Part shown: one piece after another, positions 1 through 37,025 of the stretch
How positions within the stretch are numbered: position 1 is the stretch's first letter
Layout of the letters: every line of letters starts with the position of its first letter
Source of the DNA: Chloroflexota bacterium
GTDB taxonomy: Bacteria; Chloroflexota; UBA11872
Assembly: GCA_026707585.1 (NCBI GenBank)
Contig: JAPOWQ010000052.1
Span: 1 to 37,025, forward strand
Direction: 5' to 3'
DNA: 37,025 nt
The notes under the pieces: model-generated
What the model saw: only the letters and a program-made list of their open reading frames with translations
Database searches by the model: none
What the model was told of the DNA's origin: nothing
Translations under genes and position numbers: made by a program

Positions 1-432
1 CCGCTGGGACCCCACCATGGCCACCTAGGACTTGCCCAGCCAATACAGTTGCTACGCAAGACGGGGCGGGGGCGCCGGGAGTGGTGCGATGGGCTCGCGA
101 TGCTTGCGGGGCGTCGCGACCGGAAGACGGGCGGGTCAGAGACGCCGCCCCTACGCTGGAACGGATGCGGAGGGGGCGGGGACTGCCGAGGTGTGATTCT
201 GCTGGCTCTGAATGGGTCTTGGTAGCAGTGCACGAGCGAATGTCGAGATCCCTCGGGGGCCCTCGGGATGACAACGGGGGCGGGCAATCTGTCCAGTTCA
301 TGGATGACATCATGGGCGTGGTCGAGGCAGGCGAAGACTCGGTGATCGAGGTCACTGCGCGGCGGACGGACCGCGGCAACTCGGAGTGAGCCGGTACCGG
401 GAATCCAGCAGCCGGGAAAGGCAGGTGGAGCG
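1..432. other. Left-edge region with no convincing gene
   Basis: I see no gene I can support here. A plus-strand open frame of 102 codons (81-389) has Arg/Gly-rich, repeat-like content over its first two thirds. Only its last ~32 codons, starting near the ATG at 300, look protein-like, and they could be a gene remnant. A GC-rich stretch near 128-152 can fold on itself (GGGCGG pairing with CCGCCC) and resembles intergenic repeats. The last bases (around 421-431) hold the AGGTGGAG Shine-Dalgarno of the next gene. Confidence 0.4.
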
Positions 433-1200
433 ATGCAGGAGTTGGCTGGGCAGGTAGCGTTGGTGACGGGGGCTGGGACTGGGATTGGGCGGGCCAGTGC
501 GATTGCGCTGGCCGGGGAAGGCGCGGCGGTGGGGCTGGTTGGGCGGAGAGAGGGGCTGTTGGATGAGACGGCGGCCGTGGTTCGGGATGGGGGCGGCAGG
601 GCGTTGGCTCTTTCGGCCGACATAACCGAGCCGGAGGCCGCGCGCGAGGTGGTGGCCCGGACGGAGGCTGAGTTTGGGCGGCTGGACGTCCTGGTGAATA
701 ACGCCGGCGGGGGTAGCCGGTCGAGAACCGTGCGCAGGATCGAACCCGATGATTTCGAGGGCGTTCAGCGGCTCAACGTGACGGCCCCGCTGGTGCTGAC
801 GCAAGCGGCGTTGCCGGGAATGCTGGAACGGGGCAGCGGGACCGTCATCACCATTTCGTCGTACGCGGCCGTCACGTCCAGCCCGATGGCGGGCGTTGCC
901 TATGGCGCCGCCAAGGCGGCGGTGGCAAGCGTGATGAAGAGCGTCAACAACGAACTCCGAAGCAACGGACTGCGTGCCTGCACGATCTTTCCAGGGGAAG
1001 TTGACACGCCGATCCTGGAACGCCGCAAGCTGGTCCCGGACGCTGAGGCGCGCGCGACGATGATGCACTCCGAAGACCTGGCCGAGATCGTCCGGCTCTG
1101 CGCTTGCATGCCCGGCCGCACGCTAATCGAAGAAATCTATGTGCGTCCGACCCAATTGCGCGACCTCAGCGCCGATACGGAAGCGGCGCTAAAGACCTAG
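433..1200 (+). CDS. SDR-family NAD(P)-dependent oxidoreductase
   Basis: This is a 255-residue classical short-chain dehydrogenase/reductase, the usual length for the family, expected to be cytosolic and to oxidise or reduce an alcohol/ketone with NAD(P)(H). The TGxxxGxG cofactor motif is TGAGTGIG at residues 12-19. The NNAG motif lies near residue 89, a catalytic Ser near 143, and the YxxxK pair at Y157/K161, followed by the P-G motif (PGEVDTPI). The ATG is preceded by AGGTGGAG at good spacing. The substrate cannot be read from sequence. The convergent aldolase gene next door suggests sugar-acid or hydroxy-acid catabolism, but the two are not co-transcribed. Its TAG stop overlaps the aldolase stop on the other strand. 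Confidence 0.93.
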   Translation: MQELAGQVALVTGAGTGIGRASAIALAGEGAAVGLVGRREGLLDETAAVVRDGGGRALALSADITEPEAAREVVARTEAEFGRLDVLVNNAGGGSRSRTVRRIEPDDFEGVQRLNVTAPLVLTQAALPGMLERGSGTVITISSYAAVTSSPMAGVAYGAAKAAVASVMKSVNNELRSNGLRACTIFPGEVDTPILERRKLVPDAEARATMMHSEDLAEIVRLCACMPGRTLIEEIYVRPTQLRDLSADTEAALKT

Positions 1201-1946
1201 CGTCCGACCTTCGCCAGAAAGTCCTTGGCGCCTTCGGCTATCCAGGCGTTGAGGCCGGTGGTGACGAAGCCGACGCCCATGTCGACGTAGCGTTCGACGT
1301 TGGCGGAGGTGACCAGGGTGCCGGCGTGGCGGCCGGAGGCCACGATGGTGCCGAGGGCCTGGTCGATTACGGCCTGTACCTCGGGGTGCGTGGAGTCCAT
1401 GTGACCCAGGCTCTGGCCGAGGTCGCCGGGGGCGACGTAGAAGATGTCCACGCCTTCGACTTCCAGGATCTCGTCCAGGTTGTTCACGGCCAGGATGTCC
1501 TCGATGAGGATGATGGCCAGGCACTCGTCGTTGGCCCGCTCCAGGAAGTCGGAGACGCCGTAGCCCTGCCGGGAGGTGGTCATGCCCCGCTTGCCCACGG
1601 GATAAAACTTGGATGCGTCGGCGACGGCCTGGGCCTGGTCGCGGGTGTCCACGTGCGGCACGCAGACGCCCTGGGCGCCGAGGTCCAGCACGCGGTAGAT
1701 GGGGCCGTAGCGGTTCTCGTTGACGCGCACGATGGAGGTCATGCCCCAGAGGTCGGCGGCGCGCGACTGGTCGGGAATGTCGCGGTAGTCGAGCGGGCCG
1801 TGTTCGCCTTCGAGCCAGACGGAGTCGAAGCCGAGCGGGCCGAGCCACTCGATCAGGTCGGCCGTCATCCCGGTGCCCATGATGCCGGTGGCCAGCTCTC
1901 CGGCGGCGAGCTTGTGCTTGACGCGGTTCGGTCGCATTGAAGGCAT
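1197..1946 (-). CDS. HpcH/HpaI aldolase/citrate lyase family protein
   Basis: The product is a 249-residue class II (metal-dependent) aldolase of the HpcH/HpaI family, which cleaves 2-keto-3-deoxy acids or related 4-hydroxy-2-oxo acids to pyruvate plus an aldehyde. Active-site residues fall at nearly the canonical positions: H49 in GEHGP, R74, metal ligands E149 (ILIED) and D175 (APGDLG). I chose the ATG at 1946 because an in-frame extension to 2165 would translate the intergenic repeat. A second ATG at 1937 is also possible. No strong Shine-Dalgarno is visible. The stop codon shares bases with that of the convergent SDR gene. Exact substrate unknown. Confidence 0.9.
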   Translation of the reverse strand: MPSMRPNRVKHKLAAGELATGIMGTGMTADLIEWLGPLGFDSVWLEGEHGPLDYRDIPDQSRAADLWGMTSIVRVNENRYGPIYRVLDLGAQGVCVPHVDTRDQAQAVADASKFYPVGKRGMTTSRQGYGVSDFLERANDECLAIILIEDILAVNNLDEILEVEGVDIFYVAPGDLGQSLGHMDSTHPEVQAVIDQALGTIVASGRHAGTLVTSANVERYVDMGVGFVTTGLNAWIAEGAKDFLAKVGR

Positions 1947-2093
1947 TTGGTATGTCCACTGTCGGCAGTCACGGGCAGTGTGACTGACCTGCGGGGAAGC
2001 CGCCAGCAGTTTTGAGCGGACCTCTTCTGGCGAGCTCTGGGTAGCCCGGGGGCGGCGTGCGACGGGACTGGTCGCTGGACGTGGGCGCACGAC

Positions 2094-2170
2094 CCGGGGA
2101 CCCCTCACCGGTTTCGGCCGAAGACGCCCGAACCTGCCTCTCCCCTCGGAGAGGGTGAAGAGCACCGCGC
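2094..2170 (+). repeat. Structured intergenic repeat, copy A
   Basis: This is one copy of a two-hairpin repeat also found at 5623-5724, 5838-5936 and 36913-37025, all in the same orientation. Hairpin 1 has arms 2113-2120 and 2125-2132 around an AAGA loop, with one C-C mismatch. Hairpin 2 is a perfect 7-bp stem, CCTCTCC (2137-2143) with GGAGAGG (2148-2154). It lies upstream of the aldolase gene, not behind a gene end, so a pure terminator role does not fit this copy. A degenerate version of the upstream 'GTAGCCCG' part is visible around 2041-2060. Confidence 0.8.
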
Positions 2171-2344
2171 TCCATGGACATGGTCATCCGCACGCGGCTG
2201 TTGGCGCGTGGTCCGAGATGGGAAGCCCCCTCGTCCCCAGATCGAGTCCGAGGCAGGCTACGACTCTATCCACCGGATAACGGATGAAGAGGTCGGTCTG
2301 CCGAGTCTGGTTGTCGGACTCCGGGGGTTGGGGACGCCGGGGTG

Positions 2345-2588
2345 GTGGAACAGGCCTCGGACTATCTGTCGATCATCGAAATCCTGGACTGCCCCAGCAA
2401 TAACGTAGTGGTCACTGCCTCGCCGCACGGCTTCGGTGTCTCACCGGCCACGGACCAAGGTCGTCAGCGACCTGGTGCTCTACAGTGAGACCAACATCGA
2501 CATCGGCGGCCTAGGGCTGGCACGCTGCGCCGACGTCAGGCCCGATGGGCGCCGGCAGCTCGGCGTCGTATGCCGCGCGGAAGTCTAA
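2345..2588 (+). pseudogene. Possible frameshifted coding remnant
   Basis: Two adjacent plus-strand frames look protein-like where neither is a complete gene. The first reads VEQASDYLSIIEILDCPSNN and onward from 2345 to a stop at 2486. The second reads RTKVVSDLVLYSETNIDIGG and onward from about 2451 to a TAA at 2586-2588. A single indel between about 2430 and 2455 would join them. I do not recognise the family, and no start codon or Shine-Dalgarno is evident. The rest of the 1947-2731 gap holds repeat copy A and then, from 2589, a less GC-rich stretch without a gene. This may equally be chance. Confidence 0.2.
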
Positions 2589-2731
2589 GTTAAGCGGGAC
2601 TTGGGAAAGTTATCGTGCGCACGGGCTGCGCTACGTATTGACTGATCTTATTCGAAGAGCCAATAGCCGATTCGAAGCGCGATAGAAGTGCACGCCGATC
2701 CATTGGTTAAGCCCAAGTCAATGGCAAACGA

Positions 2732-3712
2732 CTACCCCTCGCCTTGGCCCCCAGCTTCTTGCATCTTCTCCAAGACATCTTCCAGGTATGGGCCGAACGT
2801 CGTACGGAATCTAGTGAGGTGATCGATCATCCAGATCCTGATCTGGTCCAGTTCGTTCTCGGGAGCGTCTATGTGCCCGGGTCGAGATACCACCACTCTG
2901 CTCATTTTCGCGTCATCCAATCGCTCCCAAGTCATCGGCCCAAGGCTCTCTTCGATCTCGGACCTGGATTCCTGTAGCAGGTCAAATGCAGCCTTGTTCC
3001 ACAGCTTTTCTGGACTCTTGATGACCAGTTCAACCCTAGCTTCTTCGTCCCAAGTGAACCTCATCGTGCGGCCGAACGCGCCAGAGTTAATGCCGGCGCC
3101 GGCGTTGTAGGACGATGCCTTATTGCGCGTTCCAATATTCCATCCGCGGGAGCTTCGCAAGTCCTCTAGCAGCGGGCGCCAGAAGCGGATGTAACTCTCT
3201 TGCCTTGGGGTCAGCTCAGCCTGACTCTCCGCGACATCCTTCGACCATGTGTTGGGAGCAGCTGCCAAACGAAACAGTGGTGCAGGCAGTGAATCGCCTA
3301 TTCTCACCGCGTCAATCTCGATTCCGAAGAAGCTCAGCGAGTCTTTGGTTCCCTCGTTGAGCCAATCCAGCGCAGCCCGGTGCTCGTCACGGAATTCAGT
3401 AGCTATCCACACCACGACGCTGGCATTTTTGCCGGCTGAATATGTCAGCAACTGGCCCAAATGCGTATGGTCGGTGTTGGCAATTTGGTTTTCGATGGCA
3501 ACAACGGCTTCACTGTTGGCATCTCTGGCGAGGATGTCAAGGGAAAAGTTCCCTACAGGTACCTCCATACCCTCCAATTCCAGTTCCATGCCGAGCTCAT
3601 TGCCAAGCAGCGTCAGGTTCTCTGCCAGCCACGGAGTAAAGTCGTTGGCCTCGTGTGGCCAGACGCTCGTAATGGGAACTTTCTCAATACTTCCGATTCG
3701 AATCTGAGTCAT
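2732..3712 (-). CDS. DUF4268 domain protein (PD-(D/E)XK nuclease-like)
   Basis: The 326-residue protein begins at the ATG at 3712, which has a clear GGAGG about ten bases upstream. A longer in-frame extension to 3925 would run through a tRNA-like sequence and is rejected. The N-terminal half fits the DUF4268 family: FTPWLAENL at residues 25-33, a nuclease-like core with D59 (LDILA) and E74-N-Q76 (VAIENQ), then TDHTHLGQLLTYSAG and the VVWIATEF strand. This arrangement resembles PD-(D/E)XK nucleases, with Q in place of the usual Lys. The C-terminal half (about 165-326) is a second alpha/beta domain seen in the family. Such proteins often occur in defence or mobile regions. No partner methylase or helicase is present. 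Base composition is lower in GC than its neighbours, suggesting acquisition. Confidence 0.85.
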   Translation of the reverse strand: MTQIRIGSIEKVPITSVWPHEANDFTPWLAENLTLLGNELGMELELEGMEVPVGNFSLDILARDANSEAVVAIENQIANTDHTHLGQLLTYSAGKNASVVVWIATEFRDEHRAALDWLNEGTKDSLSFFGIEIDAVRIGDSLPAPLFRLAAAPNTWSKDVAESQAELTPRQESYIRFWRPLLEDLRSSRGWNIGTRNKASSYNAGAGINSGAFGRTMRFTWDEEARVELVIKSPEKLWNKAAFDLLQESRSEIEESLGPMTWERLDDAKMSRVVVSRPGHIDAPENELDQIRIWMIDHLTRFRTTFGPYLEDVLEKMQEAGGQGEG

Positions 3713-3747
3713 TTTGGGAGGTCCTCCATCAGGCAGAGAATCTGTGC

Positions 3748-3820
3748 TGGACCCAGGCGGACTCGAACTGACGATCCTCTCAGTGCCATTGAGACGCTTT
3801 TCCGGCCAAGCCATGGGCCT
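3748..3820 (-). tRNA. Degenerate tRNA-Ala(GGC)-like gene
   Basis: The minus strand folds as a 73-nt cloverleaf. The acceptor arm pairs 6 of 7 positions and includes G3-U70, the alanine identity pair; A1-C72 is mismatched. The D stem GCTT/AAGC encloses GGCCGGAA with G18-G19. The anticodon stem TCTCA/TGAGA encloses ATGGCAC, giving U33, anticodon GGC, A37 and the A32 typical of tRNA-Ala(GGC). The T loop TTCGAGT is canonical. Defects are two mismatches in the T stem (GTCAG with CCGCC), position 14 not A, C38, and no encoded CCA. It ends 35 bases before the DUF4268 start codon, on the same strand. It is either a decayed tRNA copy left by an integration or a divergent functional tRNA. The remaining bases to 4055 hold nothing I can name. 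Confidence 0.5.
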
Positions 3821-4055
3821 CGGAGACGACATTATGCCCCGCTGGCAGGCGTGGCCATGGCATCGCTCTCTGTCTCCTGGACGAGGCCTCGTTGACGGGG
3901 AGCGTGGGGTGCGGCAACTGAGCAAAGCTCTCTCCGAGAGCGGGGGTAGGAGCCATCACGCCTTTGGGGACGATTGGGGTTGGGTGCAGGTGTCGCTTGG
4001 GACGGCGGGGGTGGAATGGCGTAGGCTCACGCGGTCGCGTGGATAGGTGAAGGCC

Positions 4056-5507
4056 ATGCCCGAGCGCAAACCGCACATCCTGATGCTGATCAATGACGAG
4101 CACCGCCCGGACGTGATGCCGATCGAGGGCGACCCGCACATCCGCACGCCGACGCTGGATTGGATGATCGACGGGGGTTTCTATTTCCGAAACGCCTACA
4201 CGCCGTCGCCCATTTGCGTGCCGGCGCGACAGGCCTTTCTTTCAGGGCTCTATCCCCGGAATTGCGGTTGCGCGAACTTCGGCGACGCGATGCCGAGCGA
4301 GGTGCTGACGATTCCGGGACACCTCTCGCGCTACGGCTACACGACCTGCGCGGCCGGCAAAATGCACTTCGTGGGGCCGGACCAGATGCACGGCTGGCAC
4401 CAGCGCATCGGGCGCGACATCGTGGGCCGCAACGGCTACGAGCCGGCGGACGATCCCGAGCACCAGGCCCTGATCGAACGAGATCCCGGCACGGGGTCCT
4501 GGCCGGACAAGGTGAAGCAGGAAATCAGGTACGCGCGGGCCGGACGCGGGCACTGGATGCAGCACGACCGCTACTCGGTGGACGGCGCGCTGATGTTCCT
4601 GGATGAGCACTTCGTGAACGAGCCGTACGACCGGACCAACCCCGCCCCGCTGCTGCTGGCGGTGAGCCTGTGGTCGCCGCATTACCCCTACCAATGCCCG
4701 GACGACCTGTTCGCCTACTACCTGCGCCGGGTCAAGCCCTTCGAGGAGGACGTGCCGGAGCACTTCGAGTGCCCGGACTTCTTCAAGGTCGAGGTGGGGA
4801 AGGACGTGACCTACCGCGAGGCGCACCGGGCCACGGCGGCGTACTACGGGATGATCGAGTGGATGGACGCGCAGTTCGCCCGGGTGATCGACAAGCTGCG
4901 CGAACTGGACGTGCTGGACGACTTCGCCATCGTGTTCCTGTCCGACCACGGCGAGATGCTGGGCCAGAAGGGCCTGTGGGAGAAGCAGCAGTACTTCGAG
5001 GGGTCGGCGCGCGTGCCGTTTGCCGTGCGCTGGCCGCAGCGGTACCCGCAGGGCGGCGCCACCGTTCAGCGCAACGTCTCGCTGGTGGACCTGTTTCCGA
5101 CGCTTTGCGACATCGCCAACGTGCCGATACCGGAAGGGCTGGACGGCCGCTCGGTTGCGCCACTGCTGGAGGGGAAGGACGAGGACTGGCCGGACGACGT
5201 CTACAGCGAGCTCTGGGCCGTGCACAACGGGCCCTCCGTGATGGTGAAGCACGGCGAAATGAAGCTGTTCCGGTTTGACGGTCATGAGGGCACACCCGGA
5301 CTGGGTCCGGATTGCCCCGAGCAGCTCTTTGACCTGGCGCGCGATCCCGATGAGACCACAAACCTGATCGACCACCCGGACTACGCGGACCGGCTGGCGG
5401 ATTTGCGCGCCCGGCTGGATGCGCTGCCCGATCCGCGGAAGAAGGATGCGAACAACCGCTTCGTCGGCGAGGAACGCGAGCCGTATGTGCCACGCCGCAG
5501 GGCTTAG
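4056..5507 (+). CDS. Type I sulfatase (formylglycine-dependent)
   Basis: The 483-residue enzyme hydrolyses sulfate esters. The sulfatase signature C-x-P-x-R is C54-V-P-A-R58 in SPICVPARQAFLSGLYP; C54 would be oxidised to formylglycine by a maturase not seen in this window. Metal ligands are expected at N13/D14 near the N terminus (LINDEHRPD) and at D297-H298 (LSDHGEMLG), followed by the family block GLWEKQQYFEGSARVPF. The ATG at 4056 has AGGTGAAGG just upstream; a GTG at 4047 in the same frame is possible. There is no signal peptide, so it is probably cytosolic, which fits choline-sulfatase-like or intracellular glycan sulfatases. Substrate not determinable. The gene stands alone. Confidence 0.92.
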   Translation: MPERKPHILMLINDEHRPDVMPIEGDPHIRTPTLDWMIDGGFYFRNAYTPSPICVPARQAFLSGLYPRNCGCANFGDAMPSEVLTIPGHLSRYGYTTCAAGKMHFVGPDQMHGWHQRIGRDIVGRNGYEPADDPEHQALIERDPGTGSWPDKVKQEIRYARAGRGHWMQHDRYSVDGALMFLDEHFVNEPYDRTNPAPLLLAVSLWSPHYPYQCPDDLFAYYLRRVKPFEEDVPEHFECPDFFKVEVGKDVTYREAHRATAAYYGMIEWMDAQFARVIDKLRELDVLDDFAIVFLSDHGEMLGQKGLWEKQQYFEGSARVPFAVRWPQRYPQGGATVQRNVSLVDLFPTLCDIANVPIPEGLDGRSVAPLLEGKDEDWPDDVYSELWAVHNGPSVMVKHGEMKLFRFDGHEGTPGLGPDCPEQLFDLARDPDETTNLIDHPDYADRLADLRARLDALPDPRKKDANNRFVGEEREPYVPRRRA

Positions 5508-5622
5508 CGCGGGGAGCGGAGGATCTCGGATATCGGCTTTCCTATTGGCTAGGCGCTTGTCTGGCGGGTGCGGGTGGCGCCTGGCGTTTGTCTGCACCGG
5601 GGGACTGGCCGAAAAAGAGACG

Positions 5623-5724
5623 TCTGCGTAACCCGAAAGTGGTTGCCCGGAAGACCCCTCACCGGTTTCAGCCGAAGACGGCTGAACCTGCCTCTTCCCC
5701 AGGAGAGGGGAAAGACCGGCGTCC
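5623..5724 (+). repeat. Structured intergenic repeat, copy B
   Basis: The copy starts with the TGCGTA...TGCCCGGAAGACCCC leader shared with the other copies. Hairpin 1 is perfect: TTCAGCCG (5667-5674), AAGA loop, CGGCTGAA (5679-5686). Hairpin 2 (about 5690-5708) pairs CCTCTTCC with GGAGAGG with one bulged T. It lies about 115 bases behind the sulfatase stop. The first 115 bases of the gap (5508-5622) hold nothing recognisable. Confidence 0.85.
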
Positions 5725-5754
5725 CCTTGAATAGATTGAGACCGAGCAAAGTTG

Positions 5755-5830
5755 CTCTCCCCCAGGGAGACCTTTGCGTAGCCCGAGGGTGGGTGCCCGG
5801 AAGACCCTTACCCCAGACCTCGCCCACGGG
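5755..5830 (+). repeat. Partial repeat, copy C
   Basis: This is a truncated member of the same family. It has a small TCTCCC/GGGAGA hairpin at about 5756-5770, then the leader TGCGTAGCCCGAGG and TGCCCGGAAGACCC (5776-5807). It lacks hairpin 1 and passes directly into copy D. That arrangement suggests tandem growth or deletion within the array. Confidence 0.7.
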
Positions 5831-5837
5831 AAGCCTC

Positions 5838-5936
5838 TGCGTATCCCGACGTTGGTTGCCCGGAAGACCCCTCACCGATTTCCGCCGGGGACGGCGGAAT
5901 CTGCCTCTCCCCTTGGAGAGGGTGAAGAGCGCCGCG
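5838..5936 (+). repeat. Structured intergenic repeat, copy D
   Basis: The leader TGCGTATCCCGA...TGCCCGGAAGACCCC is followed by a perfect 8-bp hairpin 1, TTCCGCCG (5880-5887), GGGA loop, CGGCGGAA (5892-5899). Hairpin 2 is also perfect: CCTCTCC (5904-5910), CCTT loop, GGAGAGG (5915-5921), then GGTGAAGAG. The hairpin 1 stem differs from copy B at a base on each arm in a way that keeps pairing. Confidence 0.85.
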
Positions 5937-5989
5937 CCTCTGAGAGGTTGGAGTCCGTCCGCAGGTGCTGGGGCGTGGATCGAGACCGG

Positions 5990-6137
5990 AAGCCGCCGCA
6001 CCTTCGCGGACGCCGTAGGTTTTGCACAGGTCTCTCGAGGGAGAGTGAGGAAGAGGCTGCGCTGGCGAGGGCCAGGCGAGGTTTGCAAGGGTCTCTCCCC
6101 TGGGAGAGGGTGAAGATCCGCCGCACCTTCAAGGACG
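5990..6137 (+). repeat. Two tandem hairpin modules upstream of MDR gene
   Basis: A unit of about 100-125 bases occurs twice. In each a TTTGCA run precedes a CTCTC...GAGAG hairpin, at 6031-6046 (CTCTC/GAGAG) and 6091-6108 (CTCTCC/GGAGAG), followed by GTGAgGAAGA or GTGAAGA. The phrase CCGCCGCACCTTC appears at 5995-6007 and again at 6119-6131. These modules share hairpin 2 with the larger repeat but lack hairpin 1. The last one ends about 40 bases before the next start codon and could affect its transcript leader. Confidence 0.6.
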
Positions 6138-6177
6138 ATGGGCTTAACGCAAAGGTTTCATCAAGGGAGGACTGCAC

Positions 6178-7197
6178 ATGACGGCTGAGACGAATCTGCA
6201 GGTGGTGCTGGCGCGGCGGCCGGTTGGGGTTCCGGTGGTGGAGGACTTTGCGCTGCGGGAGTCGGCGATTCCGGAGGCCGGAGCGGGCGAGGCGGTGGTG
6301 CGGACCGAGTTCGTTTCGGTGGACCCGTACATGCGGGGGCGGCTGTGGGAGCAGCCGCATCGCGGGGATCCGGTGGCGATCGGGCAGGTCATGATCGGCG
6401 AGGGCGTGGGCGAGGTGGTGGCCTCGAGCGATCCGGCCATGGCGGTGGGCGAGACGGTGCGGGGGTACTTTGGGTGGCAGCAGTACGCGGCGGCCTCTGT
6501 CGACGAACTGGAGCGCATCGACCGTTCTGCCGCGCCGCTGTCCACCGCGCTGGGCGTGCTGGGGATGCCGGGGTTGACGGCGTATTACGGCTTGTTGGAG
6601 GTCGGTCAGCCTCAAGCGGGCGAGACGGTGGTGGTGACCGGAGCGGCGGGCGCCGTGGGCAGTGCGGTCGGGCAGATTGCCAGGATCAAGGGCTGCCGCG
6701 TGGTGGGTGTCTGCGGCACCGAGGCCAAGTGCCGGCACATCGTGGACGACCTAGGGTTCGACGCGGCGGTCAACTACCGCACGGACTCGCTGGACGACGA
6801 CCTGGCCGCGGCCTGTCCGGACGGTATCGACGTGATTTTCGAGAACGTGGGTGGCGAGATCCTGGAGGCGATGCTGCGGCAGATCAACCTGCATGCCCGT
6901 ATCGCGCTCTGCGGCGCGATCGCCCAGTACCACACGGCCGAGCCGCCGCTGGTTCCGCCGCACTCGCGAACCCTGCACCGACGGCGGGCGCGCATGCAGG
7001 GGTTCCTGGTGAACGACTTCGCGGACCAGGACGAGGAGGCGATGGCCGCCTTGACCGAGTGGGTGACGAGCGGGCAGATCGTCTATCGCGAGAGCATCGT
7101 GGATGGGCTGGAGAATGCCGCGTCGGCGTTTGTGGGGCTGTTTAGCGGGGCGAATACGGGGAAGCAGTTGGTGCGGGTGCGGGCGGAAACTCAGTAG
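6178..7197 (+). CDS. NADP-dependent MDR-family oxidoreductase
   Basis: The protein is 339 residues long and belongs to the zinc-independent medium-chain dehydrogenases (leukotriene B4 12-hydroxydehydrogenase / CurA / YncB type), which reduce the double bond of alpha,beta-unsaturated ketones or aldehydes with NADPH. Seen in sequence: the family block VDPYMRGRL near residues 43-51, the nucleotide-binding loop GAAGAVGSAVGQIA near 156-169, and FENVGGEILEAML near 221. The Cys ligands of zinc alcohol dehydrogenases are absent. Start: ATG with GGGAGG seven bases upstream. It is a single gene behind the repeat array. Role inferred as detoxification or reduction of reactive enones. Confidence 0.93.
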   Translation: MTAETNLQVVLARRPVGVPVVEDFALRESAIPEAGAGEAVVRTEFVSVDPYMRGRLWEQPHRGDPVAIGQVMIGEGVGEVVASSDPAMAVGETVRGYFGWQQYAAASVDELERIDRSAAPLSTALGVLGMPGLTAYYGLLEVGQPQAGETVVVTGAAGAVGSAVGQIARIKGCRVVGVCGTEAKCRHIVDDLGFDAAVNYRTDSLDDDLAAACPDGIDVIFENVGGEILEAMLRQINLHARIALCGAIAQYHTAEPPLVPPHSRTLHRRRARMQGFLVNDFADQDEEAMAALTEWVTSGQIVYRESIVDGLENAASAFVGLFSGANTGKQLVRVRAETQ

Positions 7198-7209
7198 TTT
7201 GCGCTGGAG

Positions 7210-7485
7210 CTAGCGGCGGTAGGCCTCACGGCGGTGGCTTATGCGCACGACGGTGACCGTCACAATCTGTTGGGAAATGGTGTAGAGCACCCGCAGGGTG
7301 CCGACGCGGATGCGCCAGATGTCGTGTCCGCCTTTGAGTTTCTCAACACCCGGCGGCCGCGGGTCGCGCGCCAGGGCGTCGATGCGCGCGGCGACGCGCC
7401 GCTGGTCCCGGCGGGACAGCTTCCGCAGATCGCGCGCCCCCTGCGAGGTGAATTCGATTCGGTACTCACTGCGAGAAATGTACAT
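7210..7485 (-). CDS. RelE/ParE-type mRNA interferase toxin
   Basis: The 91-residue basic protein shows the RelE/ParE pattern: YRIEFTSQGARDLRKL, RRVAARIDALARDPRPPG, a central GGHDIWRIRVGTLRVLYTI, and the C-terminal VTVVRISHRREAY with the Arg/Tyr residues usual in this family. RelE members cleave ribosome-bound mRNA. The only ATG is at 7485, with a weak GTGGGAT upstream. No antitoxin gene precedes it on its own strand. The candidate antitoxin begins at 7641 on the opposite strand, so the pair is divergent. It may be an active toxin controlled across the divergent promoter region or a remnant of a rearranged operon. Confidence 0.88.
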   Translation of the reverse strand: MYISRSEYRIEFTSQGARDLRKLSRRDQRRVAARIDALARDPRPPGVEKLKGGHDIWRIRVGTLRVLYTISQQIVTVTVVRISHRREAYRR

Positions 7486-7520
7486 ATCCCACTAGACGAA
7501 CCGAAGACACTTAAGCCACA

Positions 7521-7533
7521 ATGTCCCTGACAT
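7521..7533. promoter_or_regulatory. Candidate toxin-antitoxin operator
   Basis: ATGTC-CCT-GACAT is a perfect 5-bp inverted repeat lying between the divergent toxin and antitoxin genes, 36 bases from the toxin start. A second inverted pair, CCGTCG (7571-7576) and CGACGG (7597-7602), is nearer the antitoxin. Phd/YefM antitoxins bind such palindromes to repress their own promoter, so these are plausible operators. This is inference from position and symmetry only. Confidence 0.35.
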
Positions 7534-7640
7534 GGACGATTTGGCACCTTCCCACGGGACGCAGCAACGTCCGTCGGCTAACAAAATGAGGATAAGCGAC
7601 GGTTGTTCAGGCAAGCGCTCGTGGCGTTGAGGAGATTCTG

Positions 7641-7895
7641 ATGGCTATCGACAGCGGCATGACGATTACGGAAGCGCGGGACGTGCTGGGTCAGTTGGTG
7701 GGCCGCGTGCAGTACGGGAATGAGCGGATTGTGCTGACGCGGCATGGGCGGCCGGCCGCGGCGCTGGTGCCGATGGACGATCACGAGGCTCTGGAACGGC
7801 TTGAGGACGAGATTGATCTGGCTGACGCCCTGGCGGCGATGCGCGAGCCGGGACGAGTCACGTGGGACGAGTTGAAGGCGGAGCTGAAGCTCTAA
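7641..7895 (+). CDS. Phd/YefM-family antitoxin
   Basis: The 84-residue acidic protein has the family N terminus, here ITEARDVLGQLVGRVQYGNERIVLTRHGRPAAALVP, forming the DNA-binding half. An acidic tail ends in WDELKAELKL, the region that normally wraps the toxin. The ATG has GAGGAG nine bases upstream. In most operons this C terminus is followed within a few bases by a RelE toxin gene. Here the next 76 bases hold no gene and the toxin lies upstream in the opposite direction. Confidence 0.9.
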   Translation: MAIDSGMTITEARDVLGQLVGRVQYGNERIVLTRHGRPAAALVPMDDHEALERLEDEIDLADALAAMREPGRVTWDELKAELKL

Positions 7896-7971
7896 GCGCC
7901 GCTCGGTCGGCAGCGTCTAGCGGTGGCCAAGCCAGGTGCCGAAGCTACGACCCGACTGCCAGCACAAAGAT

Positions 7972-9027
7972 TCAGGCGTCCGGCTCGGTAAGCCAGGCCG
8001 GGTCGAATTGCGCCCAGGTGAGGCGCTCGTAGGGCACGTCGTCGCCGGCTTCGTAGAGGCAGCCGAGGCGGCCATCGGGTAAGTGGCAGAGGTCGGAGTA
8101 GGCCGACGGGCCGGGGTGGAGTACGCGGCCTGTGCTCCAGGTGCGGGCGCGGTCGGCGCTGTAACGCACGGTCATGCGCTCGCGCACGGTGCTGGCCGGG
8201 TTGGAGAAGACCACCCAGGAAGCGCCGCCGGGGGCGTCGTCCAGGCGCAGGGCGCTGCCCTGGCAGCGCGGTTCGATCAGGGCCTCGTCGATCTCGCTGG
8301 GGCCGAAGGTCTGGCCGCCGTCGCTGCTGCGGGTGGCGACGCGGCGCTTGGTGTCGAGTTCGTTGCGGCTGTTGAGGTAGAGCGAGCCGTCGTCCAGTTC
8401 CACGGCGATGGACTCATCGGTTCCGTCCGCGGCCGCGGCCCCGATGTGCCAGGACGCTCCCGCGTCGTCGCTGTAGACCACGACGGACCGGAACGGCACG
8501 TCGTCGCGCGACTGCCCCGAGCGCGGCATGTGGTTGCAGGGGATCAGGAGACGGCCGGAGGCCAGTTGAATGGAGTGCCCGGGGCCGAAGGCGTACCAGG
8601 TCCAGGCGGGATCCATGACCTGGTCCTTCACATCAATCGGGTCGGCCCAGGTGAGGCCGTCGTCGTCGCTGAAGGTCATGTAGGGATGCCGCCAGGACTC
8701 ACGGCGGACGACGCGCTCGACCGTGCCCAAGGGATCGTTGCGCACGAACGGCAGCCAGATGCGGCCGGTCGTGCGATCGACGACAGGGGCGGGATTCCCT
8801 GCCGTTTCACCGCCGCCCGCTACCGCGACGCGTGGCTCCGACCAGGTCTCGCCGTTGTCCTCGCTGCGTCGAACCAGGAGGTTGATGTCGCCGTGGTCGT
8901 GGCGGCTGTCTCGGCGGCCCTCGCAGAAGGCCAGCACGGTGCCAGCCGTTGTCGTCACAAGCGCGGGGATTCGGTAGGTGTGATAGCCGTCCTGGCCGCT
9001 GCGCCAGAGGGTGGACTGGGTTGGCAC
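7972..9027 (-). CDS. Exo-alpha-sialidase-like protein (BNR/Asp-box, GH33-like)
   Basis: The 351-residue six-bladed propeller would release terminal sialic (or related nonulosonic) acid from glycans. The YRIP motif with the first catalytic Arg is at residues 18-21. Asp boxes are SEDNGETW (55-62), SDDDGLTW (120-127), SDDAGASW (186-193) and SSDGGQTF (234-241). The acid/base Asp is probably D44 or D47. E210 and R221 (VELDDGSLYLNSRN), an Arg near 283-285, Y310 and E326 (YEAGDD) complete the expected site. The start is a GTG at 9027 with AAGGAT upstream; no signal peptide is visible. It diverges from a putative glycosidase gene, with which it may share control. Confidence 0.88.
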   Translation of the reverse strand: MPTQSTLWRSGQDGYHTYRIPALVTTTAGTVLAFCEGRRDSRHDHGDINLLVRRSEDNGETWSEPRVAVAGGGETAGNPAPVVDRTTGRIWLPFVRNDPLGTVERVVRRESWRHPYMTFSDDDGLTWADPIDVKDQVMDPAWTWYAFGPGHSIQLASGRLLIPCNHMPRSGQSRDDVPFRSVVVYSDDAGASWHIGAAAADGTDESIAVELDDGSLYLNSRNELDTKRRVATRSSDGGQTFGPSEIDEALIEPRCQGSALRLDDAPGGASWVVFSNPASTVRERMTVRYSADRARTWSTGRVLHPGPSAYSDLCHLPDGRLGCLYEAGDDVPYERLTWAQFDPAWLTEPDA

Positions 9028-9117
9028 GGGTACATCCTTTCACCGACGACGCGACTACGGCTTGCCTACTCTTTCGAACGATACGTCAACGAAGTGGCAG
9101 GCGACGCCGGGCAATTC

Positions 9118-9139
9118 GGCGCGCCTATACTCGCGCGCC
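9118..9139 (+). promoter_or_regulatory. Palindrome around a TATACT -10 box
   Basis: Seven-base inverted arms GGCGCGC (9118-9124) and GCGCGCC (9133-9139) flank CTATACTC, which contains TATACT, a near-consensus -10 hexamer at 9126-9131. Transcription would begin near 9138, about 26 bases before the ATG of the next gene. No good -35 is seen. A regulator binding the arms would cover the promoter. This is an inference from sequence symmetry. Confidence 0.4.
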
Positions 9140-9163
9140 GTCCGGCAACCCCACGGGCACGCC

Positions 9164-10726
9164 ATGAAGCTGCGGGACGTCAATACGACGGACATTGGCA
9201 GCGCCATCGAGGCCGGGTGCCGAACGATGGCCAGCGTGTTCAACGCGGACGATGACGACGTTCCCTTCTTTGGGTCGCAAGTCTGGCCGGACCCGCATTT
9301 GGCGTTTAGCTCGGTGCATTCGGAGTCGCACGTGCCGGGCCGGCACCTGAACGCGCTGCTGACGGCGGAGTCGCTGGGGTTTCCGATCGACGAGGAGGCC
9401 GTGGAGAAGCACGCCCGAGCGGCGTTCTTCTCGTACGGCGGGACGCTGTCGCTGCCCCTGAACCGGGAACGGATCGACGGTCCCCTGGAGAACTTTCGCC
9501 CACATAACGTCCGCGAGGGATTTCACGCGCTGTACGCTTTGGCTCGCTTTCGGGACTCCGAACGGGCGCGCGAGGTCGCCGAAGCGAGCATCGCCACCAT
9601 CAACCGGCTGTGGGACCCGGACGGAGGCTGGGTGGAGGGTCGGATTGCCCGGACGCACGGCGTCAACTTTCACCACCAGGGCACCTTTGTTACAGGGCTT
9701 GGGCGGGCCATTGGCCCGTTGGTCAAGTACTACCGGGCGACGGGTTCCGGACCGGCGCTTGAGCTGGCGATCGTTCTGAAGGAGAAGGCCGTCGCGGAGT
9801 ACTTTCTCGCCAACGGGAGCTACGACTGCGATCGGTTCGGCAGTCACACGCACTCCACGACGTGCGTAATGTCGTCGCTGGCGCAACTGGCCGACCTGCT
9901 AACCGATGCGCCGCTGATGGAGCGGGTCCATTCGTTTTATTCGCGCGGTCTCTGGGACATCCGCGACGAACTGGGGTGGGTGATCGAGAGCAGCGCGGCG
10001 GATGCTCCGCCGGACCGGGGCGAAGCCAACAACACGGGCGACATCGTGGAGACCGCGCTGATCCTGGGCCGCTGGGGCTACGTGGAGGCCTACGACGACG
10101 CCGAGCGCATCCTGCGGGGGCACCTGCTGCCCAGCCAGTTGCGCGACATCTCGTGGATCAATGAGCCAGCAAATCCAGCCGGCAAGGACGGGCGTCGCGA
10201 CGTGGCGAGTCGCCACTGGGGCGCCTTTGGCTTTCCGGCGCCCTATGGCCACCATCCCGTCGGACTGCCGCGGATCGCCTTCAACATGGACATCGTGGGC
10301 GGCGCGGTGGCGTCACTGTGCGAGGCGTACCGTGAGGCGACGCGCCGGGACGCCTCAGGACACCGGGTCGACTTGCTGTTCGACCACGAGACTGACCAAA
10401 TCAAGGTCGACTCGCCATACGGAGGTCACGAACTCGGCATCACGCTCAAGCAGCCGGGTCCGCTGTTCGTACGGATTCCAGCCTGGGCAGATCCGCCAGT
10501 GCCGGCAGTGTCCGGCTGCACCGAGCGTCCGCTGCGTACGGGGCGCTACCTGCTGTTCGGGAATCCGCCTGTCGGCACCCCGCTCACGTTCACGCTGAAG
10601 CTGCCGACCAGCGAGCTGCTGCTCAGGCATCGCACGCGCGACATTCGGATTGGCCTGCGTGGCGACGAGGTGGTGGCCATGGATAACTTTGGGCAGGGAC
10701 TTCGCTTCTTCGACTCGTTCGCCTGA
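9164..10726 (+). CDS. Putative (alpha/alpha)6-barrel glycoside hydrolase
   Basis: The 520-residue protein starts at the ATG at 9164 (MKLRDVNTTDIG). In-frame sequence upstream of it is non-coding promoter DNA. Its central 350 residues alternate helices with conserved aromatic and acidic loops (LNALLTAESLGF, FHALYALARF, WDPDGGWVEG, GVNFHHQGTFVTGLGRAI, EANNTGDIVETALILGRWG), typical of six-hairpin glycosidases. The last 130 residues are beta-rich, as in GH127/DUF1680-type enzymes. I cannot assign a family securely, and the Cys zinc site of GH127 is not obvious. No signal peptide. Divergent from the sialidase gene, so glycan degradation is likely. No Shine-Dalgarno is evident before the ATG. Confidence 0.7.
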   Translation: MKLRDVNTTDIGSAIEAGCRTMASVFNADDDDVPFFGSQVWPDPHLAFSSVHSESHVPGRHLNALLTAESLGFPIDEEAVEKHARAAFFSYGGTLSLPLNRERIDGPLENFRPHNVREGFHALYALARFRDSERAREVAEASIATINRLWDPDGGWVEGRIARTHGVNFHHQGTFVTGLGRAIGPLVKYYRATGSGPALELAIVLKEKAVAEYFLANGSYDCDRFGSHTHSTTCVMSSLAQLADLLTDAPLMERVHSFYSRGLWDIRDELGWVIESSAADAPPDRGEANNTGDIVETALILGRWGYVEAYDDAERILRGHLLPSQLRDISWINEPANPAGKDGRRDVASRHWGAFGFPAPYGHHPVGLPRIAFNMDIVGGAVASLCEAYREATRRDASGHRVDLLFDHETDQIKVDSPYGGHELGITLKQPGPLFVRIPAWADPPVPAVSGCTERPLRTGRYLLFGNPPVGTPLTFTLKLPTSELLLRHRTRDIRIGLRGDEVVAMDNFGQGLRFFDSFA

Positions 10727-10763
10727 CGCCCGGAAGCCTCCGGCCTGGTACGGCGCGCGGCGG

Positions 10764-11468
10764 CTAGCTCTGCGGAAGGAGCGAGGCGCCGAGCCATTCG
10801 GTCGCGGCGGAAAAGAGGGCCGCCGTCCGCGGGTCGTCGGCGTCCATCTGGCTCATCAGCAGCTGCCAGTCCGGCATATTGGCGCCCTGAGCCGGACAGT
10901 AGCGCGGGATATCCAGCACGCGAACTTTGTACCAGCTGAGTTCAACGGACCAGTCCATGGCTTGCACCAGCGGCGCCTGTAGATCGAAACCGCCGTCGTC
11001 GCCCCACGGCGCATAGGGCCCACGGTCGGTGACGGGCGCCAGAACCGAGCGTCCTGACGCCAGCCACTTGCCCGTGGCCGGCTGCGGTTCGACGAGCCGG
11101 ATTTCAACCCATGTCCCCAGCGGCAGCCACTGGTGGGCAACCCCGAACGACCGCTCGCGGTCCAGCACTGCCCACGCATGGTTGGCTTCAGGATCGCAGC
11201 GCCAGCCCCAGGCCGTGCGAAACCCGAAGTAGCCGACGCAACGACCGCTTTCGACGTGCCCGCAGTCCCAGTGCGTCGGGGGTCCGTAGCCCGAGGCTCG
11301 GGTCCAACGCCAGGTTCCGACGCCCTCACCGTCGAGCGGCGATCCATCAGACGTCGGAACGACTGAGTCCGTCGGTCCTGCCGCGGTGGCGACGGTCGGA
11401 AGTCCCAGAATCAGAATAGCGGCAGCACCAATGGCAACGACACGCCGCCGCTGGGAATAGGTAATCAA
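10764..11468 (-). CDS. Secreted RlpA-like double-psi beta-barrel protein
   Basis: The 234-residue protein has an N-terminal signal sequence (basic RRR, then VVAIGAAAILILGLP, cleavage probably after VATAA). Its core matches the RlpA/expansin-like double-psi barrel: PLGTWVEIRLVE (117-127), GRSVLAPVTDRGPY (139-152) with the conserved Asp at 148, and FDLQAPLVQAM. RlpA-type barrels bind or cleave denuded peptidoglycan glycan strands. Four cysteines (69, 77, 91, 198) could form disulfides after export. The start appears to be TTG at 11468; no ATG or GTG lies in frame before the hydrophobic segment and the ribosome site is weak. It is convergent with the glycosidase gene. Confidence 0.75.
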   Translation of the reverse strand: MITYSQRRRVVAIGAAAILILGLPTVATAAGPTDSVVPTSDGSPLDGEGVGTWRWTRASGYGPPTHWDCGHVESGRCVGYFGFRTAWGWRCDPEANHAWAVLDRERSFGVAHQWLPLGTWVEIRLVEPQPATGKWLASGRSVLAPVTDRGPYAPWGDDGGFDLQAPLVQAMDWSVELSWYKVRVLDIPRYCPAQGANMPDWQLLMSQMDADDPRTAALFSAATEWLGASLLPQS

Positions 11469-11704
11469 AGGTGCGGCGCAGGTGAGCCGCCGCTAGCTCC
11501 ATTCGAACAGCCCGAGTCACGGTCTCGCAGCAGCGCTGCGGCCGCGTCCTCCCGACACCTCGGGCACGTGGCACCGCAGTCTGCCCCACAAGCGCGGGCG
11601 TGCCAACACTTTTTTGACTTCGCAGGCGGCGACGGCGGGCCGTCCGCAGGCGTCCGCGTATTCGCCACGGATGCGGCGTAGTCCTTCGACCGACAGACGT
11701 TCAC
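11465..11704 (-). CDS. Possible small Cys-rich ORF, maybe frameshifted
   Basis: Between the RlpA-like and Gfo/Idh genes (a 293-base gap) a 79-codon frame starting at GTG 11704 ends with a Cys-rich tract, CWHARACGADCGATCPRC, spaced like a zinc ribbon. In the next frame the upstream part reads more like protein (SVEGLRRIRGEYADACGRP). The two frames meet at a run of six A on the minus strand (T run near 11609-11614). Either a homopolymer indel broke a small gene or this is chance open sequence. I do not recognise a family. Confidence 0.2.
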   Translation of the reverse strand: MNVCRSKDYAASVANTRTPADGPPSPPAKSKKCWHARACGADCGATCPRCREDAAAALLRDRDSGCSNGASGGSPAPHL

Positions 11705-11761
11705 CCTCGTGGTGCTCGTCCAGAATCGAGCGCGGGCGGGCGCGGCGCCGGTGGGCCCGCG

Positions 11762-12835
11762 TCAGGCGTCGGCGATCGGCCAGCCGATCCGTACGCCGCC
11801 ACGCGCCTGGGACTGGAGTGCCGCCAGCATGATCTCCAGCGCCGTGCGGGCCTGGCGCCCTCCAGACGATGGCCGCCCGCCGCCGCGAACCAGCTGAGCC
11901 AGCTCGGCAACACAGCCGCCGAACCACCCGGAGGTGTGTTGCACTCGAGCGAGCGGCACCTCAACGAGCCGGTGGATTCCGACGTCAATCGTGACTGAGA
12001 TCTCGTCGCCCGGAAACGTGCGCCCCGTGATGCAGCCCTTCGCACCGTAGATGGCGATATCAAATACCTGCGGCATGGTTTTGCACATGTTCCAGAAGGC
12101 GCGCACGCCGTTCTCGAACTCGATCACCACGCTGAGGGCCGGATCGGTAGCCGGTTCGTGGCCGCCGTCGCCCGTGTACCGTGGACCATAGGCTTCCAGG
12201 CCAGGCTCGGGAAGCGCGTACACCGCCAGCGGTTGTGCGCCGGCAAACCAGGAAATGGAATCGCAGATGTGGGTGCCGGTTCGAAACAGCATGGCGCGAG
12301 GTCCACCCTGGCTGGCCACGATGCGCTGCACCTCGCCGATGGTTCCGTCGCGGATCAGCCCGGCGACCTGCAACCACGGCGACATCCAGCGGCGGGTGTG
12401 ATTGACCAGCAGTGGAATGCCGGCGCGTTCGGTGGCGGCGATCATGCGATCGGCGTCGGCGAGCGTGGTGGCGAGTGGCTTCTCGCAGAGGATGCCCCGG
12501 GTGCCCGCCTCGGCCGCGTCGACCACGACCTGGGCGTGTGCGTGGTCGCTGGTGACGACGCTGACGAGATCCAAGTCTTCCGCGGCCAACATGGCCTGGT
12601 GGTCGGGGTATACGCGAAGGTTCGGTAGCAGCCCAGACCACTGTCGCTTGAAGTCGGCGGCCCGTTCAGGGAGAAGGTCGCAGCCGGCGACGAGTTCCGT
12701 GTCCGGCACGCTGTGGTAGGCGGCGGCGTGGGAGACCGGCAGGCGGATGCCCATGCCGGGGCCCGCGGCCGCTTCCGGCTGCCGTGCGGCTATGCCGGAC
12801 AAGCCGACGATTCCGGCCCGCAGCGCTCTCGCCAT
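11762..12835 (-). CDS. Gfo/Idh/MocA family oxidoreductase
   Basis: The 357-residue NAD(P)-dependent dehydrogenase acts on sugars, inositols or their derivatives. The N-terminal Rossmann start is RAGIVGLSGIAAR, less Gly-rich than the usual GxGxxG. The family motif EKPLATTLADAD sits at about residues 118-129 with the catalytic Lys, and HTRRWMSPW follows. The GTHICDSISWFAG block carries the conserved His and Asp of the active site. ATG at 12835 has GGAGGT close upstream. It lies 102 bases downstream of znuB in the same direction but with its own ribosome site and a palindrome between, so it is probably a separate unit. Substrate unknown. Confidence 0.9.
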   Translation of the reverse strand: MARALRAGIVGLSGIAARQPEAAAGPGMGIRLPVSHAAAYHSVPDTELVAGCDLLPERAADFKRQWSGLLPNLRVYPDHQAMLAAEDLDLVSVVTSDHAHAQVVVDAAEAGTRGILCEKPLATTLADADRMIAATERAGIPLLVNHTRRWMSPWLQVAGLIRDGTIGEVQRIVASQGGPRAMLFRTGTHICDSISWFAGAQPLAVYALPEPGLEAYGPRYTGDGGHEPATDPALSVVIEFENGVRAFWNMCKTMPQVFDIAIYGAKGCITGRTFPGDEISVTIDVGIHRLVEVPLARVQHTSGWFGGCVAELAQLVRGGGRPSSGGRQARTALEIMLAALQSQARGGVRIGWPIADA

Positions 12836-12894
12836 ACGACCTCCGGCGACCTGCGGCCAGATTACCTACCGGCCTCCACCATTCGTCTGCCGAT

Positions 12895-12907
12895 CACCGT
12901 CACGGTG
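12895..12907. promoter_or_regulatory. Short palindrome upstream of Gfo/Idh gene
   Basis: CACCGT-C-ACGGTG is a perfect 6-bp inverted repeat with a one-base centre, 60 bases upstream of the Gfo/Idh start codon and just behind the znuB stop. It is too short and lacks a T tract for a terminator, so an operator is the better guess. Confidence 0.3.
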
Positions 12908-12937
12908 GAGACTACCGCTGATTCGCAGATAGCAATC

Positions 12938-13762
12938 CTAGGCGGCGGCCTTGCGGCGCCAGAGCTGCAAGCGGACCCAAAGGTTCGCTAGCACCAGGAG
13001 CAAGAGCGCCGTCAAAACAATCGAGCCCCCCGCCGACAGATCGCCGTAGAACGCGAAGGTCAACCCGGCAATGGCGCTGAGCACCCCCGCCAGAACCGCA
13101 GTAGCCATGGCGGCCCGCAAGCCGCGTGCCAGGCGCAGTCCCACCAGGACAGGAATCACCAGCATGGCGCCAATCAAGAGCACGCCCACGACGCGCATGG
13201 ACAGCGTGATCGTGGCACCGGTAAGTACCGCCAACGCGAGGTTGAGCCAGTCAGTCCGAACGCCACTCACCCTGGCCAGGTTGTCGTCAAAGGCCATCTG
13301 CGCCAGGTCGACAAAGAACACGCCGACGAAAAGCAACACAACAACGGCCAAGGCGGCGAGCAACCACAAGTCCAGGGGGGAAACGCTGAGGATCGAGCCG
13401 AAGAGAAAGGAGAAGAGATCGACGTTAAAGCCTCCGGCGGCTCCAATCACCACCACGGCAATCGCCAACGAGCCGTACAGCACCACGGCGAGTACCACGT
13501 CTCCGGGCAGCCGGCCGCGAGCGCGGAGTTGCTCGACGATGATCGCGCCCGCGGTTGCGGCGAGCAGGGCAACCAGGGTGGGCAGAAACCTGGACGCCAG
13601 CCCGATAGCGACCCCCATCAGGGCCACGTGCGCGAGCGTATCGGCAATGAGTGAAAGGCGTCGGAGTACGACGAACGTACCCAGGACCGGCGCCAGGACG
13701 CCGACCAGGACACCGCCAACCAGGGCACGAAGCATGAACTCGTACTGCAGGATGGCGGGCAT
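12938..13762 (-). CDS. znuB: Zinc/manganese ABC transporter permease (ZnuB-like)
   Basis: The 274-residue integral membrane protein of the ABC-3 metal permease family has about eight hydrophobic segments. The family's signature opening is VGVLAPVLGTFVVLRRLSLIADTLAHVAL, followed by GVRTDWLNLALAVLTGATITLSMRVVGVLLIGAMLVIP. It forms the channel for a divalent metal, most likely Zn, with the ATPase and lipoprotein upstream. The ATG at 13762 begins two bases behind the ATPase stop, so translation is coupled. An in-frame extension to 13900 overlaps the ATPase gene and is rejected. Metal choice (Zn versus Mn) is inferred from the Zur-like regulator and His-rich binding protein. Confidence 0.9.
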   Translation of the reverse strand: MPAILQYEFMLRALVGGVLVGVLAPVLGTFVVLRRLSLIADTLAHVALMGVAIGLASRFLPTLVALLAATAGAIIVEQLRARGRLPGDVVLAVVLYGSLAIAVVVIGAAGGFNVDLFSFLFGSILSVSPLDLWLLAALAVVVLLFVGVFFVDLAQMAFDDNLARVSGVRTDWLNLALAVLTGATITLSMRVVGVLLIGAMLVIPVLVGLRLARGLRAAMATAVLAGVLSAIAGLTFAFYGDLSAGGSIVLTALLLLVLANLWVRLQLWRRKAAA

Positions 13763-13764
13763 GG

Positions 13765-14559
13765 TTAGCGGTGCCGATGCAACGCGCCCTCGAATTCGTG
13801 CGCCGTGTCGTGGATCAGCACATCTACCGGCGCCCCGTACAAGGTGGACATTTCGTCGACCGTGAGGTCGTGGGGCTGGCCATGCAAGACCAGCCGGCAA
13901 TTGAGACAGGCCACCGTGGTGGCCTCGCGCAACATCGCGCCAATGTCGTGCGACACGATGACGATGGCCATGCCGCGGTCTTTGCTCAGGTCGCGCAAGA
14001 CGGCGTACAGCTGCTCCTCGCCGGAAACGTCGATACCGGCCGCCGGTTCGTCCAGCACCAGCAGATCCGGATTCCGCACGAGGGCGCGGGCCAGAAGCAC
14101 GCGCTGCTGTTGTCCGACCGAAAGCTCGGCGAGCCGCCGAGATCGGTACGCCGTCATGCCAACCGTCTCAATGGCCGCCAGGACGTCCGCTCGCTCGGAG
14201 CGTCGGAATATCCCAAGCGGCGATACGCCGCTATACGTTCCAAGCGACACGACTTCGGACACGGTCGCCGGAAAGTCTCGCCACGCCCCGGTCCCGACCT
14301 GCGGCATGTAGCCCACGCGACCCCACTGGTCAAAGTCGTTGACGTCGCGACCGAACAGGCGCACGCGTCCCGAGTCGGGCTGCAGCAGACCCAGCGCCAA
14401 TTTGATGAGCGTGCTCTTCCCGCTACCGTTGGGCCCCATGACGGCCGCCAGTTCTCCGTAATGGATGCATAGCGACACGTCCTGAAGCGCGGTAACGGCA
14501 CCGTACGCAAAGCTCACGCGCTCCCATTCGATCACGCTGGGTGACGCGGCCTCGGTCAT
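13765..14559 (-). CDS. znuC: Metal ABC transporter ATP-binding protein (ZnuC-like)
   Basis: The 264-residue ATPase powers the metal importer. It contains Walker A GPNGSGKST (42-50), signature LSVGQQQRV, Walker B LLVLDEPAAGID and the switch His in IVSHDI. The start is the ATG at 14559, which overlaps the znuA stop as ATGA. A GTG six bases earlier is less likely. The C terminus (about 225-264) is His-rich (IHDTAHEFEGALHRHR), which may bind metal. Encoded between binding protein and permease in a compact operon. Confidence 0.93.
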   Translation of the reverse strand: MTEAASPSVIEWERVSFAYGAVTALQDVSLCIHYGELAAVMGPNGSGKSTLIKLALGLLQPDSGRVRLFGRDVNDFDQWGRVGYMPQVGTGAWRDFPATVSEVVSLGTYSGVSPLGIFRRSERADVLAAIETVGMTAYRSRRLAELSVGQQQRVLLARALVRNPDLLVLDEPAAGIDVSGEEQLYAVLRDLSKDRGMAIVIVSHDIGAMLREATTVACLNCRLVLHGQPHDLTVDEMSTLYGAPVDVLIHDTAHEFEGALHRHR

Positions 14560-15707
14560 GCACACTCCAGGGCCAGCTTGAGGCTGGCCAGATTGTCGCG
14601 CATGAGGCCGAAGTAGTCGTCGTGCGCGTCCAGTTCGGCCTGGGTCACACTCTCAATCGCATGAATCGGGATGAGTTCGATCCCGGTCTCACGCTGGATG
14701 GTCTCCTCAAGCGTGCCGGCCACCACGGGCTCCACCAACACATACCCGAGCCCCAGGTCGATTACCTGGTCGGTGATCTCCGCCAGTCGCTGCGGCGACG
14801 GCTCCGCCTCCAGTGACAGCCCCGCAATGGGAATCTGTTCCACGGCGTAGCGAGCCGCCAGGTAGCCGTACGCCGCGTGCGACGTGACGAAGTGATCGTG
14901 CCGGCAATTTGCCAGGGCTTGCGAGAACTCCGCGTGCAGCGCGTTGAGTTCACTGATTAGCGCGGCCGCATTTTCGCGGAAGACGTCGGCGTTGTCGGCA
15001 TCGGCGTTGATCAGGGCGTCGCGGATTCGCTCCACCTGAACGACGGCCAGCACGGGGTCAAGCCACATGTGCGGATCGAGTTCTTCGCCATGGTGGTGGC
15101 CTTCGTCCTCGTGGGCGTCACCTTCGTGCTCGTGCTCTTCGCCTTCCTCCTCGTGGTGCTCGCCTTCCTCGTGCTCGTGTCCTTCGCCCTCACCCTCCTT
15201 GTGCTCGCCTTCCTCGTGCTCGTGTTCTTCGCCCTCACCCTCCTTGTGTTCGCCTTCTTCGTGCTCGTGTTCTTCGCCCTCACCCTCGTGGTGCTCGCCT
15301 TCCTCGTGCTCGCCGTGCCCGTGATCATCGTGCGGCAGGCCCTCAATCGCCAGGGACTGGTCAGCCGCTTCCAGGACAACCCGCGTGTCGCTGTCCTCCA
15401 GCGCCTCAAGGGCTCGCTCCAGCCAAGGCTCAAGCTCCAGCCCGTTCATCACCACCAGGTCCGCCGCCCCGATCGCCCGCAAGTCTGAGGCCGTTGGCTC
15501 AAACCCATGCGCTTCCACGCCCGGCTTAACCAGAACCGTCACCGCTACCTGCTCGCCGCCAATTCGTTCCGTGAAGTAGCCCAGCGGATAGATACTGGCG
15601 ACGACGGACAAGCCTTCGTCGTCCGCGTCCTCCCCGCAAGCGACAATGGCAGCCAATGCCAAGAGAATCATGGCAATGGATGCCACGCTTCTGATCCCAA
15701 GTCTCAT
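14556..15707 (-). CDS. znuA: Zinc-binding lipoprotein ZnuA with His/Glu repeat loop
   Basis: The 383-residue substrate-binding protein of the metal importer starts at ATG 15707, with GGAGG about nine bases upstream inside the end of zur. A signal peptide with lipobox IVAC predicts lipidation at Cys24 and anchoring outside the membrane. Metal ligands of the A-1 family are visible: His in EAHGFEP (residue 67), His in DPHMWLDP, His in TSHAAYGY and Glu in LVEPVVA. Between the first two lies an unusually long His/Glu/Asp-rich loop (about residues 126-207) containing four 15-residue tandem units. Such loops in ZnuA collect or sense zinc. This one is longer than those I know. Confidence 0.93.
   Translation of the reverse strand: MRLGIRSVASIAMILLALAAIVACGEDADDEGLSVVASIYPLGYFTERIGGEQVAVTVLVKPGVEAHGFEPTASDLRAIGAADLVVMNGLELEPWLERALEALEDSDTRVVLEAADQSLAIEGLPHDDHGHGEHEEGEHHEGEGEEHEHEEGEHKEGEGEEHEHEEGEHKEGEGEGHEHEEGEHHEEEGEEHEHEGDAHEDEGHHHGEELDPHMWLDPVLAVVQVERIRDALINADADNADVFRENAAALISELNALHAEFSQALANCRHDHFVTSHAAYGYLAARYAVEQIPIAGLSLEAEPSPQRLAEITDQVIDLGLGYVLVEPVVAGTLEETIQRETGIELIPIHAIESVTQAELDAHDDYFGLMRDNLASLKLALECA
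15141..15320 (-). repeat. 45-bp tandem repeat coding the His-rich loop
   Basis: Four in-frame units of 45 bases (15 codons) encode variants of EEHEHEEGEHKEGEG, with a partial fifth (EEHEHEGD) following. The units are close to identical in DNA, implying recent expansion by slippage or recombination. On the opposite strand the same DNA reads as a false hydrophobic protein. Confidence 0.9.
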
Positions 15708-15711
15708 CGCG

Positions 15712-16179
15712 CTAGCCTCCGTTGTCGGCGGTTGAGCGGGCCTCATGGGCCCCGTCGTCTTGCAGGCAGTCCGGACAGTTCACGTAGAAATCGACCTGGT
15801 GCCCGAGCACCTGGCCCGGAATCTCAGCACCCAACTCGCAGAGCAGTCGTTCGAGTTCCGCACTGCGAAACTCTTCGACCGTCTCGCACGACGAGCAGAT
15901 GAGATGGTGGTGGTGCCACGAATGGTCGATGGAGTAGCGGGGCGATCCGTCGGGAAGCAGCGCCTTACATAAGACCCCGGCCTCCGCGAGGAGCCTGATG
16001 GTTCGGTAGACCGTCGCGCGCCCGACCCCGGGAAGTTCCTCGTTGATCGACTCGGCGCTAAACGCCCCCCGCTTGCTGGCAAGCAGCCGCGCTACATCAC
16101 GACGCGGTTGCGTGACGCGACAGCCCAATCGGTGGAGCATGTCGTCGACACGATCATCGACCGAACCGCTGGCGATCAT
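15712..16179 (-). CDS. zur: Fur-family regulator, probably Zur
   Basis: The 155-residue metal-dependent repressor has a winged-helix with GRATVYRTIRLLAEAGVL (residues 53-70), a HHHH cluster (89-92), and two CxxC pairs, C95/C98 and C135/C138, forming the structural zinc site. Position at the head of a znuACB operon makes Zur the likeliest member, rather than Fur or PerR. The ATG at 16179 has no strong Shine-Dalgarno. The stop is four bases from the znuA start. A 7-1-7 box just upstream suggests it represses its own operon when zinc is bound. Confidence 0.9.
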   Translation of the reverse strand: MIASGSVDDRVDDMLHRLGCRVTQPRRDVARLLASKRGAFSAESINEELPGVGRATVYRTIRLLAEAGVLCKALLPDGSPRYSIDHSWHHHHLICSSCETVEEFRSAELERLLCELGAEIPGQVLGHQVDFYVNCPDCLQDDGAHEARSTADNGG

Positions 16180-16206
16180 AGTCTTGCCACCAAGTCTCGT
16201 CGCTAG

Positions 16207-16221
16207 TGAGACTGAGTATCA
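16207..16221. promoter_or_regulatory. Zur/Fur-type 7-1-7 operator
   Basis: TGAGACTGAGTATCA reads, on the minus strand, TGATACT-C-AGTCTCA. Two 7-base half-sites match TGA-N-ACT on either side of a central base, the same layout as the known Fur-family box TGATAAT-N-ATTATCA. It lies 27 bases before the zur start codon and covers the predicted -10. Confidence 0.75.
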
Positions 16222-16243
16222 CCATATGTGAGCACCGGTGCAA
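16215..16243 (-). promoter_or_regulatory. Predicted zur-znuACB promoter
   Basis: On the minus strand TTGCAC (16238-16243) and GATACT (16215-16220) are separated by exactly 17 bases. The -10 is inside the 7-1-7 box, so a bound Zur would block RNA polymerase. The -35 match is weak (TTG only). Confidence 0.45.
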
Positions 16244-16398
16244 GCAATAGCCACCAGGCCGATGGGCTGGACTCACCGGGCGCCCGACATGGGTCGCAGC
16301 GTCAGAGACCGTGCACGACTATTCGCCGAGCCTTGATTTCACGCCGGGTCGCCATTAGCGGCGAGCAGTCGCCGCATGGCCGACCGATGGTGCACGGG

Positions 16399-16472
16399 CA
16401 CGCCCGGAGGGATTCGAACCCCCGACCCCTGGTTCCGAAGACCAGTGCTCTATTCCGCTGAGCTACGGGCGC
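16399..16472 (-). tRNA. tRNA-Arg(TCG)
   Basis: This is a complete cloverleaf. Acceptor GCGCCCG pairs with CGGGCGT (one G-U). TA at 8-9, D arm GCTC...GAGC. Anticodon arm CTGGT-CTTCGGA-ACCAG gives anticodon TCG. T arm GGGGG-TTCGAAT-CCCTC has one G-U. G73 discriminator; CCA is not encoded. It reads CGA and other CGN arginine codons. The gap 16180-16628 otherwise holds only the zur control region and unassigned sequence. Confidence 0.95.
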
Positions 16473-16628
16473 TGGTGTCTGCGAGTCTAGCCGCCTGAAG
16501 GACGCGGTAGCGCGCCCATACCACGACGCCTGAGACACGACCCGGATCCGTCGACTTGGGTGACGGAGTCGGTCGCTATTGAATGGGCCGAAGGCTCACG
16601 AGTGCCGGTCGGCAGCCGGTGGGGCGGG

Positions 16629-17045
16629 TCAGGCTTCCAGCCGGTCCTTGATCGCGTGCATCCAGGCGTCCCAGCGGGTCGCAAACACCTGGTCGATGTC
16701 TCGCCGCACGCCGCGCAGCGTGCCGAATCCCGACTGAATCACATCCACGCGGCAGCCGCCGTCTTCGTGAAAGAAGTCGAATGACAGCACACTGGGCCAG
16801 TTCTGCACCATGCGCCAGGTCAGCCGCACCCCGCGGTCGTGCTCACCGATGCGACCGATGGCCGGCCCCAACTCCGGATCCCGGAATCCAATGCGCCCGC
16901 CGGAGCCCGGCGCCAGGCGCAGGCGCTGCAGCGGCGTCAGGCACTCGGAAAGCACGTCTTGATCAACGAGCGCGTCGAACACGGCCGCGGGCTCGGCGGC
17001 GATGACGTATGACTGCTCGACGATGATGGACCGGCGGTCGGCCAT
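16629..17045 (-). CDS. SRPBCC/AHSA1-like domain protein
   Basis: The 138-residue protein matches the START/Bet v1-like helix-grip fold (AHSA1/polyketide-cyclase type). It begins with the VEQSYVIAAEPAAVFDALVDQDVLSECL segment typical of the first strand and helix, continues through GGRIGFRDPELG and GRIGEHDRGVRLTWRM, and ends with a long helix (VFATRWDAWMHAIKDRLEA). These small cytosolic proteins bind hydrophobic ligands; the ligand is unknown. ATG with GAGGGGG upstream. Same strand as the small gene at 17105-17371, 59 bases apart. Confidence 0.8.
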   Translation of the reverse strand: MADRRSIIVEQSYVIAAEPAAVFDALVDQDVLSECLTPLQRLRLAPGSGGRIGFRDPELGPAIGRIGEHDRGVRLTWRMVQNWPSVLSFDFFHEDGGCRVDVIQSGFGTLRGVRRDIDQVFATRWDAWMHAIKDRLEA

Positions 17046-17104
17046 GAATCCCCCTCAACTAGCCGTGACTGTCTCCAGCAGGGCAATGTACAACGGTCTG
17101 GGCG

Positions 17105-17371
17105 CTAGGGGCGGGTCGCATCCCACAGTGCCCGCAAAATGCGCTCGGCTTCGTCAACGTGCTGGCTACGCACGATCAGGCGGTGTTGCATGCCATCGCC
17201 CATAAAGCTGCTGGGCAAGGCCGGGACGGCGCGCGCTGGAATGCCGTGGTCGCCCAGCAGGTTTAGCCACAGCTCGGCCACGGCGCGTGTGGGCGCCGTG
17301 CGGAGCACGCACTCGTCCGACGGCTCGCCCAGCAGGGCATGTCGCAGCCGCGTCAGCCAAGACCGTGTCAT
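17105..17371 (-). CDS. DUF2007-like small protein
   Basis: The 88-residue protein has a ferredoxin-like beta-alpha-beta pattern with CVLRTAPTRAVAELWLNLLGDHGIPARAV followed by HRLIVRSQHVDEAERILRAL. This matches the DUF2007 'putative signal transducing' family, in which a strand, a helix that selects the sequence 'aelalglLea.GI.a', and a V-x-x-x-D-x-x-x-A helix are conserved. Function unknown. ATG at 17371 with a weak ribosome site. Confidence 0.65.
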   Translation of the reverse strand: MTRSWLTRLRHALLGEPSDECVLRTAPTRAVAELWLNLLGDHGIPARAVPALPSSFMGDGMQHRLIVRSQHVDEAERILRALWDATRP

Positions 17372-17440
17372 CAGAGGCCACTCGTCCGCCAGATGGATCC
17401 CAGACTAGCCGCTACCGATGCGTTGCCGTCCCCGGGTCGG

Positions 17441-19090
17441 CTAGCCGGCCGGGACATCTTCCGGCGGCCGGCCGGATTCGCCTGCCGGTGGAACCTCCGG
17501 AGGAAGCGGTGCTCCCGACGGATCGCCCGGCAGCCAAAAGCCCGTTCCGTTGCGGATGTCTGCAAAGTCCCGCCACGTCCACACCGTTGGATCAACGGCC
17601 ACACCGTTCACATGCACCTCCCAGTGCAAGTGCGGCCCCGTAGACCGGCCCGTGGACCCAACCGTGCCCAACGGCTGGCCGCCTGTGACCGGCTCCCCGG
17701 CCGCCACGTCGATCCTGTCCAGGTGAACCACGGCCGAGAAGACGCCGAAGCCGTGATCCACGACGACGCTGTTGCCACGGATTGCCAGTGGCCCGGCCCA
17801 GGCCACGCGGCCCGCGGCCGGCGCCGCGACCAGCGTGCCCAGCGGCGCGGCGACATCCGAACCCTCGTGCACGTAGGGAATCGCGCCGGGGTGAAACACG
17901 CGACGCTGCCCGTACGGCGACGTGGCCGTTCCAATGGACGGATTGCCGAAGCTGCCCGTCCAGCGTGGGGGCCCGCTTACGTGATTCACCAACTGCTGGA
18001 CAAAGGCGCGCTCCTCAGCCGCCGTCTGCGGGTTCAGCAAGTGGGCCAACTCGTCGTCAACCGTGAGGACGGCCGACGTAAACGTCCCGCTCGCGACCTG
18101 AAACTCGTGGACCGAGGTCTGTCCACCAACCTCAAGTTGGAGCTGGCGCGGCCCTGGTTCCTCAGCGGCGGCCATGCCAACCAGCGCATGCCAGGTTCCA
18201 TCCGCGCAGGCCAGCGGAAGCGCCCGGCCGTCCATGCGCAGGCGAACGTCGGGCCGCCCACTGGATAGCTGAATCAAGACAGTCGCGCCCTGCGCCGACG
18301 GCGACTGGTCAAGCGTCACCTCCAGATCCGTGGCCAGAGCAGTCGGCGGCGGTGCCGGCGTGACCGCTGAATCCGGAAAGAGGCCCGCCTCGCGTGCCAT
18401 GTCGCCGCTGTTGGCAAAAATGACCTCGCCCGCACGCGCCCAGGGCGTGTCGGTGGTCCATTGCTGCAGGACGACGCGCTGAGCGCGCACGACTCGAACT
18501 GCGCCGAAGTCCTGATAGGCGATGGGCAGACCAAAGCGAGTGAGCCAATTGGGCACGGAAAGGAACTCCGCACGGATATCGGCGTTGGCGTCGAGCAGCG
18601 CCAGGTGGTTCGCGGTAATCACGTCGAACGGCTGGCCGGCATCTTCCGGGAGGGCCTGGTGGGGCGGGACCTGCCGGAATGACTGAAGCCATGGGTCCAA
18701 CCCGGCCTGGTGCATGTTGTCCAGGGTGTTGGCGGCGTTGGCGCGGCGCGCGCCTGGATCCCACTGCAGAACCAGCTTCTGAAACGCCTGAACCGTGAAC
18801 CCGTGTTGCCGGAACCGCTGGGAGATGGGGTAGCCGACCACCGGGATACCGCCCAAATCCTGAAACGCGGTCCAGAATCCGGCATCAGCGTCATCCCAGA
18901 CGGCAAAGCCGGCGCCTTCACCACCGGTCTGGGTATAGAACCAGCCCTCGGGAATGGCGAAATCCGCTGCGCAAGTGGCCGGGACCGCGGCTTGATGTTC
19001 ACTCGCGCGCGACTCGCTCACGAGCACCAGGAGCAGGGCCAGGGAGAGAGCCGTGGCGCCAAATAGGGGGCGATATATCAATCGGGCCAC
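17441..19090 (-). CDS. Secreted M23 metallopeptidase with Chloroflexota-type N domain
   Basis: The product is 549 residues from the GTG at 19090, which begins a signal peptide (RPLFGATALSLALLLVLV, cleavage near RAS-EH). Residues about 40-210 contain two blocks of the type GGIPVVGYPIS..F...GFTVQAFQKLVLQW, a repeat I associate with cell-surface proteins of Chloroflexota. A beta-rich Ig-like segment follows. The C-terminal LytM/M23 domain has the zinc ligands in HEGSD (H-x3-D, about residue 407-411) and HLHWE (HxH, about 487). It should cut peptidoglycan cross-bridges or act as a degenerate activator. A Pro-rich tail ends the protein. Divergent from the Tat-exported gene. Confidence 0.88.
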   Translation of the reverse strand: MARLIYRPLFGATALSLALLLVLVSESRASEHQAAVPATCAADFAIPEGWFYTQTGGEGAGFAVWDDADAGFWTAFQDLGGIPVVGYPISQRFRQHGFTVQAFQKLVLQWDPGARRANAANTLDNMHQAGLDPWLQSFRQVPPHQALPEDAGQPFDVITANHLALLDANADIRAEFLSVPNWLTRFGLPIAYQDFGAVRVVRAQRVVLQQWTTDTPWARAGEVIFANSGDMAREAGLFPDSAVTPAPPPTALATDLEVTLDQSPSAQGATVLIQLSSGRPDVRLRMDGRALPLACADGTWHALVGMAAAEEPGPRQLQLEVGGQTSVHEFQVASGTFTSAVLTVDDELAHLLNPQTAAEERAFVQQLVNHVSGPPRWTGSFGNPSIGTATSPYGQRRVFHPGAIPYVHEGSDVAAPLGTLVAAPAAGRVAWAGPLAIRGNSVVVDHGFGVFSAVVHLDRIDVAAGEPVTGGQPLGTVGSTGRSTGPHLHWEVHVNGVAVDPTVWTWRDFADIRNGTGFWLPGDPSGAPLPPEVPPAGESGRPPEDVPAG

Positions 19091-19217
19091 GAATGGGCAG
19101 CCTAGCACCGTGTCGGCACGTATGATTTTCCGACTGACCAACGCTGGGATGTCCCGCGTGTGACGCGCAGGCACGTGAGACTGCCGCCGGCCCACACCTG
19201 AGACTTGAGCCCCGCCC

Positions 19218-20909
19218 ATGCCCATTCAGCCTTTACTCGCCCCACGCCGTCCCACCTGGGCACGGCCGCTGGCCGGCATCGGCCGTCGACGCTTCCTGAG
19301 TCTGGCAGGTGCCGCGGGCGCGTGGCTGGCGGCTGGCGCCGCGCCGGTGCTGGCGGAGCCGGACAGCAGCACCGCCGAGACCACGTGGTGGGTGGACGAC
19401 GTGACTTCGATTGGCGGGATGGCGCCGCGCGTCCGCGACACGCTGGCGGCCACCGCGCGGGAGCTGCCGTGGCACGGGCGAATCATCAAGGGCAATTCGG
19501 CCGGTGCGCTCTATGCACCGATCTTCGTGCGCGACATGGCGACGATTCAGCCCGTTGTGCCGTATTTCCTGGCACGCGATTTCATGCAGACGCCCGCCGA
19601 GGGCTTTCTTGCCTCCCAAGATCGATTTGCGACCCGAAACGGCGCCGTGGCCGCCACGCTCAACGCGCAGGGGTTGATCGATAAGGCCACGGTCGTGAGT
19701 GACGAGGAGACCAGCGCGGTGCACGCGGCCTATGCCTTTTTCCGCGCGTTCGGCGGGGCGGACTGGCTTGGCAGCGACGTCGATGGACGCCAGGTGATCG
19801 ACCGCCTGGGCGACGCCCTGGGCTACCTGTGGGCGGAGCGTCGCTGGAACGACAGCAGTCTCATCTACCGTGGACACACGACTGACTGGGGCGATGTCAA
19901 ACGCAGCGCCGGCTCGGAACCGACCGATCTGGCGGCCGGCGACGAACTTACGATTTCGCCCTTCGACCAGGCGTGGCATTTCCGCGCGCTCCATGACTAC
20001 GCCGCGATGCTTGACGCGGTGGGGCGGACGGCGGCCGCCGCGGTGCAACGCACCCGCGCGACCCAGGTGCAGACAGAGACTCACGCGCGGCTCTGGCAGC
20101 CTCAGCGCGGCCATTACCGCGTGCACGCGCATGCCACGGCGTGGACCGACCCATTTGACGAGGACGCCGTGATACCGATCAGTAGCGTGCTCTCGATCTA
20201 CGCGGGAATCGCCTCGCCGGGGCACGTCGCGCCGATCTTCGGTGCGGCCGCTCGGGCCGAGGCCGCCGCCGGGACCAACCGTGCCGGTCTGACGCTCTCT
20301 CCGCCGTATCCGGACGACTTCTTTCAGAGTCGTCGCATGGCCAGCGGGGAGTATCAGAACGGTGCGGTGTGGGACTGGTGGGGTGGCTTGCAGATCGTCA
20401 GCGAGTTTGAGCACGGGCAGGCGGATCGGGCCATTGACCATTTGGACGCGGTGGCACGGGCCTGGGAGTCCGTGGACGGCGTGCACGAGTGGTTCCACAT
20501 TCCCAGCCAGTCAGGGCAGGGATCGACGCAGTTCGCCGGCGCCGCCGGCACGATGGCCCAGGCCGTGATTCGTGGCCTCTTCGGCCTGGATATCGCAACT
20601 GACGGGTACCGCATCACCTGTCGACTTGGCCGCAACAGCGGCGGGCTGCGGGCCGTGCGGCCGGCCGGAGGTCGGATCGAAGCCGTGCAGTCCGCCTATC
20701 CGGCCTTCATCTTCCTGGACATTCGGGCCGATACGGGAACGACCGGCCGCGCGGCGATGCGGATTCCAAGCGACTGGGACAACATCATTGTCTTCGTGGA
20801 CGGCCGGGTCGCCGAAGGCACGCGCTGGATTGCCGGAAATGACCATTACGTGGGCACCTGGCCGATAGGCTCGGGTACGCACTCGATTATCGTGGCGAAG
20901 GTGGCCTGA
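19218..20909 (+). CDS. Tat-exported six-hairpin glycosidase-like protein
   Basis: The 563-residue protein has a twin-arginine signal: GRRRFLSLAGAAGAWLAAG (residues 22-40), cleavage near VLAEP. The mature part is helix-rich with glycosidase-like loops: SAGALYAPIFVRDMATIQPVV near 93-113, NDSSLIYRGHTTDWGDVK, FDQAWHFRALHDYAAML, NGAVWDWWGGLQIVSEF. A C-terminal beta domain of about 100 residues follows (GYRITCRLGRN). The 'VRDMAT' block resembles glycogen-debranching and GH63-type (alpha/alpha)6 enzymes, with Asp/Trp-rich subsites. I cannot name the family or substrate. ATG at 19218 has no strong Shine-Dalgarno. It diverges from the M23 gene 127 bases away. Confidence 0.65.
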   Translation: MPIQPLLAPRRPTWARPLAGIGRRRFLSLAGAAGAWLAAGAAPVLAEPDSSTAETTWWVDDVTSIGGMAPRVRDTLAATARELPWHGRIIKGNSAGALYAPIFVRDMATIQPVVPYFLARDFMQTPAEGFLASQDRFATRNGAVAATLNAQGLIDKATVVSDEETSAVHAAYAFFRAFGGADWLGSDVDGRQVIDRLGDALGYLWAERRWNDSSLIYRGHTTDWGDVKRSAGSEPTDLAAGDELTISPFDQAWHFRALHDYAAMLDAVGRTAAAAVQRTRATQVQTETHARLWQPQRGHYRVHAHATAWTDPFDEDAVIPISSVLSIYAGIASPGHVAPIFGAAARAEAAAGTNRAGLTLSPPYPDDFFQSRRMASGEYQNGAVWDWWGGLQIVSEFEHGQADRAIDHLDAVARAWESVDGVHEWFHIPSQSGQGSTQFAGAAGTMAQAVIRGLFGLDIATDGYRITCRLGRNSGGLRAVRPAGGRIEAVQSAYPAFIFLDIRADTGTTGRAAMRIPSDWDNIIVFVDGRVAEGTRWIAGNDHYVGTWPIGSGTHSIIVAKVA

Positions 20910-20925
20910 TCGCAGCTTCGACGAC

Positions 20926-21909
20926 GTGACTGGAGGCGTGCCCACGCTCTCGCGAACGCGTGAATTTCTACGCCCGTGGGTGCGTTCAGTGCTTTGCTCG
21001 GCAAGAACCTGGGCACAGGAACTAACCAACCGCGCGCAACGCGGGGAGGAGTGGGTCGAGCGGAATCGCTGGCTGCGCGCGCCGGCGCTAACCGCGAAAC
21101 GGATTGGCCCGGACAACCTGCCAACGTTTGCCGCGGCCATCAGCTTTCAGTTCGTCATCTCGCTGATACCGCTGCTGGCCGTCATGACGGTCGGCGCATC
21201 GTTCTTTGTGAACGCCGATGCGCTGGCCGCACAGGTCGTTGAGGTTACCGGCGGCATCGCGCCCGAGTCGGAATCGCTGCTGGGAACGATCGTGCAGTCG
21301 GTCACCGACCTGCGCGGCCAAGTTGGGGTGATCTCATTCCTCGGCCTTCTCTGGACAGGCTCGACTGTGTTCACGACCCTCCGCCGCGGGCTCAACGTGG
21401 CGGTGGGAGCTCGACAGCGGCGACGGTATTTGCAGAGTCGGCTCGTCGATCTGGGCGTCGCCGCGCTGACCGGCGTGATGCTCGCTATCTCAGTGGCCCT
21501 AACGGCGGGCCTGTCCCTGCTGCAACAAACCGAGGTCCTGGGACCCACCAGCCCATTGGCCACGCTGGGCCTGCTGCTGCGGATGCTAACCGTCCTGGTA
21601 CCGGTGGTGATGACGACCGGGATCTTTGCACTGCTCTTCGGGGTGCTTCCGGCACAGCCGCTTCCGCGGCGCGAGGCGCTATTGGCCGGCGGCCTGGCGG
21701 CGGTGCTATTTGAGGTCGGTAAGAACGCGTTTGTGTGGTACGTGTCCAGCTTTGGGAACTTCAACCTGGTCTATGGCCCGCTGGCAGCACTCGTCGTACT
21801 TCTGCTGTGGCTCTACTACTGCAGCCTGATCGTTCTCGGCGCCGCCGCCATTGGTTCCGAAATCGCGCGCCCAGTCCGGCCCGACATGCCGCGCACGCCG
21901 GCGACTTAA
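20926..21909 (+). CDS. YihY/BrkB family inner-membrane protein
   Basis: The 327-residue protein has six predicted membrane segments after a basic cytosolic N terminus. It has the family blocks PTFAAAISFQFVISLIPLLAVM, GVISFLGLLWTGSTVFTTLRRGLNVA, and near the end SSFGNFNLVYGPLAALVVLLLWLYYCSLIVLGAAAIGSE. These proteins were once called ribonuclease BN; that activity was later assigned to another gene, and their role is uncertain. The start is GTG 20926; a GTG at 20938 directly follows GGAGG and is also possible. Only 16 bases separate it from the upstream gene, so they may be co-transcribed. Confidence 0.9.
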   Translation: MTGGVPTLSRTREFLRPWVRSVLCSARTWAQELTNRAQRGEEWVERNRWLRAPALTAKRIGPDNLPTFAAAISFQFVISLIPLLAVMTVGASFFVNADALAAQVVEVTGGIAPESESLLGTIVQSVTDLRGQVGVISFLGLLWTGSTVFTTLRRGLNVAVGARQRRRYLQSRLVDLGVAALTGVMLAISVALTAGLSLLQQTEVLGPTSPLATLGLLLRMLTVLVPVVMTTGIFALLFGVLPAQPLPRREALLAGGLAAVLFEVGKNAFVWYVSSFGNFNLVYGPLAALVVLLLWLYYCSLIVLGAAAIGSEIARPVRPDMPRTPAT

Positions 21910-22150
21910 GGCACGGAAGCCACAGGCTAGGGAATTCCCCGTCGCGCGGCGATTGCCTGGCGTGCCAGGGTCCGGTAGCGGTGCGGGTTGACCGAGCTCT
22001 CGCGCCGTTGGTACCGTCCGCTCCACAGTTGCGGCCCAAAGGTAGGGAGACACGCCTATCGAGGATCTGTGAGCAATCCGGGCCGGCCAGGCGGCCGCGC
22101 CCGCTCTTCGGTGAGAAACGGCTTTCGCCGAACAGTTCTGTTCCCGCCGG

Positions 22151-22173
22151 ATCGTCGGTTCGTTACCGACGGT
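22151..22173. promoter_or_regulatory. Hairpin upstream of sugar ABC ATPase gene
   Basis: A 9-bp stem (7 perfect pairs CGTCGGT/ACCGACG, plus a G-U and an A-T) closes a TCGTT loop, 61 bases before the ATG. It could be an operator or leader hairpin. The gap 21910-22233 shows no gene and no clear promoter. Confidence 0.3.
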
Positions 22174-22233
22174 CGAAGAGCCAACGGCCTCACGCGTGCC
22201 GCGGCTCAATGAGAGAGACGAAGGAGTGAGTTC

Positions 22234-23337
22234 ATGGCAAGCGTCACCCTAGACCGTGTGACCAAGCGCTTCGGCGAGGTCACCGCCGTGCAGGACGTAT
22301 CGATTGAAGTCGAGGACCGCGAATTCCTCGTGCTGGTCGGCCCGTCCGGGTGCGGCAAGTCCACCACCCTCCGCCTGATTGCCGGCCTCGAAGAGCTGAG
22401 CGACGGCAACATCTACATCGGCGACGACCTGGTCAACGACATTGCGCCGAAGGACCGGGACATCGCGATGGTGTTCCAGAGCTACGCGCTGTACCCGCAC
22501 ATGAGCGTGTACGACAACCTGTCGTTCGGGCTGCGGCTGCGGCACACCCCGCGCAAGGAGATCGAGCGCCGGGTGCAGGAAGCCGCGGAGATGCTGAACA
22601 TCGCCGAGCTGCTGGACCGCAAGCCGAAGGCCCTTTCCGGCGGTCAGCGCCAGCGCGTAGCCCTTGGTCGCGCCGTGGTGCGCGACCCGGCCGTGTTCCT
22701 GATGGACGAGCCGCTGTCCAACCTGGACGCCAAGCTGCGCGTGCAGACGCGCGCCGAGCTGATCCGATTGCACGAGCGCCTGCAGGCCACGGTGATCTAC
22801 GTCACGCACGACCAGATGGAAGCCATGACGATGGGCAGCCGCATTGCCGTGCTGCGCGACGGCGTGCTCCAGCAGATCGGCCCGCCCCAGGAGGTTTACG
22901 AAGAGCCCAACAACATGTTTGTTGCCGGCTTCATCGGCAGCCCGGCGATGAACTTCTTCGACGCGCGGCTGACGGGCACGGCGGACGACATGTACGTTGA
23001 GACCGATTCCTTCAAGGTTCCGGTGCCGCCCGACCGGCGTGCGCCGTACGTGGGTCACCTGGGTCAGGACGTGGTCTTTGGCATTCGGCCGGAGGACATC
23101 TTCGACCCGAACTACAAGCCGGACCAGATTCCGTCCGACGCGACGATCACGTCGGACGTGGACGTGACGGAGCCGCTGGGCAGCGAGGTTTACCTCTACA
23201 TGCTGGCCGGCGACGAGTCCTACATCGCGCGCGTCGACCCGCGAACGACCGCCCACATCGGCGACCCGTTCGACCTGGTGCTGGACATGAGCAACATGCA
23301 GCTCTTCGACCGCGCCACGCAGGAAGCCATCCGCTAA
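22234..23337 (+). CDS. Sugar ABC transporter ATP-binding protein (UgpC/MsmX type)
   Basis: The 367-residue ATPase of the carbohydrate-importer (CUT1) class has Walker A GPSGCGKST, Q-loop VFQSYALYPHMSVYDN, signature LSGGQRQRVALGRA, Walker B VFLMDEPLSNLD and switch His in VTHDQMEAMTM. The C-terminal third is the TOBE/MalK regulatory domain (VFGIRPEDIFD and following). ATG with GAAGGAGTGA upstream. No permease or binding-protein gene is adjacent, so it may be a shared ATPase serving transporters elsewhere, as MsmX does. Two hairpins close the transcript downstream. Confidence 0.93.
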   Translation: MASVTLDRVTKRFGEVTAVQDVSIEVEDREFLVLVGPSGCGKSTTLRLIAGLEELSDGNIYIGDDLVNDIAPKDRDIAMVFQSYALYPHMSVYDNLSFGLRLRHTPRKEIERRVQEAAEMLNIAELLDRKPKALSGGQRQRVALGRAVVRDPAVFLMDEPLSNLDAKLRVQTRAELIRLHERLQATVIYVTHDQMEAMTMGSRIAVLRDGVLQQIGPPQEVYEEPNNMFVAGFIGSPAMNFFDARLTGTADDMYVETDSFKVPVPPDRRAPYVGHLGQDVVFGIRPEDIFDPNYKPDQIPSDATITSDVDVTEPLGSEVYLYMLAGDESYIARVDPRTTAHIGDPFDLVLDMSNMQLFDRATQEAIR

Positions 23338-23358
23338 GGATCGGCAGAACCTGCGAAA

Positions 23359-23412
23359 CCGCCAGCTTGGCGGCGAACGGAGCGGGGGACGGCCCGAGGC
23401 CGTTCCCCGCTC
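23359..23412 (+). terminator. Tandem hairpins behind the ABC ATPase gene
   Basis: First CCGCCA-GCT-TGGCGG (23359-23373), then a 15-bp stem, GAGCGGGGGACGGCC (23380-23394) pairing with 23398-23412 across a CGA loop with one G-U. It begins 22 bases after the stop codon. No T run follows, so termination may need another factor, or it may only protect the 3' end. Confidence 0.65.
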
Positions 23413-23601
23413 TGCGTTAAGGGATCGGGCGGCACCGTGCGACCCACGCCGCGGGACCTCGTTCGCCAGATCCGGACCGAAACGTGGTGCCGATCCGCTG
23501 ACTGTGCGCCGCGTGGCTGACGATCCGGCCGCGACATCCGTGACATCGCGTGAGAATCGCCGGGCGCGAGGCCCCGACCGTTCCGAACGATCTCGCTGAC
23601 A

Positions 23602-25812
23602 ATGCTCCACATCGCCGGCGCTGGCTCGGCGCGCGTGCATAAGACAGCGGCCGCCTACTGTTCCCTCGGGCTGAGCGCGCTTATTAGCGGAGGCACCAGC
23701 ACCGTACTGGTCGTGGGAAACCCGCTTCGATCCGACGCTCCGATTCTCACCTCCCTGGCCACGGCGAGCGTTGTGACGGCCTTCGTCTTATTTCGCTCCC
23801 GGGGTCTGCCGCGGACGGCTCAGCTTCGATTCGCCACCGCCAACCTGCTAACAGCGGTCCCGCTCGTGGGAATGGCAATCGGGACGCTTACGAGCGACGA
23901 GGTGGCTCAGCTCACGACGCGATCGAGCAGCCTGGGCTGGGTACTCGCCTCGATGCTGCCGCTGGTAGCCATGATCGCCGCCAGGCGCGCCGACGGGGCA
24001 TCGGCGGGCATCGACCCGGCATTTGGCGGAGCCGTGGGCGTTGCCGGCGCGGCTTTGCTTCACCTCGCCGCGACCGATGCCTCCGCGTTTAGCCCGCCAT
24101 GGGCGCTCGCCGGCTTCACGATTGGCGCGGTGGTCGTCGCAGGCATCTCACGCCTGCCACCGCAACCGCCGCGACGCACGCCGGTAGGAACGACCTGGCG
24201 AACCCTTCCTTGTACGGCGGCATTAGTCATGGCCGTCATCACCGCAGTGCCAGCCGCTCCGCGGCACGAACTCGCCACCTCGGCCGGCGCGCAAGCCCTG
24301 GCCGTAACAGTCACCAGCTTCCTTTTGGTGGCTTCGATCGCCCTCTGGTGGGGCGAGCGAAACCACGCCTGCGCAGATCCCTGGAATAGATTCCGAATCA
24401 CAGTACGGCTGTTTCTACCCGTAACGACTGCACTTTCCCTGCTAGTCATTGGTGGGCTGCAGGCTGCTTCTTATTCTGCGGTCACCATTGATGACCTGGG
24501 GCGCTTCCTGGTCACGGCCGAGGCCTTACTCACCAGCCGGGAGTTTCAGTTTTGGGGAAGCTACTGGCTCCTGCCGGGCCTGCCGGTATTCCTGGCGATC
24601 GCGTTTGCCCTGCTGGGCTACACATATCCAGCTGCGCTGGCACCAATGTTCCTGGCAAATGCGCTGCTTCCGTGGCTGATCTATCGAGCGGCATTGGCTT
24701 TGGGCGCTCGGAAAGCACCCGCGTACGCATTCGCTGTCATCGCCGTGATTATTCCGCCAATCCAGATTTACAGTCTAGGATCGGCGGAACCAGATCCAGT
24801 GTTTATCGCCCTCCTGGCAGCTACCGCCTGGGCTTTCGCTCACGCTATCAGATCTCGACGCCCGAGTTTTTCGCTTCTCGCGTTGGGCGCGCTGGGGGCG
24901 GCAGTGGTGCTCATGCGACCAGAAGGACCACTGTATAGTGGTTTGCTGGTGCTGGCGGCTCTGCTTGCCGTCCGGTCACGCTGGGCGGTTGTCGGCAGCT
25001 TGGCGTTTGGTGCGTTGCTTCTGCCTCTTGTCGTATACAGTCTCGCCCAACTTGGTCGACCATGGCCAGCGCCAGGTGAGGAATTCTCGTACACGATGCT
25101 CGTCCATAAAGCAGACATTATAGGAGAAGTGACACTGCCTCGACTGAGTAAACTCTTGCTCTTGCACGACATCCGGTTTCCCTTGATCATAGCTGCCATT
25201 CTCATCCTGTTTGCAATCGGTTCCGTTCGGACGTCGCGTCAGCACTGGGCACTTGCCGCCTTACCTTTAGCAGCGATACTCAACGTGGTATTGACGCTGT
25301 CAATTGTGGACAGCAGCACGACCGAGATACGTATCTCGTTAGTTGAGGATTTCGTTCGCCATCGCGCCTATCCATTACCGATTGTCGCAGCGCTCGCGGC
25401 AGTAGGAGTAAGCGTCCTGGTCCAACTGCCAAACCGCAACCCTACGCTCAACTCTGCGCTTCGCATTGTTGGCGTTGCAGCCGTCATCTATCTGGCGGCG
25501 GGAAGTCTCTACATCCTGGGCAAACCCGAAGGATTCCATCACGGTCCGGACGTTGGCAGCCTGCTTCCAGCCGACATACACGTCAACGCACCAGAGCTGT
25601 GGTTGCACCCATTCCGGCTTCCGGCCGGCGACGGGGATTTCATGGGTTACCGTGGCGAGCTGTTTGCTTGGTACAAGCCATTTGATACGCACAGTAAGAC
25701 GATAGGTATGGCATATCAAACTTTGACTGGAGCTGTTGCTTCATTTGGTTTTGCTTCGATACTTGCAGCCGCACCACAGCGACGTTCGCGAATCTCGAAT
25801 AGTGGCGTATAG
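23602..25812 (+). CDS. Polytopic membrane protein, GT-C-like (paralog 1)
   Basis: The 736-residue protein has about 16-18 hydrophobic segments. Residues 1-280 form an extra membrane domain. The rest resembles GT-C glycosyltransferases, which use lipid-linked sugars on the outer face of the membrane: an acidic pair D297-D298 in a loop after a membrane helix (VTIDDLGRF), LPGLPVF, YPAALAPMFLANALLPWL, and R-P-E-G at 439-442. The soluble-looking end carries VNAPELWLHPF and AYQTLTGAVASFGFA. It is a close paralog of the next gene. It could equally be a Wzy/ligase-like enzyme. ATG 23602 lacks a Shine-Dalgarno, but the sequence before it matches that before the paralog. Later parts are lower in GC than the start. 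Confidence 0.7.
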   Translation: MLHIAGAGSARVHKTAAAYCSLGLSALISGGTSTVLVVGNPLRSDAPILTSLATASVVTAFVLFRSRGLPRTAQLRFATANLLTAVPLVGMAIGTLTSDEVAQLTTRSSSLGWVLASMLPLVAMIAARRADGASAGIDPAFGGAVGVAGAALLHLAATDASAFSPPWALAGFTIGAVVVAGISRLPPQPPRRTPVGTTWRTLPCTAALVMAVITAVPAAPRHELATSAGAQALAVTVTSFLLVASIALWWGERNHACADPWNRFRITVRLFLPVTTALSLLVIGGLQAASYSAVTIDDLGRFLVTAEALLTSREFQFWGSYWLLPGLPVFLAIAFALLGYTYPAALAPMFLANALLPWLIYRAALALGARKAPAYAFAVIAVIIPPIQIYSLGSAEPDPVFIALLAATAWAFAHAIRSRRPSFSLLALGALGAAVVLMRPEGPLYSGLLVLAALLAVRSRWAVVGSLAFGALLLPLVVYSLAQLGRPWPAPGEEFSYTMLVHKADIIGEVTLPRLSKLLLLHDIRFPLIIAAILILFAIGSVRTSRQHWALAALPLAAILNVVLTLSIVDSSTTEIRISLVEDFVRHRAYPLPIVAALAAVGVSVLVQLPNRNPTLNSALRIVGVAAVIYLAAGSLYILGKPEGFHHGPDVGSLLPADIHVNAPELWLHPFRLPAGDGDFMGYRGELFAWYKPFDTHSKTIGMAYQTLTGAVASFGFASILAAAPQRRSRISNSGV

Positions 25813-26029
25813 TGAGCTTGTTTCGGCACCTTAACTACGTCCTGTACGTGGTACAGTAGGAAAGCAAAGAATCAGTCATCTCGGAGATCGGAACTTGGAA
25901 TTCGACACCATCTTCCGCATTCGCCCACCCAACCCACGTCGCCCGCTCGGCAAATCAATCGGCGGCGACCAAGACGCGTGACAGTGACCGAATGCGACAT
26001 GCGCCGCATGCCAGACGATCCCGTTGACA

Positions 26030-28261
26030 GTGTTCAACAGCCCTGAATCCCAACCGGCGCTCGCACGCCGGCGTGCGACGGCGTGCTTCTGGGTCGGATT
26101 GAGCGCACTCGCGAGCGGATGGATCGGCACCGTTCTAGTCGGTGGGCCGATGGGATTGGGCGCTCCCACCTCTGAGGCTCTGACTGCGGGCGTCACAGTG
26201 GCCGCGATCGTTGCGCTCATTGCTCGACGTGCGCCCCCCGCCGGGCGGCGCACGGTTGCGACGGCCTATCTGCTGTGGTCGCTTCCGCTGATCGGCGTGG
26301 TTGTCGCGATGTATGTAAGCGATCAGTTCGTGCACCTCACAACACGGTCCAGCGCCCTCGGGTGGATCCTGGTTGCGAGCTTGCCGCTGCTCGCCGTCGT
26401 CGCCGTCCAACGGATTGGAGAACCCCGGCGAGACGCTGACTTCACGTTTGGCTGCGCCGTGGGTGTGGCGGTGGCAGCCCTGATTCACGTGGCGGCTGCC
26501 GATACCACAATGTTCGATCTCCGATGGACGTTGGTCGGGAGCATCGTTGGGGCCGGCGCGGTCGGCGGCCTCGGACTGGCCTCGCCGCAGCCAGCCTTGC
26601 GCACGCCGCTGGGGACGACGTGGCGCACGTCGCCCTTCGCCGCCGCGTGGGTCATGGCAATCATCACGGCGATTCCCGCCGCTCCCCGACACGAACTCTC
26701 GACGTCCGCCGGCGCCCAGGTTCTGGCGGTGACTATTACCGGCGGTCTGCTGCTTACTGTGCTCGCCTTCTGGTACGGCGAACGCGTCGCGACTTCCGTA
26801 CCTGCGTGGTCGGTGTTTCGGACCGGTATGCGCCGGTTCGCACCCGGGATCGCCACGCTCGCGCTATTCCTGATCGGTGGGCTTCAGGCTGCGTCGTACT
26901 CGGAGGTCACCATCGACGACCTCGGTCAGTTCTGGATAGCAGCAGATAGGTTGATGACCGGTAGGGAATATCCGATAGGGATGCATCGCGCCGGGCTGCC
27001 AGGATTACCGCTTCTCCTTGCTGCGTCGTTTACCGCCTTCGGGAGGACCTTTCCCGCCGCACTAGCGCCAATGTTCATCGCCAACACGCTTCTCCCTTGG
27101 CTGCTCTTCCGGGCATGCCTTGCAGCCGGCGCGGCGCGTACGGCCGCTTTTGCTATTGCTGTTTTGGCCGTGGCACTTCCAGTTGTCCAAGTCTACAGTT
27201 TAGGCGCAGCCGACCCCGAGGCAGTATTCATTGCCTTGATCGCTGCCGCCGTGTGGGCTCTCTGCCATGTCATCCGGACACGCCGACCGCGACAGTCCGT
27301 TCTGGTACTCGGACTACTCGCAGGCGGCCTGGCCATTACTCGTCCCGAAGGACCCCTGTACGGAGGACTTGTGCTCTTGGCAGCACTAGGCGCAATTCGA
27401 TCCCGATGGGCGGTTCTCGGCTGTTGCGTCGGAGGTCTCATTGCCGCGCCGGTAGTCGTGCTTAGCCTAGCGAATCTCGGCAGGCCGTGGCCAACGCACA
27501 GCGTTAGTGTCTCGCTCGCCAACCTGCTGGAGAACGCAAGGATAGTCGGCGGCATCACGGCACCCAAGGTGGCACGAGTGTTGCTCCTCGATGACACTAG
27601 ATTTGCTGTTTTGATCGCATTGGTTATCACTCTTTCGATCATTGGATCCGCCTATCTCGCAAAAGAGCATTGGGCCTTCACGGTCTTGCCTGTGGCCGCT
27701 GCCGCGAATGTCTTGGTGAAGCTGAGCATCAGTTCGTATGGGGTATCTCTACGATCCGACTTTCCACCGGAGTTTGTTCGGCATATTTCGTACCCGACGC
27801 CCGTTTTCGCTTTACTCGCGTCAGTTGGGATATCGATTCTCGCCAAGCTGCTTGCAACTCGTGGAACAACGGCACAAAGGCTCGGTCACCTTGTTGGCAT
27901 CACCGCCGCCGTGTATCTGGTAGCAGGCAGCCTCTATGTGCTCGGAACTCCCGAAGAATTCCATCATGGCAATAAGAGCGGCAGCCTGTTCGCGGATAGC
28001 ATCTACGTGAACGCGCCCGAACTTTGGATGAATCCATTCGATCTTCCAAGCCGGGAATGGAACTTCTTTGACTACCGCGACCGTTTGTTCGACTGGTACG
28101 CACCATTTGACAACCACAGCGATACGGCCGGTATGGCGTATCAGACCTTGACGGGTGCGGTGGCGGCCATGGGCTTCGCTGCACTGCTCGTGGCAGCGCC
28201 CAACCGCCGCACAGACGCGGTCTCGGGAGCGACGAAACGGAGGGCTGATGAGGCACCCTAG
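26030..28261 (+). CDS. Polytopic membrane protein, GT-C-like (paralog 2)
   Basis: The 743-residue protein is similar to the preceding one along its whole length. Shared blocks include IGGLQAASYS.VTIDDLG, LPGLP, YPAALAPMF.AN.LLPWL, RPEGPLY.GL, LGRPWP, VNAPELW..PF.LP and GMAYQTLTGAVA. The acidic pair is D296-D297 and R-P-E-G begins at 438. I start it at GTG 26030 because ACGATCYCGYTGACARTG aligns with the start of paralog 1; a TTG at 26024 is possible. The 217 bases between the paralogs show no gene. Probable membrane glycosyltransferase or polymerase for the surface-glycan genes that follow. Confidence 0.7.
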   Translation: MFNSPESQPALARRRATACFWVGLSALASGWIGTVLVGGPMGLGAPTSEALTAGVTVAAIVALIARRAPPAGRRTVATAYLLWSLPLIGVVVAMYVSDQFVHLTTRSSALGWILVASLPLLAVVAVQRIGEPRRDADFTFGCAVGVAVAALIHVAAADTTMFDLRWTLVGSIVGAGAVGGLGLASPQPALRTPLGTTWRTSPFAAAWVMAIITAIPAAPRHELSTSAGAQVLAVTITGGLLLTVLAFWYGERVATSVPAWSVFRTGMRRFAPGIATLALFLIGGLQAASYSEVTIDDLGQFWIAADRLMTGREYPIGMHRAGLPGLPLLLAASFTAFGRTFPAALAPMFIANTLLPWLLFRACLAAGAARTAAFAIAVLAVALPVVQVYSLGAADPEAVFIALIAAAVWALCHVIRTRRPRQSVLVLGLLAGGLAITRPEGPLYGGLVLLAALGAIRSRWAVLGCCVGGLIAAPVVVLSLANLGRPWPTHSVSVSLANLLENARIVGGITAPKVARVLLLDDTRFAVLIALVITLSIIGSAYLAKEHWAFTVLPVAAAANVLVKLSISSYGVSLRSDFPPEFVRHISYPTPVFALLASVGISILAKLLATRGTTAQRLGHLVGITAAVYLVAGSLYVLGTPEEFHHGNKSGSLFADSIYVNAPELWMNPFDLPSREWNFFDYRDRLFDWYAPFDNHSDTAGMAYQTLTGAVAAMGFAALLVAAPNRRTDAVSGATKRRADEAP

Positions 28262-28417
28262 CCAGGCAGCGACCGTCCTATGTCGGCAGCTCGCCGCCAG
28301 GAATCCGCGGGGCGATTGAGCCGGAGATGGTCCGACGCCGCACAGTCACAAGTTGGCGAGCGCGCCGTTTCCTATTCTGAAAGCCCCAAACTGCCAGTTC
28401 GACAACCTGAGGGACAC

Positions 28418-29560
28418 GTGGCGCGCGTTGGATTGAATGCGCTGGTGCTGCGTACCGATGCGTCATACCGCAATGCCGGGCCGAGCCGCTACGCAACAAA
28501 CCTGATTCAAGCCCTACTGTCGCAGCCGCGCACCAATCACTTCACTATCTTCCTGAATGAGCAAGTGCGGGGTCTGCCATTCACACCGGCGCAGCCTGTG
28601 CGTGTGTTGCGGACGAAGGCTCCAACGTCCCGTACCGGTGTGCGGGTGCTCTGGGAGCACCTGCTGGCGCCCTGGCAAATCGCCACGGCGCGGCTTGACG
28701 TCGTGCACTCCCTGCTGAACGTTGTCCCGCTCGCCGCTCCGACACGACACGTCGTGACCGTGCATGACCTCTCATTCATGCGCGTGCCCGGGGCGCATCC
28801 GACGCACCGGCGCTGGTACCTGACCGCGGCCACGTGGCTCTCGGCGCGGCGCGCCAAGGTGGTGCTGGCAGACTCGCGCGCCACGAGGGACGACGTGGTC
28901 GAACTGCTGGGCGTTCATCCGGATCGCGTGCACGTGGTGTACCCGGGGCGCGAGGCCGTGTTTCATCCGCGGCCGGACGCGCGCGTCGACGCATTTCGGC
29001 GGGACCACGGGGTGGACAAACCGTTCGTTCTGTTCGTCGGCACGTTGGAGCCGCGCAAAAACGTTGATGTGCTGGTGCGCGCCTTTGGCTTGGCGGCGAG
29101 GAACGGACTGGCCGGGAACCTGGTCATCGCCGGCGGCCGCGGCTGGGCCACCGATGCGATCGACGCCGCCATCGCGGACAGTCCGGTGCGCCGACGGATA
29201 CGGCGAATCGGTTATGTTAAGCAGGAAGACCTGCCGTACTGGTACTGTGCAGCCGATCTGGTCGTGTACCCGTCCAGCTACGAGGGCTTTGGCATTCCGG
29301 TCCTGGAAGCCATGGCCAGCGGAACGCCGGTCATCACGTCAAACCGTTCGTCGCTGCCCGAAGTTGGGGGCGATGCAGCGCTGGCCGTGGACCCGCGCGA
29401 TGCAGCCCAGTTGGCCGCCACCATGTCCGCCGTGCTGCAGTCGCCGGAGCGGCGGGCGCGAATGAGCAAACTTGGGCTCGTTCAGGCGCAGCGATTCGAT
29501 TGGACGGTAGCCGCCGAGCAATGTCTCAGTCTGTATCGACGCGCCCTCGACCCAAGCTGA
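28418..29560 (+). CDS. Glycosyltransferase family 4 protein (first)
   Basis: The 380-residue cytosolic GT-B enzyme transfers a sugar from a nucleotide donor to a growing lipid-linked glycan. The C-terminal donor domain shows FVGTLEPRKNVDVLVRAF, VIAGGRGW, and the EX7E motif region SSYEGFGIPVLEAMASGTPVITSNRSSLPEVGG. The N-terminal acceptor domain starts VGLNALVLR and contains GPSRYATNL. I use GTG 28418, preceded by TGAGGGA; an in-frame ATG at 28280 would add 46 low-complexity residues. It overlaps the next gene by 40 bases. Donor sugar unknown; mannose-type GT4 enzymes look closest. Confidence 0.9.
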   Translation: MARVGLNALVLRTDASYRNAGPSRYATNLIQALLSQPRTNHFTIFLNEQVRGLPFTPAQPVRVLRTKAPTSRTGVRVLWEHLLAPWQIATARLDVVHSLLNVVPLAAPTRHVVTVHDLSFMRVPGAHPTHRRWYLTAATWLSARRAKVVLADSRATRDDVVELLGVHPDRVHVVYPGREAVFHPRPDARVDAFRRDHGVDKPFVLFVGTLEPRKNVDVLVRAFGLAARNGLAGNLVIAGGRGWATDAIDAAIADSPVRRRIRRIGYVKQEDLPYWYCAADLVVYPSSYEGFGIPVLEAMASGTPVITSNRSSLPEVGGDAALAVDPRDAAQLAATMSAVLQSPERRARMSKLGLVQAQRFDWTVAAEQCLSLYRRALDPS

Positions 29561-31059
29561 CCGAGGTGCGCAATTCCCGGCCAGGGCCGCCGGCTGGCAC
29601 GGACGCGCCCGCGACCACCAAGCGTCGCCACCACCACGCAGCCTGGCGATTCCTGGCCTCGCCACGGGTGCTGGCGGCTGGAGACCTGGCGCTGCTGTTC
29701 AGTGCCTTCCTTCTCGCCTATACCGCCCGCTACACATGGCGCCTGGGCCCCGCGCTGAACGAGTTTCAATTCACGCCGCTGGATGCCTATTGGGTTGTTG
29801 CCGGCCTGTTTATACCTGTCACGCTGCTCAGCTACGCGAGTTTGGGCCGCTACCAACGGCACCGCGGATCTTCCCTCGTGGAAGATCTGGGCCGGATTGC
29901 CGTGGGGACGCTGATCGGGACTGCGGCGGTGATCGTGGTGTTCTTCGTTTCGCGTCCTGTCTTCTTCTCCAGGCTGATGTTCCTCTACCTGGGAACGTCT
30001 GGCCTTGGATTCGCCGTGCTGTGGGTGCTGGTGCGCCGGGTCGGGCTTGGCCTGTTGCGCCGAGCCGGCTACGACAACCAGCGCATCCTGGTCGTGGGCG
30101 GAGGCGCGGTGGCCAAGTTCCTCATGCAACAGTTGACGGCAAATCGCAGCCTGGGCCATCGGGTTATCGGATACCTCGATTCCAACGGCGCCGGTTCCAG
30201 CAGCGCGTTCGGTCGCTTCGCACGGCTGGGTTGTGTTGATGACCTGGCGACGGTGATCGACTCCGAACAGGTGGACGTTGTCTACGCTGCCCTTCCGTCC
30301 AGCGTGCAACATGACCTGGCACCGGTTATCGAGCGGTGTCGCCGCCAGGGAGTGCAATTCCGCGTCGTGCCGGACCTGCTTGAAGCGCAGTTTGGTCGCA
30401 TGGACATCCACCCCGTAGCAGGGATTCCGCTGGTCATCCTGCGCGAACCGGAGATCACGGGATTCCGCTACCTGCAGAAACGGGCATTGGACCTGGCCGT
30501 GAGTCTTGTGGGCCTGCTGCTCACCGCCCCGTTATGGGTGGTGATCGGGCTGGCGATTCGGCTGGACTCTCCGGGCCCCATCTTGTTCCGGCAGACTCGA
30601 ATAGGACGTGACGGTCAGTCGTTCCGCGTGTTCAAGTTTCGTTCGATGGTGCAGGACGCCGAGAAACGCAAGCACGAGCTGTTTGACGACAAGCGCCACC
30701 CGCTGCTGTTCAAGGCGCCGGATGATCAACGGCGAACGCGGGTCGGTCGACTGCTCCGACGCCTGAGCGTCGACGAATTACCCCAACTGCTGAACGTGCT
30801 GCTGGGTCAGATGAGCCTGGTGGGCCCGCGGGCGCAGGTACCCGCCGAGGTGGCGCAGTATGACGATTGGGCGCGCCACCGCCTGCAGGTTCTGCCGGGG
30901 CTCACCGGCCTCTGGCAGGTGAGTGGACGTAGCGACCTGGGCTTTGACGAAATGGTGATGCTGGACACGTTCTACGTATCCAACTGGTCGCTGGGCCTGG
31001 ACCTGCGCATCCTCCTACAGACGATTCCGACCGTGCTGAGCGGGCGTGGGGCGTATTGA
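29521..31059 (+). CDS. Polyprenyl-phosphate sugar phosphotransferase (WcaJ/WbaP-like)
   Basis: The 512-residue enzyme starts glycan synthesis by moving a sugar-1-phosphate to undecaprenyl phosphate. An N-terminal group of about four or five membrane helices is followed by a CoA-binding/Rossmann-like domain (RILVVGGGAVAKFLMQQL). The C-terminal bacterial sugar transferase domain (about residues 316-512) has KRALDLAVSLVGLLLTAPLW, the LDSPGPILFRQTRIGRDG block, FKFRSM, RRLSVDELPQLLNVL, MSLVGPRAQVP and PGLTGLWQVSGRS. The ATG at 29521 lies within the end of the previous gene. A His/Arg-rich N terminus precedes the first helix. Starting sugar (glucose or galactose) cannot be decided. Confidence 0.93.
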   Translation: MSQSVSTRPRPKLTEVRNSRPGPPAGTDAPATTKRRHHHAAWRFLASPRVLAAGDLALLFSAFLLAYTARYTWRLGPALNEFQFTPLDAYWVVAGLFIPVTLLSYASLGRYQRHRGSSLVEDLGRIAVGTLIGTAAVIVVFFVSRPVFFSRLMFLYLGTSGLGFAVLWVLVRRVGLGLLRRAGYDNQRILVVGGGAVAKFLMQQLTANRSLGHRVIGYLDSNGAGSSSAFGRFARLGCVDDLATVIDSEQVDVVYAALPSSVQHDLAPVIERCRRQGVQFRVVPDLLEAQFGRMDIHPVAGIPLVILREPEITGFRYLQKRALDLAVSLVGLLLTAPLWVVIGLAIRLDSPGPILFRQTRIGRDGQSFRVFKFRSMVQDAEKRKHELFDDKRHPLLFKAPDDQRRTRVGRLLRRLSVDELPQLLNVLLGQMSLVGPRAQVPAEVAQYDDWARHRLQVLPGLTGLWQVSGRSDLGFDEMVMLDTFYVSNWSLGLDLRILLQTIPTVLSGRGAY

Positions 31060-31079
31060 GCCAGACCTCGCGCACCGTG

Positions 31080-32198
31080 ATGCAGCCGCGCACGGCGCTG
31101 ATTCACGACTGGCTGAATCAGCAGGGCGGGGCGGAAAACGTGTTGATGGAGCTGCACCGCGTGTTTCCGTCGGCTCCGATCTACACCTCGTTCTACGAGC
31201 CCGCGCTGGTCGACCCGGCCTTTCGACACCTGGACATACGCCACACCTGGCTGCAGCAGTTCCCGCTCTGGCGAAGCAACCACCAGGCACTTCTGCCGTT
31301 GTACCCGCTGGCGTTCGGCGGCCTGAGGGTTCCCAAGGCGGACCTGGTATTGAGCAACGCCAGCGCCTTTTGCAAAGGGATCCGCCCAGCGCCCGGGGCG
31401 GTGCACGTGTGCTATTGCCTGACACCCACGCGGTTCCTGTGGATGCCGGACGCGTACCTGGCGGGCGAGCGAGCTCCGCATTGGTCACGCGTGCTATTGC
31501 CCCCGCTGCTGGCCTGGGCACGCCGTTGGGACCGCAACGCCGCGGGGCGTGTGACCCAGTTCCTGGCTATTTCGCGGGCTGTGGCCGACCGCATTCAGCG
31601 CTTCTATGGACGATCGTCCCGCATCGTCTACCCGCCGGTGGACGTGGATCGCTTCAAGCCCACGACCGACGTGGGCGACGCGCTTCTGATCGTGTCGCGC
31701 CTGATTCCCTACAAGCGCATCGATCTGGCGGTACGCGCCTGCACCGATCTCGGGCTGCCGCTGCGGATCGTGGGGAGCGGAAGGGCCGAAGCCAGCCTGC
31801 GGGCGCTGGCAGGGCCAACCGTCAGGTTTCTTGGTAGGCTGCCCGACCGCGACGTGAGCGTGGAAATGGCGCGCTGTCGTGCGTTGCTGTTCCCGGGTGA
31901 CGAGGATTTCGGAATCACCCCGGTCGAAGCCCAGGCCGCCGGCCGGCCGGTCGTGGCCTACGGCTCAGGTGGGGCGCTGGATACGGTGATTGATGGCAAG
32001 ACAGGCATCCTCTTCAGAAAGCAGACGGTCGCATCGCTTGGGGCGGCCCTGCGTCAGGTTCAAACGATGTCCTTCGATACCGATGCTCTCATCGCCAATG
32101 CTCGCCGGTTCAGCCGTGACCATTTCCGTCGCGCCCTGCTGGACGCGGTGAACGACACGCTCCGAGCGCACGGCCGACCGCCCGTTCCCGACGCCTGA
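31080..32198 (+). CDS. Glycosyltransferase family 4 protein (second)
   Basis: The 372-residue GT-B enzyme resembles WbaZ-like mannosyltransferases. It has TALIHDWLNQQGGAENVL at the start, CYCLTPTRFLWMPDAYL in the acceptor domain, FLAISRAVADRIQRFYGR, and a donor-site block GDEDFGITPVEAQAAGRPVVAYGSGGALDTV. An upstream TTG at 31056, overlapping the preceding stop, is an alternative start. Its stop overlaps the next ATG as TGATG, so the genes are translationally coupled. It probably adds the second or third sugar of the repeat unit. Confidence 0.9.
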   Translation: MQPRTALIHDWLNQQGGAENVLMELHRVFPSAPIYTSFYEPALVDPAFRHLDIRHTWLQQFPLWRSNHQALLPLYPLAFGGLRVPKADLVLSNASAFCKGIRPAPGAVHVCYCLTPTRFLWMPDAYLAGERAPHWSRVLLPPLLAWARRWDRNAAGRVTQFLAISRAVADRIQRFYGRSSRIVYPPVDVDRFKPTTDVGDALLIVSRLIPYKRIDLAVRACTDLGLPLRIVGSGRAEASLRALAGPTVRFLGRLPDRDVSVEMARCRALLFPGDEDFGITPVEAQAAGRPVVAYGSGGALDTVIDGKTGILFRKQTVASLGAALRQVQTMSFDTDALIANARRFSRDHFRRALLDAVNDTLRAHGRPPVPDA

Positions 32199-32866
32199 TG
32201 TCGACTGAACGCGTCGGCCGGATCCTGGGACGCTGGTGGTGGTTTATCAGCGCGGTGACGATCGCCACGCTGGTTGGATCGCTTCTCTGGCAGGCCTTCG
32301 GTCCAGTGAACTACGAGGCTGAAGCCGAGCTGCTCCTGGTGCTGGAACTGCCGCCAGACAGCGAGGACCGCCAGTTTGGGATTGAGAACAGCCGGGCTCA
32401 GGCGTCCACGGTCGTGATTGACGACCTGGTCCGGCTGGCACGCGGGCGCAGTTTCCTCCGCGAGGTGGTGGAGGCCGTGGCCCAAGAGGGCGTGGCGGCT
32501 GACCTGGAAGTGCTGGCCAGCACGATTGATGTCTTTCCGCTGGCGCGGGGGCTGCGGCTCGAGCTGAGCTGGGAAGACCGTTCGGTGCAAACCATCATCG
32601 ACGCGGCGGCGAAACTGCTGGTCGAGGATCAGACCCGGTTGTATCCCAGCCTGAGCGAGCTGGGAACGCTGCGTCTGATCGACAAGACGGACGAAGCCGC
32701 CCGACCGCGGCTGGTTCTTGTAATCCTCAATGTTGCCCTGGCGACCCTGGCCGCGTTGCTGGCGGCCGTGTTTGCGGTGCTGGTGGTTGACTGGCGGATG
32801 AACCGGCTGTTTGCGGATGACGTGGCCGACTTGCTGGATACCGCGGTGATAGGGACGGTGCGGTGA
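32198..32866 (+). CDS. Wzz/CpsC-like chain-length protein A
   Basis: The 222-residue protein has two membrane helices (about 14-34 and 171-193) enclosing an extracytoplasmic domain with a VNYEAEAELLLVLELP strand after the first helix, as in polysaccharide co-polymerases. It is shorter than typical Wzz/Wzc proteins (300 or more), with a reduced coiled-coil segment. The cytosolic tail (MNRLFADDVADLLDTAVIGTV) resembles the linker to a BY-kinase. Starts at ATG 32198 overlapping the previous stop. It likely sets polymer length together with the next two genes. Confidence 0.75.
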   Translation: MSTERVGRILGRWWWFISAVTIATLVGSLLWQAFGPVNYEAEAELLLVLELPPDSEDRQFGIENSRAQASTVVIDDLVRLARGRSFLREVVEAVAQEGVAADLEVLASTIDVFPLARGLRLELSWEDRSVQTIIDAAAKLLVEDQTRLYPSLSELGTLRLIDKTDEAARPRLVLVILNVALATLAALLAAVFAVLVVDWRMNRLFADDVADLLDTAVIGTVR

Positions 32867-33471
32867 CGACGGACAGCGCCTCGCCTCCGGCACAGCCGCC
32901 CCTGCGGCTCTACCTGGTTGGCGGAGCCGCGGCCGCCGTGGTGGCCGTGGTGATTGCATTGATCGTCGTGCTGGTGGCGACGCCGGTGTATCGGGCATCG
33001 ACCGACGTTTCGATCCGGCCGCGGATTGCCGACCTTGGGGCGGCCGAGGCCTCGGCGCGGTTGATTCGCAATTACGCCGCCTGGGTGGACTCGGAGGCCT
33101 ACGCCGCGCGGCTGCCGGAGGCGGACCGCGGTGGACTGTCCGACGGGGAGATCGTGCGCAACGTCAGGACGAACGGCGACGGCGACCGGCTGGTGGTGAC
33201 GATTCAGGCCGAAGACTCGAACGCGGCAAGGGCCGCGGCGACGGTGAATGGGTTGGCGGCGGTGCTGGTGGCGGAGGTGGCGACGCCGGAGCGGCTGAAC
33301 GATCGGGAGCGAGGACTTGAGGTGGCGGTAATCGATGCGGCGCGGGCGCCGGGGGCGCCGGTGTGGCCGCGCGCCGAGGTTGCACTTCCGATTGCCGCGG
33401 TGCTGGGCGCGTTGCTGGGCGTTGCGGCGATCTGGCTGGTTTGGCCGCTGACGCGGATGTCCCGTGGCTGA
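32863..33471 (+). CDS. Wzz/CpsC-like chain-length protein B
   Basis: The 202-residue protein has the same plan as its neighbour: helix 1 at about 16-38, a YRASTDVSIRPRIADLG strand, a central helical part, and the Pro-rich VIDAARAPGAPVWPRAEVALP before helix 2 (about 174-195). The last feature matches the signature next to the second helix of Wzz proteins. GTG start overlaps the previous stop (GTGA). Two separate small subunits in tandem suggest a heteromeric co-polymerase. Confidence 0.75.
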   Translation: MTTDSASPPAQPPLRLYLVGGAAAAVVAVVIALIVVLVATPVYRASTDVSIRPRIADLGAAEASARLIRNYAAWVDSEAYAARLPEADRGGLSDGEIVRNVRTNGDGDRLVVTIQAEDSNAARAAATVNGLAAVLVAEVATPERLNDRERGLEVAVIDAARAPGAPVWPRAEVALPIAAVLGALLGVAAIWLVWPLTRMSRG

Positions 33472-34027
33472 TCCAAGGATTCTGGCGGAATTGCCGGATG
33501 GTGAGGCGCTGGCCGAGGGCTTTACGGAGTTGCGCGCCAACGCGCTGGTGGCGCTGGGTGAGCGGGCGCATGCCATCGTGACGGTTACGAGCCCACATGC
33601 GGAGGAGCCGCGGCGGCATGTGTCGGCGCAGCTGGCGGCGGCGCTGGCGCAGACGGGACGCCGGGTGCTGCTGGTTGATGCAGATGTCGACGGCGCGGCC
33701 AGCGAGGGTGCGTCGGAAGCGCAAACCGTGCCGGACAACCTGTCAGTTCTGACGGCTGAAGCCGTCCGGGCCGGCGATCCGGCACTGCTATCCGGCGCGG
33801 TATTCCTGGCCTGGTTGCGTGGCGAGGCGGAGGCGCACGACCTGGTGATCGTGGCGGGGCCGCCGTTGTTGGATGTGCCGGATGGGCGGACGTTGGCGGC
33901 GCGGGCGGACGGGGTGCTGCTGGCGGTGGTGCATGCGCGGACGAACCGGGACCACGCGATTCGGGCGCGCGCGATCTTGCGGGAGGCCGGCGCGAACCTG
34001 CTGGGAGCGGTGGTCGTCGAAGGTTAG
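33464..34027 (+). CDS. CpsD/BY-kinase-like protein lacking the P-loop
   Basis: The 187-residue protein aligns with bacterial tyrosine kinases of capsule systems: TSP (42-44), LAAALAQTGRRVLLVDADVD (57-76, the Walker A' strand), LSVLTAEAV, DLVIVAGPP (126-134) where kinases have DxVIIDTPP, then ADGVLLAVVHARTNRD and GANLLGAVV. The Walker A stretch that should read PGEGKS after TSP is HAEEPRRH, so no ATP-binding Lys or Ser/Thr remains, and the Walker B Asp is lost. There is no C-terminal Tyr cluster. Probably a structural or regulatory pseudokinase for the Wzz pair. GTG start overlaps the previous gene by eight bases. Confidence 0.75.
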   Translation: MADPRILAELPDGEALAEGFTELRANALVALGERAHAIVTVTSPHAEEPRRHVSAQLAAALAQTGRRVLLVDADVDGAASEGASEAQTVPDNLSVLTAEAVRAGDPALLSGAVFLAWLRGEAEAHDLVIVAGPPLLDVPDGRTLAARADGVLLAVVHARTNRDHAIRARAILREAGANLLGAVVVEG

Positions 34028-35043
34028 GTTCGGCGGCCTGGCCCCTCGGCGGTGGTGGTAGGCGACCCGCCGGCGAGAAGGCGCTGGTAGGCCTCGAAGG
34101 TTGCCTGATCAGGCCCAGTCATCAGGCCGTCGGGTAGATCGGCTTCCAGGGCGGCGACGGCGGCATCGACCTCGGCCGGGGTGCGGAATCCGACGAGGGC
34201 GGTGGAGATGGCCGGTTCGTCGAGGACCCAGCGCAGGGCGAGTTGCGGGGTGGCGAGGCCGACTTGCTCGGCGGCGGCGGTGACTTCGTCCACGGCTTCG
34301 AGGGTTTCGGGCAGGTAGTCGGGATGGAAGAGCGGGAGGCCGAAGGCGATGCCCGTCCCGCGCCAGTCGCCCTCTTCGAACTGGTGGTCAGGCTTGAAGG
34401 CGCCGGTGAGGACGCCGTGGGCCAGGGAGCCGTAGGCCATGACGCCGATGGCGTTGGCGGCGCAGTAGGGAATGATCTCATCGGCGTGGCGGCGGTCGAG
34501 CATGTGGTAGCCGACTTGGTTGGCCACGATTGGGGAGACGGCGAGGGCTTCGTCCATGAGCGAGGTTGAGTAGTTGGACACGCCGACGTGGCCGATCTTG
34601 CCCTCGGCCTTGAGGTCTTCCATGGCCCGCATGGTTTCGTCCCTGGGCGTGTCGAAGTCGGGCCAGTGGATGAGGTAGACGTCGATGAAGTCGGTGCCGA
34701 GGGCCTTGAGGCTGAATTCGCACTGGGATTTGATGGTTTCGGGGCGTGAGTCGCGGTAGAAGGCGTCGGGGTTGTCGGGCTGGGGGACGACGCCGGTCTT
34801 GGTGACGACGACGATGTCGTCCCAGTGGCCCTGGAGGGCGTTGCCCATGAGGGATTCGGAGGTGCCGAGGCCGTAGGCGACGGCGGTGTCGAAGAGGGTG
34901 ACGCCAAGGTCGAGGGCGCGGCCGATGGCGGCGGTGGCGAGGTCGTTGTCGATGGATCCGTAGCGGGCGCCGCCCATGGGCCAACCGCCGAAGCCGAGGG
35001 CGGAGACTTCGGGACCGGTGTTGCCGAGTTTGCGGTATTGCAT
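34024..35043 (-). CDS. Aldo/keto reductase
   Basis: The 339-residue NADPH-dependent (alpha/beta)8-barrel reductase carries the catalytic tetrad: D52 and Y57 (FDTAVAYGLG), K82 (VVTKTG) and H126 (YLIHWPD). The C-terminal cofactor-binding region has PAISTALVGFRTPAEVDAAVAA. It resembles the sugar-aldehyde/L-glyceraldehyde reductase (YghZ/Tas-like) branch. ATG 35043 has AGGGAA upstream. Its TAA stop overlaps the stop of the convergent CpsD-like gene by two bases (TTAG). Substrate unknown. Confidence 0.92.
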   Translation of the reverse strand: MQYRKLGNTGPEVSALGFGGWPMGGARYGSIDNDLATAAIGRALDLGVTLFDTAVAYGLGTSESLMGNALQGHWDDIVVVTKTGVVPQPDNPDAFYRDSRPETIKSQCEFSLKALGTDFIDVYLIHWPDFDTPRDETMRAMEDLKAEGKIGHVGVSNYSTSLMDEALAVSPIVANQVGYHMLDRRHADEIIPYCAANAIGVMAYGSLAHGVLTGAFKPDHQFEEGDWRGTGIAFGLPLFHPDYLPETLEAVDEVTAAAEQVGLATPQLALRWVLDEPAISTALVGFRTPAEVDAAVAALEADLPDGLMTGPDQATFEAYQRLLAGGSPTTTAEGPGRRT

Positions 35044-35126
35044 GGTTTGGGTTCCCTAGCAGGGTGTTGCCGCACTATGGCGGGGCGGGATTCCGGAGTC
35101 AATCGGCGGGCGGTCTGTGCGCACGT

Positions 35127-35150
35127 AAGAGTTTTTTCCAAAAAACTCTT
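35127..35150. repeat. AT-rich 11-bp inverted repeat
   Basis: AAGAGTTTTTT and AAAAAACTCTT are perfectly complementary arms around a two-base CC centre. It is strikingly AT-rich in GC-rich surroundings and lies between two divergent genes, so no gene ends here on either strand. It could be a terminator of an unseen transcript, an operator for the aldo/keto reductase (77 bases upstream), or a mobile-element end. Confidence 0.7.
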
Positions 35151-35359
35151 GAGGGCGGGGGCGTCGGATTTCGGCTGAAATGGGGCAGTTTTCGGGACGT
35201 CCTGGACGGGCTGAGCTGGGCTGGCTCAGGGCAGGTTCTACGAGGGCGCCGGGATAACGGGCGGAAGGCGGCGGGGCGGTCGGCCACCCGACGGCGCGAC
35301 CGGTCCGGCGCCCGGGTGCCGGAGTTGGGGAATTGGAGTTGCGTGGTCATGGGGCCTAT

Positions 35360-35378
35360 GGTACTCTAACGGAGTACC
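35360..35378. promoter_or_regulatory. Operator-like palindrome GGTACTC-N5-GAGTACC
   Basis: Seven-base perfect arms surround TAACG. The layout (19 bp, two half-sites one helical turn apart) is that of a dimeric repressor site. An ATG follows two bases later but its frame stops after five codons. The regulator is unknown. Confidence 0.5.
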
Positions 35379-35657
35379 GATGGCAAGCGACAAGTGAATA
35401 TCGGGGGCGCCGGTTCCGTACCCGACACGGGGACCGGCCCTCGTTGAGGGTCTGCCGGGCTACAGGCCATAGGCTCGGAGCAGGTGGGGGCCTACGTTCG
35501 CTCTGAGGTGCGCCTTGCTTGGGGTCGGGCGCGGAGGGAAGGCGAGATTCCCCCCTTCGACGAGTTCAGGGCAGGTTCTTCGGGAGGCTCAGGCCGCCGG
35601 GAGCCGACATGGCCTCTAGACTGGCGGTGGATGTGAGTGTTGACGGGGAGGCTGCCG

Positions 35658-36854
35658 GTGTCTGAATTGCGGTCGCCGGTGGTGGTGATTTGCGCCGACG
35701 GCGCGGATCCGGCGTATGTGGACGCGGCGATCGACCATGGGTGCATGCCCACGCTGGCGCGCTTTCAGCGGGAGGGCGCGTATCACCTGGTCCCGGCGGC
35801 GATTCCCTCGTTCACGAACCCCAACAACATGACCATCGCCACCGGCCAGCCGCCCGCCGCGCACGGCATCTCGGGCAATTACTTCTACGACGCCACGCGC
35901 GAAGTCGAGGTGATGATGGACCACCCGCGCTTTTTGCGCTGCGAGTCGTTGTTCGCCCGGTACAGCCAGGAAGGCCGGCGCGTGGCGGCCATTACGGCCA
36001 AGGACAAGCTGCGCACGATGCTGGCTACGGGCTGGCGCGGCATCTGCTTCTCCGGCGAGTTGGCGCACGAGACGACCGAGCAGGAGCATGGCATTGCGGG
36101 TGTCACCCGGCGCATGGGCCAGGACAACCCCGATATCTACTCGGGCCAAATGAGCGACTTTGTGATGGCCTGCGGCGTCTACCTGGTGCGGGAGCGGCTG
36201 GCCGACCTGCTCTATCTGTCGCTGACGGACTTCGTGCAGCACACGCATGCGCCCGGCACGCCCGAGGCCGATGCGTTCTACACGTCGCTGGATGGCCGCC
36301 TGGCCGAGCTGGACGCGTTGGGGGCCGTAATTGTGCTGACGGCGGACCACGGCATGAACGACAAGTGCCATCCCGACGGCACGCCCAACATTGTGTACCT
36401 GGAAACGTTGCTGGACGGGGCGGCGCCCGGACCGTTCCGGGTGGTGCTGCCGATTACGGATCCGCACGTGGCGCACCACGCCGGCCTGGGGTCGTTTGCG
36501 ACCGTCCATCTGCCGCCCGACCAGGTGGACGCGGCTATTGAGCGTCTGCGCGACGACGCGCGCATCGATGACGCGCTGCCCCGCGCCGAGGCCGCGAGCA
36601 CGTACGAGCTGCCTGGCGACCGTATCGGGGACATTGTGCTGCTGAGCAATCGCGGCTCAGTCTTTGGACGAGCGCCCGGCGCGCACGATCTATCGGTCCT
36701 GAGCGCCACCCGCCTGCGCTCGCACGGCGGGCTGCACGAGGTGACGGTGCCATTCGCCTCGAATCGCCGGCTGTTACCTGAGGTGGAAGCGCGAGGGGAC
36801 AGGTTGCGAAACGCCGACGCGTTTCCGGTTGCGATGGAGGGACTGGAGATCTAG
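35658..36854 (+). CDS. phnA: Phosphonoacetate hydrolase
   Basis: The 398-residue member of the alkaline phosphatase superfamily (nucleotide pyrophosphatase/phosphodiesterase fold) cleaves the C-P bond of phosphonoacetate to acetate and phosphate. Typical PhnA blocks are ADGADPAYVDAAIDHG, PSFTNPNNMTIATGQPP with the Thr nucleophile (T53), HGISGNYFYD, AAITAKDKLRTML, LSLTDFVQHTHAPG, VIVLTADHGMNDK and LPITDPHVAHHAGLGSFATV. They supply the two-metal Asp/His ligands. The start is GTG 35658, seven bases behind GGGGAG; a TTG at 35637 is less likely. Cytosolic. No other phosphonate genes or LysR-type regulator adjoin it. Confidence 0.85.
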   Translation: MSELRSPVVVICADGADPAYVDAAIDHGCMPTLARFQREGAYHLVPAAIPSFTNPNNMTIATGQPPAAHGISGNYFYDATREVEVMMDHPRFLRCESLFARYSQEGRRVAAITAKDKLRTMLATGWRGICFSGELAHETTEQEHGIAGVTRRMGQDNPDIYSGQMSDFVMACGVYLVRERLADLLYLSLTDFVQHTHAPGTPEADAFYTSLDGRLAELDALGAVIVLTADHGMNDKCHPDGTPNIVYLETLLDGAAPGPFRVVLPITDPHVAHHAGLGSFATVHLPPDQVDAAIERLRDDARIDDALPRAEAASTYELPGDRIGDIVLLSNRGSVFGRAPGAHDLSVLSATRLRSHGGLHEVTVPFASNRRLLPEVEARGDRLRNADAFPVAMEGLEI

Positions 36855-36912
36855 GCGAGCGTTCAGCGGATGGGGCCGTGCGGCGGCGATGGCGCCTTCG
36901 ACCGAGAGACCC

Positions 36913-37025
36913 TTGCGTAGCCGGAGGCTGGTTGCCCGGAAGGCCCCGTACCGATTTCGGCCGAAGACGCCCGAACCCCGGATCGAGTCCGGGGCAGGTT
37001 CTGCCTCTCCCCTCGGAGAGGGTGA
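36913..37025 (+). repeat. Structured intergenic repeat, copy E (cut by window end)
   Basis: The leader TTGCGTAGCCGGAGG...TTGCCCGGAAGGCCC is followed by hairpin 1 (36956-36963 with 36968-36975, one mismatch). An inserted third hairpin follows, CCCCGGA-TCGAG-TCCGGGG (36976-36994), then hairpin 2 CCTCTCC (37004-37010) with GGAGAGG (37015-37021). It begins about 58 bases behind the phnA stop. Confidence 0.85.

What the first reader, a model, noticed from the sequence alone, without database searches (positions are those of the whole stretch)
3732..3830. Degenerate tRNA-Ala(GGC) directly before a DUF4268 gene
A cloverleaf with anticodon GGC, G3-U70, U33 and the A32 typical of this isoacceptor is visible but has T-stem and A1-C72 mismatches and no CCA. 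Its 3' end lies 35 bases from the start of a lower-GC nuclease-like gene on the same strand. That is the arrangement expected when an element integrates at a tRNA gene and leaves a damaged copy. Alternatively it is a divergent working tRNA.
Basis: partly seen in the sequence, partly recalled or inferred. Interest (0 to 1): 0.52.

Follow-up and report, generated by a model that had tools for sequence, protein, structure and literature searches.

The report
Dead tRNA-Ala beside transplanted defence gene
This stretch holds a decayed copy of an alanine tRNA gene that arrived together with a probable anti-virus nuclease gene, a fragment of a tRNA-based landing site where related bacteria collect defence genes between repeated tRNA copies.

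Summary
Window 3748-3820(-) is a tRNA-Ala(GGC)-derived sequence (Rfam 38.8 bits, gathering 29). It has an A1-C72 mismatch, two broken T-stem pairs and no CCA, and lies 35 nt before a low-GC DUF4268 gene.

It is very probably a pseudogene. The genome has an intact tRNA-Ala(GGC) elsewhere, and the copy drifts no more slowly than the non-coding DNA beside it.

A block of about 1.6 kb (oxidoreductase-gene fragment, DUF4268, dead tRNA with its promoter region) sits between native sequences and is missing at this site in three congeners. The same block, 83% identical, occurs in a sister-genus genome inside a tRNA-Ala(GGC) hotspot, where tRNA copies alternate with defence genes. Vertical genes there are only 69-74% identical, so the block moved horizontally. 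DUF4268 (PADLOC PDC-S11; predicted NucS/EndoMS-like nuclease domain) is under purifying selection (dN/dS 0.11).

In one congener a 4.1 kb restriction-modification cassette is flanked by a 106-bp, 99%-identical repeat of promoter plus whole tRNA. No tyrosine integrase was found within 10 kb of any tRNA-Ala copy. Additive tRNA islands are known; whole-gene repeats without an integrase make this a variant.

The parts
3748..3820 (-). tRNA-Ala(GGC) pseudogene (relic copy); sequence continues GCA at 3745-3747 where intact copies have CCA
   Evidence: ARAGORN; Rfam; alignment to intact copies; neutral drift; fold
3821..3850 (-). promoter region of the tRNA copy (contains CATAAT), homologous to the 30 bp upstream of sister-genus tRNA-Ala(GGC) genes and not to the upstream of this genome's own intact gene
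   Evidence: the sigma-70 consensus scan found no match
3851..3919 (-). tail of the preceding cassette in the donor hotspot (sequence that follows the 'cargo A' lipoprotein gene in G014, G015, G017)
   Evidence: the ORF of cargo A in L074 ends at 1668, which aligns with window 3919
3713..3747 (-). 35-nt leader between relic tRNA and DUF4268, with a GGAGG ribosome-binding-like site at 3723-3727
2732..3712 (-). DUF4268 gene, 326 aa, PADLOC PDC-S11 defence candidate; predicted N-terminal PD-(D/E)XK-like nuclease domain
2571..2731 (-). non-coding DNA after DUF4268, homologous to G017 up to 16 nt before the second tRNA copy there
2336..2564 (+). 3'-end fragment of a DAO-family FAD oxidoreductase gene, the far-side flank of the sister-genus hotspot
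   Evidence: DAO identity of the full gene in G014
2270..2330 (.). native intergenic DNA on the left (homologous in G006 and G001); about 10-bp microhomology at the junction
3922..4046 (.). native intergenic DNA on the right, before the sulfatase gene
1197..2165 (-). native HpcH/HpaI aldolase ORF (left neighbour; its 5' part overlaps a dispersed repeat)
4047..5507 (+). native sulfatase gene (right neighbour)

Best explanation
The feature is a tRNA-Ala(GGC) pseudogene that came with its neighbour. In the sister genus g2 the tRNA-Ala(GGC) gene is a landing site: small cassettes sit between its 3' end and the 3' end of a convergent DAO gene, and copies of the tRNA with its promoter region separate the cassettes. 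A piece of such an array (DAO end, DUF4268, tRNA copy with promoter, tail of the preceding cassette) was transferred to this genome and inserted by illegitimate recombination between an aldolase and a sulfatase gene. The tRNA part is redundant and decays; the DUF4268 gene is kept as a probable single-gene anti-phage nuclease. Shown: pseudogene features, intact copy elsewhere, insertion against congeners, shared block with G017, selection on DUF4268, tRNA-flanked cassettes in relatives. Inferred: direction of transfer, microhomology joining, defence function, and that arrays grow by recombination between the tRNA copy of a circular cassette and the chromosomal tRNA, using a recombinase supplied in trans or general recombination.
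For: Intact tRNA-Ala(GGC) at C4. Block 2571-3919 matches G017:C15 at 83.5% over 1,355 bp, whereas the three C4 blocks of 0.9-2.6 kb that match G017 are 68.9-73.5%. Full block in 2 of 400 phylum genomes, this one and G017. G011, G008 and G009 have 52-70 bp where the window has about 1.8 kb. Relic 50/73 identical to the G017 copy against 118/161 and 26/35 in adjacent non-coding DNA; DUF4268 dN/dS 0.114. Relic repeat extent -30 to 78 relative to the tRNA, as in G010, G014, G015, G017b and G017d. G010: 106-bp repeat, 99.1%, around a 4.1 kb R-M cassette, single tRNA in G004, G006 and G001. PADLOC hits at E below 1e-10 in 8 of 11 tRNA-Ala-linked intervals tested.
Against: In the window no second tRNA copy flanks DUF4268, so nothing here shows how the block entered. 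In G017 a tRNA relic and a 430-aa ORF lie between DUF4268 and DAO; their absence here needs a deletion or a different donor allele. The G017 array is spread over two contigs. DUF4268 homologues are not generally beside tRNAs: 1 of 60 loci within 1.5 kb. No experiment shows defence activity.
Confidence: 0.8

Rival explanations
1. A divergent but working second tRNA-Ala(GGC), kept for a special role.
For: ARAGORN and Rfam still call it; anticodon stem-loop, D stem and G3-U70 are intact.
Against: A1-C72 and two T-stem mismatches, no CCA; 68.5% identity to its G017 counterpart, below its non-coding flanks; the G017 counterpart has an altered anticodon; an intact copy is present.
Confidence: 0.04
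2. A prophage, ICE or satellite with its own integrase inserted at this tRNA and left the damaged copy as attR or attL.
For: tRNA genes are common integration sites; several tRNA-Ala(CGC) copies in relatives are 3' fragments starting at tRNA position 11-26, as an attR would be.
Against: No PF00589 match on this contig, or within 10 kb of any tRNA-Ala copy listed for the 19 family genomes (compared by eye); DUF4268 protein not found in IMG/VR and only distant in 4 phage records; this is not the native tRNA site.
Confidence: 0.08
3. The relic tRNA is kept as the promoter and leader of DUF4268: the cassette gene is expressed from the tRNA promoter.
For: All the tRNA-side cargo genes examined that have a clear start lie downstream on the tRNA strand; the promoter region is better conserved (33/40) than the relic (50/73); CATAAT is unchanged here and in G015b and G017d; GGAGG site before the ATG.
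Against: 33/40 against 241/334 for the other non-coding columns is a small difference on few bases; consensus promoter scan negative; G017b has lost the -10-like box.
Confidence: 0.35
4. The block arose inside this genome by rearrangement from its own tRNA-Ala(GGC) locus.
For: The genome has an intact copy and DAO-like genes at C61 and C31.
Against: Upstream 30 bp match g2 genes, not the own C4 gene (window vs own C4 aligns only tRNA positions 2-73); DUF4268 is closest to G017 (90%) and the own paralogue is 43%.
Confidence: 0.07

Closest known systems
Additive flexible genomic islands at tRNA genes (Alteromonas, PMC4119200; Ca. Actinomarinales, PMC7771536; Methylophilaceae fGI-2, PMC10872708; passages read)
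   Same: A conserved tRNA is the target for small cassettes that differ between strains; direct repeats of tRNA sequence mark cassette ends; cassette exchange between genera is reported in Actinomarinales.
   Different: There the repeats are described as part of the tRNA (20 bp of tRNA-Lys; last 52 nt of tRNA-Leu; 'part of the tRNA gene'). Here the GGC repeats cover the promoter region and whole tRNA. The window block is no longer at a tRNA locus.
Core defence hotspots of Pseudomonas aeruginosa (cDHS, PMC10250203; passages read)
   Same: Defence genes accumulate at fixed sites with a tRNA or tmRNA in the flank; the authors compare them with additive islands.
   Different: The passages read do not describe repeated whole tRNA copies between single defence cassettes.
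Tycheposons (recalled as Hackl et al. 2023, not read; described in passages of PMC10872708)
   Same: tRNA at the border, cargo genes exchanged at that place.
   Different: Described there with a tyrosine recombinase; none found within 10 kb of the tRNA-Ala copies here.
Integrase-less islands with direct repeats, E. coli H47 GI (PMC5426353; abstract and passages read)
   Same: A mobile island without its own recombinase, flanked by direct repeats of about 145 bp; excision was RecA-independent in E. coli.
   Different: No tRNA is mentioned in that text; excision has not been tested here.
PADLOC PDC-S11 / Pfam DUF4268
   Same: Window protein matches PDC-S11 over its length (E 5.1e-102).
   Different: PDC is a candidate class; no function was tested here. 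DUF4268 is also fused to GmrSD type IV restriction domains in other proteins (PMC4619093, passage read).

Membership tests
functional tRNA-Ala(GGC) | covariance score above the Rfam gathering score | tested here: met
   38.8 against 29 bits
functional tRNA-Ala(GGC) | paired acceptor and T stems, CCA as in the other copies of this lineage | tested here: not met
   A1-C72, two T-stem mismatches, GCA in place of CCA
functional tRNA-Ala(GGC) | constraint above neutral flanks | tested here: not met
   50/73 against 118/161 and 26/35 in flanks
additive tRNA-linked genomic island (the family-level hotspot) | conserved tRNA with different cassettes at the same site in different genomes | tested here: met
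   g2 tRNA-Ala(GGC) to DAO interval holds different genes in G013, G014, G015, G017 and G018
additive tRNA-linked genomic island (the family-level hotspot) | direct repeat of tRNA sequence at the cassette end | tested here: met
   G010 106 bp at 99.1%; G014, G015, G017 older copies
additive tRNA-linked genomic island (the window block itself) | inserted at a native tRNA, repeat on the far side | tested here: not met
   empty site in congeners has no tRNA; no far-side copy
integrase-driven element (prophage, ICE, tycheposon) | tyrosine recombinase near the attachment tRNA | tested here: not met
   0 PF00589 matches within 10 kb of tRNA-Ala copies in 19 genomes; nearest G013:C2, 10.6 kb away on the upstream side
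integrase-driven element (prophage, ICE, tycheposon) | serine recombinase or transposase near the tRNA | tested here: inconclusive
   none among the cassette ORFs run against Pfam, but not every ORF was run
PDC-S11 / DUF4268 | profile match over the protein | tested here: met
   PDLC04911 3-311 of 325 aa, E 5.1e-102; Pfam DUF4268 E 3.7e-15
PD-(D/E)XK nuclease | fold and acidic motif in the N-terminal domain | tested here: met
   AlphaFold model pLDDT 82.6; NucS/EndoMS domain Z 12.5, rmsd 2.1 over 103 residues of model 20-136; D59, E74, N75 and Q76 invariant in 31 sequences. Activity not tested.

The most novel reading that the evidence does not exclude
In this family of Chloroflexota a housekeeping tRNA gene with its promoter is the repeated unit of an integrase-free cassette system. 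Each cassette is [promoter-tRNA + defence or surface gene]; circles recombine with the chromosomal tRNA through about 106 bp of identity; the tRNA promoter supplies expression to the newest cassette, as an integron Pc does; old tRNA copies rot in place and can travel on with their cargo, as in this window.
Probability: 0.22. Interest if true: 0.72.

Novelty: new variant of a known kind. Interest (0 to 1): 0.45.

Why it matters
tRNA genes are classic landing sites, but the usual scar is a 3' fragment made by an integrase. Here whole tRNA genes with their promoter region repeat between single defence cassettes, without an integrase in sight, in an uncultured lineage. If real, it links three things that can be tested together: how small defence cassettes move without a recombinase of their own, how they are expressed on arrival, and why such genomes carry extra weak tRNA-Ala calls. 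It also warns annotators that some tRNA calls of 35-45 bits mark past insertions.

Tried and rejected
Looked for a direct repeat of the tRNA 3' end beyond DUF4268 in the window: none (nhmmer with four tRNA-Ala rows). Looked for the block or protein in viral, phage and plasmid records: IMG/VR none; 4 phage records and 68 plasmid records, all below 60% identity. Tested whether DUF4268 is generally a tRNA-linked gene: ARAGORN found a tRNA within 1.5 kb in 1 of 60 loci (G017); two more loci have a tRNA about 3 kb away; 4 of the 64 loci at hand were not given to that call. The close relative L171 (77% aa, sponge-type Chloroflexi record title APA_bin_48) shares only the coding sequence and has no tRNA call.

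Promoter scan of 3600-4050 gave no sigma-70 match. The idea that the promoter is selectively kept rests on 33/40 against 241/334 columns and is not pressed. A sequence-profile search of solved structures gave nothing below E 0.3; only the fold comparison was informative. The C-terminal domain resembles YbjN / secretion-chaperone folds at Z 7-8, within the tool's own range for common arrangements, so no claim is made.

The DAO 3' end beside tRNA-Val in g1 and the 0.5-kb DAO repeat in G013 suggest a second kind of anchor, not pursued. Serine recombinases and transposases were not searched genome-wide. Paper searches found no text describing whole promoter-plus-tRNA repeats between defence cassettes; these searches cover open PMC text only.

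Full report
Observation. ARAGORN and Rfam both find a tRNA-Ala(GGC)-like sequence at window 3748-3820 on the minus strand. At 38.8 bits it is above the gathering score of 29 but far below the window's normal tRNA-Arg (65.5 bits). In a whole-genome scan of G000 it is one of 9 hits under 45 bits among 57 hits listed at E up to 10. The DUF4268 start codon lies 35 nt downstream, with a GGAGG site before it.

It is a pseudogene. The genome has an intact tRNA-Ala(GGC) on contig C4 at 11487; an identical 75-bp sequence is present in 11 of the 12 other congeners or nearly so (100% in 10, 96% in G003), and G012 showed none. The window copy is 50/73 identical to its positional counterpart in G017, while the non-coding DNA around it is 118/161 downstream, 26/35 in the leader and 47/65 upstream; the promoter region is 33/40. 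The tRNA part therefore drifts like, or faster than, its non-coding neighbours. The two copies have decayed differently: the G017 copy has an altered anticodon. The relic's best fold is not a cloverleaf.

It is not the native tRNA locus. Searching 8.6 kb of the window in its genus (13 genomes) shows the aldolase side and the sulfatase side almost joined in G011, G008 and G009, with 52, 68 and 70 bp between them. The other congeners that hold the site have other spacer lengths, and none has the DUF4268 block. G006 and G001 keep native sequence matching window 2270-2324, and G010 and G012 keep native sequence from window 3922 and 3932. The foreign block is thus about 2336-3919. At the left joint native and foreign sequences share about 10 bp of near-identity, which suggests illegitimate joining; this is an inference from one joint.

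The block comes from a tRNA-Ala hotspot. G017, a sister-genus genome, holds window 2571-3919 at 83.5% over 1,355 bp. There it lies between tRNA-Ala copies: a copy at L074 1031-1105, a 0.66 kb cassette, a degenerate copy at 1768-1841, the DUF4268 gene, another degenerate copy at 3038-3111, a 430-aa ORF, and then the end of a convergent DAO gene that matches window 2336-2564. Homology with the window runs to 16 nt before the second degenerate copy and then breaks, so the far-side tRNA, the ORF and the last codons of DAO are missing here. The upstream tail of the window copy (3851-3919) is shared with the copies that follow the same cassette in G014, G015 and G017.

It moved horizontally. The three C4 blocks of 0.9 kb or more that match G017 around the native tRNA are 68.9, 73.5 and 72.9% identical. 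The full block was found in 2 of 400 phylum genomes. Of 41 class genomes 23 have some DUF4268 relative at E 1e-10, but only G017 has a close one (90%); the other congeners have at most 48%. The 30 bp upstream of the relic match sister-genus promoters and not this genome's own gene. Direction of transfer is inferred.

The wider pattern. In the family (19 genomes), 11 have at least one extra tRNA-Ala copy besides the intact genes (with for detail). Across 23 pairwise comparisons, 6 of 7 within-family GGC copies begin at -21 to -30 and end at tRNA position 75-79; the window copy against the G017 intact gene spans -30 to 78. Of 14 CGC copies, 13 begin at -8 or later, some as 3' fragments (positions 11, 16, 26), which looks like ordinary attachment scars. 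The cleanest case is G010: two perfect tRNA-Ala(GGC) genes 4,183 bp apart, with a 106-bp direct repeat of 99.1% identity, enclosing an N6 methylase, an MT-A70 methylase and a third gene; G004, G006 and G001 have a single tRNA at that place with about 91% identical left flanks. The GGC intervals richest in defence genes have 53-56% GC, against 65% for the window.

Cargo. I ran ORFs of 11 tRNA-Ala-linked intervals against PADLOC; 8 have a hit below 1e-10: GGC in G010, G014, G015, G017, G018; CGC in G001, G010, G014. Three do not: GGC in G013, CGC in G008 and G000. The intervals were chosen as they came to hand, not at random. Other cargo includes RCC1-repeat proteins in G011 (and RCC1/LRR repeats in an ORF at the start of the G017:C15 contig) and a small lipoprotein-like cassette.

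No integrase near. All 19 genomes have PF00589 matches, but comparing their places with the tRNA-Ala copies by eye gives none within 10 kb; the nearest is G013:C2 at 10.6 kb, on the upstream side. In the same genome as the window, integrases do lie beside tRNA-Leu, tRNA-Gly and tRNA-Arg, so the search can see such pairs. Serine recombinases were not searched genome-wide.

The gene. DUF4268 is kept: dN 0.057, dS 0.499, ratio 0.114 against G017. It matches PADLOC candidate PDC-S11 over its length. The model (31 sequences, pLDDT 82.6) has an N-terminal domain close to NucS/EndoMS (Z 12.5, rmsd 2.1, 103 residues) with D59, E74, N75 and Q76 invariant. A phage-restricting nuclease is the likely role, untested.

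Mechanism. Most likely: cassettes carrying a promoter-tRNA copy recombine, as circles or linear pieces, with the chromosomal tRNA-Ala(GGC), giving tRNA-cassette-tRNA. One copy stays under selection, the others decay. Later a piece of one array was carried into this genome and joined at an unrelated site. The repeat structure is shown; circles, recombinase and expression from the tRNA promoter are inferred.

Compared with what is known. Additive islands at tRNAs with partial tRNA repeats are described in Alteromonas, Actinomarinales and Methylophilaceae (passages of PMC4119200, PMC7771536, PMC10872708), and defence hotspots at tRNAs in Pseudomonas (passages of PMC10250203). Integrase-less islands with direct repeats exist (PMC5426353, abstract and passages). 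The variant here is repeats of promoter plus whole tRNA, without an integrase found. The window itself is a displaced, decayed fragment of such a system. Searches of open papers for this arrangement returned no description of it; subscription papers are not covered.

Noticed in passing
window 2083-2230, 5616-6160, 36905-36977: Members of a dispersed short repeat family with many copies in this genome and across the genus; one copy overlaps the 5' part of the aldolase ORF and lies at the insertion region.
   Followed up: partly
L077 4930-5005; L076 476-550 and 8045-8119; L075 7630-7705 and 9579-9640; L062 4999-5072: This genome also carries five degenerate tRNA-Ala(CGC)-like copies on contigs C23, C40 and C24, besides one intact gene.
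   Followed up: partly
L072 886-1409 and 5338-5860: G013 has about 0.5 kb of the DAO 3' end duplicated around a pair of AAA-ATPase genes of about 4 kb, as if the DAO end were a second anchor for insertions.
   Followed up: no
L098 3659-3842 (G000:C31:11658-11841): A DAO 3' end lies convergent to tRNA-Val(GAC) in this genome, and the two sit close together in other congeners.
   Followed up: no
L208 1509-6139: In G011 two RCC1-repeat protein genes are separated by tRNA-Ala(CGC) copies, so cargo is not only defence.
   Followed up: no
G000:C44:6800, C30:3300, C65:342775: Tyrosine integrases lie beside tRNA-Leu(GAG), tRNA-Gly(GCC) and tRNA-Arg(TCT), probably ordinary islands.
   Followed up: no
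L073 8331-8463 and 9078-9153: In G006 a GGC-like copy, an inverted relic and the intact tRNA-Ala(CGC) lie within 0.9 kb, in opposite orientations.
   Followed up: no
L050 2027-2101 (G000:C68): An unusual tRNA-His-like call with anticodon ATG on a contig that also has a second tRNA-Gly(GCC); possibly from a mobile element.
   Followed up: no

Follow-up and report, generated by a model that had tools for sequence, protein, structure and literature searches.

The question raised by this locus is what kind of element underlies a two-hairpin repeat that recurs along the stretch of DNA analyzed here (the window, 37,025 nucleotides, which is contig C54 of a 75-contig MAG of 3.92 Mb). A sequence-only reading had described the repeat as dispersed, folded, mobile, and locally of one orientation, and had suggested that it is a REP/BIME-like element moved by a RAYT. 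Our analyses bear out that description but not the attribution to a RAYT. Instead, it is very likely that the repeat is the interior of a family of small, gene-less transposons (MITEs) that are moved in trans by an IS5-family DDE transposase.

Comparison of occupied and empty sites between species revealed that the family is mobile, with inserts starting near the "leader" that the copies share and finishing at its inverted copy. This leader is a MITE's left terminal inverted repeat (TIR); the ends of the MITE are GAGACCTTTGCGTAACCC...TTTTGCAAAGGTCTC. TIR-bounded units were of two types: type a units (142–143, ~205, or ~230 bp), which carry the two-hairpin core, and type b units (121–123 bp), which have a single CCCTCTCCC hairpin. 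Exact duplications of 5 or 6 bp were present at 22 of 91 candidate MITE end pairs, compared to 2.1 in shuffles (maximum 9). The left TIR was found, within five mismatches, beside 43 of 100 strong cores and at 4 of 139 random sites. The remaining 57 of the 100 strong cores have varied leaders, some with degraded ends, and the family is therefore a mosaic built around a MITE rather than a single clean element. We interpret cores with no recognizable TIR as mosaics of these modules that have decayed, been truncated, or recombined.

This mosaic character is apparent in the window. All four copies listed in the sequence-only reading (at 2094, 5623, 5838, and 36913) are present and on the + strand, although the leader said to be common to them occurs only in three (at 5617, 5830, and 36906) and is absent from the copy at 2094. 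The copies at 5623 and 5838 are parts of a three-level nest at 5617–6159, flanked by a sulfatase gene (4047–5507) and a dehydrogenase gene (6178–7197), in which E2 lies inside E1, and E3 inside E2, all on the + strand. The outermost MITE, E1 (5617..6159), is of type a and has its left TIR, GAGACGTCTGCGTAAC, at 5617–5632 and its right TIR, ACGCAAAGGTTTC, at 6147–6159. Based on the alignment and pair counts, its hairpin 1 is GGTTTCAGCCG-AAGA-CGGCTGAACC (5664..5688) and its hairpin 2 is CCTCTTC-CCCA-GGAGAGG (5691..5708). A further E1 hairpin, TTGCTCTCCCCCAGG...CCTGGGAGAGGG, can be read from the sequence as having been broken in two by E2. The interrupting element, E2 (5767..6095), is a type b MITE without the two-hairpin core, bounded by GAGACCTTTGCGTAGC (5767–5782) and TTGCAAGGGTCTC (6083–6095), and is in turn interrupted by E3 (5830..6034), a 205-bp type a MITE placed in the E2 hairpin. 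The left TIR of E3, GAAGCCTCTGCGTATC (5830–5845), is degraded, and its right TIR is TTGCACAGGTCTC (6022–6034). Its core (5855–5928) scored 103 bits with the covariance model described below, and the alignment and pair counts place its hairpin 1, GATTTCCGCCG-GGGA-CGGCGGAATC, at 5877..5901 and its hairpin 2, CCTCTCC-CCTT-GGAGAGG, at 5904..5921. A weak core match at 6042..6116 (+; 21.8 bits) is composed of sequence from the right sides of E2 and E1.

The remaining two window copies lie outside the nest. The copy at 2088..2161 (+; 88.7 bits; hairpin 1 at 2110–2134, hairpin 2 at 2137–2154) is a core for which no TIR was found in the flanks. At the other end of the window, E4 (36906..37025, +; core 51 bits) is a type a MITE cut by the contig end, with its left TIR at 36906–36921, hairpin 1 at 36953–36977, and hairpin 2 at 37004–37021. 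Between these hairpins is an extra hairpin module, CCGGATCGAGTCCGGGGCAGGTTC (36978..37001, +). The insertion had been noticed previously; it is a separate small repeat that directly follows hairpin 1 and recurs there in other copies. It and a second module, the 24-nt hairpins CCGGATCGAGTCCGGGGCAGGYTC and CTTCGGCNNGCTCAGGACAGGYTC, share this one insertion point between the two core hairpins in many copies. Exact target duplications were not found at the window copies, and the flanks of E1 no longer hold one.

To follow the family beyond the window, a covariance model of the core was built, as had been proposed, and searched against the genome; the copies found were far beyond chance. In its own genome, BLAST returned 73 core matches, and the covariance model at least 144, a lower bound because scoring covered only 150 of the 4717 candidates and the ends of several contigs fall within copies. 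Hairpin 1 has 10 pairs and one bulged T. Across 37 aligned copies, 96.3% of its cells (sequences, not events) were paired and four pairs had double, compensatory changes. The alternative stem pairs claimed for it are real, as pair 30-43 is G-C, C-G, or A-T and pair 25-47 is A-T or G-C, but one of the listed stems, TTCGGCCG/CGCCCGAA, is imperfect, with a C-C mismatch at its sixth pair. The covariation score of hairpin 1 was 0.168 versus 0.068 in shuffles (reached by 0 of 500) and at most 0.039 when the partner was slid by 1–3 columns. One and the same swap was seen on several neighbor-pair backgrounds, which suggests that compensation may have arisen independently more than once. Hairpin 2 is nearly invariant, and covariation is therefore uninformative about it. 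Copies in other MAGs were sought with a pattern that put no constraint on the variable stem positions; among the 110 recovered, pair 30-43 was standard (G-C, C-G, or A-T) in 98%, but pair 32-41 in only 52%, the non-standard cases being mostly C-C. Conservation of pairing is therefore strong without being uniform. When folded as DNA, the full 143-bp unit was more stable than shuffles (z -4.6).

A candidate partner was found by searching the same genome with the end sequence. A full insertion sequence (IS) at C68:1335-2527 encodes a 325-aa IS5-family transposase (C68:1400-2377) that matched NF033581 (IS5 family; 289 bits, cut-off 140), PF01609, and PF05598. Its TIRs are GAGACCTTTGCAAAACCC, which corresponds to the MITE right end, and TTACGCAAAGGTCTC, which corresponds to the left end, with agreement over 15 and 18 bp. 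The two IS ends differ from each other (GCAAAA and GCGTAA), and both versions are found on the MITE, reversed relative to the gene. The likeness is confined to these 15–18 bp and the internal sequences are unlike. IS homologues with like TIRs are flanked by 6-bp duplications in G006 (CTCAAG) and G016 (CCTTCG), and the G006 copy appears to sit inside a MITE hairpin. A close homologue was not detected in G001, G007, G008, G009, or G012, all of which are rich in copies; the IS could have been lost in assembly or have died out there. We infer that the C68 transposase is the mover of the MITEs.

The RAYT attribution has to be weighed against this, as does the thought that the repeat is primarily an RNA. 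REPs moved by a RAYT (Y1) transposase on single-stranded DNA would share with this family its intergenic placement, hairpins, high copy number, and orientation with a replication-like strand bias, and atypical REPs without a GTAG foot exist (PMC6006769). The genome also has one RAYT-like gene, its only and weak Y1 match, but a different short repeat lies inside and around that gene. When a RAYT was looked for in 12 genus relatives, no Y1 transposase was found at E≤0.001, and 10 of these 12 Y1-free genomes carry 42–105 core copies each. Furthermore, the foot 5' of the hairpin is CACC/CCGA, with no GTAG/GTGG found, and the TIRs and target duplications are features that REPs lack. Movement by a RAYT is for these reasons most improbable. 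The RAYT-like gene is located at C69:10763-10924 (NF047646, 63 bits, below the cut-off). An IS200/IS605-derived element was also considered and rejected given the target duplications and the lack of Y1 genes in the 12 relatives. A structured RNA or transcript-end element, kept for its RNA fold and spread only incidentally, would fit the covariation of hairpin 1 and the intergenic position of 133 of 139 copies (as judged with a home-made gene caller). Yet there was no Rfam match to the repeat at the gathering score, with only two tRNAs matched in the window, and the gene contexts of copies (++ 32, -- 33, convergent 29, divergent 17) have no link to gene strand. As TIRs and duplications already account for the spread, we regard this explanation as very improbable also.

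The nest in the window is not an isolated case. Of 157 left ends, 40 (25%) were ≤18 nt after a CCCTCTCCC hairpin arm, compared to 2.2% of random intergenic positions, and guest and host copies had the same orientation in 20 of the 22 nests where both were readable. These data point to a transposase that would favor stem-loop targets, and the paired hairpins may, as a result of that preference, be kept both as transposition structures and as landing sites. IS1397-type elements insert in the loops of E. coli palindromic units. That behavior is similar to the insertions into repeat hairpins described here, except that here the targeted hairpins are those of the element's own family.

The core was detected (E≤1e-8) in 10 of 12 other members of the genus, was not found at that threshold in six genomes from another genus of the same family, and was present in one of the 22 remaining genomes from the order and class. 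The exception, G038, is a 69%-complete MAG from another family of the same class with four strong matches (best E 9.7e-23), which represent either horizontal transfer or contamination. Carriers among Chloroflexota MAGs include SB0662_bin_61, the RHO1-3 bins, CO36386bin_13, and the jk18x bins. These carriers probably come from sponges, and bacteria of the genus are probably sponge-associated.

During these studies we noted that the orientation of copies follows a strict pattern. Neighboring copies shared a strand in 70 of 70 cases at ≤5 kb, 16 of 17 at 5–20 kb, and 9 of 18 at >20 kb. Copy strand tracked the GC skew of its surroundings (rho 0.84) but showed no such relation to the coding strand (rho 0.05), and gene strand was rejected as the cause. 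In the genome itself, 49 of 52 clusters agreed with GC skew at fourfold sites (p 1e-11), and in relatives 84 of 85 loci agreed with GC skew (p 4e-24), these p-values overstating independence as some relatives share ancestral insertions. The first regions were picked because they contained copies, and the whole contigs C28, C36, and C65 give a less biased view. The strand bias in base composition probably reflects replication direction. Replication-linked orientation is known for Tn7 (through TnsE) and for several IS families via the beta clamp (reviewed in PMC5371812). Literature searches for beta clamp with element orientation, IS5 MITE with hairpin, and Chloroflexi intergenic palindromes found no match. 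The IS5-family transposase may work at replication forks or close to them; the orientation of the element would then be fixed relative to fork direction. In the regions examined, other intergenic repeat families (e.g., CGGCTCACCACGAA and TGTGGTTCGACACG) were also oriented with GC skew, which indicates that the rule is not MITE-specific and need not stem from the IS5-family transposase.

The idea that the elements themselves make the skew was weakened by three observations: the core contains G and C in near-equal number (23 and 24), skew values were taken after masking of the elements and at fourfold sites of genes on either strand, and the closed relative G002, with almost no copies, has smaller skew jumps. 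Two other explanations concern orientation only. An asymmetric preference for G-rich or C-rich targets, with no sensing of forks, gains from the correlation of orientation and skew, which sequence data alone cannot fully part. However, nests in near-palindromic hairpins keep the host orientation (as noted above), the duplications CAGAG, CTGGTG, TCTGAG, and GCATAG follow no simple one-sided rule, and a skew of 0.1–0.2 would seem insufficient to yield 84 of 85 through target numbers, so that we consider such a preference doubtful. That copies arise from their neighbors by tandem duplication or gene conversion, with inversions later carrying skew and repeats together, would suit their clustering, the loss of agreement beyond 20 kb, and the shuffling of synteny blocks between species. 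It would not lead one to expect that nearly all of 52 separate clusters agree with skew, that separate insertions with their own duplications do so too, or that skew forms a linear gradient, which inversions alone do not give, and this origin of the orientation appears unlikely.

The skew itself is unusual in form. On each of C28, C36, and C65, GC skew flips sign several times, and at fourfold sites it forms N-shaped waves from about +0.7 to -0.7 over 50–150 kb, as it does on C36 of G006. The fall in GC3 skew is linear (r -0.89 in C28, 0–95 kb; r -0.84 in C65, 105–240 kb; r -0.89 in G006 C36, 100–170 kb) and is present in genes of both strands, with a small strand effect. Elements lie in 5-kb bins of greater absolute skew (median 0.50 versus 0.28). 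Blocks common to G000 and G006 differ in order but keep their skew (r 0.99, same sign in 10 of 10). No DnaA-box clusters were found at the skew jumps and nothing consistent was found for tRNAs there; the C65 window with the lowest GC proved to be a run of Ns at an assembly gap. In G002, sparse samples revealed small skew jumps on a weak, ordinary two-arm trend. Three jumps within 0–200 kb of this closed genome fall at genes of restriction-modification or defence type (Eco57I, MmeI, PLD-helicase).

Several sources could contribute to these waves: fork-start zones located at block edges, starts that depend on recombination, and old, slowly relaxing inversions. The first two may be favored, but only weakly, because the G002 jumps are near defence-type genes and its trend is the ordinary two-arm one. 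Many fork-start zones could explain the waves. It is conceivable, if rather doubtful, that the chromosome consists of synteny blocks of tens of kb to ~150 kb with MITE-rich edges, in which forks mostly run inward from many start zones or from recombination-dependent starts at repeat-cluster breaks, that GC3 skew declines linearly between the two edges of a block, and that MITE orientation records fork direction. If true, this would be a bacterial counterpart of eukaryotic N-domains.

The element is very likely an IS5-family MITE, a known kind. MITEs derived from IS5-family and related elements, with archaeal examples described in PMC3852290, are likewise gene-less, 140–252 bp long, and bounded by inverted repeats of 15–17 bp, with 5–24 or more copies and likeness to their partners at the ends only. 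The family described here differs from them in having at least 100 copies, duplications of 5–6 bp (compared to 0–3), a covarying internal hairpin, self-nesting, and skew-linked orientation; the hairpin, nesting, and strictness of orientation are what is new. With REP/REPIN systems and their RAYTs (PMC3116915, PMC6006769) it shares intergenic location, hairpins, high copy number, and mosaic arrangements, but it differs in its TIRs and target duplications, its lack of a GTAG/GTGG foot, and its lack of a cognate Y1 gene. A REP-like appearance with covariation need not, then, imply a RAYT. Tn7/TnsE and the clamp-linked ISs (PMC5371812) also have a one-strand orientation bias, whereas here the bias is near-absolute and flips with GC skew, a proxy for fork direction, every 50–150 kb.

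A MITE whose insertions fall in the hairpins of sibling copies, and whose internal pairing is kept, links the structure of DNA to the choice of target. More surprising as a lead is the pattern of skew. With such near-perfect agreement, each copy is a possible marker of past fork direction, and together with the N-shaped waves this raises the question of whether replication starts at many places on a bacterial chromosome in this genus.
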